A DNA stretch of 42,514 bases from a virus, in IMG/VR virus record IMGVR_UViG_3300044511_000280, positions 1 through 42,514 of that record; one strand, given 5' to 3'. This document shows positions 1 through 42,514 of this stretch, piece after piece. The position numbers and the translations under genes were made by a program. The notes under the pieces were generated by a model that saw nothing but the letters and a program-made list of their open reading frames with translations, did not search any database and had not been told where the DNA came from. Each line of letters opens with the position of its first letter. Positions within the stretch are counted from its first letter, which is position 1.

Positions 1-98
1 ATTCTGTTGACTAGAGTTGGTGAATGCAGTCCCATTTGCCCTCATCACCTCCCTATTTTCTGTCTTGGTGTTATGAGTGACAGTTTCTAATCTCCCCC

Positions 99-123
99 AA
101 CTATTCGACCTTCTCGAATAGTT
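99..123. repeat. 10-bp perfect inverted repeat
   Basis: AACTATTCGA (99-108) and TCGAATAGTT (114-123) are perfect reverse complements around a 5-nt loop. No U-tract follows on either strand, so it is not an obvious intrinsic terminator. It could be a protein-binding site. Role unknown. Confidence 0.55.
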
Positions 124-294
124 GCTCCACCATTTTGTCCCCTTCGACAATATGGTCCCTCCCTTTGCCACCTCCCCTCCAACTGTCCAGGCTCCCCAGC
201 CCTACCTCCCTCTAGACTCTCTCCCTCACTCCTATATCTATACAGTGAAATCCTATATTAAGATTTGGATAAGATGGAGGATTGCGTCCGCGCG

Positions 295-306
295 CGTCCG
301 CGGACG
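295..306. promoter_or_regulatory. 12-bp palindrome upstream of promoter
   Basis: CGTCCGCGGACG is a perfect palindrome ending 10 bp before the -35 box at 317. A related CGTCCGCG sits just upstream at 285-292. Position and symmetry suggest an operator, but this is inference only. Confidence 0.3.
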
Positions 307-316
307 AAACTCGTTA

Positions 317-345
317 TTGACTTTAAGGAAGAAAGGAGGTATATC
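317..345 (+). promoter_or_regulatory. Sigma70-like promoter
   Basis: TTGACT (317-322), a 17-bp spacer and TATATC (340-345) match the bacterial sigma70 layout well. The predicted start site near 352 is about 20 bp before the ATG at 374. The best supported promoter in the window by eye. Confidence 0.5.
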
Positions 346-373
346 CTTGGGATGGTTCTAGATAGAGGAGTCG

Positions 374-964
374 ATGGCGAAAGAAAGAGAAATGCAGATT
401 TTGCTACCAAAGCAAAAAGAACTGTTTTGGGGACCAGGAGAATGGGTGGATGAACCTGACTATGAAGAATTTCAAGTAGAAGGATTCGATTGTAAAATCA
501 TTCGCATTTTTTGTTTAGCAAATTCTGCACAAGAAGCTGCAAGTCTTGACGGATTTCCTCCCCCCTTTGGAGGCTATCTATGTGGATATCTAAAGCTTCC
601 AGAAGGACACTCTTGGTATGGGAAAAAGGTTGATAGCGAAAACAGTCCAGACTGCGACATACACGGAGGGCTTACATATAGTGAATTTGAGGAAGATGGA
701 TACTGGATTGGATTCGATTGCTGCCACTCCAGTGATTTAATTCCATCATCAGAAAAATTTAAAGAAGAAAAGTATGAAAACCCTCGCATTTCCTCCTTAA
801 TAAAAGAAATAGAAAAAATGTTTTTTTCTATAATTAAACCACCCATTGATGAAGAAGATTTTGGATTACTCTTTAAAAGAACCTACCGCAACTTAAATTT
901 TGTGAAATGCCAACTCTTGGATCTAGCGAACCAAGCCAAATTAGCGGTGGAGTCACAGAAATGA
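374..964 (+). CDS. Conserved phage protein with HGGLTY / WIGFDC motifs
   Basis: A 196-residue protein. The middle holds GYLCGYLKLPEGHSWYG, then DIHGGLTYSE and YWIGFDCCHSSD. This set (a 'GY..LP.GH..YG' stretch, 'vHGGLTY', 'w.GFDC.H.gD') is familiar from a family of uncharacterised proteins common in phages and some bacteria; no activity is known to me. The C-terminal third is helical, charged and more variable. A GAGGAG ribosome site precedes the ATG at short spacing, and a sigma70-like promoter lies just upstream. It is followed by a hairpin that reads as a terminator only on the opposite strand. Cytoplasmic, no signal peptide. Confidence 0.7.
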   Translation: MAKEREMQILLPKQKELFWGPGEWVDEPDYEEFQVEGFDCKIIRIFCLANSAQEAASLDGFPPPFGGYLCGYLKLPEGHSWYGKKVDSENSPDCDIHGGLTYSEFEEDGYWIGFDCCHSSDLIPSSEKFKEEKYENPRISSLIKEIEKMFFSIIKPPIDEEDFGLLFKRTYRNLNFVKCQLLDLANQAKLAVESQK

Positions 965-999
965 TAGGTCTTATGAGATCAAACATGTCAAATCTTCTT

Positions 1000-1029
1000 A
1001 AGAAAAGACCCCAGGTATCAACCTGGGGT
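1000..1029 (-). terminator. Intrinsic terminator for the portal operon
   Basis: ACCCCAGGT (1008-1016) pairs perfectly with ACCTGGGGT (1021-1029) around a 4-nt loop. Read on the - strand the stem is followed by CTTTTCTT, a U-rich tail; the + side has none. It lies about 250 bp beyond the portal stop codon, so it probably ends the terL-portal transcript after running antisense through the small + gene at 1074. Confidence 0.65.
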
Positions 1030-1073
1030 GTTCGCATGCAATGCGGGAGTCTTCCTTGATTCTAATCAAAAGA

Positions 1074-1286
1074 ATGCTTTCTCGTCTTCTCTTTCTCAAG
1101 CGAGTGAAAAACTGGCCTCCTGACATATTTAGCTGCGAGGTGTGTTCTCGTACTAAGGAATACAATGAGAAGTATGATGCTTTCTTCTGTTCTTTTTGTA
1201 ATGAGTGGAAGGAGAAGGAATGCGGAGATCCAGAGTGTGAGTACTGTGCTCAGCGCCCTCCAACCCCTGGGAAAAAGAAGGGTTAA
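1074..1286 (+). CDS. Small cysteine-rich zinc-binding protein
   Basis: A 70-residue protein starting MLSRLLFLKRVKNW; an upstream in-frame ATG at 1041 is possible. Cysteine pairs CEVC, CSFC and a distal CGDPECEYC suggest two zinc sites of zinc-ribbon type. The pattern '(Y)DAF(F/Y)C..CNEW....CGDP.CEYC..RP' is one I recognise from small uncharacterised phage proteins. It converges on the portal gene and overlaps its end by 4 bp. Function unknown; nucleic-acid or protein binding is a guess from the zinc motif alone. Confidence 0.6.
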   Translation: MLSRLLFLKRVKNWPPDIFSCEVCSRTKEYNEKYDAFFCSFCNEWKEKECGDPECEYCAQRPPTPGKKKG

Positions 1287-3421
1287 GCCGCTCCCCCTTG
1301 AGCGTTGAGTGCTCCAGACGATTGCTGAACGTTAGCCGCCAGCAGCGATTGCATCAGTCTGGAAGAAAGGTCATTGGACATTGCAGTACTTTTCGCATCT
1401 TTTTTCTCAGTTTCTTCAGAAGTTTGCTGACGATAGTCAAAACTTTCAATATTAGCCATTTGCAGCGCTGTTTCGATTTCTCCATACTTACCTATCACAT
1501 CTACAAGTTTTTCAAGAGCCTCCATCTTCGCTTTGGTCGCCATCGCTCGGTTATGAGTGATCTCGCTCAATCTCTCCTCAAACAGACCGATGTCAGCTTC
1601 CGCCCTTCCATGCCGTTCTCTAGCCATAGCCAATTGATTGGCCGCCTTAGCATACATCTCCTGCAACTGTGCGTGCTGCATCGTGTTCTGCAAGTTCTCG
1701 ACATGAGCTGCTTGCTGCGCAACTCGAGCCTCCTGCTGTTGCAGGTATTGTATAGCTTCGGTGCGCCCAAAGAGGTTCATGTCTTTTATGATGAGAGATG
1801 GAGGGAACACTTCCCTTCCGAACAACTGATTGATCTCGAGTAACTGTTGGGCCTGCATATTCTTTTGCGTCGCAGTGTTCAACCCTTCCTCTACAATGGT
1901 TTGGTATTTCGCGAAGATCTTCGAGTAGAAGAAGGGAGAAGGATCTTCCCCAAGCATGAATTGTATCTTCCCCGCCTCCCAGTTGTTCAAAGCAACCTTT
2001 AGCAGAAGATCCCCCAGCAGCTTTAGGGAATAATCCCATTGATCGAAGTACTTCTGGAGCACCATCAGGTTGGCCCCTTGCTTCAGCAGCAAAGTGAGCC
2101 CTGAAAGGCGGTCCGTGTTGTCTCCGTTCCAGGACTCCAGATTGATCCCACTCACTTTGAAGATGAGATCAGCCATCTGATTGGCCAGCTCCATATCCGA
2201 GGCTGGGACTTCGGAAGGAATGATTTTCTCACAGTCGGTGAGCTCATACCCCTCGTTTATAACAATATCCCATCCCTGCCCAGACTTCTTCAGGTTATCT
2301 TCATTGGCAACGGCCCCACTCTTCCTCTTCCACCCAGCATTGATGGTTGCTTCAGAAATGTCATGGTTAATTATGATCCTTCGATTTAGAAGGAATTGAG
2401 GATCTCGCATTGTTTTTACTAATGATCTAACTCTCAAATCATAGTAATTAATATGAGGTTCATAATTCCAAAAGACAGGGACAAAGGGGCAAGACTCAAA
2501 ACCAAGGGGGTTGTCCCCCTGAAACACCAATTGTTCGTTCAGGATGGTGGCTAACTTCCAGCAAGGAAGCTCGACTTCCACGACCTCGAAATCATTAATC
2601 CCGTATAGGATGCGCTCAAGGTTGTCTTCTCCCCCAGCAAAATCAAAGAACTGATTTCTCTTGCGAGAGTACAACCTCTTCTTCTTCTTCTTCCATTGGT
2701 ACCAAACGTACGAAAGGACCAGGAGATCGTTCCTTGCCATGTTGTAGTTCTCAGGAAGGAAGTAGAAAGATCCATAGCGCTGCGGCGTTCCTGCCATCGG
2801 TTTTATCTTCCCTATCTGATCGGGAAACCTCTCCTCCGCCACCTTCTTAGAGATATACTCTTGGCACCAGACGAATTGGGCGTCAGACATGTCAGGATTT
2901 CTAAAGTAGGGATCGACGAGGAATGAGTTATACTCCCAAATCTTTACCTTCAGAGCCCCTTGAGCCGGATCATCTCCCATAAAATCAAGGTAGGGCTGCA
3001 AAAGAACCATGCCGGAGACGGCAGCGAGTTCACACGCTTTAGAAAACTGCTCATTGATTCCTTCGGTATTGCAGACATGGGTTATCAACCTTGTATATTG
3101 GTCCGTAGTTTGGGCATCCGCCCCTTCCGAAGGCAAATAGATGATGGACTTCCGGTGCTGCCTCTGATATCCAGTCACCATATTGATCGGTTGCTGGATC
3201 AGGTTAAAATAGAAGTTCTGATAGGAAAAGGAGGGAGTAAAGTTGAAATATCTATTTATAAATGTCTGAGATCCAGCGTAAAAGAGAGTGTCGATGTTGG
3301 ATTGGTTCCAGCGAGCTTGTTCGATAGGCTGAAACTTGGAATAGAGATTATCTAACCATTGTCTAACATTGACTTGATTAGGTTCTAAATCATTATTCCA
3401 AGGGGGGTAATAGAAGCTGAT
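1283..3421 (-). CDS. Portal protein (P22-like), probable ATC start
   Basis: Dodecameric portal at the capsid vertex that serves as DNA gate and neck attachment. The first in-frame ATG (3181) gives 632 residues, but the frame stays open upstream to a stop at 3425-3427. The added ~80 residues (for example DLEPNQVNVRQWLDNLYSKF, then a stretch with IEQARWNQ and NIDTLFYAG) look exactly like a P22-type portal N-terminus. That stretch has no ATG, GTG or TTG. The best start is ATC at 3421, read as I/M-SFYYPPW, with AGAGG six bases upstream, giving 712 residues, close to the ~725 of P22 portal. The C-terminal ~200 residues are coiled-coil and Gln/Ala-rich, as in barrel-bearing portals. It lies downstream of terL and a 67-aa gene on the same strand. 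Confidence 0.9.
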   Translation of the reverse strand: MSFYYPPWNNDLEPNQVNVRQWLDNLYSKFQPIEQARWNQSNIDTLFYAGSQTFINRYFNFTPSFSYQNFYFNLIQQPINMVTGYQRQHRKSIIYLPSEGADAQTTDQYTRLITHVCNTEGINEQFSKACELAAVSGMVLLQPYLDFMGDDPAQGALKVKIWEYNSFLVDPYFRNPDMSDAQFVWCQEYISKKVAEERFPDQIGKIKPMAGTPQRYGSFYFLPENYNMARNDLLVLSYVWYQWKKKKKRLYSRKRNQFFDFAGGEDNLERILYGINDFEVVEVELPCWKLATILNEQLVFQGDNPLGFESCPFVPVFWNYEPHINYYDLRVRSLVKTMRDPQFLLNRRIIINHDISEATINAGWKRKSGAVANEDNLKKSGQGWDIVINEGYELTDCEKIIPSEVPASDMELANQMADLIFKVSGINLESWNGDNTDRLSGLTLLLKQGANLMVLQKYFDQWDYSLKLLGDLLLKVALNNWEAGKIQFMLGEDPSPFFYSKIFAKYQTIVEEGLNTATQKNMQAQQLLEINQLFGREVFPPSLIIKDMNLFGRTEAIQYLQQQEARVAQQAAHVENLQNTMQHAQLQEMYAKAANQLAMARERHGRAEADIGLFEERLSEITHNRAMATKAKMEALEKLVDVIGKYGEIETALQMANIESFDYRQQTSEETEKKDAKSTAMSNDLSSRLMQSLLAANVQQSSGALNAQGGAA

Positions 3422-3464
3422 AAACTACCTCTTTTACCTTTGGAATAACAAATCTTTGAAATAT

Positions 3465-3668
3465 TTACTCTAAGAATTCCCTATCATAATCGTCCGATAG
3501 ATTCTCATAATTTCGCAGAAAAAGTAAGGCTTGCTCAACACATTCAAAGGAATAGGTCTTTCTCATCAGGGTAATACTCTTGTCTATGTCTAAGAATGCG
3601 ATGAACCCGTGCATCTCGCACAGAAACCCGAGTTCTTCTTCTGGGGATAAAGGGCTCCCTTCAGGCAT
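3465..3668 (-). CDS. Small acidic protein between terL and portal
   Basis: 67 residues from ATG 3668, which shares its A with the terL stop (TAATG) and has GGAG six bases upstream; an ATG two codons earlier (3674) has poor spacing. The sequence (MPEGSPLSPEEELGFLCEMH..., ending in an acidic tail) is helical with no motif I recognise. Tight coupling to terL and position before the portal suggest a packaging or head-assembly accessory, but that is inference from position. Confidence 0.6.
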   Translation of the reverse strand: MPEGSPLSPEEELGFLCEMHGFIAFLDIDKSITLMRKTYSFECVEQALLFLRNYENLSDDYDREFLE

Positions 3669-5386
3669 TACCATCTCCTGTATCCTGGTTGTTGAACGGT
3701 ATCCGAATCCAAGACCGAGGTCTTCACTACTTTATGGGTGGCGACAGCATAGCGAAGCGCATCGCAGTTCTTCGTTACGATCCCATTGGCGATCATGGTC
3801 CCATGCTTTTGCGTCCCGATGCAATACACGGGCTTCTTTCCCTTCAACTTCCCAATCCTTCGGACAGAGATGAATTCCGTACCTTGGATCTCCGTCTGCT
3901 TGGGTCCCGAGGGAGCATAGATGCAAGTGAGCACCTTGTCAGTGACGAGTATCCCATTCATAGGTACCCACCCCCGCTCGGTGAGGATGAAGTGGTCTGG
4001 GGTGGCGCGCAGGATTCTTCCATCCATGAGAGATAATTCCAGAAGCTCGGAAGAAGGACGCGTGAGTTCGACGTTCAGCACCAGATCCTCCTCGATCTGC
4101 TCGGTTCTCGGGTTGAAGTTCTGAATCCGCATCTCATGGTAGTAGGTGGTCAGTTCTCGGATGGGTACATCCTTGGTGAGCAATCGGATTTTTGTCTCAG
4201 ATGTGACGCAGGCATGGTCGTTTCTCTTCACCGGTTCTTCGTTGCCGCGATCTGACTTTTTCGTATCCCACACATACCCTTCGATTTCCCTGCAAAGATT
4301 GATACAATCTTGGAGTATGGTAAGATTCCCGGACATGAGTTCAGTACTTACTTTTTGGATTCCGTACTCAACTTCATTATTGGCATCGATCACTTGCATT
4401 TTCTTCCTCCTTAGTTCTTCTTTGAAGGCAGCAGCGCTAGGATCGATGTATATCCCTCGGATGTAATAGGGAGCAAGAAATTTTTGAATATCTTCGGCAA
4501 ATTCAAAATTGGTTTTTTGTTTGCCCTCGATCTTTGGGTCGTAGTAATATTCTTTTTCCACCCAAATCTTATGACCCGACTGCGTATATCTTCCTGTGGA
4601 CACCCCCAGGAGAAGGCAGCAGAACGGATTGACCGCTCCATAATCAATGGAAGCTATCCAGTACTCAGCGGCAGCAGGCGGCTTCTTGACCACGTGGATA
4701 TCTCGGTCGAAGAAGTCGTACACCGCCCCGTCCGCGAGTACCCAGAGTCCAAGGTAATTCCGTTTATAGAAGAGTCCGGATAACGACTTCCGAAGGTCTT
4801 CCTTATAGGATTGATCGACATACGGGTTATCGTCCAAGGTAAAGTGCAAAGCATAATAATTGGGGTCCCCCTCCTCAGCCCAATCCACCCACTTCTTGAG
4901 CTTGTGGCCTGGGTGCTTTGGGTTCATAGAGGCAAAGAGTTGGGAATGCTGTCGGCTTAAACGGGTTTTCAACATATCGATGACGTTATCTGGGTAAAGA
5001 GTCATCTCGTCGCAGTAGCAAAGATCGATGGTAAGCCCCTGAATGAGGCCAAGAGCTCCTTCGTCTCCTGCTCCTATACAGAATACACTCTTCTGTCCAA
5101 ACGTTAGGCAGTGGTTCCCAGCGGACCAGGAGCAAAAGGGACGGAACAGAGAGAGTTCTGTGGAGTTGAAGAGCAACAGTATAATGTTTTTATAGATGGT
5201 TCCGAGGGAATACCCGACCAAGCAGATGGAATCGCCTGGACATTCGTAAATCGCTCGGAGAAATCTGAAAAGAGTGCATACTGTCTTCCCAGATCGGATT
5301 GAACCGTGTGCCAAATTGAACTTTGCATTGGCATTCATGATAAATTCTAGTTGCTTTGGAGAGAAAGGGGGGATAAATTGATCCAT
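3668..5386 (-). CDS. terL: Terminase large subunit with in-frame intein
   Basis: Packaging motor ATPase and nuclease. The 572-aa precursor has Walker A GSIRSGKT (28-35), Walker B LCYCDE (122-127), coupling motif SMNP (153-156) and the RNase H-like nuclease: Asp248 in SIDYG, Asp315 in YIDPSA, and the last motif NDHA/CDALRY. That last motif is split by 148 residues (393-540) with intein features; after removal the protein is ~424 aa, normal for TerL. The start at 5386 is the only in-frame option (stop a few codons upstream) and the N-terminus FSPKQLEFI...NLAHGSIRSGKT is typical, although no good Shine-Dalgarno is visible. It diverges from the + gene at 5402 with only 15 bp between them. The TerS candidate is far away at 39132. 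Confidence 0.93.
   Translation of the reverse strand: MDQFIPPFSPKQLEFIMNANAKFNLAHGSIRSGKTVCTLFRFLRAIYECPGDSICLVGYSLGTIYKNIILLLFNSTELSLFRPFCSWSAGNHCLTFGQKSVFCIGAGDEGALGLIQGLTIDLCYCDEMTLYPDNVIDMLKTRLSRQHSQLFASMNPKHPGHKLKKWVDWAEEGDPNYYALHFTLDDNPYVDQSYKEDLRKSLSGLFYKRNYLGLWVLADGAVYDFFDRDIHVVKKPPAAAEYWIASIDYGAVNPFCCLLLGVSTGRYTQSGHKIWVEKEYYYDPKIEGKQKTNFEFAEDIQKFLAPYYIRGIYIDPSAAAFKEELRRKKMQVIDANNEVEYGIQKVSTELMSGNLTILQDCINLCREIEGYVWDTKKSDRGNEEPVKRNDHACVTSETKIRLLTKDVPIRELTTYYHEMRIQNFNPRTEQIEEDLVLNVELTRPSSELLELSLMDGRILRATPDHFILTERGWVPMNGILVTDKVLTCIYAPSGPKQTEIQGTEFISVRRIGKLKGKKPVYCIGTQKHGTMIANGIVTKNCDALRYAVATHKVVKTSVLDSDTVQQPGYRRW
3767..4210 (-). mobile_element. Mini-intein inside TerL nuclease motif
   Basis: Precursor residues 393-540 (148 aa). 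It begins with Cys (CVTSETKIRLL), has a block-B motif ATPDHF with the expected T..H, a block-F-like stretch (KHGTMIANGIV) and ends in Asn followed by Cys of the C-extein (TKN|CDALRY). There is no room for a homing endonuclease, so it is a mini-intein. The usual penultimate His is Lys here. The insertion point lies between conserved active-site residues, so an unspliced protein should lack nuclease activity. Confidence 0.88.
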
Positions 5387-5401
5387 ATACCAAGGAGTAG
5401 C

Positions 5402-5623
5402 ATGGATTCAAATAATTTGACAGAACAGAATGGGGATGAATACGATGAATTCTCAATTTTAGATCGTTTAGATACTTCAAAAATAAGAAAAGAAGGGGCT
5501 AAACGACAACTGGACGCAGAAATTCAGAGATTTGAAGAATTGCCCTCCTATTGGCAAGATGGGACGGTGACGGAAAGGGATCTCTACCACCTAAGATTAC
5601 TGATAAGGGAGTTGCTCGGATGA
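5402..5623 (+). CDS. Small acidic helical protein
   Basis: 73 residues, start ATG 5402 with a strong AAGGAG six bases upstream (a longer frame from 5351 lacks one). Sequence MDSNNLTEQNGDEYDEFSIL, then charged helices ending RDLYHLRLLIRELLG. No recognised family. It is the first gene of the + strand chain leading to the integrase; its stop overlaps the ATG of the next small frame (ATGA at 5620-5623). Confidence 0.55.
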   Translation: MDSNNLTEQNGDEYDEFSILDRLDTSKIRKEGAKRQLDAEIQRFEELPSYWQDGTVTERDLYHLRLLIRELLG

Positions 5624-5762
5624 AAAGATACGAGAGATGCGATGGGCGCCTATCGCCTGGATTGGGGATCGGGAAAACCCGTATGCTCTGCATCTATGCG
5701 AACCTTGCCATAGGAAAATTGTAGATGAGTGCATCCAGCACAGAAAAGAGAAAGGGATTTAA
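5620..5762 (+). pseudogene. Small zinc-finger frame with a one-base frameshift
   Basis: ATG 5620 overlaps the previous stop and has GGGAG upstream. It reads MKRYERCDG, then goes out of frame to a stop. The next frame continues with APIAWIGDRENPYALHLCEPC followed by HRKIVDECIQHRKEKGI to the stop at 5760-5762. The two halves together look like a ~47-aa protein with a Cys before the GAPIAW segment and a CEPC knuckle. The span is 143 nt, one base short of a multiple of three, so a single missing base near 5643-5650 would restore it. Either a real broken gene or a consensus error. A 41-aa frame from ATG 5637 is the alternative. Confidence 0.45.
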
Positions 5763-5766
5763 TCTA

Positions 5767-5793
5767 TGTTATGGTAAGCTATGGCGCATAACA
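5767..5793 (+). promoter_or_regulatory. Inverted repeat abutting integrase ribosome site
   Basis: TGTTATG (5767-5773) and CATAACA (5787-5793) are perfect reverse complements with a 13-nt gap, ending directly at the AAGGAG of the integrase. It may be an operator for autoregulation, a recombinase arm site or a translation-control hairpin; the sequence does not decide. Confidence 0.35.
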
Positions 5794-5803
5794 AGGAGAG
5801 CCT

Positions 5804-6748
5804 ATGCTTAACCAAATGATCGTCGCCACCACCTCCCAGACCAATGCTGTATGGGAGCAATTAGCCAACTGTACTGTTTCGGATTCCGTTTCTTCCTTCT
5901 TAAGCACACTTAGCGCGCCTACCCAACGCTCTTACAAAGCTGCATTCAACAGTATTTTTGAGATCTGGGAACAGCGCGGAATATTCTCCAGGAATTCTTC
6001 CCTCCAAGCATTAGCTCTCAGCAACCTTGAGAACCTCCTAGACTGCATAGAAACCTACCTGAATGGTTCTCTGTCCACTAGGCAGTCCAGATGCTCAGCC
6101 TTTATCGCATTCACCAAGTATATGGATCGGGCCACGGGGGGCATTATCCGCCCTGCAAAGCCTAGGAAGGGGGCGAATGGAACCTTCAAGAGAATCCGGG
6201 ATAAGGGAAGCACCAAAGCGTTCAGCCACGAAGATTGGGGAAAGTTCTCCAAGGCCCTCAAGGAGATTTCCCATAGAGATTATCTAATCGCTAAAGCAAT
6301 CTTCCAAGGGGCTAAAAGATGTTCGGAAGTTTTGCTCTGCGAGATCCCATCCATTGATTGGGAAAATAGTAGGATTGAATATAAACAATTGAAATCCAAT
6401 GTCTTTGAGAAAAAGACAGTGATTACCTATAATCATGAGTTTATGAAAGAACTGAAGGATTATATAGGGGAGAGAAAGGAGGGAGTCATCTTTGTGACGA
6501 GAACTGGGCATCCAGTGACCCAACCGCATCTCCATCGTTCATTCAGTGCGGCCTCGGTGAGGGCGGGACTTGCGGTCCGGGTTCATCCGCACATGCTGCG
6601 CGCCTCCGCCATCACTCTATTCATGAAAATGGGATATCATTCGGATCAGATCATCAAGGTGAGCGGGCACAGCAACACCAGTCTGGTTCTGTATTACGAC
6701 CGCTCCAGCATCGAAGACAACCTCACTCAGCAAGCGAGTCTCTTATGA
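5804..6748 (+). CDS. int: Tyrosine recombinase, chlamydial plasmid pGP7/pGP8-like
   Basis: A 314-residue site-specific recombinase. Catalytic residues are visible in order: Arg172 (QGAKRCSEV), a candidate beta-hairpin Lys197 (QLKSN), His263-x-x-Arg266 (HPHMLRAS), His289 (SGHSN) and a nucleophile Tyr297/298 (LYYDRSS). The N-terminal half is a SAM-like core-binding domain. The phrases FIAFTKYMDR, RIRDKGSTK, HRDYLIAKAIFQGAKR, DYIGERK, VFVTR-like VIFVTRTG and YDRSSIEDN resemble what I remember of the chlamydial plasmid proteins pGP7-D and pGP8-D. The start has AAGGAG five bases upstream. The stop overlaps the next ATG (6745). It implies a temperate lifestyle or a recombination/resolution role, and a chlamydial host. 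Confidence 0.9.
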   Translation: MLNQMIVATTSQTNAVWEQLANCTVSDSVSSFLSTLSAPTQRSYKAAFNSIFEIWEQRGIFSRNSSLQALALSNLENLLDCIETYLNGSLSTRQSRCSAFIAFTKYMDRATGGIIRPAKPRKGANGTFKRIRDKGSTKAFSHEDWGKFSKALKEISHRDYLIAKAIFQGAKRCSEVLLCEIPSIDWENSRIEYKQLKSNVFEKKTVITYNHEFMKELKDYIGERKEGVIFVTRTGHPVTQPHLHRSFSAASVRAGLAVRVHPHMLRASAITLFMKMGYHSDQIIKVSGHSNTSLVLYYDRSSIEDNLTQQASLL

Positions 6749-6930
6749 GTTTGGATAAAGCGATTAAGTATGGGAAGGAATTCAGAAACCCTAAGATTTT
6801 ACAAAGGCCAAGATGCTGCGTTTCCAGAGATCCAGGGAATCAATGCTCTTGGTGTGGTGGCAATCGTACCTTCGCTAATCGAAAGAGGGAGGCAGCTGCG
6901 AGAGAAAGGGGTAAGGTGCAGGACGAGTGA
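6745..6930 (+). CDS. Small Cys-rich protein of the 'MSLDKAIKYGKE' type
   Basis: 61 residues. It starts by overlapping the integrase stop (ATGA) and ends overlapping the GTG of the next gene (GTGA), so translation is probably coupled. N-terminus MSLDKAIKYGKEFRNP, a central CC...C..C cluster (CSWCGGN) and a basic tail NRKREAAARERGK. I recognise this small family from many phage genomes ('MSLDKAIKxGKExRKPY...C..C..NR...K'); its function is unknown to me. Probably zinc-binding. Confidence 0.65.
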   Translation: MSLDKAIKYGKEFRNPKILQRPRCCVSRDPGNQCSWCGGNRTFANRKREAAARERGKVQDE

Positions 6931-7100
6931 AGATCTCTAAGAAGAGGTTTGAAAAGAAGGGCCCTCCTTCTTGCGGGCATTGGGAAGGTAAGTTCTGGTG
7001 CGATTGCAGAACTCGTGGGTTTAGGAAATGGTTGGGCTTGAAACTTTTTGGGAAGGATGGTAAAATTACTGATTTCGCAATTGGGAAGGAGAATTTGTGA
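6927..7100 (+). CDS. 57-aa basic Cys/His protein
   Basis: GTG start at 6927 inside the previous stop (GTGA), stop at 7098-7100 overlapping the GTG of the RAMP-like gene. Residues: VKISKKRFEKKGPPSCGHWE, then KFWCDC, which gives a possible C-x-H...C-x-C metal site, then a basic helical C-terminus (FRKWLGLKLFGK). No family recognised. Its four-gene coupling with integrase, the 61-aa protein and the RAMP-like protein argues that it is expressed with them. Confidence 0.6.
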   Translation: MKISKKRFEKKGPPSCGHWEGKFWCDCRTRGFRKWLGLKLFGKDGKITDFAIGKENL

Positions 7101-7675
7101 AGAAGCAAGCAAAAGTTTCAGTAGAAGGGATTAAACCTCTCTTAATCCATGCGTTCAAGGAAGAGGCGCTGGATAAGAAGAAGTCTAAAAGCGGGTCGGC
7201 GGGAAACAGCCCCGATGAGTGGCAAAACACTATCATCATGGATGGGGATCGCAAAATCTACCTTCCCTCCTCCTATTTCTTTGCCTCCATCAAAGAGGCG
7301 GGGAAGTATACCAAGATAGGGCGAGGCAATATCGTTAAGCATGTGGGAGCAACCCTTGAAGTGAGTCCAGACAATATTTACCTAGATGATCGCATAGTCC
7401 CTCTGCCTAACGAAATATCGAGGGATTCCACACAGCGCGTCTATTTGGATGTGCGTTCCGTGGTCAACCCAATGACGAAGGGGAGAAACCTGCGTTACCG
7501 CGTGGCTTGTCCCCCAGGTTGGAAGGCCTTCTTCTTCATATCGTGGGAGGATTCGATATTGTCTGCCTCCCAGATGGAACAGTTAGTGAAGGATGCTGGA
7601 CTCATGGCTGGGACAGGGTGTGGGAGGGCCATTGGGTTCGGACGCTTTCAGGTGCTTTCGTTTCAGATTTGTTAG
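7097..7675 (+). CDS. RAMP / Cas7-like fold protein (candidate)
   Basis: 192 residues from GTG 7097, overlapping the previous stop. N-terminus VSVEGIKPLLIHAF, central IYLPSSYFFASIKEAGKY, then VDVRSVV-like YLDVRSVVNPMTKGRNLRYR, and a C-terminal glycine-rich loop GTGCGRAIGFGRF (172-184). This order ('v.i.G..PLL.H.F', 'Y.P..h....l..A', 'R.v......R..RYRp', 'G.G..R..GFGRF') is known to me from phage proteins, and the Gly-rich loop plus ferredoxin-like layout recalls the RNA-binding RAMP/Cas7 group. That fold assignment is inference. The repeat/NNNGG array begins 18 bp after its stop, which makes RNA binding attractive. No nuclease motif is apparent. Confidence 0.6.
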   Translation: MKKQAKVSVEGIKPLLIHAFKEEALDKKKSKSGSAGNSPDEWQNTIIMDGDRKIYLPSSYFFASIKEAGKYTKIGRGNIVKHVGATLEVSPDNIYLDDRIVPLPNEISRDSTQRVYLDVRSVVNPMTKGRNLRYRVACPPGWKAFFFISWEDSILSASQMEQLVKDAGLMAGTGCGRAIGFGRFQVLSFQIC

Positions 7676-7743
7676 AGATCAGGATGGGCGACGTTTGGAA
7701 GGGATAGGAAAGGCTTGGAGCGGAAAGGTTCGGAGAGGAATGG

Positions 7744-7767
7744 CAATCAATGGTTTTAAGGAAGATA
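7744..7767 (+). repeat. Array repeat copy 1
   Basis: CAATCAATGGTTTTAAGGAA followed by GATA. One change (AAGG for AAGA) from the consensus. Confidence 0.85.
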
Positions 7768-7809
7768 GGAAAGGGTTGGAGAGGAAGGGTTAGGCCAGGA
7801 ATGGAATGG

Positions 7810-7833
7810 AATTCAATGGTTTTAAGAAAGATA
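7810..7833 (+). repeat. Array repeat copy 2
   Basis: AATTCAATGGTTTTAAGAAA followed by GATA. The first three bases differ from the consensus. Confidence 0.85.
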
Positions 7834-7912
7834 CGGCATGGCTGAAGTCAGGACAGGCTAGGACCGGAATGGAATGGTGAGGAAAGGACAGGCTCGGATC
7901 GGAGAGGAAAAG

Positions 7913-7936
7913 CAATCAATGGTTTTAAGAAAGATA
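7913..7936 (+). repeat. Array repeat copy 3
   Basis: CAATCAATGGTTTTAAGAAA followed by GATA, the consensus form; preceded by AAAAG, as is copy 4. Confidence 0.85.
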
Positions 7937-7985
7937 GAGTATCGTTAAGGCGAGGATGGGAAGGGACAGGATAGGATAGGAAAAG

Positions 7986-8009
7986 CAATCAATGGTTTTA
8001 AGAAAAAAG
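7986..8009 (+). repeat. Array repeat copy 4, degenerate 3' end
   Basis: CAATCAATGGTTTTAAGAAA, then AAAGAGATAGG instead of GATA. Preceded by AAAAG. Its tail merges into the ribosome-site region (GATAGGA) of the gene at 8019. Confidence 0.8.
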
Positions 8010-8018
8010 AGATAGGAA

Positions 8019-8213
8019 ATGGAGTGGACCACTATTTTGGGGATTATTGTAGGGAATGCTGCTCTATATCTTCCGGTTTTTTTCTGGATGAGGGCGGAAG
8101 CTAACTCCGATCGCAGAGACATCATCAATCTGATTGTGGCGATCAAAGACGAATTAAAAGATTTCCACGGAAGGCTTTGCACAATTGAAGAGAAAAAGAG
8201 GGGAGACACATGA
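8019..8213 (+). CDS. Small single-span membrane protein
   Basis: 64 residues: MEWTTILGIIVGNAALYLPV and FFWMR form one membrane span near the N-terminus, then a charged helix with coiled-coil character (DIINLIVAIKDELKDFHGRL). The ribosome site ATAGGA comes directly out of the last array repeat. The stop overlaps the next ATG (ATGA). Such N-in/short-helix proteins include phage holin-like or superinfection-exclusion proteins, but nothing here decides that. Confidence 0.65.
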   Translation: MEWTTILGIIVGNAALYLPVFFWMRAEANSDRRDIINLIVAIKDELKDFHGRLCTIEEKKRGDT

Positions 8214-8644
8214 TTTTCTTACAACTACCAGCAGTTCAAGCGTTTGATTATGGTGGAATGGGAGATTTCGGGGGTTACAACATCAACTGGGGTGCGATGG
8301 ATTATGCCGCAGCTCCTGATTTTTATGGTTATGGAGATGGTGGAGGAGCAGGAGCTTGGGCCGATGCTGTTGCTCGCGTCTCCGAAGCCGCTGTCAATGT
8401 GCTGCAAAATGGGGTACAACAGGCAGTCAACCCGCAGACGATAACCGCTGCCTATCAACACACAACTCAAGAGGTGGTGACGGATGGGGTAATCGGGATG
8501 CTGCAATCTGGGCTAGGAGGGATGGCTGGGGTCGCTGTTGGGGATGCTCTGCGGAATGCTCAGGATGCGCATTACGACAATATGGCTCAAATAGAAGCTG
8601 CCCAAGAAGCACTTAATCGAGCTTCCCAAGCAGGCAACAAATGA
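8210..8644 (+). CDS. Gly/Ala-rich protein, unknown
   Basis: 144 residues; the ATG overlaps the upstream stop. The first ~55 residues are rich in Gly, Tyr and Asp (FDYGGMGDFGGYNINWG, YGYGDGGGAGAW). The rest is Ala/Gln-rich amphipathic helix with a hydrophobic patch (GMLQSGLGGMAGVAVGDAL) and a C-terminal AQIEAAQEALNRASQAG helix. No motif known to me. The style recalls small virion-internal or membrane-interacting phage proteins. The stop overlaps the ATG at 8641. Confidence 0.55.
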   Translation: MIFLQLPAVQAFDYGGMGDFGGYNINWGAMDYAAAPDFYGYGDGGGAGAWADAVARVSEAAVNVLQNGVQQAVNPQTITAAYQHTTQEVVTDGVIGMLQSGLGGMAGVAVGDALRNAQDAHYDNMAQIEAAQEALNRASQAGNK

Positions 8645-8730
8645 AAAAAATCGGGGTGGTCGCATTTTTGTGCGTTGCTTGTGTTGAGTTCTTCTTTAGA
8701 GTGAAGTTTGTGGTTGGACTATTGCGGTGA
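8641..8730 (+). CDS. 29-aa hydrophobic peptide
   Basis: MKKIGVVAFLCVACVEFFFR then VKFVVGLLR: one short membrane span with basic ends. The ATG overlaps the previous stop (ATGA) and its own stop overlaps the GTG at 8727, which is the reason to believe it. Too short for family assignment. Confidence 0.45.
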   Translation: MKKIGVVAFLCVACVEFFFRVKFVVGLLR

Positions 8731-8888
8731 CTCAACGACGATTAACTTGTCCCCATTATTGCGCCGACTGGGATTACATGTATATCAAGCCAGGAGATCC
8801 TGAGTTCGAATGTTGCGCTGAGAGGTGCGAGTGTCCAGAGGGGGAATGTTTATACGCCAAGGAGCCAGAAGAGGAACTAACCAATTAA
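8727..8888 (+). CDS. 53-aa cysteine-rich acidic protein
   Basis: GTG start in a GTGA overlap. TCPHYCADWDYMYIKPGDPE is followed by FECCAERCECPEGECLYAKE, giving nine cysteines. The first pair (C-P-H-Y-C) and the later CC...C.C....C cluster suggest one or two zinc sites. Acidic C-terminus. Typical of the small Cys-rich frames in this chain; function unknown. Confidence 0.55.
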   Translation: MTQRRLTCPHYCADWDYMYIKPGDPEFECCAERCECPEGECLYAKEPEEELTN

Positions 8889-8977
8889 GAGTTTTAAGTA
8901 TCATCACATCCATATTATTTTTTATTTTCTCGAAAATAGGAAAATGGTATCTGAAAGAAGATCCTCAAGGAGAGAAT

Positions 8978-9196
8978 ATGGCTGGACGTAAAATTAGTGA
9001 TCACTCATTTTGGGCTGGAGGCCACTCAAAGGCTTCTGTGTTCCCCGAAGGCGCAAAGTCGAAATCTGTATCGGATGTCGAAGGCGCTGGGAGTGTGATG
9101 CAATATCAAGACACGGAAGAAAAAATCTCGGAAGCGCAGCGCAAACAGATTGGGAAGATCCGATCTTATAAACAACCTGAAGGCGAGCGCCATTAG
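8978..9196 (+). CDS. Conserved small phage protein (MAGRKISDHSFWAGG)
   Basis: 72 residues from ATG 8978 with AAGGAGAG six bases upstream; a longer frame from 8825 would run over the 8727 gene and is less likely. N-terminus MAGRKISDHSFWAGGHSK, then SVFPEGAKSKS, a Gly/Ala segment and a YxDT motif (YQDTEEKI). I recognise 'MAGRKISDHSFWAG...SVFP.G.K......aGh...YeDT' as a widespread family of small phage proteins found near structural genes. Role unknown; probably virion-associated by context. Confidence 0.65.
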   Translation: MAGRKISDHSFWAGGHSKASVFPEGAKSKSVSDVEGAGSVMQYQDTEEKISEAQRKQIGKIRSYKQPEGERH

Positions 9197-9251
9197 ATTT
9201 CAGCGGGCTTTGTGGATCGGTAATCCGGTCGTCTGAACAGGAGTTTCCGCA

Positions 9252-9314
9252 TTGATCCTGCACCAAGGTTATCCCGGACCAAATGCGTTTTTAACTATGG
9301 ATGGATATGTTTAA
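9252..9314 (+). CDS. Possible 20-aa leader peptide
   Basis: TTG 9252 with CAGGAG eight bases upstream reads MILHQGYPGPNAFLTMDGYV to a stop at 9312-9314. It overlaps the start of the next gene (9301) in another frame, which would couple the two. Length is marginal, so weak. Confidence 0.2.
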   Translation: MILHQGYPGPNAFLTMDGYV

Positions 9315-9519
9315 GAACCCGATAGCTCCTAAGACAAGAAAGAGTTCTCGCACCTTCGCTGCCCCAACAAAGGGAGAGGCGACCACAGGGAGATCGACAG
9401 CGGCTGGAGATTTTTACGGTACAGGGTTCAGAGCCAAGATAGGGAGGGTGAGGGGTTCCTCTTCATCTTCCGTCCCCTCAAAATCCAAATGTTTTGAGCC
9501 TCCTAAATCGTTGGCTTAA
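9301..9519 (+). CDS. Conserved small phage protein (APKTRKSSR / GDFYGTG)
   Basis: 72 residues from ATG 9301; ATG 9307 is an alternative and neither has a strong ribosome site. Motifs NPIAPKTRKSSRTFA, GDFYGTGFRAKIGRVR and the end PPKSLA match a small basic phage protein family I have seen in podovirus-like genomes ('NP..P.TRK..R.FA....G......GdyYGTG.kaK.G..R......PPKSl'). No enzymatic motif. It converges on the phosphoesterase gene, overlapping its end by 4 bp, and is the last gene of the + chain. Confidence 0.6.
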   Translation: MDMFKNPIAPKTRKSSRTFAAPTKGEATTGRSTAAGDFYGTGFRAKIGRVRGSSSSSVPSKSKCFEPPKSLA

Positions 9520-10163
9520 AGAATAATTCGCACCGGGCGATGCACGTCCTTGTAATCCCTGTCGCAAATTGAACAATTCACAAAAAGGGTGTGGTTCTTA
9601 TCCCATTTGTCGATAGATGGAGACGTCCCAGCAGCCTCGTGGACGTGTCCAAACACATGAACGAGAGGAACGATTTGATATACTCGCTCGTAAAGAGAAT
9701 CGCTTCCACAATTCTGTCCATATCCAGAAAGATCGAGAACCCCTTTGGGAGGGGAATGGGTAATAAGGATGTCGGTGTCCTTAGGGATAAGCTTCCAATG
9801 ATCTTCCAGCTCTTCTTCCCAGTCTGTTGCGAAAGCGGAGCATAATGGGTTCATGCCCCTAAATTTCTTTACCCAGGGAGAACCCCAGATCTTATATCCC
9901 TTGAACTCCGTCCCAGAATCTTCCAAGTAGATTTCCTTCAACCCAGTGGCCCCTTTTTTCCAGTTCTCTTCCTGGATCATGCGGTCATGGTTCCCCGCAA
10001 TGAATACGATTTTCTCGTACTTTTGAGCAAACAACCATTTGGTGAACTTATTCATTTCGTCCTTGTTCGGGAACCTAGTCAAATCTCCCGCCACGATCAA
10101 GAGATCTCCCCCCTCCAAGACAGGTTCATACCCATGCAAATCTGAAACACAATCAATGATCAT
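9516..10163 (-). CDS. Calcineurin-like metallophosphoesterase
   Basis: 215 residues with the full metal-binding signature: SDLHG (Asp8, His10), AGDLTRF (Asp27), AGNHDRM (Asn58-His59-Asp60), ITHSPPKG and FGHVHE. This is a two-metal phosphoesterase of the small prophage/eukaryotic MPPED-like type; the substrate is not evident (phosphodiester or phosphomonoester). Cytoplasmic. Its start overlaps the end of a small membrane frame on the same strand, and its stop overlaps the convergent + gene. In phages such enzymes are linked to nucleotide or DNA-end processing; that is context, not sequence, evidence. Confidence 0.85.
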   Translation of the reverse strand: MIIDCVSDLHGYEPVLEGGDLLIVAGDLTRFPNKDEMNKFTKWLFAQKYEKIVFIAGNHDRMIQEENWKKGATGLKEIYLEDSGTEFKGYKIWGSPWVKKFRGMNPLCSAFATDWEEELEDHWKLIPKDTDILITHSPPKGVLDLSGYGQNCGSDSLYERVYQIVPLVHVFGHVHEAAGTSPSIDKWDKNHTLFVNCSICDRDYKDVHRPVRIIL

Positions 10164-10257
10164 CTTCTTCCTTCTTTTTTAAGGACTGACACAATCCCAT
10201 GCATGCTATCCCCAACAAGAAGGAGAGGAAGCATAAGAACGCGTTAATCACCCTCAT
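10153..10257 (-). CDS. 34-aa membrane peptide
   Basis: MRVINAFLCFLSFLLGIACM then GLCQSLKKKEEDDH: one membrane span and a charged tail. It overlaps the end of the upstream gene (10244) and the start of the phosphoesterase (10163), so it fits the packed - strand operon. Too short for homology. Confidence 0.45.
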   Translation of the reverse strand: MRVINAFLCFLSFLLGIACMGLCQSLKKKEEDDH

Positions 10258-10480
10258 CCTCATCCCCTTTGGCTATTGCGAAGATATCCCAAAGGCTTTC
10301 CTTGATGTGTTCTCTTCCATACAGTAGACGTTCCACAAAGTTTGTCTTTTGATCTTGGTTCATTTCTTGCCAATTCTCTAAGAGATGTCTCGCTCTTCTG
10401 ATGTCTTCAAAAATCTCACAACCTAAAAGCTGATCCAACTTCTCCCGTATCCTCCCCAGATCCTCAAGCCTGTCTCGCAT
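10244..10480 (-). CDS. Small helical protein, unknown
   Basis: ATG 10480 has GGGAG seven bases upstream and gives 78 residues (MRDRLEDLGRIREKLDQLLG...); an in-frame ATG at 10516 would add 12 residues and enlarge the overlap with the upstream gene. All-helical, with charged heptads (IFEDIRRARHLLENWQEM) and an acidic tail KGDEDEGD. No family recognised. It overlaps the end of the 154-aa gene by 17 bp. Confidence 0.55.
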   Translation of the reverse strand: MRDRLEDLGRIREKLDQLLGCEIFEDIRRARHLLENWQEMNQDQKTNFVERLLYGREHIKESLWDIFAIAKGDEDEGD

Positions 10481-10928
10481 TCTTCGCTCCCATTGATATG
10501 CTCTTGTAAATCGCATCTATGCTGGAATCGGGAAGGTCGTCCTCTTCCTTTGCCTCCAGAGCCTCCCTATTATTCCTGAACGACTCTATACTTTCCATAA
10601 TCACATGATTTTCACACAATTTTCCCCTCTCAAATTGCTCCCATAGCTCTCTGGGCGGGATCATCCAAATGATTTTTACTATATCGGTGCCTGGGTATCC
10701 CTTGAAGAGGAGAGAGTTGGTCTGAGCCTTCGGTTTAGTCAGTCTAGGTTGCCAGATCAGCCGCTTGGTAACTCCATCGTCGTCTGTCCTGGCGTGGGCG
10801 AAGATATAGAATGGATGATCCCCAAACGGGCGTTGGTTGATCAAAGACTGACAGCATTCCCCGATATCGAACGATTGTTTCGTGAAAAATTGATACCTAT
10901 CATGCGTTTCCAGCTTATTTAGTTTCAT
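10464..10928 (-). CDS. Unknown 154-aa phage protein
   Basis: MKLNKLETHDRYQFFTKQSF, then a stretch with PFGDHPFYIFAHARTDDDG, a Pro-rich segment (WQPRLTKPKAQTN) and IIWMIPPRELWEQFERGKL. This last part and 'F..HPFYIFAHART' are features I associate with an uncharacterised phage protein family, without a known role. C-terminus acidic and disordered-looking. It starts inside the end of the 78-aa gene at 10915, so the - strand genes from 11151 down to 9516 form one compact operon. Confidence 0.6.
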   Translation of the reverse strand: MKLNKLETHDRYQFFTKQSFDIGECCQSLINQRPFGDHPFYIFAHARTDDDGVTKRLIWQPRLTKPKAQTNSLLFKGYPGTDIVKIIWMIPPRELWEQFERGKLCENHVIMESIESFRNNREALEAKEEDDLPDSSIDAIYKSISMGAKNARQA

Positions 10929-11151
10929 TTGTTTCTTCTTTTTTAGAGGATTGTCCTTTTACAAAATTATATCTTTCCATTTCTTCCTTTTCAATTTGAA
11001 CGGAAATTGCTACTTCATTTAATGATTCCCACTGAATATCTAAGAAATTTTCTAAGTTAACTATATGTCTTCCCCCTTTGCTAAACATGATAGCCTCTGA
11101 AGAATCAAGAGTTAAATCCAAGAAAAGTTTCATTTTTTTGTTGATTTTCAC
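10915..11151 (-). CDS. Small acidic protein, first gene of - operon
   Basis: 78 residues: MKINKKMKLFLDLTLDSSEA, then SKGGRHIVNLENFLDIQWES and a charged tail ending SSKKEETNETK. Predominantly beta then helix; no recognised motif. Divergent from the scaffold gene across a 77-bp intergenic region with an inverted repeat. Start chosen at ATG 11151. Confidence 0.55.
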   Translation of the reverse strand: MKINKKMKLFLDLTLDSSEAIMFSKGGRHIVNLENFLDIQWESLNEVAISVQIEKEEMERYNFVKGQSSKKEETNETK

Positions 11152-11187
11152 AGAAAATCCTCATTTTGGTTTGAAGTTTAAGAAAAA

Positions 11188-11203
11188 CCCTATATTTATA
11201 GGG
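11188..11203. promoter_or_regulatory. Inverted repeat in divergent intergenic region
   Basis: CCCTATATTTATAGGG: 7-bp arms around 2 nt, lying between the divergent genes at 11151 (-) and 11229 (+). TTGAAG at 11171 and TATATT in the repeat could be a poorly spaced promoter. Candidate operator. Confidence 0.3.
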
Positions 11204-11228
11204 CTGAAACCCTAAAACCAAAGGTATT

Positions 11229-11891
11229 ATGCCGGAAGAAGAAAAACAAGAACAAAAGCCTGTGGAGAATCAAAAAACTGATAGGGAATTTAACTTTGAA
11301 CAGATCAGGAAGCAGTTGAGCTCTGAACGAGAGGAGAAGGAGAAATTAATTCAAAGGGTAGCAGAACTCGAACGCTCCATGCAGCAATCCAAGGTTGCTC
11401 CTGATGAGGATGAGAAATATGACGAGCCCTATGTCGATGAACGCCACCTCAACAAGAAGTTAAGCAAGTTCGAGCAGAAGATGCAGCAGCAGTTCGAGGC
11501 CGCCGCAGAACAAAAGGCAAAGCAACTCCTGGATCAAGAGCGAAAGAACGCCTTCCTCAAGAACAATCCTGACTTCTCCCAAATTCTGAACCCAGACCTC
11601 ATTCAGAAGTTCGCTGACAAATACCCAGACATGGCTGAGCAAATGCTGGAGCTTCCAGACGGATTCGCCCGGCAAAAGCTGCTGTACCAGAACATTAAAG
11701 CCCTCGGTTTGAATAAAAAAGAAGAAGAGCGCTCAGTACAGAAAAAAATAGAAGAGAACAAGAAGAGTCCATACTACCAATCCACTGGACTACCCTCTCC
11801 AGCTTATAGCGGAGGCGGAGATTTTAGTGAATCTGGACAGAAGAGTGCATATCTCAAATTGCAGGAATTGAAGGGGCGTCTTCGTCTCTAG
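11229..11891 (+). CDS. Scaffolding protein
   Basis: 220 residues, highly charged, helical and Gln/Glu/Lys-rich (EEKQEQ..., coiled coil about 20-60 and 75-110), with a conserved-looking middle (NAFLKNNPDFSQILNPDLIQKF) and a basic C-terminus (KLQELKGRLRL), the usual capsid-binding end of scaffolds. It lies immediately upstream of the major capsid gene, as scaffolds do. AAAGG precedes the ATG. No protease motif. The assignment rests on composition and position. Confidence 0.8.
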   Translation: MPEEEKQEQKPVENQKTDREFNFEQIRKQLSSEREEKEKLIQRVAELERSMQQSKVAPDEDEKYDEPYVDERHLNKKLSKFEQKMQQQFEAAAEQKAKQLLDQERKNAFLKNNPDFSQILNPDLIQKFADKYPDMAEQMLELPDGFARQKLLYQNIKALGLNKKEEERSVQKKIEENKKSPYYQSTGLPSPAYSGGGDFSESGQKSAYLKLQELKGRLRL

Positions 11892-12075
11892 TATCTTTTC
11901 TTAAATAGAGAAATATAATTGGTTGTGTCCGCTTCATATTTATTCCAAATTTAAATACTTATATTTTACAAAATACCTCCTTTTTTGTAAATGAAAGTTT
12001 CGCTCCCCGGCGTCAAGGGGAAGGCGTATTGCCCTCGCCAGGCATGGCGTAAGGTCCTCTCGCCAAGGTCAAAAC
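11892..12075 (+). other. Leader region before the capsid gene
   Basis: 184 bp without a convincing gene. It is A/T-rich to 11990 and holds a 9-bp inverted repeat (TTTACAAAA 11965-11973, TTTTGTAAA 11983-11991) whose loop contains CCTCC, the complement of a ribosome site, then a GC-rich part with a small hairpin at 12036-12049 (CGCCA/TGGCG). Together these may control capsid translation or mRNA stability. Confidence 0.35.
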
Positions 12076-13077
12076 TTGAGTTCAACTAACAAAGGTTTTG
12101 AACCGATGTCAATTACAACCACGGGCAATCTCGGGCCTATGATCTTGCAGAGCCTCGCTCCTGCAATGCTCTACGTCCCGACGCCCAATATGAACTACAT
12201 CTTGGTGTGCGACAAGGTCGCGATGCCAACGAATGGGGGCACGACCTGTCGCTTTATGCGGCCCCGCGCCCTAACGCCGCCCACTGTACAGTTGGGCAAT
12301 AGCGGGATTGATCCTCCTGCCCAAGTGCCGCAGCGCGACATTATTGACGCGCAAATGGCGTTCTTCGGAACTGGGTGCATTATCAATGAACAAGTCATTC
12401 TCCAGGATCAAGAGGGAGTCTTGGCTTGGGTTTCTGAGCGACTTGCAGTCGCTATGAGACAGGCTGAGGATTTGATCCTCCGCGACTTCATTGTCTCGGC
12501 AGCGTCCGAGATCAATGCAGGTGGTGGCAGCAATGGAGACAATCCGACTAACCTCGGGGTTTCAGATTTTAGCCTAGTAGCCGCCACGCTCGACACCAAT
12601 AATGCCTACAAATTCGTGTCTGGCGTTGAAGGGATGGATCGCTTTGGCACAGGTCCAGTTCGCGCCTCCTATTTCATGCTGTCCAGCACCGAACTCCAAC
12701 CGGATTTCGATGCCTTGACGGGCTCTGGATTCTTATCGCAGTGGAATTACCCAACTAATGCTTCTGCGCTCTCCAGTGAGTATGGATCGGTGTACAACAT
12801 CCGGATTCTAACAAGTTCGGAAGCCCCCGTTGCTCGTAATGCGTCTGCTAACTCCAGGGATGTGTATAACAACATAGTCCTCGGTAAACAAGCAATTACG
12901 CATATTAACCAGGACGGGTATTCTATGAATCTCATTTATCGAGATCCATATTATTCTGGGATGCTTGCTCAAAATGCTACTCTAGCGGTTAAGTTCGCTC
13001 AGTCGCAAGCCTTGACGCAAGATACAGCTATTAGAAACCTTCTGTGCACTCGCGCAGGCAACCAACAATATGTGTAA
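12076..13077 (+). CDS. Major capsid protein (N4 gp56-like)
   Basis: 333 residues from TTG 12076 (AAGG seven bases upstream); ATG 12106 (MSITTTGNLGP...) is a good alternative and matches how many relatives begin. The core LAPAMLYVPTPNMNYILVCD, NGGTTCRFMRPRAL, LGNSGIDPP, FGTGCIINEQV, QDQEGVLAWVSERLAVAMRQ and the end YSMNLIYRDPYYSGMLAQNATLAVKF fit the N4-gp56 family HK97-fold capsid proteins. It follows the scaffold and precedes structural genes. No sign of a cleaved N-terminal delta domain. Confidence 0.88.
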   Translation: MSSTNKGFEPMSITTTGNLGPMILQSLAPAMLYVPTPNMNYILVCDKVAMPTNGGTTCRFMRPRALTPPTVQLGNSGIDPPAQVPQRDIIDAQMAFFGTGCIINEQVILQDQEGVLAWVSERLAVAMRQAEDLILRDFIVSAASEINAGGGSNGDNPTNLGVSDFSLVAATLDTNNAYKFVSGVEGMDRFGTGPVRASYFMLSSTELQPDFDALTGSGFLSQWNYPTNASALSSEYGSVYNIRILTSSEAPVARNASANSRDVYNNIVLGKQAITHINQDGYSMNLIYRDPYYSGMLAQNATLAVKFAQSQALTQDTAIRNLLCTRAGNQQYV

Positions 13078-13085
13078 GGTGAACT

Positions 13086-14192
13086 ATGGCTGAATATTCT
13101 AGAATGGCAAAAGGAAGTTTTACTTCTACGGGTTCTGCGAAGGTTATTTATTTGCCCTTCCAGCCCGACCACGTTCGATTTGTCAACTATACATCGTCCA
13201 CAACTCCAGCGACCAACGGGATTCCCCATGCTTATTGGGATTCCGGAATGGGCCAAGGGTTTGCAGCGGTTGACATTTTCAACGCCACTCCTGTCTTGAC
13301 GACTTCTATCGTTGCCTCTAACGGTATTAGTACGTTTAGCGCAGGGCTTATGTTCCAGTTCGGTGCCCAGATTCAGATTGCCAGCATCACAAAGGCAAGC
13401 CCTGCCGTTGTGACCACTGCTTCTGCTCACGGGTATTCCACGGGGGACATCGTATTGCTTGAGGGCCTGTATCAAACCTCTACGACAGGGATGCCGCAAA
13501 TCTCTGGTATTCCATTCGTCGTAACGGTTACAGGTGCCACAACTTTTACGATCCCTTGGAACACCAACCAATCGAATTACACTGCTCTGTCTGGATCGCC
13601 AGCGGGTGCATATGTGATGAAGGTTCTCTTCCCCTTCCTCTATGCTCCTGGGTGGTCTACCATCAGTGCAATTACCCTTGGAACCACAACCACCGTGACT
13701 ACTACGTTGCCGCATAACCTTGTGGTTGGGCAAGAGGTGGCATTCAGAATCCCGTCGGTTTGGGGAACAACACAGTTGAACACCCTTCCGAACAGTTCGA
13801 TTCCTGGATCGCCTATATACTATTTGGTCACATCGGTTGCGAGCAGCACTCAGTTCGTGTGCAATGCGGTTTCTTCGAGCTTCACGGCCTTTGCCAGCAA
13901 CCCAACGGTTGCCCAGACGCCGGGTCTCTCGTTCCCGCAAGTGATTCCTATTGGGGATATCAATAGTGGAGGAGTCGCTTACTCAGGCGGCGCTCTCTAT
14001 CCATCTCCAGTCGTGAGCGGGGCAAGCACAATCAATGGCCCGGCGATCTCTGGATCATTCGTAAATAACACTCGTCAAGGTTTCTTGATTGGAGCAGGAG
14101 CAGCCACAGGGTTTGCCTCCTCTTCCCTCGTTGGAGCCAACAACGATGTGATTTACTGGGAGGCCATCCTCTCAGATTTTGCTAGTCCGTAA
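13086..14192 (+). CDS. Virion protein with E1-FCCH-like domains
   Basis: 368 residues, Thr/Ser/Ala/Gly-rich, beta-structured. The blocks ITKASPAVVTTASAHGYSTG (then D-I-V-L-L-E-G) and ITLGTTTTVTTTLPHNLVVG are the 'a...HG...GD.V...g..G...m' pattern used in phage structural proteins and named after the ubiquitin E1 FCCH domain. Ends with a smooth beta-sandwich-like region. It is the first gene after the capsid, so a head decoration, head-vertex or neck protein is plausible. The segment from about 195 to 300 resurfaces as a separate gene at 14576. The 3' end overlaps the convergent gene at 14182 by 11 bp. Confidence 0.7.
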   Translation: MAEYSRMAKGSFTSTGSAKVIYLPFQPDHVRFVNYTSSTTPATNGIPHAYWDSGMGQGFAAVDIFNATPVLTTSIVASNGISTFSAGLMFQFGAQIQIASITKASPAVVTTASAHGYSTGDIVLLEGLYQTSTTGMPQISGIPFVVTVTGATTFTIPWNTNQSNYTALSGSPAGAYVMKVLFPFLYAPGWSTISAITLGTTTTVTTTLPHNLVVGQEVAFRIPSVWGTTQLNTLPNSSIPGSPIYYLVTSVASSTQFVCNAVSSSFTAFASNPTVAQTPGLSFPQVIPIGDINSGGVAYSGGALYPSPVVSGASTINGPAISGSFVNNTRQGFLIGAGAATGFASSSLVGANNDVIYWEAILSDFASP

Positions 14193-14460
14193 GTAAGTTG
14201 GGCAGTGGGCCTTCCTGCTGCCCTTTTCTCCCAAACACTCTGAGATTTACTGCCGGAAGATTAGTTATGTCTTTCAAGGTTTGCGCATAAGAACCGCAGA
14301 AGGAACCCCAGAGATACGACGCCTCTATTGGGTCACATCGAAGGATCTCTGCAGCTAGTAAAGTTCCTAGAAGAGAAGTCTTAACAGAGGGATCTAAACT
14401 GTTGTCATAGAAAGCCTTGTATATTTTATCGAAAGCGTCTTGTACATCGTCATTTGTCAT
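14182..14460 (-). CDS. - strand moron-like gene, helical unknown
   Basis: 92 residues from ATG 14460 (MTNDDVQDAFDKIYKAFYDN), with AAGGAG at good spacing; ATG 14475 would add five residues. All-helical: TSLLGTLLAAEILRCDPIEA, then a stretch containing YLWGSFCGSYAQTL. No motif recognised. It is the only - strand gene between capsid and neck genes and lies opposite the transcription of its neighbours, which suggests an independently expressed insertion (moron). Confidence 0.55.
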   Translation of the reverse strand: MTNDDVQDAFDKIYKAFYDNSLDPSVKTSLLGTLLAAEILRCDPIEASYLWGSFCGSYAQTLKDITNLPAVNLRVFGRKGQQEGPLPNLLTD

Positions 14461-14575
14461 CGCTCTCTCCTTCAAAGAACTATGGTTTTAAACTTTTCCA
14501 TGTCACTTCCTTAAGAGAATAGAATATATCAAAACAATTCACTTTCTGTTAAATGAAAGAAAATTATTGATAACG

Positions 14576-14995
14576 ATGACTTTCCCAGGCCCAACTCCAC
14601 CCTATACGAACCCTCCTATCCATTCAAACTATTTTCGGCCTTCTCGATTTGTCATCTCCTCCATTACTCAAGGAATATCTACCACCATCACAACCTCCTC
14701 ACCTCATAATTATGTTATTGGACAACAAGTCCGAACGCTCATCCCTCCCACCTACCGCACTAGGGAGATGAATGAGCTTTCTGCTTACGTTACTTCAGTC
14801 CCGTCCACCACTCAAGTAACGCTAAACATCGATTCTCGTTTCTTCACCGCCTTCAACCCTTCGCCCTCTTTCGGCCCCACCCGACCTCAAATCGTAGCGA
14901 TTGGCGACATCAACGGAGCCCTCCCAAACTCCTCTGGAAGAGTTTCCCTCCAGACAACCATCTCAGGCAGTTTTCAAAACATTTCACCACAATAG
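14576..14995 (+). CDS. Short paralogue of the FCCH virion protein
   Basis: 139 residues from ATG 14576; TTG 14567 is also possible and neither has a strong ribosome site. The sequence FVISSITQGISTTITTSSPH, NYVIGQQVRTLIPPTYRTRE, VTSVPSTTQVTLNI, FTAFNPSPSFG and PQIVAIGDINGALPNS parallels, in the same order, residues ~195-300 of the 13086 protein (ISAITLGTTTTVTTTLPHNL ... IPIGDINSGG ... ISGSFVN). It appears to be a duplicated single-domain version. Probably a virion surface or neck component. Confidence 0.7.
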   Translation: MTFPGPTPPYTNPPIHSNYFRPSRFVISSITQGISTTITTSSPHNYVIGQQVRTLIPPTYRTREMNELSAYVTSVPSTTQVTLNIDSRFFTAFNPSPSFGPTRPQIVAIGDINGALPNSSGRVSLQTTISGSFQNISPQ

Positions 14996-15002
14996 GTAAA
15001 TC

Positions 15003-15599
15003 ATGGCAAGACCGAAGCTAAGTAACTCAGCAGAAGAGATCGAAAAGGCGAAGGAGCAGATCGATCAGTTCTCCGAGCAGATCAAATCCATCAGCATGGA
15101 CGAGACGTCTAAAGCACCTCTAGAAACCCCAGAACCACAGACCAAACTCTCCAATAAGGAAATCAGGGAGACGAAGGAGATTTATCTTAAGCCTAAAAGA
15201 ACGATTTTCCCTTCCGCTAATCCTAAAACAGGGAAGGCGGAAGAGTTTAATGAGAAGTTCCGCAAGGAATACGAATACCGAAAAGAGTATGTAAAATTCA
15301 TTGCCGAGAACCATGAGGTCATCGGCGAATCTATCCCAGCTTGGACAAAACCTTATGCTGGGATTCCAGCAGAAGAATGGGATGTCCCAGTAAACAAACC
15401 AGTCTGGGGTCCTCGCCATCTCGTCGATCAGATTGCTCGCAAATGCTACACCCGGTTTGTGATGGAGGATGTTCCGACCACACCTCAAGGGAGCATCTCT
15501 TATTATGGAGCAATGGTCGTAGAATCCAGAAGGCCTCGTCTTTCTGCTCGCAGAGTTGAAAATGAGACTTCAGTTTCCTTTGCAAGAAAAGTGGGCTAA
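15003..15599 (+). CDS. Conserved virion-region protein, unknown
   Basis: 198 residues. The N-terminal ~90 are charged helices with coiled-coil character (SAEEIEKAKEQIDQFSEQIK). The C-terminal half has IPAWTKPYAGIPAEEWDVPV, NKPVWGPRHLVDQIARKCYT and GSISYYGAMVVES; the 'W.VPVNkPvw.PR.v...i....Y..f' pattern recurs in my memory in phages with N4-like capsids, without a named function. Sits between capsid-decoration and tail-adaptor genes. Start chosen at the only early ATG. Confidence 0.6.
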   Translation: MARPKLSNSAEEIEKAKEQIDQFSEQIKSISMDETSKAPLETPEPQTKLSNKEIRETKEIYLKPKRTIFPSANPKTGKAEEFNEKFRKEYEYRKEYVKFIAENHEVIGESIPAWTKPYAGIPAEEWDVPVNKPVWGPRHLVDQIARKCYTRFVMEDVPTTPQGSISYYGAMVVESRRPRLSARRVENETSVSFARKVG

Positions 15600-15602
15600 T
15601 AG

Positions 15603-16760
15603 ATGAATCTATTACAAGATATAATCACTTATATTAGAAGAATCATAAAGTCTCCTAATAATGATAGCATAACAGATGCTCTAATAATTGATTATATAAA
15701 TAGATTCTACATCATGGATGTGGACGCCAGGGTTCAGCTTTTCGATCTCCAGACTAAATACACCTTTACCACGCGCCCAGGCGTCTGCGATTACAATACC
15801 CCCCTTTACTCCATTCCTCCTTTTCCAGCATCCCAAGAGCCTAACCAAACGATCTCTTACTATCCCGTCTATCAGGGATTCATGATGCCCTGCTATGTCA
15901 ACGGGATTCAGGTTCCTTTCTATACACAAAGAGATCCATTCTTTAAGTTATGGCCCTGGTATCTCCAAACTCTCAACCCAGCGGGAACAGGGAATGGGAC
16001 GCAAACTGCTTTTACGCTCAACCTCCCCTTTTCTCCAGCTATCCCAGGCCATGTAGACATCACGGGGATTATCCGCTCAAACTCTGCTCTAGATCCAATC
16101 ATCGGGGCGTCGCTCAACGATCCCGCTATCGTCGATTCTTCTGTTCCGCTGACTTCGCTGTATCCAGGGGTCTTTATAACCGCCGCAAACACTGCTAATC
16201 AAACAATGGTCGTGACGGACAGCGGACAGTTTTCCTCTACGAATGCCCAAATTGGGTTCTTGCAAACGGTGGCACCAGGAACCACTACAATCTCAGCAGC
16301 GGGCACGATCAACTATTCCACTGGGGTGGCCAGCGTGACCTTCCCGAGTGCTGTAATCTCTGGGGGACAAATCCAGACGCAATGCTATTTCTTCGCCCAA
16401 GGGCTTCCTCGAGCCATTCTATTCCACAACAACACGATCAAAGTGCTACCACCCCCAGATATCCCGTATGTCGTAGAGATGGACGCCTATATTTCCCCAG
16501 CCTCCTTTTTGAGCACCGCAGACTCCATTCCCTTCGCCTATATGTCGGAATACATCGCTAGAGGAGCAGCCCGCAAAATCTTAGCAGACACGGGAGATGT
16601 TGAGCAGTTCGCGTTCTATGAACCCCTGTTCAAAGAGCAGGAGCTGTTGGTCTGGAAGAGATCCCAAAGGCAGTTCACTGCCTCGAGAACTGGGACCATT
16701 TTCAGCGATCTCCAGGGACAAAGCAATTATAACAACATAGGACAAGGAGCCGCTACCTAA
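15603..16760 (+). CDS. Head-tail adaptor / tail tubular-like protein
   Basis: 385 residues. N-terminal helices (LLQDIITYIRRIIKSPNNDS ... LIIDYINRFYIMDVDARVQL) form a gp4/adaptor-like helical bundle; the middle is beta-rich with a PaAR-like loop (NPAGTGNGTQTAFTLNLPFS), and the C-terminus returns to helices (FAYMSEYIARGAARKILADT ... FKEQELLVWKRSQRQFTAS). Such a helix-beta-helix layout and position after the capsid match the neck adaptor of podoviruses. It overlaps the next start by 1 bp. Confidence 0.65.
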   Translation: MNLLQDIITYIRRIIKSPNNDSITDALIIDYINRFYIMDVDARVQLFDLQTKYTFTTRPGVCDYNTPLYSIPPFPASQEPNQTISYYPVYQGFMMPCYVNGIQVPFYTQRDPFFKLWPWYLQTLNPAGTGNGTQTAFTLNLPFSPAIPGHVDITGIIRSNSALDPIIGASLNDPAIVDSSVPLTSLYPGVFITAANTANQTMVVTDSGQFSSTNAQIGFLQTVAPGTTTISAAGTINYSTGVASVTFPSAVISGGQIQTQCYFFAQGLPRAILFHNNTIKVLPPPDIPYVVEMDAYISPASFLSTADSIPFAYMSEYIARGAARKILADTGDVEQFAFYEPLFKEQELLVWKRSQRQFTASRTGTIFSDLQGQSNYNNIGQGAAT

Positions 16761-17320
16761 TGCCTTCTCTTCCTTATACCAGAGACCGTCCCATCGGTAA
16801 TCAGACACCGGCCCAGCAGAGAAACGATATGCTGCTGAACACCAATTCTACGGACGACATCGTTAATGTAGACATGCTTGGATTCAGCAATGTGAACGCT
16901 GGGCAGCATAAATACATTTCCATCCCTTCCGACCCTTCCTTCCTAACGCCAACGACTCCTACGGCTCAAGCTGGGGCGCTTTATGCGGCGAATAACGGAT
17001 CGGCGAGAGCCAACCTCTTCTTCCAGAACTCCCAGAGCACCTTTCCCCTTTCCTTTGTCAAGGCTTGGGGTGCGATGAATGCATCCGGAGGGATTATTCA
17101 AGCATATGGGATCAGTGGATATACATGGGCAACAGGAACTTATACAGTTAATTTTAGCCCAGCACTGCCTTCTGACAGTTATGGAATAATTGCAATGGCC
17201 GCAAATACCCAGAGTGGCCAATTTATAAATTATGCTAGGAACGGAACTTCCAGCTTTAGATTATTCCATACTAATACATCATCACAAGTTGAATTCACAG
17301 TAATTGTTTTGCAGGTTTAA
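16760..17320 (+). CDS. Tail-region structural protein
   Basis: 186 residues: MPSLPYTRDRPIGNQTPAQQ, RNDMLLNTNSTDDIVNVDML GF and a beta-rich C-terminal half (GISGYTWATGTYTVNFSPAL, ...SYGIIAMAANTQ...). The opening PYT.d.P.....P...r..M..NT.s....v dv.gF...n.G.H is common at the start of phage tail/fibre proteins. Probably a tail or vertex attachment protein. Starts inside the previous stop. Confidence 0.6.
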   Translation: MPSLPYTRDRPIGNQTPAQQRNDMLLNTNSTDDIVNVDMLGFSNVNAGQHKYISIPSDPSFLTPTTPTAQAGALYAANNGSARANLFFQNSQSTFPLSFVKAWGAMNASGGIIQAYGISGYTWATGTYTVNFSPALPSDSYGIIAMAANTQSGQFINYARNGTSSFRLFHTNTSSQVEFTVIVLQV

Positions 17321-17322
17321 TA

Positions 17323-20133
17323 ATGGGGCAAAAAATCCTGGTCGGGCCAATCACTAAAGGTCTGCGGAATGATGTGCTCCCATTCAATATCGATAACGAC
17401 TCTTTCCCAGTGCTTAAGAACGCCTATCAATGGAGAGATAGGATCAAAAGAAAGAGAGGGACCAGAAGGCTAGGGAGGTTAACCAATTACTTCTCTTCCA
17501 CCATTCCTTCCTTCAACGCTCCTCCTGGAGCATCCTCTGCTACTCTCAATGGCTCTGGGCAAATGACCCTCACCACTTCGTTCTCGAGTCCGTCTATCCC
17601 TGCTGGATCATCAGTTGTGCCTGGAAGCGTTACAGTTACCATCGGAGCAAACGTATACACCGATCCTTCCATGAACGGGACGCTCTCTGGCCCGAATCCA
17701 GGAACCATCCGTTACACCGACGGGCGCATCACTATCGCTGCGGAAGCAGGGAACAGCGCTACAGCGATCTTCAGGTTTTATCCAAATCTTGCCATTCTTG
17801 GGCTTGAAGACTTAGAACTTCCCTCTCTTACCTTCCCAGGCACCATCGACTTCAATAAAAGGTTCTCTTACAACACCCAGACCTCCTCTCCTTTTACCAT
17901 CCATAACGTCTCTTTTTACAAGAACCCTCCTTCTGGATCTTTTACAGGGTATACCCAGAAAACTACATGGACTCCCACCTTCTGGAATGGACAGGACTAC
18001 CAGCAGTTTTGGACAACAAATTACGAGGGTGCGTTGTGGGCAACCAATGGCACAGAAGTTCCTTTCAGCACGACGAATATCGGGATGCAGTACAAAGCGG
18101 TAGGCGTGAATGGGGCGGTTGTGGTTAGCGCAACGGACGTCGATTTCACCACCACCACCAATCATCCCTTCGTGGTAGGGGATTTCGTCTTCGCAAACGA
18201 ATTCACAGGAGTGAACGGCCTTAACTTCCAGACAGGATTTGTGATCTCCCCTCCGGCCCCAGGAGCCACCACTTTTCGAGCGAGATTCCCCTCAGCTACA
18301 ATTTCTGGAGGACCTGGGTCTAACGGAATCGTGCAGGCTCTCACGACGATGTGCCAGCCTGACGTCGCCAGCACTACCCCTACCACAACCAGAGACTGCC
18401 TCCGCTTCTATGATGGACAGCCAGTCGACTCCTCTACAACCCCCGCCTTCATGACAAGCGCTGGATGGGTCAATTTCTGCCCCCCTCTCGTCTCAGGGCC
18501 CAACACCATTTTCCCAATCGCAAATCTGCCTGCAGCTCAGTACTACCTTATTGGGGCGAAGATGATTGTTCCCTTCAAGGATCGCCTCCTGTTCATTGGA
18601 CCTATTGTCCAGACCTCAGTGCAGGGTTCTCAGAAATATTTGCAGGACACAGTGATCTATTCCCAAAACGGGACTCCCTATTACACAGGAAATTTTCCCT
18701 ACACCACAGTGAACCCATCGGCCTCGGTCTTGGCCACAGCCACCACCACCCCTATTTTAGTGCCGTCAGACCAGACATCCCAACCATCCACTTTTTGGGA
18801 AGACCTTCCCGGATTCGGAGGGTTCATTCAGGCGGGGTTCTCTGAACCTATAGTCACAGTCTCCTCCAATGAGGATGTGCTGATCATGGGATTTGCCAGA
18901 AAGAAGGCCCGGTTCGTCTATACCGGAAACGATATCATCCCCTTCAACTTTTTTGTGATCAATTCGGAATACGGATCGCAGAGCACTTTTTCGGCAATCA
19001 ATATGGATCGTGGGGTTCTGGATATTGGCAGTCGGGGGCTCACTCTTACTACACAAGTTTCTTCCGAAAGGATGGACTTAGAGATCCCAGATGAAATCTT
19101 TCAATTTGGGCTCTCCAACCGTGGCAGGGAACGCGTTTGCGCCCAACGGGATTTTCTCAACGAATGGGTGTTCTTCTCTTATCTTCCGAATGAGACCGTG
19201 CATTTTTTCCCCACCCAAACCCTGTTCTTTAATTATCGAAATCATTCTTGGGCCATCTTCCACGAAGCCTACACATCCTATGGGCTGTTCCGGCAGGCTA
19301 ATGGACTCTTGTGGCAAGACATCACTTACCTCACATGGGATGAATGGAACGATCCCTGGGATTCTGGGTCACAGACCGTTCTCAATCCCAAGGTGATCGC
19401 TGGAACATCTCAAGGGTTCATCATGATCCGGGATCAAGGTACCGGAGAAGATCCATCTAATTATATCTCCGACATCTTAGGAACCACCATTACCTCTCCA
19501 AATCACTGTCTGGACACTGGGGATTATATCGTTATTTCTGGGGTGATAGGAACGGCGGCCGCTACCTTCCTAAACGGAAAGATCTTCCAGATCAAATTCT
19601 TAACCACCGACACCTTCCAAATTTCCTTGGCCACACCCATACCAGCAGACTCCTATATTGGAGATGGGGTGTTCACAAGAATATACGTTCCCATGATCCA
19701 AACCAAGCAATTCCCAGTGGCCTGGGAGATGGGAAGAAAGACGCGCATAGGACCGCAGCAATATTTGTTCACAACAACAGATACTGGGCAGATAACCCTT
19801 CTTATCTTCTTAAGCCAGAATGGAGCTTCTTCCTACAATCTCCCTCAAGAAAACGGAGCAATTATTTACTCCACGGTTCTCCCCACCTCTCCAGAACTTG
19901 GGAGTACAGTAGCCGTAGAGCAGCAGTTCAGGAAAAATCTGTTAACCCCAGACGCTTCTTCTCAAGCCCAGATTTGGCACCGGATGAACACTTCTTTGAT
20001 AGGGGATACCGTGCAAATTGGATTTACCCTCTCTGACGCCCAACTGCTGAACAGTTCCTTCCTCTATCAATTCAAAGAAATAGAGTTGCATTCCTTCATT
20101 CTTGATGTTTCCCCATCTCAGGTGCTGGCTTGA
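17323..20133 (+). CDS. Large tail nozzle-like structural protein
   Basis: 936 residues, the largest protein of the tail module. It starts MGQKILVGPITKGLRNDVLP FNIDND..., as do phage tail nozzle/tubular B-like proteins ('...GP...Gl......f.idndsfp.l.N.yqwr.r..rkrG...lGRL'). The interior is beta-rich with FCCH-type blocks (HPFVVGDFVFANEFTGVNGL; NHCLDTGDYIVISGVIG), then LIMGFARKKARFVYTGNDII and ISVDM-like segments. P22 gp10 and T7 gp12 are possible functional analogues by position and size. No enzymatic motif seen. TTG of the next gene overlaps its stop. Confidence 0.7.
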   Translation: MGQKILVGPITKGLRNDVLPFNIDNDSFPVLKNAYQWRDRIKRKRGTRRLGRLTNYFSSTIPSFNAPPGASSATLNGSGQMTLTTSFSSPSIPAGSSVVPGSVTVTIGANVYTDPSMNGTLSGPNPGTIRYTDGRITIAAEAGNSATAIFRFYPNLAILGLEDLELPSLTFPGTIDFNKRFSYNTQTSSPFTIHNVSFYKNPPSGSFTGYTQKTTWTPTFWNGQDYQQFWTTNYEGALWATNGTEVPFSTTNIGMQYKAVGVNGAVVVSATDVDFTTTTNHPFVVGDFVFANEFTGVNGLNFQTGFVISPPAPGATTFRARFPSATISGGPGSNGIVQALTTMCQPDVASTTPTTTRDCLRFYDGQPVDSSTTPAFMTSAGWVNFCPPLVSGPNTIFPIANLPAAQYYLIGAKMIVPFKDRLLFIGPIVQTSVQGSQKYLQDTVIYSQNGTPYYTGNFPYTTVNPSASVLATATTTPILVPSDQTSQPSTFWEDLPGFGGFIQAGFSEPIVTVSSNEDVLIMGFARKKARFVYTGNDIIPFNFFVINSEYGSQSTFSAINMDRGVLDIGSRGLTLTTQVSSERMDLEIPDEIFQFGLSNRGRERVCAQRDFLNEWVFFSYLPNETVHFFPTQTLFFNYRNHSWAIFHEAYTSYGLFRQANGLLWQDITYLTWDEWNDPWDSGSQTVLNPKVIAGTSQGFIMIRDQGTGEDPSNYISDILGTTITSPNHCLDTGDYIVISGVIGTAAATFLNGKIFQIKFLTTDTFQISLATPIPADSYIGDGVFTRIYVPMIQTKQFPVAWEMGRKTRIGPQQYLFTTTDTGQITLLIFLSQNGASSYNLPQENGAIIYSTVLPTSPELGSTVAVEQQFRKNLLTPDASSQAQIWHRMNTSLIGDTVQIGFTLSDAQLLNSSFLYQFKEIELHSFILDVSPSQVLA

Positions 20134-20591
20134 CAATCAACCCATCTCCCTATCTAAGAACTTCCAGAAATTTCCCAACCGAATCTCAGCCTCTGTCGGT
20201 GGAACTAGATAAGACCTATGTCGATGTGTCGAACGCAGTAAACGCTAGAGTCATAGGTATCTTCGCCTCCGGCTCCTCTTCAGTGACAGGAGAGTCTTGG
20301 TTCCTTCAACCAAATTTGAAGAGACAAACCTTGAGGCAGGTGTATGTTATCACAGGAGCCGGCTCTTATCCTCACGGTATCAACTTAAACAAGATCTTTG
20401 GATTTACTCGAATTTGGGGGACTTTCCGAGACAGCGGAGGAACGTGGTATCCGCTGCCTTACGTCGATGTCGCGAGCGCAACCAACCAGGTCTCAATTTT
20501 GGTGAATAGCACCAACATTGTGATAACAGCGGGAGGAGGGACACCTCCTTCCATTGCCTCTGGAACAGTGGCACTCGAATGGATGGCCTAA
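20130..20591 (+). CDS. Small tail protein, unknown
   Basis: 153 residues from TTG 20130 inside the preceding gene's end (4-bp overlap). Beta-rich: TINPSPYLRTSRNFPTESQP ... VYVITGAGSYPHGINLNKIF ... FRDSGGTWYPLPYVDV ... VALEWMA. The central 'G..yphgi......f.ri.Gtf.d..g.wyPLPyv......nq..i.vn.tni.i' pattern is one used by phage tail-fibre-associated proteins. It converges on the ParB-like gene, overlapping it by 4 bp. Confidence 0.55.
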   Translation: MTINPSPYLRTSRNFPTESQPLSVELDKTYVDVSNAVNARVIGIFASGSSSVTGESWFLQPNLKRQTLRQVYVITGAGSYPHGINLNKIFGFTRIWGTFRDSGGTWYPLPYVDVASATNQVSILVNSTNIVITAGGGTPPSIASGTVALEWMA

Positions 20592-21346
20592 TTAAGTTTT
20601 GCTAAATCTTCGGATTCATTAATTTCTATTGGGTTCCTATTCCTAAAATTATAAATAATCTTAAACATATATATATATGCACACATTCTCGTTCTGGCTC
20701 CCCATAAGTCAATTCGTAATTCAAGATTTTTCATAAATAACTTGAAGTCCACTATTGATAAGGAAAAGAATTGCGAGAAAGCAACATTAAAGTTTGCTGA
20801 ATTTAAATATGCTTTAAACCCAATTGTTTTTTCTTTCACATATTCTTTTAATTCCTTACTATTTTCTAACAAAATATTTATTTTCTCCATCTTTTCTTGG
20901 TCTGGGAACTTAAATTTTCCTGATTTAAAGGGTGAGGATTTTGATCGTTGCAACGATGAAGTCAGATAGCCCATCGCTGCCTTGAGACTCAGAGAATTTT
21001 TCCTGCAAAAATCATCCAACATTCTGTAGTCATCCACCCCCCTCTCCTTATAGAAATGCAACCAATCTTCCAGGTTCCAGCGAGCCTGATTGTCGTTCAA
21101 TCGGCAAAGATCATCTACAGAGACGTCATCAGCGAACTCATAGAAGATCGGAAGGTTTAGAACCTTGGCAGCCTCCAATCTATGCTGTCCATCGATTACT
21201 CCCATTTCCCGATCAATTAAAATGGGTCGATATTTAAGTAAGTTATTTGATTTAATGGATTTTACAATCCTTTGTAAATTAGGATCATCAATTTTCCTGT
21301 TGCAAGCAATCTTTTTAAAGATTTGATAATCTGTTGTACTTTTCAT
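20588..21346 (-). CDS. ParB N-terminal-domain-like nuclease / DNA-binding protein
   Basis: 252 residues. The N-terminal part has PNLQRIVKSIKSNNLLKYRP, then ILIDREMGVIDGQHRLEAAK and VLNLPIFYE, the ParB/sulfiredoxin core with the GQHRLEAA motif (CTP-binding region in ParB proper). The rest is helical (CRLNDNQARWNLEDWLHFYK) and lysine-rich. Not a full ParB: no clear HTH plus dimer domain of chromosomal type. Phage relatives act as regulators or DNA modifiers. It is on the opposite strand within the morphogenesis block, coupled to the Myb-like gene (start overlaps its stop by 4 bp). Confidence 0.8.
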   Translation of the reverse strand: MKSTTDYQIFKKIACNRKIDDPNLQRIVKSIKSNNLLKYRPILIDREMGVIDGQHRLEAAKVLNLPIFYEFADDVSVDDLCRLNDNQARWNLEDWLHFYKERGVDDYRMLDDFCRKNSLSLKAAMGYLTSSLQRSKSSPFKSGKFKFPDQEKMEKINILLENSKELKEYVKEKTIGFKAYLNSANFNVAFSQFFSLSIVDFKLFMKNLELRIDLWGARTRMCAYIYMFKIIYNFRNRNPIEINESEDLAKLN

Positions 21347-21726
21347 GTCTCTCCTTCTTTTTGTTGTAATTTTTTCTCAAAATCTTTGATGATATCAAAG
21401 AGAATTTTCAATTGCTCTTCAAGAGCAAAAATCCTGTTTTCAAGTTCTGGGTCAGGAATGGGTGTGGGGGCGACAGCAGGGATGGAAGTGAAAAGGGATG
21501 GCTGTAAAATCTCTTTTCTTTGTTTTATCTTAAGCAAGATACGCCCACACCTCTGCATAGTAACCTTCGGAGTTCTTGAAATAACTCTTGCAATCGATAT
21601 CCAAGAGTACCCTGCTGCATACAGCCTCAAAATCTCTTCATCTTCTTCCATCGTAAATAGTCTTCCTTTCTTCGGCACCCTTTCCTCTCCTAGTTGTTCT
21701 AAAGAGAATGCCCAATAGATCCTCAT
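21343..21726 (-). CDS. Myb/SANT-like DNA-binding protein
   Basis: 127 residues. The stretch FTMEEDEEILRLYAAGYSWI followed by SIARVISRTPKVTMQRC is a Myb/SANT-like helix-turn-helix (W/I spaced aromatic core, then 'RT...v..R'). A Pro/Ala linker follows and a C-terminal coiled coil (LENRIFALEEQLKILFDIIK) probably dimerises it. Likely a regulator expressed with the ParB-like protein downstream on the same strand. Lies divergent to the ejection-protein genes starting at 21782. Confidence 0.7.
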   Translation of the reverse strand: MRIYWAFSLEQLGEERVPKKGRLFTMEEDEEILRLYAAGYSWISIARVISRTPKVTMQRCGRILLKIKQRKEILQPSLFTSIPAVAPTPIPDPELENRIFALEEQLKILFDIIKDFEKKLQQKEGET

Positions 21727-21781
21727 TAATACAAGTAGAAAAATTCTTTCAGAAGGTTTAAATAGAAACTATGAGGAAACC

Positions 21782-22324
21782 ATGACTACTCCTGCCGTAT
21801 CATCTGTGAGAGGGACGGGCTACAGACAAGTAACAAGTCCCACTAAAACCCCTGCGCAGATGGATCTCTACAACCTTCTGTCTCGAGGAATCTCCCCTGG
21901 CCTCGAAAGCGGGCTTCAGCATCTGTCTTCTATGGCTGGAGGAGGATCTCCAGAATTTTGGCAGCAATTAGAAGCTCCTGCTCTTCGCCAATTCGGACAG
22001 ATGCAAGGAAGCCGGGCATCTAGATTTAGCGGCATGGGAAGCGGGGCGCGCCGCTCTAGCGGGTTCCAAAATGTAATGGGAGGCGCCGCCTCAGACCTAG
22101 CAGAAAGATTGCAATCGAACCGTATGTCCATGCAACAGCAAGCGATCAAAGATCTGATGGGCATGAGTCAAACACTACTTGGCACTGATCTGATGGATAC
22201 GCAATTCTTGGCCAAGCAGAAACCGTTCTGGAAAGAGTTCTTGGGAGCGATGGCTCCTGGAATTGGTCAAGGGATGGGAATGGCTGGAGGTGGTTGGGGA
22301 TTAAAGAGCCTGGGGTTAATTTAA
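21782..22324 (+). CDS. Internal virion (ejection-type) protein, small
   Basis: 180 residues, Gly/Gln/Met-rich, helical with low-complexity tracts (GGSPEFWQQLEAPALRQFGQ MQGSR, GMGSGARRSSGFQNVMGG, GQGMGMAGGGWG). This composition and its place before two larger genes of ejection-type composition fit a podovirus internal core protein. An opening PTKTPAQMDLYNLL.rG also occurs in such proteins. No transmembrane segment. Ends immediately before the next ATG. Confidence 0.6.
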   Translation: MTTPAVSSVRGTGYRQVTSPTKTPAQMDLYNLLSRGISPGLESGLQHLSSMAGGGSPEFWQQLEAPALRQFGQMQGSRASRFSGMGSGARRSSGFQNVMGGAASDLAERLQSNRMSMQQQAIKDLMGMSQTLLGTDLMDTQFLAKQKPFWKEFLGAMAPGIGQGMGMAGGGWGLKSLGLI

Positions 22325-23446
22325 ATGGCGTATAGGGGAATCTTACCAGAAGTCCCGAGCTTCGGGACGCAACTTGCTAGAGGATTGGGAGGCGGTCTTT
22401 CTGCTGGCATTGGGAAGGCAATGGATTTGGCTTCTCAATTGGCTTTTGAGCGGCAAAAACTCAAAAGTCAACTAGAATTCATTCGGCAGCCAACAGAGAA
22501 ACCGTTTGCAGGGAAAGACCCTGTACAGCAATTAAAAGCTGCACAACTTCTTCAAATGGATCCAAATTTACATCCTGAAGACATACAAGAATTGACAAAG
22601 GCTAAATTCCAAGAACAACCGAAAATTGAAGAAGATCCTTTTGCTGAAGCCGAAAGAGCCGCTGCTGTCGGTCTTCCTGAATATGCAAGAATTGCTACAG
22701 AAAAGGGAAAGATTGCAGAAAAAAGGAAGATGGCTCGAGAAGAAAGAGAGTTCCTGCCTAAAAAAGAATACATCGAACACGCAGCAAAGCAAAATACACA
22801 ATACCTAGACAAAATTAAACAGATTTCCGACGATCTCCCAAATACACAGTTTTCTCTGGCAATGATTGAAGATGCTTTAGGAGATGCGGATAAGTGGGCC
22901 GCAGCCAAAGATTGGATGGCCAACCGAACTGGATTTCCTGGATTTAGAAGTGCCGCAGGAGTAGAACTTGATTCCGCAGTTAAAAATTATTTCTTAGGGG
23001 ATCTTTCTAGCATCAAGGGAGGACGCCCAAATATATTCCTAGAAAAACAGATTCGAGATGCCTACATGAAGGCTGGACAAGATCCGATTTCGAATCAGAA
23101 AATCCTTTTAGGAATGTCTATGAAAGAAAAAATAAACCAGCTTAAAGTGGATAAAACCAGAGAATTAGAGAATTTGTATCTAAAAAAACAAGGATATTTG
23201 CCGTCTGGTTTTGAATCAATTGTAAACAAAGAAATAAAAACAAAAGTAGATTCAATAGAAAAGAATGCAATTGACACTCTTCATCATCTTTCTAAAATTG
23301 AAGAATCAAGAGACAAGATTTTTAGAACATACTTGGAACCAGGGGAGACATTGATGATGGACCCTGATGGAAATCCTTTTGCTGTGAAAAAGAAAGAAGT
23401 CTCTTCTTATAGAGAACTCGGCTACATTCCTCTTGGGAAAAAATGA
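22325..23446 (+). CDS. Internal virion / ejection protein
   Basis: 373 residues. Opening MAYRGILPEVPSFGTQLARG LGGGLSAGIGKAMD is hydrophobic/Gly-rich and possibly membrane-active; the remainder is long charged helix and coiled coil (ERAAAVGLPEYARIATEKGK, EKNAIDTLHHLSKIEESRDK). The pattern 'GilP......fg.qLa.glGgGlsagl....' is frequent in phage ejection proteins of podoviruses. A predicted partner of the 23443 protein, with which it overlaps by 4 bp. Confidence 0.65.
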   Translation: MAYRGILPEVPSFGTQLARGLGGGLSAGIGKAMDLASQLAFERQKLKSQLEFIRQPTEKPFAGKDPVQQLKAAQLLQMDPNLHPEDIQELTKAKFQEQPKIEEDPFAEAERAAAVGLPEYARIATEKGKIAEKRKMAREEREFLPKKEYIEHAAKQNTQYLDKIKQISDDLPNTQFSLAMIEDALGDADKWAAAKDWMANRTGFPGFRSAAGVELDSAVKNYFLGDLSSIKGGRPNIFLEKQIRDAYMKAGQDPISNQKILLGMSMKEKINQLKVDKTRELENLYLKKQGYLPSGFESIVNKEIKTKVDSIEKNAIDTLHHLSKIEESRDKIFRTYLEPGETLMMDPDGNPFAVKKKEVSSYRELGYIPLGKK

Positions 23447-24723
23447 CTGCTCGATCTATCCCGATTTCTCAAAAGACTTCTACCAATTCATTTCAAGGAA
23501 CTGCTCGACCAATAGAGATTCAAGAGAAAGACATCTCTAGATTTCGGTCCTTAGTATCCGCTCCAATTAAAGGATTGGCGAAGGGATTTGTGGGAACTCT
23601 TAGAATTGCAGAACTTTTGCAAGACCCTATTAAACTTTTGATTGGTTCTGGATCTGAACCGGTTTTCAAAAAGGCGCAAGAAGTTATTGAGGAAAGAATC
23701 CCAACGCAGGGAGAATTCGCAGAGAAAGGTCTAGAGAGGGCGGGAGAAATGGTGATGCCAGCTCTCTTATCAGGAGCACCTCTTTTGGGTAGCATTGGAC
23801 GGAGCTTGGTTGGGGGATTTGGAGCACAAGCTGTAGAAGAAGCCGGAGGAGGCGCGCTGGCACAAGCAGTACCAGAGCTTGCTGCATTTGCCGCCCCTTC
23901 TGCTGCCAGAAGAATTGTTCCTTCAGGAAAGGATCAAGAAAGAATCCTGGAACTTGGCAGAAGACACTTAATGACAGAAGAGCAATTGGCTCCTTTGATG
24001 CCTGAAGCACGAAAAAGAAGATTTTTTGGTCGCTTTGCCTACGGAGGAGAAGGGACTCAAGAAAGGATGCACGAGACGGCGGCTGGAATTGGAAATATTT
24101 ATCAAACTCTTAGCTCTTCTCCCAATGCACAACAAGCTCTATCTCCCTCTTCCTTACAAAGATTCGCCAATTCAATGAGGACTATTGGAAGGCAACTCCC
24201 TCATGCAATAAGATCTCAGCTTACCCATGATGCGATGGATCTAGTGAGAGCGGCTCAACAACGAGGAGGAGTTACTGGAGATGAGCTGATGAATTTTTAT
24301 CATGATATAAATTCAAGATACAATTTAGGAAGAAAGCAACTTCAATTATTCAAGAACCCAATTCGAGAAGCATTACACTCTTTAAATCCAGACCTGGCTG
24401 ATGATTTTGAAACAATCAATCGAATGTATCAAAAATCGATGCAAATAGGTAGGGTTCTCAGACCATCCGAATATGAAGAACTTATCTCTTTGGGAGAAGC
24501 CTATGAGGTTGCCGCCAGCGCTGCTACATTAGAACCAGGAAGGTTGATTAGAGTGCTAGGCGTTGTAGGCTTTAGGAAGTTTAGCGAAAAAATGCTAACA
24601 AGCCCCAGATTACAGAATCTACTCCGCAAATCTCAGGAAGCCATTCTTCAAAATAATCTACCAATAATAAAGAAGACTGGAGAAATGATAAAGAATATAA
24701 TTGAAGAAGACAATGAAGATTAA
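23443..24723 (+). CDS. Large internal virion / ejection protein
   Basis: 426 residues. Middle region hydrophobic and Gly/Ala-rich (PALLSGAPLLGSIGRSLVGG FGAQ, EEAGGGALAQAVPELAAFAA PSAARRIV), consistent with membrane insertion during DNA ejection. Flanking helices are basic and Gln-rich. No lytic transglycosylase signature was found, so an enzymatic role is unsupported. Last of the three ejection-type genes; a 212-bp gap follows before the fibre genes. Confidence 0.65.
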   Translation: MTARSIPISQKTSTNSFQGTARPIEIQEKDISRFRSLVSAPIKGLAKGFVGTLRIAELLQDPIKLLIGSGSEPVFKKAQEVIEERIPTQGEFAEKGLERAGEMVMPALLSGAPLLGSIGRSLVGGFGAQAVEEAGGGALAQAVPELAAFAAPSAARRIVPSGKDQERILELGRRHLMTEEQLAPLMPEARKRRFFGRFAYGGEGTQERMHETAAGIGNIYQTLSSSPNAQQALSPSSLQRFANSMRTIGRQLPHAIRSQLTHDAMDLVRAAQQRGGVTGDELMNFYHDINSRYNLGRKQLQLFKNPIREALHSLNPDLADDFETINRMYQKSMQIGRVLRPSEYEELISLGEAYEVAASAATLEPGRLIRVLGVVGFRKFSEKMLTSPRLQNLLRKSQEAILQNNLPIIKKTGEMIKNIIEEDNED

Positions 24724-24935
24724 CTATAGCATATATACAAAAATATAAAAGCTATAATTAGCATAGGAATTCCTAAAACCACAAATTCCATCTCACTCTC
24801 TCCTCTCTAAGGTTCTCTTCTTTTCCCCAACATTTTAGACCTTTTCCCCATATTCAGCAACTCAAACAATTCCTAATTATCAACTAGACTACAAAACATT
24901 TTTTATATAGATGGGGTTCAGCACGAGGTTTAATT
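24724..24935. other. Gap between ejection and fibre genes
   Basis: 212 bp of A/T-rich DNA without a gene. The segment 24895-24915 (TTTTTTATATAGATGG) looks like a -10-type region for the fibre operon. Weak short inverted repeats occur near 24722-24760. Promoter likely but not proven. Confidence 0.3.
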
Positions 24936-25640
24936 ATGTCATCCCCTTCAGCTTCTCTCTATGGAATTGGAGCCAGTTCCATCCCAATTGGGTCACTAGG
25001 GCTCACCCCAGTTGTAGCAACGCGCGATCCAGCATCGACAGATGTGCGGGGAGCCTTCGGAGAATATCCTATAGGGCAGCTATGGATCAACTCTTCTACT
25101 AACTCCTCTTTTGTCCTAACATCCATCGGAGCTTCTCTCGGGGCGATCTCAGCCACGTGGGTAACCACCGGAGGAGGAAGCGTTGGGGTCTCCACGTTGA
25201 CGGGCAATTCCGGTGGAGCGATCTCTCCTGCGGCAGGCAACATTAACATTGTCGGGGCAGCAGGAACGCTTGTTGCAGGCTCTGGATCAACTCTCACCAT
25301 CACAGCAGCACCGCAGACTTTCACATGGAACAATAACGCAACATCCGCTGCTCTCGTCGTGAATAACGGGTACATTGTGACGGCTGGTGCTCAGTCCTTC
25401 TCCCTCCCTGCTACAAGCGCAGTAGGCGATGAGGTCGCTTTAATGTTGAATGGGGGCACTTCCTGGACGATTACGCAAGGCGCTGGCCAGCGGCAAAGAG
25501 TGCTTGCAAACCAATCGACCGCAGGAGTAGGTGGCAGCGTAGCAACGACAGGACAGGGCCAAACAATCTGGCTTATCTGCACGACGGCTTCACTAGAGTG
25601 GCAGGCACTCGCCTTTTCTGGGGCTTTAAACGTTGTTTAG
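24936..25640 (+). CDS. Fibre protein A with shared C-terminal module
   Basis: 234 residues with GAGG ribosome site. N-terminal module VATRDPASTDVRGAFGEYPI GQLWINSSTNSSFVL is a 'G.fW.N....f..' type attachment unit; the linker LTGNSGGAISPAAGNINIVG is typical of phage fibre shafts; the last ~100 residues (NNGYIVTAGAQSFSLPATSA VGDEVALMLNGGTSWTITQG AGQ...) form a module that recurs at the ends of the 25655 and 29943 proteins. Tail fibre or appendage. Confidence 0.7.
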   Translation: MSSPSASLYGIGASSIPIGSLGLTPVVATRDPASTDVRGAFGEYPIGQLWINSSTNSSFVLTSIGASLGAISATWVTTGGGSVGVSTLTGNSGGAISPAAGNINIVGAAGTLVAGSGSTLTITAAPQTFTWNNNATSAALVVNNGYIVTAGAQSFSLPATSAVGDEVALMLNGGTSWTITQGAGQRQRVLANQSTAGVGGSVATTGQGQTIWLICTTASLEWQALAFSGALNVV

Positions 25641-25654
25641 AATAAGGAACTTAC

Positions 25655-26836
25655 ATGCCAATTAGTAACCCAAGCAATTCTTTCGGCAACTCTCAATTCG
25701 TGGTTGATCCAGTTTTGGGAGGCGCCTCTTTCCAGACGATAACGGCAGCGCTTGCTGCCTCCTCTTCTGGCGACACCATCTATATCCGACCTGGCACTTA
25801 CACTGAGAATCTGACCGCAAATTTATCGGGACGATCCCTCATTGCTGCTTCAAGCGGCTCGAATGCTTTTGAGGTAATCGTAGTTGGCAACCATACGCTC
25901 ACGAGCACAGGCAGCGTATCTTTCCAAGGAATCGACTTCTCAGCCAGCTCAGGCACTTGCTTCGCAGTTGGCGGTGCGGGAGCAGGAACCTATAGCGCCG
26001 ATTTCGAGGTATGTCGTATCCGCAATTCTGCTGGGGTTGCTCTTTCGGGATCTTCCGCAGCAGGAAGTGCAAATCTCAGATGTTTTTACTCGATCATAGA
26101 CGGTTCCACGCAAGGAGCCAATCTAGCGAATGGAACATCGCTCTTTGATGGCTGCGCGATCACGGGAGGAGCCTCGAACGCGATGGAATGCGGAGCAGCT
26201 TGCAACGTGCAATCGACGAACAATACATACGGGGCAGCCGCCTCGAATGCAATCCTGCTCTCGAATGCAGGTGCGTCTTTCATAAGCCGAATCTCAAGCT
26301 ACAGCTCTTTGTCTGCCGCCTTCCGTTTCACCGCCAACGGATCGGCTCGATCTCTCTCCGAAGAGATTAACTCGAACGACGCATCTGGGAATTTCATCAC
26401 CTCAAGCGGCGCTTTCGGACTCTTCAGCTATGCAGGTGCGATTCTGCTAGGAACGGCAACCGGTCTTGATCCGCAAATCAACTCAACCGCCCTCCCTGTC
26501 ATCTCATCGAGCGCTTTGGTCACACAATCGATCACTGCAAACCAAACCTTGCAAGTGAACCACCGCTACATCGTCTCTTCTGGAACTCTTTCACTCCTTC
26601 TTCCAGCAACTGCTGACGTGGGAGATACCATCATTGTTTCTTTAAAAGGCGGCACATCTTTCACCATCACGCAAGGCGCAGGACAATCCATTCAGCTTGG
26701 GCAGCTCACTTCCACCGTTGGAGCAGGCGGCTCGGTGGCAAGCACTGCTTCAGGCGATTCCATCACACTTATTTGCTCCACGGCGAACACGGCATACTAC
26801 GCAGAAAAATCTGTAGGAAACTTCACAATCGTTTGA
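25655..26836 (+). CDS. Parallel beta-helix fibre with shared module
   Basis: 393 residues. Residues ~20-280 are repeats of 'TIyIrPGtYtEnl', 'iv..n..l.s.GsvsF.gidFs' type, the right-handed parallel beta-helix of pectate-lyase-like tailspikes; no clear catalytic pair is seen. The C-terminus (NHRYIVSSGTLSLLLPATAD VGDTIIVSLKGGTSFTITQG AGQS) is the shared ~100-aa module. Likely a tailspike/receptor-binding protein with the module as trimerisation or attachment end. Confidence 0.75.
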   Translation: MPISNPSNSFGNSQFVVDPVLGGASFQTITAALAASSSGDTIYIRPGTYTENLTANLSGRSLIAASSGSNAFEVIVVGNHTLTSTGSVSFQGIDFSASSGTCFAVGGAGAGTYSADFEVCRIRNSAGVALSGSSAAGSANLRCFYSIIDGSTQGANLANGTSLFDGCAITGGASNAMECGAACNVQSTNNTYGAAASNAILLSNAGASFISRISSYSSLSAAFRFTANGSARSLSEEINSNDASGNFITSSGAFGLFSYAGAILLGTATGLDPQINSTALPVISSSALVTQSITANQTLQVNHRYIVSSGTLSLLLPATADVGDTIIVSLKGGTSFTITQGAGQSIQLGQLTSTVGAGGSVASTASGDSITLICSTANTAYYAEKSVGNFTIV

Positions 26837-26842
26837 GGATAA

Positions 26843-29416
26843 ATGGCTAACAATAACGCAGTCAACATCGATATTGTAAACAGCAGCGTTTCGACGCAAA
26901 GCGCAGCCCCCTTCAAAACGGCTGTTGGTTCTGCGGCTCTTGCAGTGGCTACTGGTATACACAACACGGCCGCCGGATATCAGGCCGCTGATGCACTGAC
27001 TACGGGGGTCAACAACGTTGCGGTGGGCAGCGGTTCGCTTGGACAAGCCACGACAGGAAGCGATTCGATCGGCATCGGCTTCCAGACGCTTGGGAATGCG
27101 ACCTTCACCGGTTCAAGCATCATTGCTCTCGGATCGAACGCTGCTGATTCCATGACTTCTGCCGCAGATAGCGTAGCAATTGGAACGAGCGCTCTTACTA
27201 GCGCAGTTACAAGCTCTGGCAACGTCGCCATTGGACATAATGCCCTAATGCTCTCTAAAGCTTCTGACATGACGGCAGTTGGAGCCAGGGCATTGGACGT
27301 AGTGACTACTGGCGCACGCTCAACGGCAGTCGGCGCAGATGCTCTCGGAGCCATCACGACAGCCAACGATTCGACAGCTGTTGGTTATCGCGCTCTTCTT
27401 CTGGATACGGGCGGTTCGAACACGGCGGTCGGTAGCCAAGCCCTCGATGCGAACACGACTGGAACAAGTAATATCGCCATTGGTTTAGATGCATTGGGTG
27501 CTAATACCACGGGTTCAAACAACATTGGCATAGGATTGGGGGCGCTTGCGGCAACTACTACAACGGGAAGTCAGGTTGCTGTCGGATACCAAGCGCTCAA
27601 TGTCATGGATGGGGGAACGGGTAACGTTGGGGTCGGATTCAACACCATTGGTGCGAACGTTACTGGTTCTGCAAATACAGCCATTGGAACGGCCGCTCAG
27701 AGATTTGGCAATGGAGGGTCTAGCAATACGTCCGTCGGACATAGCAGCCTTCTGAATGGAGGCGGCGCTTCTGATTCAACTGCTGTTGGCCACCAAGCAT
27801 TACAGAATAGCACAGCGAATGAAGTGACGGCTGTAGGCTCGGCCGCTCTTGCTGCGAACACTTCTGGAACTGAATCGACAGCCGTAGGTTATCAAGCTCT
27901 CAATCTAATAACGACAGCAGGGAGTTCAACTGGCGTAGGCTATCAATCTCTTTTAAGAGACACTGGTGGCCAGAATGTGGGAATAGGAGCTGGCTCAGCG
28001 GTTCGTCTTACGACAGGGACTGGAAACGTTTATGTCGGTTATTCCGCTGGCCCAGCAGGCCTAAATTCTACTGGATCATCAAACATCGGGATTGGCGCTA
28101 ACGCAACAAGTTCAATGTCGACAGGCTCCGAAAACGTTGCTATCGGGAATTTAGCGGGCACTTCAATTACAACTGGCCAAAAAAATATAGCAATTGGAGC
28201 TGCCGCATTAAATACACAAAGCACTGGGAATGAATGTACTGCTGTAGGATATCAAGCTCTTGCCAATACTACTGTTGGAAGTTTAACGGCTGTTGGCTAC
28301 CAAGCTGGTTTAAATGCCAGCACTCCTACTGGGATGACAGCTGTTGGCTATCAAGCTCTCAGAGGAAACACCACAGGCACAAATAACACGGGATTGGGCC
28401 AAGGCGCTCTATTTACAAACACCACAGCCTCAAACTCAACAGCGGTTGGTTATAACGCCCTTTTACTGGACACAGGCGGCTCTAATACGGCAGTGGGGAG
28501 CCAAGCCTTGGATGCGAACACGACCGGAGCAAATAACGTCTCCGTTGGCTTAAATGCGCTAGGCGCGAACACGACCGCCTCTAACAATACGGCTGTCGGC
28601 GCAACCGCCTTGGCCGCCAACACAACGGGCGGCTCGAACGTCGCGGTGGGGTCAACCGCAGGAAATGCTATCACTACAGGCACTATAAATGTGTGTATTG
28701 GCGCGTCAGCTGGACTAAATATTCTTAGTGCTAGCAACAGCGTGGCTATCGGTGGCGCAATGTCAGGAAATTCGGGTACTTTAACCGCAAATAATAACAT
28801 TGCAATTGGAGATAGCGCAGGAAATGCATTAACAGGAGCCGGTGGTATTAGCAACGTCTTAATTGGACAAAACGCCGGCTCATCAATAACAACCGGAGCG
28901 CAAAACGTTGTCATAGGATCTCTGGCCGGAGGAGCGACGACAACGGGAAATTTTAATATCGTCATCGGTCAGAATGCCGGCGGTAGCTTAGGCGCTACTT
29001 CGGGAGACGTAATAGCGATTGGGTCAGCAGGAGGAAGCGCCTCAAATTCTTGTTGGATCGGCAATATCACCGGTGCAACTGTGGGCGCTTCTGCTACCGT
29101 CCTTGTGAATGCGTCTGACCAACTTGGAACTGTCGTATCCTCCAGGCGGTTCAAAGAAAACATCAAAGACATGGGAGACGCGAGCGACTTCCTTTATAAG
29201 CTCCGTCCCGTCCGATTTACGCTCAAGTCAAACCCTGAGTGGGGACAACAAACGGGATTGATTGCTGAAGAAGTGCTTGAAGTCGCACCACAACTCGTAG
29301 TGCACGATCGGGAAGGGGAACCGCAGTCGATTGCCTACCATGAATTGCCCGCTCTTCTCTTGAACGAGCTCCAGAAGCTCCGAAAAGAAATCGACGAACT
29401 TAAAGGGAAACTCTAA
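26843..29416 (+). CDS. YadA-head-like beta-roll fibre with S74 chaperone
   Basis: 857 residues. From ~30 to ~740, tens of ~14-residue repeats of the form 'TAVGyqAL..NTtG..N.avG..AL' (YadA-head/left-handed beta-roll-like). The C-terminal 92 residues (from ~766), SSRRFKENIKDMGDASDFLY, KLRPVRFTLK, QTGLIAEEVLEVAP and AYHELPALLLNELQKLR, are an intramolecular chaperone of peptidase S74 (endosialidase-type), with Ser and the R.K motif for self-cleavage. The chaperone trimerises the shaft and is cut off. Probably the main long fibre. An adhesin-like repeat region makes it a candidate for host-cell surface contact. Confidence 0.85.
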   Translation: MANNNAVNIDIVNSSVSTQSAAPFKTAVGSAALAVATGIHNTAAGYQAADALTTGVNNVAVGSGSLGQATTGSDSIGIGFQTLGNATFTGSSIIALGSNAADSMTSAADSVAIGTSALTSAVTSSGNVAIGHNALMLSKASDMTAVGARALDVVTTGARSTAVGADALGAITTANDSTAVGYRALLLDTGGSNTAVGSQALDANTTGTSNIAIGLDALGANTTGSNNIGIGLGALAATTTTGSQVAVGYQALNVMDGGTGNVGVGFNTIGANVTGSANTAIGTAAQRFGNGGSSNTSVGHSSLLNGGGASDSTAVGHQALQNSTANEVTAVGSAALAANTSGTESTAVGYQALNLITTAGSSTGVGYQSLLRDTGGQNVGIGAGSAVRLTTGTGNVYVGYSAGPAGLNSTGSSNIGIGANATSSMSTGSENVAIGNLAGTSITTGQKNIAIGAAALNTQSTGNECTAVGYQALANTTVGSLTAVGYQAGLNASTPTGMTAVGYQALRGNTTGTNNTGLGQGALFTNTTASNSTAVGYNALLLDTGGSNTAVGSQALDANTTGANNVSVGLNALGANTTASNNTAVGATALAANTTGGSNVAVGSTAGNAITTGTINVCIGASAGLNILSASNSVAIGGAMSGNSGTLTANNNIAIGDSAGNALTGAGGISNVLIGQNAGSSITTGAQNVVIGSLAGGATTTGNFNIVIGQNAGGSLGATSGDVIAIGSAGGSASNSCWIGNITGATVGASATVLVNASDQLGTVVSSRRFKENIKDMGDASDFLYKLRPVRFTLKSNPEWGQQTGLIAEEVLEVAPQLVVHDREGEPQSIAYHELPALLLNELQKLRKEIDELKGKL

Positions 29417-29595
29417 TGGCCAAGTATTCAAAGAAAGCTGAAAAGTTTATCGCTAAAAGAATGCGACAGGGTTATGCGGGGGAGATGCACTCAAGCACAA
29501 AGAAAGGGCCAGTGGTCACTAAGCCATCCCAGATGAAGGCAATTGCTCTGAGTGAAGCCAGGAAGAAGGGGTTGAAGGCAGGAGGACAGGAATGA
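29416..29595 (+). CDS. DUF6496-like small protein
   Basis: 59 residues overlapping the fibre stop by 1 bp: MAKYSKKAEKFIAKRMRQGY, AGEMHSSTKKGPVVTKPSQM and KAIALSEARKKGLKAG. The 'KYSKKA.......M..G.lhS...g..Vt...QaiAIaLSEARk.G' pattern is the DUF6496 family found in bacteria and phages (nucleoid- or histone-like basic protein by composition). The stop overlaps the next start by 4 bp. Confidence 0.75.
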   Translation: MAKYSKKAEKFIAKRMRQGYAGEMHSSTKKGPVVTKPSQMKAIALSEARKKGLKAGGQE

Positions 29596-29936
29596 GTTCA
29601 GGACTCTTCTCTAAGCTCTTCCCAGAAACCTTAAGATCCTTGGCTGGGACAGCACTCACCGCCTCTCACCAAGCCCTAGGGTCTTCTCTCGGGAACGCAG
29701 CCCGGATCGTTCGGATCACTAATACCTCGAACGTCGAGGTACGAATCTCTTGGAATGGGACAGATGACCATGAGTGTGTCGCTCCTACAAGTGGGGTGGT
29801 TCACCTGGACGTTTCGGCCAACAAGGAAACTTCTTTAATGCTGGAGATCCCAAAAGGGACACAGTTCTTCGTCCGATCTCCTTCGGGGGCGGGGGCATCT
29901 GGGAACGTGTGTCTAGCCGTGTACTTCGCATACTGA
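29592..29936 (+). CDS. Small beta-rich virion protein
   Basis: 114 residues. Beta-rich: ALGSSLGNAARIVRITNTSN, VEVRISWNGTDDHECVAPTS and IPKGTQFFVRSPSGAGASGN. Phrase 'R...i.N.tn..v.iS.DG....h..lp......d......' is typical of phage tail/fibre-associated small structural proteins. Coupled to the DUF6496-like gene (ATGA overlap). Function otherwise unknown. Confidence 0.6.
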   Translation: MSSGLFSKLFPETLRSLAGTALTASHQALGSSLGNAARIVRITNTSNVEVRISWNGTDDHECVAPTSGVVHLDVSANKETSLMLEIPKGTQFFVRSPSGAGASGNVCLAVYFAY

Positions 29937-29942
29937 GGACCA

Positions 29943-31118
29943 ATGACCTTTCCTACATCCCAAGAACTCTATGCTCTAGGATCGGGAATCTCCTCTACAA
30001 AACCTCTGCTCACCGTATTTTTCACCCGCAACCCAGGTACAACAGATTCTAACTATACTGTAACTCAGAGGTGGGTAAACACTACGGACAATACGGAATG
30101 GTACTTGGCTGGGTTTACCGCTTCCTCTGGTTCTCTGAACGCAGACTGGAGGCCCCTCGGCAGCGCAGGGGCTGTTCTATTCCTGCAAGACGGGTCTGGC
30201 AATAACGTTCCCCCCAACGTCTCTGGAATCATTTCGTTCGTGAACGGGGCGAACATGACTATCTTGCAGACTGGGCCTAATGCAATCACGTTCGCCTCCG
30301 CTGGCGGAGGGGGTCCAAGTACACCCACCACCACGTTCTATGCTTATCTCTCCGCCACTCAAAGCAACGTGACAGGCAATGGGACTTCTTTCATCATCCC
30401 CTACAACACAGTCTCCTTCAACATCAACTCGGCCTTCAACACGACCACCAACCGCTTTGTAGCCCAGCAGAGTGGGGCGCACGAGTTCATTGCATCGGTA
30501 AACATGCAAGGGATTCTCGGCGATCATGACAGATACACCGTCGAGCTGGTTGTGACCGGAAGTGCCGCTGGCAACTATCTCATCGGGGAAGGTTCCCCAG
30601 GAGCGGAGAGAGCGAGCACAGATGAACTGATCTCCAACGGTTCTATCCTCATCAACTTGGCTGTGGGGGATACCGTGCGCGTACAAGTCACTGTGTTTGG
30701 AGGAACTCAAGTCGTAGATATCGAGGGAGGCAGTGCAATTACTTCTGGATTCTTCGCTGGGGCCCTTATCGGATCTACAAGCGCCGTCCCCGTTTCTTGG
30801 CAGAGGATCGACGCCAATCAGCCACTGGTCTTCAATCGCGGTTACTTCTGCGTCTCTCCTGGAGGAGCCCTATCTTTGGCCCTCCCCACCACCTCCTCCA
30901 TAGGGGATGTGATCGAGATTTCTCTCGATGGAGCCACGTCGTGGACGGTGACACAGGCGGCGGGGCAGCAGATTTTTATGAATGCTTCCAGCTCTACTCT
31001 TGGGGTAGGGGGAAGTATCTCGTCCACAGCTCAAGGGAATGCGGTCCGTCTCGTCTGCCGTCAAGCCAACCTTGAATGGAGAGTTGTCTCTTCCATGGGG
31101 AGTATTACTATCGTATGA
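29943..31118 (+). CDS. Fibre protein with C1q-like domain and shared module
   Basis: 391 residues. N-terminal unit TQRWVNTTDNTEWYLAGFTA and linker (DGSGNNVPPNVSGIISFVNG) are fibre modules. Residues ~130-265 (TFYAYLSATQSNVTGNGTSF I.P......N......F.....G.h.f.asv) resemble a C1q/TNF-like jelly-roll head. The end (FNRGYFCVSPGGALSLALPT ... TSWTVTQAAGQQIFMNA) is the shared ~100-aa module. Probable receptor-binding fibre. Its stop overlaps the next ATG. Confidence 0.7.
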   Translation: MTFPTSQELYALGSGISSTKPLLTVFFTRNPGTTDSNYTVTQRWVNTTDNTEWYLAGFTASSGSLNADWRPLGSAGAVLFLQDGSGNNVPPNVSGIISFVNGANMTILQTGPNAITFASAGGGGPSTPTTTFYAYLSATQSNVTGNGTSFIIPYNTVSFNINSAFNTTTNRFVAQQSGAHEFIASVNMQGILGDHDRYTVELVVTGSAAGNYLIGEGSPGAERASTDELISNGSILINLAVGDTVRVQVTVFGGTQVVDIEGGSAITSGFFAGALIGSTSAVPVSWQRIDANQPLVFNRGYFCVSPGGALSLALPTTSSIGDVIEISLDGATSWTVTQAAGQQIFMNASSSTLGVGGSISSTAQGNAVRLVCRQANLEWRVVSSMGSITIV

Positions 31119-32524
31119 GCGCCTTATCGAATGCATCAGCCCGCGTTTACACTTCCCTCGTCAATCCAACGGTCAGCGAGCCAGGCGCTGAAATAGGAAA
31201 CTTCTGGGTCAATACGGTTACAGATCAGGCGTTCGTATGTGCGGACGACACTTTTGGGGCTCAGGTTTGGAGAAATAGTTCGTTCAATCCGATTACGCAG
31301 TTTAACGCTCTCGTGGGGGGTGCAGGGAATACTCTCACCTCGATCCCTCCCACTGCCACGACAGGTGTGCCCCTGGTCTCTAATGGGGCCGGCTCCAACC
31401 CAACTTTTTCAACTGCCAGCGTTGCGGGAGGAGGGACGGGCGCCACGACGTTAACGGGGGTGCTTTCAGGGAACGGAACCGTTCCGATCACTGCATCTCC
31501 CATCACCATCCATAACGTCCTCGTTGGCAATGTAAGCAACTCCATCACAAGCATCTCTCCGTCAACATCTGGATTCGTCCTCACTTCTAACGGGGTCGGA
31601 TCAGATCCTACATTCCAGGCTAATTCTGCAGCAAACGCGATCCTCACGATTACAGGGAACACAGGAGGTCCGCAGTCTCCCACGGCCAACAACTTCAATA
31701 TCGTCGGCACAGGAAGTATCACCGTCGCAGGAAGTGCCGCTACTGAAACGGTGCAGCTCACTGGTCTAACAGCTTTCAACGTACTCGTAGGCGCTGGAAC
31801 AGCTACGATCACTAACGTCGCGCCATCTGCTACGGCAGGTATCCCTCTAGTATCGACGGGGGGAGCTTCCAACCCTTCGTTCACGACAGCCGTCGTCGCA
31901 GGGGGAGGCACAGGAGCCGTCACCTTCACAGCCTTTGCAGTCGTGTGTGGAGGGACTACAGCAACCAGTCCTCTTCAAACGACCGCAACTGCAGGAACAG
32001 CGGGCCAAGTGCTTATTTCAGGCGGTGCAGCAGCTCTTCCATCCTATCGCAATACGCCTGCTTTCATGGCCTTTCTCGCGGGCAACTCCACGGCGATGAC
32101 CACCGGAACGACCTACACCTTCAGTACCGCTTCTCTGCCAGGATCGCCAGGAATTACGGTAGCCTATGATACTACTTCTAGTTTTAGCGCGGCGACGGGG
32201 GCTTTTACTGCACCAGTAACCGGCAGATATCACTTCTGTTGCACTTTTCAAGGCAGTTCGATCGTCGCCGGCAACACCGATTTTCAAATGTTCATCAATC
32301 CGTCGACGGCCAACCGTCTGTTTCAGACCAGAATCAACCTTGGAAGCTTCCGCACAGTAGGCAACATCGCTTCTGTAACCGTGACTTGCGAAACAGACCT
32401 GACGGCAGCCGACACAGTCACCGCCGAGTTTTTAGTGAATACAGGGGGATCGGGGGTAATCATCAACGGGAGCGGAGTGCAACAGTTAACATGGTTTGAA
32501 GGTCATTTAATCACAACTCAGTAG
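31115..32524 (+). CDS. Fibre protein ending in C1q-like domain
   Basis: 469 residues from ATG 31115, overlapping the previous stop (a longer frame from 31076 is less likely). N-terminal 'G.FWVNT.TDQAFVCADDTF' attachment unit; repeated shaft with 'TTLTGVLSGNGT' and VTTVVAGGGTG-like phrases (ASVAGGGTGATTLTGVLSGN; AVVAGGGTGAVTFTAFAVVC), linker ITGNTGGPQSPTANNFNIVG; C-terminal ~150 residues PAFMAFLAGNSTAMTTGTTY ... TGRYHFCCTFQGS.... are a C1q-like domain. The shaft is typical of phage and other dsDNA-virus adhesins. Confidence 0.75.
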   Translation: MSALSNASARVYTSLVNPTVSEPGAEIGNFWVNTVTDQAFVCADDTFGAQVWRNSSFNPITQFNALVGGAGNTLTSIPPTATTGVPLVSNGAGSNPTFSTASVAGGGTGATTLTGVLSGNGTVPITASPITIHNVLVGNVSNSITSISPSTSGFVLTSNGVGSDPTFQANSAANAILTITGNTGGPQSPTANNFNIVGTGSITVAGSAATETVQLTGLTAFNVLVGAGTATITNVAPSATAGIPLVSTGGASNPSFTTAVVAGGGTGAVTFTAFAVVCGGTTATSPLQTTATAGTAGQVLISGGAAALPSYRNTPAFMAFLAGNSTAMTTGTTYTFSTASLPGSPGITVAYDTTSSFSAATGAFTAPVTGRYHFCCTFQGSSIVAGNTDFQMFINPSTANRLFQTRINLGSFRTVGNIASVTVTCETDLTAADTVTAEFLVNTGGSGVIINGSGVQQLTWFEGHLITTQ

Positions 32525-32530
32525 GGAAAG

Positions 32531-32692
32531 ATGCTTGTAAGTAGAACGCCGACCATGTGGCTCGAAGAGCGGGATCCTTCTTCAAGCGAAGAGGGAGTGA
32601 TAACAGGGGATTTTTGGTTGAACACATCCAATCAAAATACTTTTATTTGTTACGTAGACACTCCCAACTCCTTGGAATGGAGGGCTTTCTAA
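32531..32692 (+). CDS. Stand-alone fibre attachment module, 53 aa
   Basis: MLVSRTPTMWLEERDPSSSE, then GVITGDFWLNTSNQNTFICY, then VDTPNSLEWRAF. This is a complete copy of the 'G.FW.NT....F.C..D....LeW' unit that begins the 31115 fibre and others nearby, but alone. AGGG lies just upstream and TAATG couples it to the next gene. It may be an adaptor that docks the 32692 fibre. Confidence 0.65.
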   Translation: MLVSRTPTMWLEERDPSSSEEGVITGDFWLNTSNQNTFICYVDTPNSLEWRAF

Positions 32693-33321
32693 TGGCTTTT
32701 GAGAATGCTGTAGCCGCAAACCAGGCAGGACTACAAAACGTTTCGGCCGCAGGAGCGTGGACAGGAATCACGGGGGCTTCTAACACTGTGTTGGCTGGGG
32801 GAGCATCCCCGACCTTCACTTCCTCCCCTTCAGTCTCAGGACTTACAGTCACGTCAGCAGGGGCCTCCATCACGGGAACGACCTCGATCAACACGACAGG
32901 AACGGCATCCACAACCATCGGGAATTCTGGGTCTACGACCGCAGTAACGATCAGCACAGGGTTTAACGGAGGATTCACATTGCTTGGGGGGAACTACACC
33001 TTTGAAACCTCTACTCTAGCTACCTCTTCTGCTTCCCCAACACTCAATCAGAGGTTTGCGTTCATTTCGTTCCAGGGTTTCACCACTGCTGCCGGAGCCA
33101 CTCAAGATCTTACCATCAACAACTCTTTCTTTAGCACAAGCGCTACTTCTCCCCAGATGTTTACTGTCTGCAATCTAAATGCTTCTGGCAACAATGCGAT
33201 GATGAGACTGAACGGAGTACGCATCACAGCAGGGCAAGCTGTCTTGCAAGTACAAAATACGGGAGCCGCTGCTTTGGGAGCTGGAGACGACATCCGAGTT
33301 TGGTTTTGGCAAATCGGATGA
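32692..33321 (+). CDS. Short fibre / C-terminal head protein
   Basis: 209 residues from ATG 32692 with GGAGGG seven bases upstream and TAATG overlap. Shaft part 'TGITGASNTVLAGGASPTFT' and 'TGTASTTIGNSGSTTAVTI' is the usual phage/adhesin repeat; the C-terminal ~100 residues (LNQRFAFISFQGFTTAAGAT ... MMRLNGVRITAGQAVLQVQN, then GDDIRVWFWQIG) form a beta-rich head. It may be the distal partner of the 53-aa module. Stop overlaps the next ATG. Confidence 0.65.
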   Translation: MAFENAVAANQAGLQNVSAAGAWTGITGASNTVLAGGASPTFTSSPSVSGLTVTSAGASITGTTSINTTGTASTTIGNSGSTTAVTISTGFNGGFTLLGGNYTFETSTLATSSASPTLNQRFAFISFQGFTTAAGATQDLTINNSFFSTSATSPQMFTVCNLNASGNNAMMRLNGVRITAGQAVLQVQNTGAAALGAGDDIRVWFWQIG

Positions 33322-33464
33322 AATACGTACTCCTCTTTCTGGTTCTCTCCTTCTGCACCACCTGCTCAAAAAAAAGTACACCTCTCTTAAAAAGAGAAAT
33401 TAAGAAAAGTACACTTTCAACGGAGAATCACCGTGAAGTTCATCCCCACTATGTTTATCCTTAA
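33318..33464 (+). CDS. Small lipoprotein-like peptide
   Basis: 48 residues: MKYVLLFLVLSFCTTCSKKS is a signal peptide with possible lipobox cysteine (FC or TTC), then a basic/polar tail. The ATG overlaps the fibre stop. Its 3' part is overlapped by the membrane-protein gene at 33433. Size, signal and nested overlap recall outer-membrane spanin (Rz1-like) proteins, but the usual Pro-rich tail is absent. Confidence 0.5.
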   Translation: MKYVLLFLVLSFCTTCSKKSTPLLKREIKKSTLSTENHREVHPHYVYP

Positions 33465-33582
33465 ACTATTCCTATTCATTGGTTTGTCTCTTGTTGTCTC
33501 CTGTGGATTTTATTTATGGGTGGCAAAGGAGTTAAGCGTAGAGATACAGCAAGAGAACGTGAGAAATGAATCAATTGATTAG
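33433..33582 (+). CDS. Small membrane protein overlapping lipoprotein gene
   Basis: 49 residues from GTG 33433 (CGGAG upstream) or 43 from ATG 33451: VKFIPTMFILKLFLFIGLSL, VVSCGFYLWVAKELSVEIQQ, ENVRNESID. One membrane span and a short periplasmic or cytoplasmic helix. Overlaps the end of the lipoprotein-like gene in another frame. Candidate holin or inner spanin; unproven. Confidence 0.45.
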   Translation: MKFIPTMFILKLFLFIGLSLVVSCGFYLWVAKELSVEIQQENVRNESID

Positions 33583-33651
33583 AAAATTGTTGACCAAGAT
33601 TGTTTGTTTAAACAAGATGCGACAAACCCCGTCTAAATACGGAGATTCTAT

Positions 33652-33828
33652 ATGTCAAGATCCACCTTCCGCTTGGATAGAAAGAAAGAGCTTCCCTATT
33701 TCTTCGCATCATCTGCATTGCTCCTTCTATCGATTCTACTGACCGTAACTTCTTGTGACGAAAAGATTTATGCTTGTGAAGGAGAGGTTAGAACCATCTC
33801 TGTATTCACCTTCAGGGATGAGGCGTGA
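33652..33828 (+). CDS. Second small lipoprotein-like protein
   Basis: 58 residues: MSRSTFRLDRKKELPYFFAS, then SALLLLSILLTVTSC with the lipobox cysteine, then DEKIYACEGEVRTISVFTFR. CGGAG lies eight bases upstream. Basic n-region, hydrophobic core, VTSC cleavage site. The GTG of the next gene overlaps its stop. Outer-membrane lipoprotein; could be a lysis or superinfection protein. Confidence 0.55.
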   Translation: MSRSTFRLDRKKELPYFFASSALLLLSILLTVTSCDEKIYACEGEVRTISVFTFRDEA

Positions 33829-34007
33829 GAGAATCCGGCTCCCTAGACTGGTGGGTGGCAACGAAGCAGATATGCACGAGGTGTCGCACCTCTTTTGTGG
33901 ATACCCCATTCAAGATCCTGTGGCGAGATTGCTGCGAATGCTCTCACTGCGGTCTATTCTTCATTGTAAGTGAACGACTTGCGAGATGCTTTGGAAGGAA
34001 GTTGTAA
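33825..34007 (+). CDS. Zinc-ribbon protein, 60 aa
   Basis: GTG start in a GTGA overlap. VRESGSLDWWVATKQICTRC RTSFVDTPFKILWRDCCECS HCGLFFIVSERL: C-x2-C near residues 17-20 and CC.C..C near 36-42 form a zinc ribbon. Basic C-terminus. The cysteine spacing suggests nucleic-acid binding. No family name. Last gene before the structured leader of the replication genes. Confidence 0.6.
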   Translation: MRESGSLDWWVATKQICTRCRTSFVDTPFKILWRDCCECSHCGLFFIVSERLARCFGRKL

Positions 34008-34051
34008 GTCCCGATTTGCCAAGAATGAGAGTCTACAGATACCCTATAGAC

Positions 34052-34081
34052 AAAAAAAACCCCCTGGGTTTTACCCCAGGG
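34052..34081 (-). terminator. Terminator-like hairpin facing leftward
   Basis: CCCTGGG (34062-34068) pairs with CCCAGGG (34075-34081) around 6 nt. Read on the - strand it is followed by TTTTTTTTG, a full U-tract; on + there is none. No - strand gene ends nearby, so it would stop antisense transcripts coming from the recombination genes (start 37758). Confidence 0.55.
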
Positions 34082-34082
34082 A

Positions 34083-34198
34083 GGTGCTCCCTCTTTAAAA
34101 TCAGCTGCCAAGCCCGGTTTTTTAGAGGAGACACGATTCTACCTCGGATAGGTAAATACGGTCAACTGGAGGGAGCACCAGAAAGAAAAAGGTGCTCC
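34083..34198 (+). promoter_or_regulatory. Two mutually exclusive helices over the initiator ribosome site
   Basis: GGTGCTCCCTC (34083-34093) is the perfect complement of GAGGGAGCACC (34169-34179). The same GGAGCACC (34172-34179) can also pair with GGTGCTCC (34191-34198) across an 11-nt purine loop; that second helix covers the AAGGTG ribosome site of the gene at 34201. An 11-bp long-range helix would free the site, the 8-bp local helix would hide it. Attenuator or riboswitch-like control of the replication initiator. Confidence 0.5.
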
Positions 34199-34200
34199 AG

Positions 34201-35079
34201 ATGACCAACAAGATCTCCCTCCTCTCTCTCCTCAACGGAAACTCCTTCGGCACCTATCATCGTCCTCTGGCTGCAACCATAGGGCTGGTTGAGGCGGTCC
34301 TTCTCGGAGAACTCATCTACCGATACCAATCCTTTCTGGAAAGCGGAAGCATCCAAGAAGGGGATTGGTTCTATCTGACAGCGGAAGACATTCAGCAGAG
34401 AACCGGGATTAAGCGGAGAAGCCTAGACAGCGCCGTGGAGGAGCTTAAGGAACTTGGGCTTCTAGAGACCTGCGTTAGGGGGTGTCCTGCAACACGCCAT
34501 TATCGCCTAAACATTCCTTCGATTTTGGATCTGATTGAGGGGGGGTGTACAAACTGGTTTGGCGGAAACGCCAAACTGGATTGGACGAAACGCCAAACTG
34601 GGGAACCGGACCCCCTCTCTCATACTCTCTCCCCCCTTAAGGAAAATAAGAAAGAAACATTAGAACGAAGTAGTGCTCAAACCAGTCCGGCGACACCTTC
34701 AACGGACCCTCCGCCTACGGCTTCGGGCCCGCCTCAGGTGCGGCGGACACCAACTCAATCCGAACCGATCTCATTTTGCTTTGAGAAGAAAGAGTTTCTA
34801 GGTATTCAGCCCTCCGACAAGGAGGGATGGTTAGAGGCTTATCCAGCGGTCAAGGTGGACGCTGAGCTGAAAAGAATGAGAGAATGGGTGCTAAGCAATC
34901 CTAAGAAGGCGAAGAGTAAAAAGCAGTGGAGGAAGTTCATAACCCTTTGGTTAGAAAAGTCAAACGAAAAAGAAGTGAACCGAGCGGCCTACCAATCCCT
35001 AGGGACTAAGGGGATAAACCGATCTCAGAAAAACCCGGATGGAACAGATACCCCTAACCCTTGGGAAGGAATATGGTAA
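34201..35079 (+). CDS. Replication initiator-like protein (winged helix)
   Basis: 292 residues from ATG 34201 (AAGGTG upstream; GTG 34192 is possible). N-terminal ~110: GLVEAVLLGELIYRYQSFLE, FYLTAEDIQQRTGIKRRSLD and SAVEELKELGLLETCVRGCP TRHYRLN form a winged-helix replication/primosomal domain of the lambda O/DnaD kind. A disordered Pro/Thr linker follows, and the C-terminal ~90 residues (GWLEAYPAVKVDAELKRMRE WVLSNPKKAKSKKQWRKFIT LWL) match the DnaD/primase-assisting helix. It overlaps the helicase-loader gene, as lambda O-P or phage DnaD-DnaC pairs do. Confidence 0.75.
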   Translation: MTNKISLLSLLNGNSFGTYHRPLAATIGLVEAVLLGELIYRYQSFLESGSIQEGDWFYLTAEDIQQRTGIKRRSLDSAVEELKELGLLETCVRGCPATRHYRLNIPSILDLIEGGCTNWFGGNAKLDWTKRQTGEPDPLSHTLSPLKENKKETLERSSAQTSPATPSTDPPPTASGPPQVRRTPTQSEPISFCFEKKEFLGIQPSDKEGWLEAYPAVKVDAELKRMREWVLSNPKKAKSKKQWRKFITLWLEKSNEKEVNRAAYQSLGTKGINRSQKNPDGTDTPNPWEGIW

Positions 35080-35861
35080 ATTATTTACCTCCAAGGATTT
35101 CCGAGAATCAGTTGGTATACTCCATTTACTCCAAGAATGGACTAGAAAAGATACAAGAATCTGTTGCTAAAGATGTTAGGTGCCCAACATGCGGAGGAGA
35201 AGACGCCTATTACATCGGGGCAGATTGGAAGGCTTGGTGCTGCATGAATCCCGAGTGCTGGGGACCACTCCCTCCAGAAGTTAAACCCCTCCCTCAAGAG
35301 CAGAAAGAGAAAGAGAGGGCACTTATCCACGATTTTAAAGATTATGCAAAGATACCCAAGAAGTATCTCGATGCTCAGCTCTCAACCCTCGACCAACCCG
35401 ACTCCATTTGCCAAGAGATTGAGCGGTGGCTAAAGAGTAAGAGAGGGTTCTTCATCTTCACTGGAAAGAGTGGGGCTGGGAAAACTTATTCGGCTTGTGC
35501 GGCCATCGATTTTTTTGTAAGAGAAAATCCAGGAAAAACAGGGAGATTTATAAATTTCACGGAACTTTACTTTCAGTGGAAAGGGTGCTGCGTTCATCGT
35601 GGGGATGAGATGAAGATCGTTCAAGAGCTGGACCGTTCCGATCTTCTGGTTCTAGATGACCTTGGCACACGCCCTCCCACCGACGGATTCCTGGAATTTG
35701 TATACCAACTGATTTGTCGAAGAGAGGAAGGAGAAGGGAAAACTCTTATCACCACAAACCTGACCTCTCTGGAAATCAAACATCAGTTCAACGACCGCAT
35801 CTTAAGCAGGATCTCAAGCGGTGGGGTTCTTAGATTTGAAGGAAGCGATAGGAGGCTCTAG
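35073..35861 (+). CDS. DnaC-like AAA+ helicase loader with zinc knuckle
   Basis: 262 residues from ATG 35073 (GGGAAGGA upstream), overlapping the initiator's stop. Zinc site CPTC (37-40) with CC (56-57) and C62; then AAA+ ATPase: Walker A GKSGAGKT (131-138), Walker B LLVLDD (191-196), sensor 1 TTN (227-229) and an arginine-finger region DRILSRI (241-247). This is the DnaC/IstB family. It loads the host DnaB helicase at the origin bound by the upstream initiator. No helicase or polymerase is encoded nearby, so host DnaB and replisome are probably used. Confidence 0.85.
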   Translation: MVNYLPPRISENQLVYSIYSKNGLEKIQESVAKDVRCPTCGGEDAYYIGADWKAWCCMNPECWGPLPPEVKPLPQEQKEKERALIHDFKDYAKIPKKYLDAQLSTLDQPDSICQEIERWLKSKRGFFIFTGKSGAGKTYSACAAIDFFVRENPGKTGRFINFTELYFQWKGCCVHRGDEMKIVQELDRSDLLVLDDLGTRPPTDGFLEFVYQLICRREEGEGKTLITTNLTSLEIKHQFNDRILSRISSGGVLRFEGSDRRL

Positions 35862-36109
35862 GATCGATTTATGGGGTGGGGGAGCTACCATACCATAGCT
35901 CAAGTCTAGATCGTCGATTGTAGGGCAAATAAAAGGTGTTTTTGAGGATTTGGGGGGTGAGGTTGGGAAGGATAAAACAAAAAAGGGAAAATGAGCATCT
36001 AGAAATGGGGGTGAGAAGAAAAAGATGGGGGAATCTGAAAGAGAGCTGTTAATAATTCGATAGATAAGATAGATGGAGTCTTGTTCCAACAATATAAAGG
36101 AAAGACTTC

Positions 36110-36403
36110 ATGGAGATTATAAATTATCAAGAACAACATCCAAATGAGCGCGGGATCCTCGGAAAGTTCGACGTCCGGATCGACGAGGACCTCACCTTCC
36201 CCAATATTCAAGTGGTGCAAGGGAAAAATGGGGGAATTTGGATAAAGAGGGCGGCCTATCTCAAGCACGAGGATGCTCTAGGGAACAAGACGTGGGGTCA
36301 TTATCCCGAGTTCTCCAAGGCGAAAGAAAAAGTGTTTAATACCCAGGTGGCTGAACTGGTAAAACCATACCTCACCGAGAACTCAATCTCCAGCAAATGG
36401 TAG
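36110..36403 (+). CDS. Small protein near recombination genes
   Basis: 97 residues with AGGAAAG upstream: MEIINYQEQHPNERGILGKF, DVRIDEDLTFPNIQVVQGKN, GIWIKRAAYLKHEDALGNKT and a stretch with HYPEFSKAKEKVF. A 'MEIinY..........G.F.v.i..........i..g.ng.W....a' pattern is shared by small phage proteins (SpoVG-like beta core is one reading). It converges on the YqaJ gene, overlapping its end by 32 bp. Possibly ssDNA or nuclease-associated. Confidence 0.5.
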   Translation: MEIINYQEQHPNERGILGKFDVRIDEDLTFPNIQVVQGKNGGIWIKRAAYLKHEDALGNKTWGHYPEFSKAKEKVFNTQVAELVKPYLTENSISSKW

Positions 36404-37208
36404 ATGGTTTTCTGTAAGTAGATAAATCTATATCCTTAAGCTCAGGGACCTTAGAGTAATCAATATTCCCAGTTCTCACATACTTGCTCACCCGCACCCC
36501 CTCTCCTTCCGAGGGTTCTCCGGCTGCCAACCATATTAGAGCTTCCCTGCAAAGAGCTTCCGCTTCCTGCGCCTCTTCCAATTGAATCTTCGCTATCTTC
36601 CACGCTTCCGCACAACCTTTCCACTCCTCATCTTCTTTCTTGCGAAAGGGGGGAGGCATCTCTTTTCCATGCAAGAATTGATGAAACCAAGCCGCCTTCT
36701 CTAAAAGTTGCTGGATGCACTCGAAAGAAGGTTCGATGATAAGTTCTCTCTGGACCTGCGGCGAATAAACGAGGAGATGGGCTCTCTCCCCCTCTGATAC
36801 TGCTAACTGCGCCTGCACCTGCCACCAATACCGCCTAAAATAAGACAGATCCTCAATCCTCTCGGGAACGTCCAGCGGGCACTTGACCTCGACGCATTCG
36901 TTCAGTTCTTCGTTATATCCATCGAACGAAGCCATAAGTGCTTCGCAATCCTCATGCAAAGCTGTAATCTTCCTCCACTCCTTCCCAGTTTTCATCTGGA
37001 AATAGGAGATGGCGTCCAGCTCGAGGTCGATCCCTCTCTGCATCGCTTGGGTAGGTTTTCGGTCTATCCCCGAGGTCTTATCTAACCAAAGATCGAAGAT
37101 CTCGACATCTGTTCCAGTCATGAGCACTCCAATATCTGAAGCCCCGACTTTCCCGTGCCTAAACTCTTTCCAAGAAGAACTCCCCTGCTCAAGCTCCAAC
37201 AGTTTCAC
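36372..37208 (-). CDS. YqaJ/lambda-exonuclease-like recombinase nuclease
   Basis: 278 residues. PD-(D/E)xK signature in order: SSSWKEFRHGKVGASD (start of the YqaJ fold), RGIDLELDAISYF (Glu63), ASFDGYN (Asp96), ECVEVKCP (Glu107, Lys109) and YWWQVQAQL. This is the YqaJ-type 5'-3' exonuclease that works with an annealing protein. The C-terminal ~90 residues are helical. It overlaps the annealing protein gene by 20 bp, and the two form a phage recombination pair on the - strand. Confidence 0.88.
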   Translation of the reverse strand: MKLLELEQGSSSWKEFRHGKVGASDIGVLMTGTDVEIFDLWLDKTSGIDRKPTQAMQRGIDLELDAISYFQMKTGKEWRKITALHEDCEALMASFDGYNEELNECVEVKCPLDVPERIEDLSYFRRYWWQVQAQLAVSEGERAHLLVYSPQVQRELIIEPSFECIQQLLEKAAWFHQFLHGKEMPPPFRKKEDEEWKGCAEAWKIAKIQLEEAQEAEALCREALIWLAAGEPSEGEGVRVSKYVRTGNIDYSKVPELKDIDLSTYRKPSTICWRLSSR

Positions 37209-37758
37209 GTTTTTCCCCCTTCTCTCTTTTCACTCCATTCAAGATTGCTGTATAGTGTTTAGATTCTAAGTCATTAAGAGTCTTTATTTTGTACCCCTTA
37301 AGTATCCTCTCCACAATGCGTTCATCTCCCCCGATCATCTGCTCAAGATCACTGATCTGCTGCTTACTGATCTTCTCTGTCCTGCTCGCCTCATTCCCGT
37401 CATCGTCGTCATCCCCTGCGAGTCCAAGGAGGTTGCATATCCCTTGCCTCTTGGAATACGTGTTGGCTGAAGCCATCCCTTGCGAGGTTGGTTTCTCAAC
37501 TTTCATCGGGAAGAAAGATTCCAGAAATTCCCCTGAGATATGGTACAAGCGAGTTGCAAGTATCTCACCCCCTTCCTTTTGCATGACATCATGAAATAGG
37601 GTGAGCCCCTCTTCGGCCAACGGAATCCGGACGGCATCCATGATATCGTCATATGTACAGTACTTATTCCTGAACATCGGATTCACCCCCTTTTTGACTG
37701 GGGGTTTGATTTTTAGTTGCGCCTTAACGAGCGCTGCGATAACATTCTTAGTTTCCAT
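37189..37758 (-). CDS. erf: Erf-like single-strand annealing protein
   Basis: 189 residues from ATG 37758 (AGAGGTG upstream; an earlier in-frame ATG gives a low-complexity tail). METKNVIAALVKAQLKIKPP, VKKGVNPMFRNKYCTYDDIM, DAVRIPLAEEGLTLFHDVMQ, then LATRLYHISGEFLESFFPM. The 'p..kn..NP.fk.KY.tyddim..v...l...Gl.......' core is that of Erf/SSAP (GDDDDDG loop ahead of the C-terminal helices). It anneals complementary strands; partner is the YqaJ-like nuclease downstream. Confidence 0.82.
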   Translation of the reverse strand: METKNVIAALVKAQLKIKPPVKKGVNPMFRNKYCTYDDIMDAVRIPLAEEGLTLFHDVMQKEGGEILATRLYHISGEFLESFFPMKVEKPTSQGMASANTYSKRQGICNLLGLAGDDDDDGNEASRTEKISKQQISDLEQMIGGDERIVERILKGYKIKTLNDLESKHYTAILNGVKREKGEKRETVGA

Positions 37759-37781
37759 ATCACCTCTTGTTGTTGGGGGAA

Positions 37782-37799
37782 GGGAAGGTCTTCCTTCCC
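37782..37799. promoter_or_regulatory. Inverted repeat between divergent genes (operator candidate)
   Basis: GGGAAGG (37782-37788) and CCTTCCC (37793-37799) around TCTT, between the Erf gene (-) and the repressor-like gene (+). Position fits an operator for the small HTH protein at 37865. Confidence 0.4.
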
Positions 37800-37864
37800 T
37801 CCCATTCCATTTTCCCTTTCCCTTTTTGCCAAGAGTGTCTATCATATGCCAAAAGGAGAAAGGT

Positions 37865-38071
37865 ATGAACAAAAAACATAACCCTTTAAGGTATTGGTGC
37901 GATAAAAATTTAATTACCGTTCGAAAATTAGCTGCTCAATCTGGGATTCCATATAGAACACTTCTTAGAATTTGGAAAGACGAAACGCTAGGTTCGCGTC
38001 TCACCATCCTCCGGCTTTGCAAAGCAACCAACGGGGATCTTAGATTAGAAGATTTTGGGCATGAAAGATAA
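37865..38071 (+). CDS. Small helix-turn-helix protein, possible repressor
   Basis: 68 residues from ATG 37865 with AGGAGAAAGGT upstream; the longer frame from 37601 is antisense to the Erf gene and unlikely. ITVRKLAAQSGIPYRTLLRI, then WKDETLGSRLTILRLCKAT, is a Cro/XRE-like five-helix DNA-binding domain (helix 2-turn-helix 3 with 'AAQSGIPYRTLLR'). It is divergent from the recombination operon over a 106-bp region. A repressor or early regulator. Confidence 0.7.
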   Translation: MNKKHNPLRYWCDKNLITVRKLAAQSGIPYRTLLRIWKDETLGSRLTILRLCKATNGDLRLEDFGHER

Positions 38072-38090
38072 AATATGATATTTGGGGGGA

Positions 38091-38486
38091 ATGTATGAAA
38101 TAAAGATTGAATGCGCCCCCATCCCCTGGAAGGCGCATGGAGGCTGGGGAAATCACGCCTACAACCCTCGCCACGACGAGAAATTATTCTACCAATTGCA
38201 CATCAAGAATCAATACCCAGAAAACTTCCCAATCGCAACCGCGGTTCGCACCGAATATCTCTTCCTTATGGGCATCCCTTCTTCCTATACCAAGAAGAAG
38301 CGAGAATACATGCTCAATGACCACGTCGAGCACATTAAGCGTCCAGACACCAGCAATCTTGTGAAGTTCGCTGAAGATTGCTTAAAGGGGATTGTGTTCA
38401 AGGATGATTCGCAAGTTGTTGAAATTCATGCTCGTAAAATATATGCTCTCATCCCCTCCACTATTATCAAGATTTTCTTGAAGTGA
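38091..38486 (+). CDS. rusA: RusA-family Holliday-junction resolvase
   Basis: 131 residues from ATG 38091 (TTG 38082 alternative). Core: YEIKIECAPIPWKAHGGWGN, a helical middle and the catalytic stretch KRPDTSNLVKFAEDCLKGIV then FKDDSQVVEIHARKIYA, with the RusA Asp residues (D of PDTSN, D of AEDCL, DD of KDDSQ). RusA resolves four-way junctions as a homodimer. It works with the Erf/YqaJ system upstream in recombination-dependent processing before packaging. Start spacing to the GGGGGG is short. Confidence 0.8.
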   Translation: MYEIKIECAPIPWKAHGGWGNHAYNPRHDEKLFYQLHIKNQYPENFPIATAVRTEYLFLMGIPSSYTKKKREYMLNDHVEHIKRPDTSNLVKFAEDCLKGIVFKDDSQVVEIHARKIYALIPSTIIKIFLK

Positions 38487-38547
38487 AATTGAGCAAAAGT
38501 TATAAGAAGAAATGCAACACCCACAGGTTGCAACTCCTTCACCATTT

Positions 38548-38587
38548 CCCTCTTCCCTTAAAAAAGGAGGAGGGTTTTAATTATTGG
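38548..38587 (+). terminator. Intrinsic terminator after rusA
   Basis: CCCTCTTCC (38548-38556) pairs with GGAGGAGGG (38566-38574) with one G-U pair, followed by TTTTAATTATT. A normal + strand terminator, 60 bp beyond the resolvase stop. Confidence 0.65.
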
Positions 38588-38601
38588 GAAAAGGAGAAAA
38601 C

Positions 38602-38823
38602 ATGGAACAATTAGACTTATTCCCGATCGACTTCATCGAGCTCCAACATACTATCCTCAAGATCAATGAGTCGCACAAATCCGTCCATCGCGCCCTCTTC
38701 GCCCGCATTTCTGAGCTGGAACACCGCCTGGTTGCGGCCGAGCAAGAGGTGCAAGGGATAAACGAGTCGCTGTTGTATGAGCGACACGAGGGCCACCTTA
38801 TTCACACGTCTCACTATACTTAA
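38602..38823 (+). CDS. 73-aa coiled-coil protein
   Basis: ATG 38602 with AAGGAG seven bases upstream; the frame also opens at 38584 without a site. MEQLDLFPIDFIELQHTILK, INESHKSVHRALFARISELE, HRLVAAEQEVQGINESLLYE: helical with heptads, and the first residues contain an aromatic-Leu motif QLDLFP, which resembles a beta-sliding-clamp binding peptide (QL.LF). That is suggestive of binding to host DNA polymerase III clamp, not shown. Confidence 0.55.
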   Translation: MEQLDLFPIDFIELQHTILKINESHKSVHRALFARISELEHRLVAAEQEVQGINESLLYERHEGHLIHTSHYT

Positions 38824-38900
38824 TAGAGAAGAAGGGGGTTGCATTGAAATAATTCCTTGCATATACAGGGGTTAACGTGAATATAGGTGGGTAGGAAAAT

Positions 38901-39035
38901 TTGGACAAGAAAATTAAGAAGATCCAAAGAGACACGAAGAAAGTTAGTCAAGGGTTGTCTCTTCTTCTCAAGCAAGACAAGAGAAGGGATAAGATTTTAG
39001 AACGAGGAAAACACAAGGAAAGTCATGGCTCATAA
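38901..39035 (+). CDS. 44-aa basic protein
   Basis: TTG 38901 with AGGA upstream: LDKKIKKIQRDTKKVSQGLS, LLLKQDKRRDKILERGKHKE. A very basic helix resembling a known type of small phage protein ('mdKKIKKIekdtkKvekgL..Ll..DkkRDk..e'). Overlaps the next gene start (39025) by 11 bp. Confidence 0.5.
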   Translation: MDKKIKKIQRDTKKVSQGLSLLLKQDKRRDKILERGKHKESHGS

Positions 39036-39135
39036 GAAAAAAGGTCATCAGAAAGAGATGAAGAAATTTGCCAAAGAATTTGAAAAGAAAGGTCAGCAAG
39101 AAGAAAAGAAAGAACATAAAGAAAAAAAGAAATGA
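39025..39135 (+). CDS. 36-aa lysine-rich protein
   Basis: MAHKKKGHQKEMKKFAKEFE KKGQQEEKKEHKEKKK. Low-complexity, charged. ATG overlaps the previous end and its stop overlaps the ATG of the terminase-like gene, so it is probably translated. Possible DNA-binding; composition only. Confidence 0.45.
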   Translation: MAHKKKGHQKEMKKFAKEFEKKGQQEEKKEHKEKKK

Positions 39136-39644
39136 GCAGCTTTGCACCCGATCCTGAGACACGAACTGTAACCTCTGTGGATGGAACACCGGTTCGAGAG
39201 CTCAAACCTTCGGTTCATTGGGGCAATTCCTGGGCGATTAAACTTAAAGGGAAGGAAGCGAGGCAGAAAGCGTATCGGGCTCTGTGCGATTGGATAGGGC
39301 AAGGCAAATCCTTCAAATCCTTCACTTATCGAGACGGAAAAGTATCGATAACAGGTGAAGGGATCGAAGAAATGGCGAGGCGCCATCCAGAGGAATTCGA
39401 TCCCGCGCTTCGAGAAATCGCGCATGCTGAGTCATATAAGGTGTGGGAAAAGATAGTGTCCGACTCCGCCACGGGCAACAACCCTCAGGCCAACCCTGCC
39501 TCCATCAATATGGTGATGAGAAACAAGTTCGGGTGGGATCGAAGGGATCAAGGGGCCAATGCTGAAGTGGATAGAGAGAAGTTCAAGTTCATTGCAGACT
39601 TCTTCGAGCAATCATTCAGGAAGGCGAAGGATAAGGGGAACTGA
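39132..39644 (+). CDS. terS: Terminase small subunit (candidate)
   Basis: 170 residues. MSSFAPDPETRTVTSVDGTP ... KSFKSFTYRDGKVSITGEGI and the C-terminal ANPASINMVMRNKFGWDRRD QGANAEVDREKFKFIADFFE. The phrase 'iNmvmrNkfGW.DR.' is typical of TerS-type proteins (P22 gp3-like). A helix-turn-helix region in the middle (EEMARRHPEEFDPALREIAH AESYKVWEKIV) fits DNA recognition. The large subunit is 34 kb away on the other strand, so the split packaging module is unusual. 4-bp overlap with the upstream gene. Confidence 0.6.
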   Translation: MSSFAPDPETRTVTSVDGTPVRELKPSVHWGNSWAIKLKGKEARQKAYRALCDWIGQGKSFKSFTYRDGKVSITGEGIEEMARRHPEEFDPALREIAHAESYKVWEKIVSDSATGNNPQANPASINMVMRNKFGWDRRDQGANAEVDREKFKFIADFFEQSFRKAKDKGN

Positions 39645-39688
39645 GTCCCCTTAGTCCCCGAGCGCCCACAGGAGAAGAGCGACAACAA

Positions 39689-40102
39689 TTATCCATGTTG
39701 GGATGAACATTTTTCACCTTCTGGTTTGTTATACTCAACATCCTCAATAATCTCTCCACTCTCTTCGTCGAATGAGCAAATGAAGTAGATGGTTGGGAAC
39801 ATCTTCGCTAGAGCAGCGAAGATGGGGATAGGAGGTGTCCAGACGGTCTTGAAGAAATAGTGAAGTTGACCGTCGTCTTCTTCGAGCTCTCCCCATAGGG
39901 CGTTAGATTTTGTGTTCCAGTGGTCGAGCCGCCACAGGTACCAGCGGGGGATAGGGAGATTTTCTTCACTGGGGAAGGGGAGCATTGGGATGATGTTCTG
40001 GAAGTCAAAGACTCTCTCTTCTGAGGAGATTAAGGCTTTGAAGGCTTGCAGGTCGGGGGAAGCCCCCTTGCATGTGAGCTTGCAATGGACGTAGTTAGGC
40101 AT
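39689..40102 (-). CDS. Api92-like protein (DUF1281 type)
   Basis: 137 residues: MPNYVHCKLTCKGASPDLQA, VFDFQNIIPMLPFPSEENLP, WYLWRLDHWNTKSNALWGEL, HYFFKTVWTPPIPIFAALAK and MFPTIYFICSFDEESGEIIE. This is the 'MPN.v.n.l...G...........fdFn.iIPmP.....................W.t.a........w.PP.......F......y.de.g' ferredoxin-like family called Api92/DUF1281, widely carried by plasmids and phages; function unknown. Its start overlaps the end of the gene at 40095. Confidence 0.75.
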   Translation of the reverse strand: MPNYVHCKLTCKGASPDLQAFKALISSEERVFDFQNIIPMLPFPSEENLPIPRWYLWRLDHWNTKSNALWGELEEDDGQLHYFFKTVWTPPIPIFAALAKMFPTIYFICSFDEESGEIIEDVEYNKPEGEKCSSQHG

Positions 40103-40376
40103 TTGGTTCCTCTGCTGTTACTAAATATTTCATATTTTCCTTTTTGTGGATTTCCATAATTTCTTCTTCTACAGATTTAAAATAGTTTGTTGCCAGTTCT
40201 TCGGGGGTTCCTCCTGTGAGAAGAACATCCTCATGATAATACCAAGGACATCCCCAAGGAGAGGAATTGGGTTGCTCTGTGTCATCGAAAGGACACAGAC
40301 TATAAAAAGCATCTATAAAAGCGTCCTCCGCTTCCTCTGAAGCCACTGAATGAAATTCTTTTGCGGTTAGTTGCAT
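40095..40376 (-). CDS. Small acidic protein, leader-element family 1
   Basis: 93 residues: MQLTAKEFHSVASEEAEDAF, IDAFYSLCPFDDTEQPNSSP, then acidic helices. AAAGGA precedes the ATG, and the conserved 38-bp leader element lies 17 bp upstream (40394-40431). No family recognised; stop overlaps the Api92-like gene start. Confidence 0.5.
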   Translation of the reverse strand: MQLTAKEFHSVASEEAEDAFIDAFYSLCPFDDTEQPNSSPWGCPWYYHEDVLLTGGTPEELATNYFKSVEEEIMEIHKKENMKYLVTAEEPNA

Positions 40377-40393
40377 GTGTTTCCTTTGCTATC

Positions 40394-40431
40394 GGTTAAA
40401 AGCTAACCAATACGCCCGATAGCTCGGGCGC
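40394..40431 (-). promoter_or_regulatory. Leader element copy 1 (hairpin plus TTAGCTTTTAACC)
   Basis: 38 bp, reading on the - strand GCGCCCGAGC...GCTTTTAACC. It holds a 6-bp stem GCCCGA/TCGGGC and ends 17 bp upstream of the ATG at 40376. 33 of 38 positions match copy 2. Candidate promoter, RNA-processing or regulator site. Confidence 0.55.
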
Positions 40432-40443
40432 AAAGTTTAGGAT

Positions 40444-40662
40444 TTATTCATTAGAGTCGGCTGCGTCTTCTTCCTGAGTCAAATTTTGTAGACAAGTTGC
40501 TACGTCCGCTTGAAAGTCCTCGAAGTCAAAGCCGGCTTGCAAGTAGTTATCTAAACAAAATTCTAGCAAAAAATATGGGGCTAGTTTTAAAGGAAGTTTT
40601 GTTTCGTTTAAGAGAGAAGCTAGGCCATTTCCTAAGAGTTGGTGAGGTTGAGCGCCATACAT
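40444..40662 (-). CDS. 72-aa paralogue A
   Basis: MYGAQPHQLLGNGLASLLNE, TKLPLKLAPYFLLEFCLDNY, QAGFDFEDFQADVATCLQNL. Clear paralogue of the 41275 protein (shared: G.GLA.L.N...PL..AP..LLEFCL.NY..AGFDF.D.Q.DV..CL..L). AAGGAG upstream; leader copy 2 lies 18 bp before it. Function unknown; helical, acidic C-terminus. Confidence 0.65.
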   Translation of the reverse strand: MYGAQPHQLLGNGLASLLNETKLPLKLAPYFLLEFCLDNYLQAGFDFEDFQADVATCLQNLTQEEDAADSNE

Positions 40663-40680
40663 TTTGTTCTCCTTGTTGTG

Positions 40681-40718
40681 GGTTAAAAGCTAATTGAAAC
40701 GCCCGATCGCTCGGGCGC
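40681..40718 (-). promoter_or_regulatory. Leader element copy 2
   Basis: 38 bp with the same stem (GCCCGATCGCTCGGGC) and tail TTAGCTTTTAACC, ending 18 bp upstream of ATG 40662; five differences from copy 1, four of them outside the stem and one in its loop, so the paired bases are conserved. Confidence 0.55.
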
Positions 40719-40730
40719 GACTATTAGGCT

Positions 40731-40904
40731 TTAATCTTTCTGTTGAATCAATCCAGCTTCTAAAAGAGAGCGGGCAGTTCGTCCATAGTGGCCAGGAAGC
40801 GTCCAGGCTTTGCCCGTGTCTACTAAGTGCTGAAATAGAGCAAGGGCAGAGACCTCGTCCAGTTCCCCTTGTTCATAAGCCATGATTTGATCGATAGTGT
40901 CCAT
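40731..40904 (-). CDS. DUF7417-like phage protein, 57 aa
   Basis: ATG 40904: [57 protein letters not shown]. This is a strongly recognisable small family of phages ('MDTIDqI.[10 protein letters not shown].t..LFQhLvDtG.AWtLqGhYGRtA..Li..GlI'), called DUF7417. The alternative 105-aa frame is a shadow. TAATG couples it to the gene upstream (40904). Function unknown. Confidence 0.75.
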
Positions 40905-41266
40905 TAAATCACCAAGTAAAAAAGGTTGTTTACTTCTAAGCCGATGGAATCCTGATTCAGGTCGGCTTTCAGTTTTTGGCAAAAAGAGTATATTTTGTCG
41001 ATATGCTCTCTGAAATCGTCGGAAGTGCCGAAAGCCTGGCAAATGCAAATGTGCTCTTGAATGAGCTTTCCTGTGCGCATGCGATAACAGCCGTAGGCTT
41101 CAAACTTGGTCGATCCTCCAAAAAGTGAAGATAGGAAAGTTAAGGTATCTTCCGTGACTTGAGTATTGTCGAAAGGTAAATCCCCTTGCTTTGAGGGGAT
41201 ATAAATTTTTAGAACGCAATCGAGACAAATCAAATTTTCGATTGATGCTTCTGATAGTTTTTTCAT
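40904..41266 (-). CDS. Conserved phage protein of 120 aa
   Basis: ATG 41266 with GAGG five bases upstream; a longer frame from 41326 overlaps the previous gene. [81 protein letters not shown] recognise this as a phage family of unknown role ('...iyvP.t.............l..lFGG.T....G.w......l..E.v.i...f......eh...i......i...l.Q..v.l..n'). Stop overlaps the DUF7417 start. Confidence 0.6.
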
Positions 41267-41274
41267 ATAATCCT

Positions 41275-41493
41275 CTATTCTTCTGTATGGGCTGTACTTC
41301 TTACGTGGCTCAAAATTTTCAAGCAATGAGATACGTCGTTTTGCAGGTCTTTGAAGTCAAAACCAGCGGGTCCGTAATTAATTAAACAAAATTCTAGCAA
41401 AACGCGTGGAGCTTGTCTTAAGGGAAACTGGGCTTGGTTAAAGAGAGCGGCGAGGCCCTCTCCTAGGGTTTGATTAAGTGGGGTAGAAAGCAT
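41275..41493 (-). CDS. 72-aa paralogue B
   Basis: MLSTPLNQTLGEGLAALFNQ, AQFPLRQAPRVLLEFCLINY, PAGFDFKDLQNDVSHCLKIL. Paralogue of the 40444 protein. GAGG at the start and a partial leader element (GGTTAAAAACTAA) at 41511-41530, 17 bp upstream. Confidence 0.65.
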   Translation of the reverse strand: MLSTPLNQTLGEGLAALFNQAQFPLRQAPRVLLEFCLINYGPAGFDFKDLQNDVSHCLKILSHVRSTAHTEE

Positions 41494-41510
41494 ATGTCCT
41501 CGGGATTGTT

Positions 41511-41523
41511 GGTTAAAAACTAA
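41511..41523 (-). promoter_or_regulatory. Partial leader element copy 3
   Basis: On the - strand TTAGTTTTTAACC, one change from TTAGCTTTTAACC of copies 1 and 2, placed 17 bp upstream of ATG 41493. The GC hairpin is missing here. The conserved distance argues that the TTAGCTTTTAACC part is the functional core. Confidence 0.5.
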
Positions 41524-41547
41524 ATGATGCTATTGATGGTTTAGGTG

Positions 41548-41856
41548 TTAATTTTCGTTTTTGTATTTCATATCTTCTAAAAGACATTCAATTAAATCTT
41601 GCCCATAAGAATCGAAAAATTCTTCATATGGTTTTCCTGTAGAAAGAAAAATAAAAAAACCTTGTGATACGCCATGAATCCAGTTTGCTCGCCCTTGGGA
41701 GTTTTCATGCAAGGTGGAAAGGCCTTTGTTGAAGGTGAGCTTTTCGCTGTCGCTATACGAATCGCTGTCGATGAGAGCAATGGCTGAGTCGATGACTAAG
41801 GATCCAATGGCTTCTCGAAGGTGAAGAATTTTTTCTTGTAGAGTGGTGATGTCCAT
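41548..41856 (-). CDS. Small helical protein, unknown
   Basis: 102 residues: MDITTLQEKILHLREAIGSL, VIDSAIALIDSDSYSDSEKL, TFNKGLSTLHENSQGRANWI, GKPYEEFFDSYGQDLIECLL. GAGG upstream. Helical and acidic; no recognised family. First gene of the - strand small-protein operon. Confidence 0.5.
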   Translation of the reverse strand: MDITTLQEKILHLREAIGSLVIDSAIALIDSDSYSDSEKLTFNKGLSTLHENSQGRANWIHGVSQGFFIFLSTGKPYEEFFDSYGQDLIECLLEDMKYKNEN

Positions 41857-41920
41857 TTTTCCTCGGGGTTGGGGGAAGGGGTGGAGGAGTTTTCACTTAC
41901 CCCGCTCACTCCTTCCTTTC

Positions 41921-42085
41921 TCATAAAGATGGACATATCTTATCACACATGGCACAATATTGCAATACTAAACATTTCTTGGGCCAAAACTTTCTATCCC
42001 GATAATCTTTTCCTCTTTTTAAACACTTTTCTTGAAAATCGACTGCATTAGAGGCTCTAGGATCGACGATCTCAATCTCATCCAT
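41921..42085 (-). CDS. Possible small Cys protein within the hairpin region
   Basis: 54 residues from ATG 42085: MDEIEIVDPRASNAVDFQEK, CLKRGKDYRDRKFWPKKCLV, LQYCAMCDKICPSL. Its start lies in the loop of the long inverted repeat at 42041-42137 and no good ribosome site is visible. A C-x2-C at the end may bind metal. Could be non-coding. Confidence 0.3.
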   Translation of the reverse strand: MDEIEIVDPRASNAVDFQEKCLKRGKDYRDRKFWPKKCLVLQYCAMCDKICPSL

Positions 42086-42137
42086 AGTCTCATAGCCTAA
42101 AACACTGATAATCGATCCTAGGGCTTCTAATGCAGTC
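42041..42137 (+). ncRNA. Long hairpin, 26-bp stem (RNA candidate)
   Basis: Left arm 42041-42066 (starts GACTGCATTAGAGG) pairs with right arm 42112-42137 (ends CTTCTAATGCAGTC) over 26 positions with a 45-nt loop. Two positions differ from perfect complementarity; in a + strand RNA both are G-U pairs, in a - strand RNA both are A-C mismatches. That favours a + strand structured RNA. No promoter or terminator is evident by eye. Confidence 0.5.
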
Positions 42138-42190
42138 CTAGGGCAATATAGGAAAAAGTTTAGTAAATGACCTAATATTTTAGTATGCAA

Positions 42191-42514
42191 GCTTAGAGGG
42201 GCGAGTGATAGTAAATACTTGTAATGTTATGGGGCATTACCAGCACAGCGCAAGAAGGCCGGCGGCAGCTAAAGAGTTTAGTTGACTCGATGCGTTCAAG
42301 TCTTTGCTTGATACCTGAAGGCAAATAAAATATTTACCTCCCATTTTGGAGCGAAGCCCGTCTTGCCCCCAAATAGGATCATGATAAATTATAGTACCAC
42401 CCCTCCCCCATCCCTTTTCCTCTTCCCTCCGAAACCCAGGAACCCAACCTCCCACCCCTTTTCCCATTTCTCCCCTTCCCCCCTAAACCCAAGAACCCCA
42501 CCCCTCGGAACAGA
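42191..42514. other. Right non-coding region
   Basis: About 320 bp without a convincing gene. The last 130 bp are pyrimidine-rich on the + strand (runs of C with T and A). A small inverted repeat GTAATG/CATTAC occurs near 42223-42240. Nothing else seen. Confidence 0.55.

Follow-up and report, generated by a model that had tools for sequence, protein, structure and literature searches.

What kind of system is encoded where a RAMP-like gene adjoins a block of short, interrupted repeats in a phage genome? We addressed this question for a 42,514-nucleotide IMG/VR virus record (hereafter, the window), which carries terminase, portal, capsid and integrase genes. A preliminary description had reported a CRISPR-like array whose spacers were runs of NNNGG, a kind not known from any described system. 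Its four copies of a ~24-bp repeat (CAATCAATGGTTTTAAGAAA; starts at 7744, 7810, 7913 and 7986, spaced by 66, 103 and 73, with the copy at 7986 altered at its 3′ end) were confirmed in the sequence, as were the NNNGG blocks between them. On the plus strand, perfect NNNGG runs lie at 7694–7743 (10 units), 7765–7809 (9), 7848–7907 (12) and 7946–7980 (7), giving 38 units; no further plus-strand run of at least 4 units was found in the 42.5-kb window, and the minus strand holds one run, of 4 units. The four runs are far beyond chance: in 2,000 shuffles of the same region that kept dinucleotide composition, the longest run reached 7 units and the highest total 13 (observed, 12 and 38). No plus-strand open reading frame (ORF) of at least 80 aa spans the array, and no Rfam family matched there. 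The fixed GG of the original description therefore stood, but its freely variable triplet did not, as position 1 is constrained (A 26, T 6, C 5 and G 1 of the 38 units) and only positions 2 and 3 are highly variable, the usual word being A-N-N-G-G. Of the 16 possible NN dinucleotides, 11–15 occur in four of the five loci counted and 12 in the fifth.

The supposed repeat is itself in 5-nt register, comprising CAATC or AATTC (a unit minus its GG), the constant unit AATGG and then a non-pentameric tail, TTTTAAG[G/A]AAGATA, present as four near-identical copies of TTTTAAG[G/A]AAG(ATA). What had been taken for CRISPR-like spacers and repeats is better read as guides made of pentamers, each ending in its last two pentamers and a constant RNA tail, so that a guide, its constant 3′ end and the next guide follow one another (Table 1). 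Guides of this kind have in fact been described: the main text of a 2026 preprint on VIPR (PMC13142463; bioRxiv 2026.04.26.720920) presents a RAMP protein, Vipr, with vrRNAs of 9–16 YNNGG repeats and a tail, whose NN letters bind double-stranded DNA with one skipped base, repressing competing phages. The RNA guide array and its tie to the RAMP-like gene thus survived from the preliminary description, and the novelty of the system did not.

We interpret the window locus as a phage-borne VIPR (probability roughly 0.9), with a vipr gene and four vrRNA arrays that would silence rival phages or satellites sharing the host. Several hallmarks are present: a small, single-RRM RAMP protein with a G-loop, homologous to the Vipr of Escherichia phage SUSP1; beside its gene, fixed-GG, hypervariable-NN guides of 13 (one broken), 9 and 12 units, plus a fourth with 7 perfect units; an invariant 3′ tail; and carriage by a virus with phage genes. 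Against this reading, the third fixed base is A in 26 of 38 units and C or T in 11 of 38, versus the GGY 'or a related consensus' of the PMC13142463 main text (a departure that bears on the variant rather than on membership, given that wording); vrRNA4 has 7 perfect units versus 9–16; the tail forms no stable hairpin or fold in predicted folding; no vap gene, a typical VIPR accessory, was recognised, the vipr neighbours having no family match; and no convincing DNA target was found for the window guides under the 1-nt skip rule in viral contigs, kin phages and 234 genomes.

Table 1 Features of the vipr locus in the window
Feature	Position	Strand	Remarks
Tyrosine integrase	5804..6748	+	Pfam PF00589, E = 1 × 10−18; heads the coupled gene run into vipr
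Small Cys-rich ORF, 61 aa	6745..6930	+	Read from sequence; no PHROG match
Small Cys-rich ORF, 57 aa	6927..7100	+	Read from sequence; no significant PHROG match
Candidate sigma-70-like promoter	7038..7066	+	TTGAAA-17-TAAAAT, ahead of vipr; 1 found versus 2.2 expected from shuffles, not above chance
vipr	7097..7675	+	192-aa RAMP (Cas7-like), predicted guide-RNA-binding protein; G-loop GTGCGRAIGFGRF; GTG start
vrRNA1 guide	7679..7743	+	13 pentamers in register, one broken (CGACG, 7689–7693); 10 consecutive perfect from 7694
vrRNA1 3′ end	7744..7764	+	CAATC AATGG + tail TTTTAAGGAAG
vrRNA2 guide	7765..7809	+	9 perfect pentamers
vrRNA2 3′ end	7810..7830	+	AATTC AATGG + tail TTTTAAGAAAG
vrRNA3 guide	7848..7912	+	12 perfect pentamers + AAAAG; irregular 5′ lead 7831–7847
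vrRNA3 3′ end	7913..7933	+	CAATC AATGG + tail TTTTAAGAAAG
vrRNA4 guide	7946..7985	+	7 perfect pentamers + AAAAG; irregular 5′ lead 7934–7945
vrRNA4 3′ end	7986..8006	+	CAATC AATGG + tail TTTTAAGAAAA; last, degenerate copy

The protein evidence links the window gene to VIPR at the levels of family, profile and fold. Its product was assigned to phrog_4652 (E = 3 × 10−9), the PHROG family of SUSP1 Vipr, to which it is 20% identical in pairwise alignment (E = 4 × 10−5), and a profile of the window family matched PDB entry 36pp ('SUSP1 Vipr protein') with E values of 5.6 × 10−8 and 9.4 × 10−10, the latter being the profile's sole significant match in the PDB sequence set. An AlphaFold (AF2) model built with 45 relatives as input reached a pLDDT of 90.5 (an earlier input of 5 sequences gave 44.5 and was unusable). 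We assign the protein to the RAMPs because every one of the model's best 50 PDB fold matches belongs to a CRISPR complex of type III (Csm/Cmr) or type VII, and most are backbone subunits of the Csm3/Cas7 type (E from 2 × 10−9). It shares with these subunits the RAMP/RRM fold and G-loop, but not a significant sequence match, and they operate in systems with many partner Cas proteins. The crRNAs of type III and VII systems pair contiguously with 6-nt periodicity and have no GG-fixed pentamers. Within the window, the integrase, the two small ORFs and vipr probably form one coupled operon, because stop/start overlaps chain the four genes: the integrase stop (TGA, 6746–6748) overlaps the ATG (6745–6747) of the next ORF, and the stop of the 57-aa ORF (TGA, 7098–7100) overlaps the vipr start, suggesting translational coupling of that ORF to vipr.

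The recurrent association of such arrays with a RAMP-like gene and with different triplets, which the preliminary description had set as its test, was indeed found in relatives. Each of the first five viral relatives carried long pentamer arrays directly downstream of the gene, with different interrupting sequences, and in most of the 56 relative loci fetched (39 viral, 17 genome) a 5-nt-periodic array, again with differing tails, lay no more than 2.5 kb from vipr. Among 81 same-group loci (phages with a similar portal, window included), 5 had array and vipr, none an array alone, 74 neither, and 2 a divergent vipr whose arrays are degenerate and contain no GG run (Fisher P = 8 × 10−7 for array–vipr linkage); neither array nor vipr occurred in 83 unrelated phage loci (658 kb). 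In Paenibacillus, Bacillus and Nostoc, the arrangement is also present in chromosomes and plasmids. By motif, 18 of 67 loci have an HNH endonuclease gene beside vipr, none of them in the window's clade, and no HNH motif lies within 3 kb of the window vipr. Two same-group phages (L336, 1–4000; L346, 3205–4400) carry a second, SUSP1-like Vipr lineage near the portal gene, flanked by irregular, degenerate arrays; one genome, Oscillochloris sp. ZM17-4 (L247, G056), has four Vipr matches that are 39–49% identical to the window protein; and no hammerhead in L223/L084 reached the Rfam gathering score.

These comparisons also bear on other explanations of the array. The unequal blocks between copies of a ~24-bp repeat, adjacent to a RAMP gene, would suit a CRISPR array serving a CRISPR-Cas effector, but the 'spacers' are low-entropy NNNGG runs of 35–60 nt, the 'repeat' keeps register with them, relatives share the pentamers while their 'repeats' are unrelated, and the RAMP stands alone, with no cas1-, cas2- or cas10-like neighbour seen among the ORFs read. 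Identical repeats with unique spacers of similar length were not what we found, and the register and relatives refute this reading, which we consider extremely improbable. Tandem pentamers can also be produced by slippage, as in a low-complexity expansion, or might form a packaging or recombination signal unconnected with the gene; phase is, however, held over 7–19 units while the NN letters vary, and the strict vipr linkage and the recurrence in bacterial chromosomes and plasmids leave this explanation with next to no credence.

CsrA/RsmA-type proteins bind GGA, and the window array is rich in it (26 of 38), as might be expected of a decoy or sponge RNA for such proteins; a scaffold for Vipr without base pairing is a related idea. 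GGA is not the constant element, however, since close kin use GGC or GGT, and a further clade GTY, at the same 5-nt spacing; the NN positions, by contrast, stay diverse, as guides would, making a decoy or scaffold very unlikely. Decay of a once functional VIPR, with the array drifting from GGY to mixed letters and Vipr inactive, would account for the mixed third base, the broken units and the short vrRNA4. It is nevertheless unlikely, with the vipr frame intact and conserved, G nearly absent at position 1 and two basal relatives (L249 and L264) at 97–100% A.

As a VIPR, the window locus combines shared and distinct features relative to known and newly collected members. Like the type II SUSP1 system (KT454805; PDB 36pp), it is phage-encoded, has a ~190-aa Vipr of the same PHROG family, and has several vrRNAs per locus, with fixed-GG/variable-NN pentamers and a constant 3′ tail. 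SUSP1 differs in its TNNGG/CNNGG units, its vap1 gene and its structured tail (a structure that PMC13142463, in its main text, shows for the SUSP1 clade), whereas the window has mostly ANNGG, a short unstructured tail, no recognised vap and all four vrRNAs downstream of the gene. The VIPRs of the window's own clade (L005–L009 and L249–L252, some in the same phage group) have Viprs 45–51% identical to the window's, adjacent arrays, tails starting GG-TTT(T)A and no HNH neighbour by motif; they differ in that most use GGC/GGT, and L249, at 97% GGA, has arrays on both sides of the gene. By eye, the tails of L006–L008 and L250 resemble small GNRA-type hairpins, and that of L008 is also present in its predicted fold. 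HNH-associated relatives (for example, L223 from Paenibacillus and L232–L235) likewise have adjacent arrays, with Viprs 37–48% identical, and differ by the HNH gene.

The adenine spelling of the window (GGA, not GGC/GGT) may represent a new VIPR variant, within the latitude of the preprint's main text, and it recurs in other phages. Position 1 is A in 68% of window units, 97% in L249 and 100% in L264, whereas L005–L008 and L250–L252 have 94–100% C/T at the fixed third base. A tree of 66 Viprs places the window basally in a nine-row clade (support 100/95), with L249 branching next and, above it, six GGC/GGT readers and one GGT reader. A scan for (ANNGG)6 turned up two further A readers, the distant Viprs L151 (92%) and L155 (100%). 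GGA requires at least three changes on the tree, although the placement of L151 and L155 is uncertain because of long branches. In these unrelated phages, nearly pure ANNGG arrays lie by the Vipr genes at 5765–5971 (L151) and 13439–13789 (L155). YNNGT pentamers (GTY) linked to Vipr were seen in L224, L236–L238, L240–L241, L245, L274, L276–L277 and L281; 11 of 12 GTY readers form one Vipr clade (100/99), mostly Nostocaceae and viral contigs. Residue 44, which is K/R in most readers of pyrimidines but N/M in the A readers of the window's clade, was considered as a specificity residue and rejected on account of C/T-reader exceptions (D/S in L250–L252, D in L254).

Tentatively, and at somewhat less than even odds, the VIPR code could lack a universal fixed part, each Vipr instead setting its own dialect (with GGY, GGA and GTY readers); GGA would have arisen more than once, and dialects would perhaps prevent the VIPRs of competing phages from sharing guides in one cell. 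The locus and its close relatives, which differ from it by a single fixed letter, amount to a natural experiment in how RAMP subunits read the framework of their guides. If dialects with matched Viprs do exist, they would provide orthogonal programmable silencers, and the protein–RNA recognition rule could be tested by swaps. CRISPR RAMP systems have been proposed to descend from VIPR, whose range the window locus extends to phages with probable chlamydia-like hosts.

By analogy with the preprint (PMC13142463), the arrays would be transcribed as four vrRNAs on which Vipr subunits would polymerise, one per pentamer, each gripping the fixed GG and the next base (in the window mostly A, not C/T) and presenting the NN dinucleotide; together, the NN pairs would recognise double-stranded DNA with one base skipped per unit (NNxNNxNN), and the bound complex would silence the genes of rival phages or satellites that share a host. 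Binding and repression are likelier outcomes than cutting, because no nuclease or accessory gene was found beside the window vipr and no nuclease-type neighbour in its clade. Used as a DNA query, the repeat core gave 68 single matches in viral contigs, consistent with chance. The aim of the window guides rests on the likeness to VIPR, and several candidate targets were set aside: exact 16-base 1-nt-skip cores matched viral contigs 6 times for vrRNA1 and 9 times for vrRNA3, with flanking units no better than chance; and a 1-nt skip gave no significant excess over 0-, 2- or 3-nt skips or shuffled guides in kin and relatives. With mismatches allowed, vrRNA2 matched 16 of 18 positions in the portal gene of a kin phage (L362), a weak match (E of ~0.2–0.4) not conserved in other kin, in which the skipped base falls at the wobble position, in codon phase. 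Among 234 genomes from the phylum that probably includes the host, matches versus a reversed-pattern control (3 versus 5 for vrRNA1, in one listed pattern direction each; 4 versus 1 for vrRNA2; and 0 for vrRNA3) were not convincing.

The phage probably infects a member of the Chlamydiota. In a portal search that covered a single phylum, a homologue 61% identical to the window portal was found on a 39,969-nt contig in 1 of the 234 genomes; the chlamydial major outer membrane protein (PF01308) was present in 28 of 37 sampled members of the phylum and 0 of 14 controls, and the same phylum contains six Vipr loci. Elsewhere in the window, the terminase large subunit (3668–5386, minus strand) contains a mini-intein of ~145 aa (CVTSETKIR...GIVTKN, followed by C) inserted in the nuclease motif (KRNDHA^CDALRYAV), with a Pfam Intein_splicing match below the cut-off. 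Short tandem repeats of 22 bp and 21 bp occur at 34550–34601 and 39082–39132, respectively, the former within an ORF (34192–35079) that perhaps encodes a replication initiator with origin repeats.
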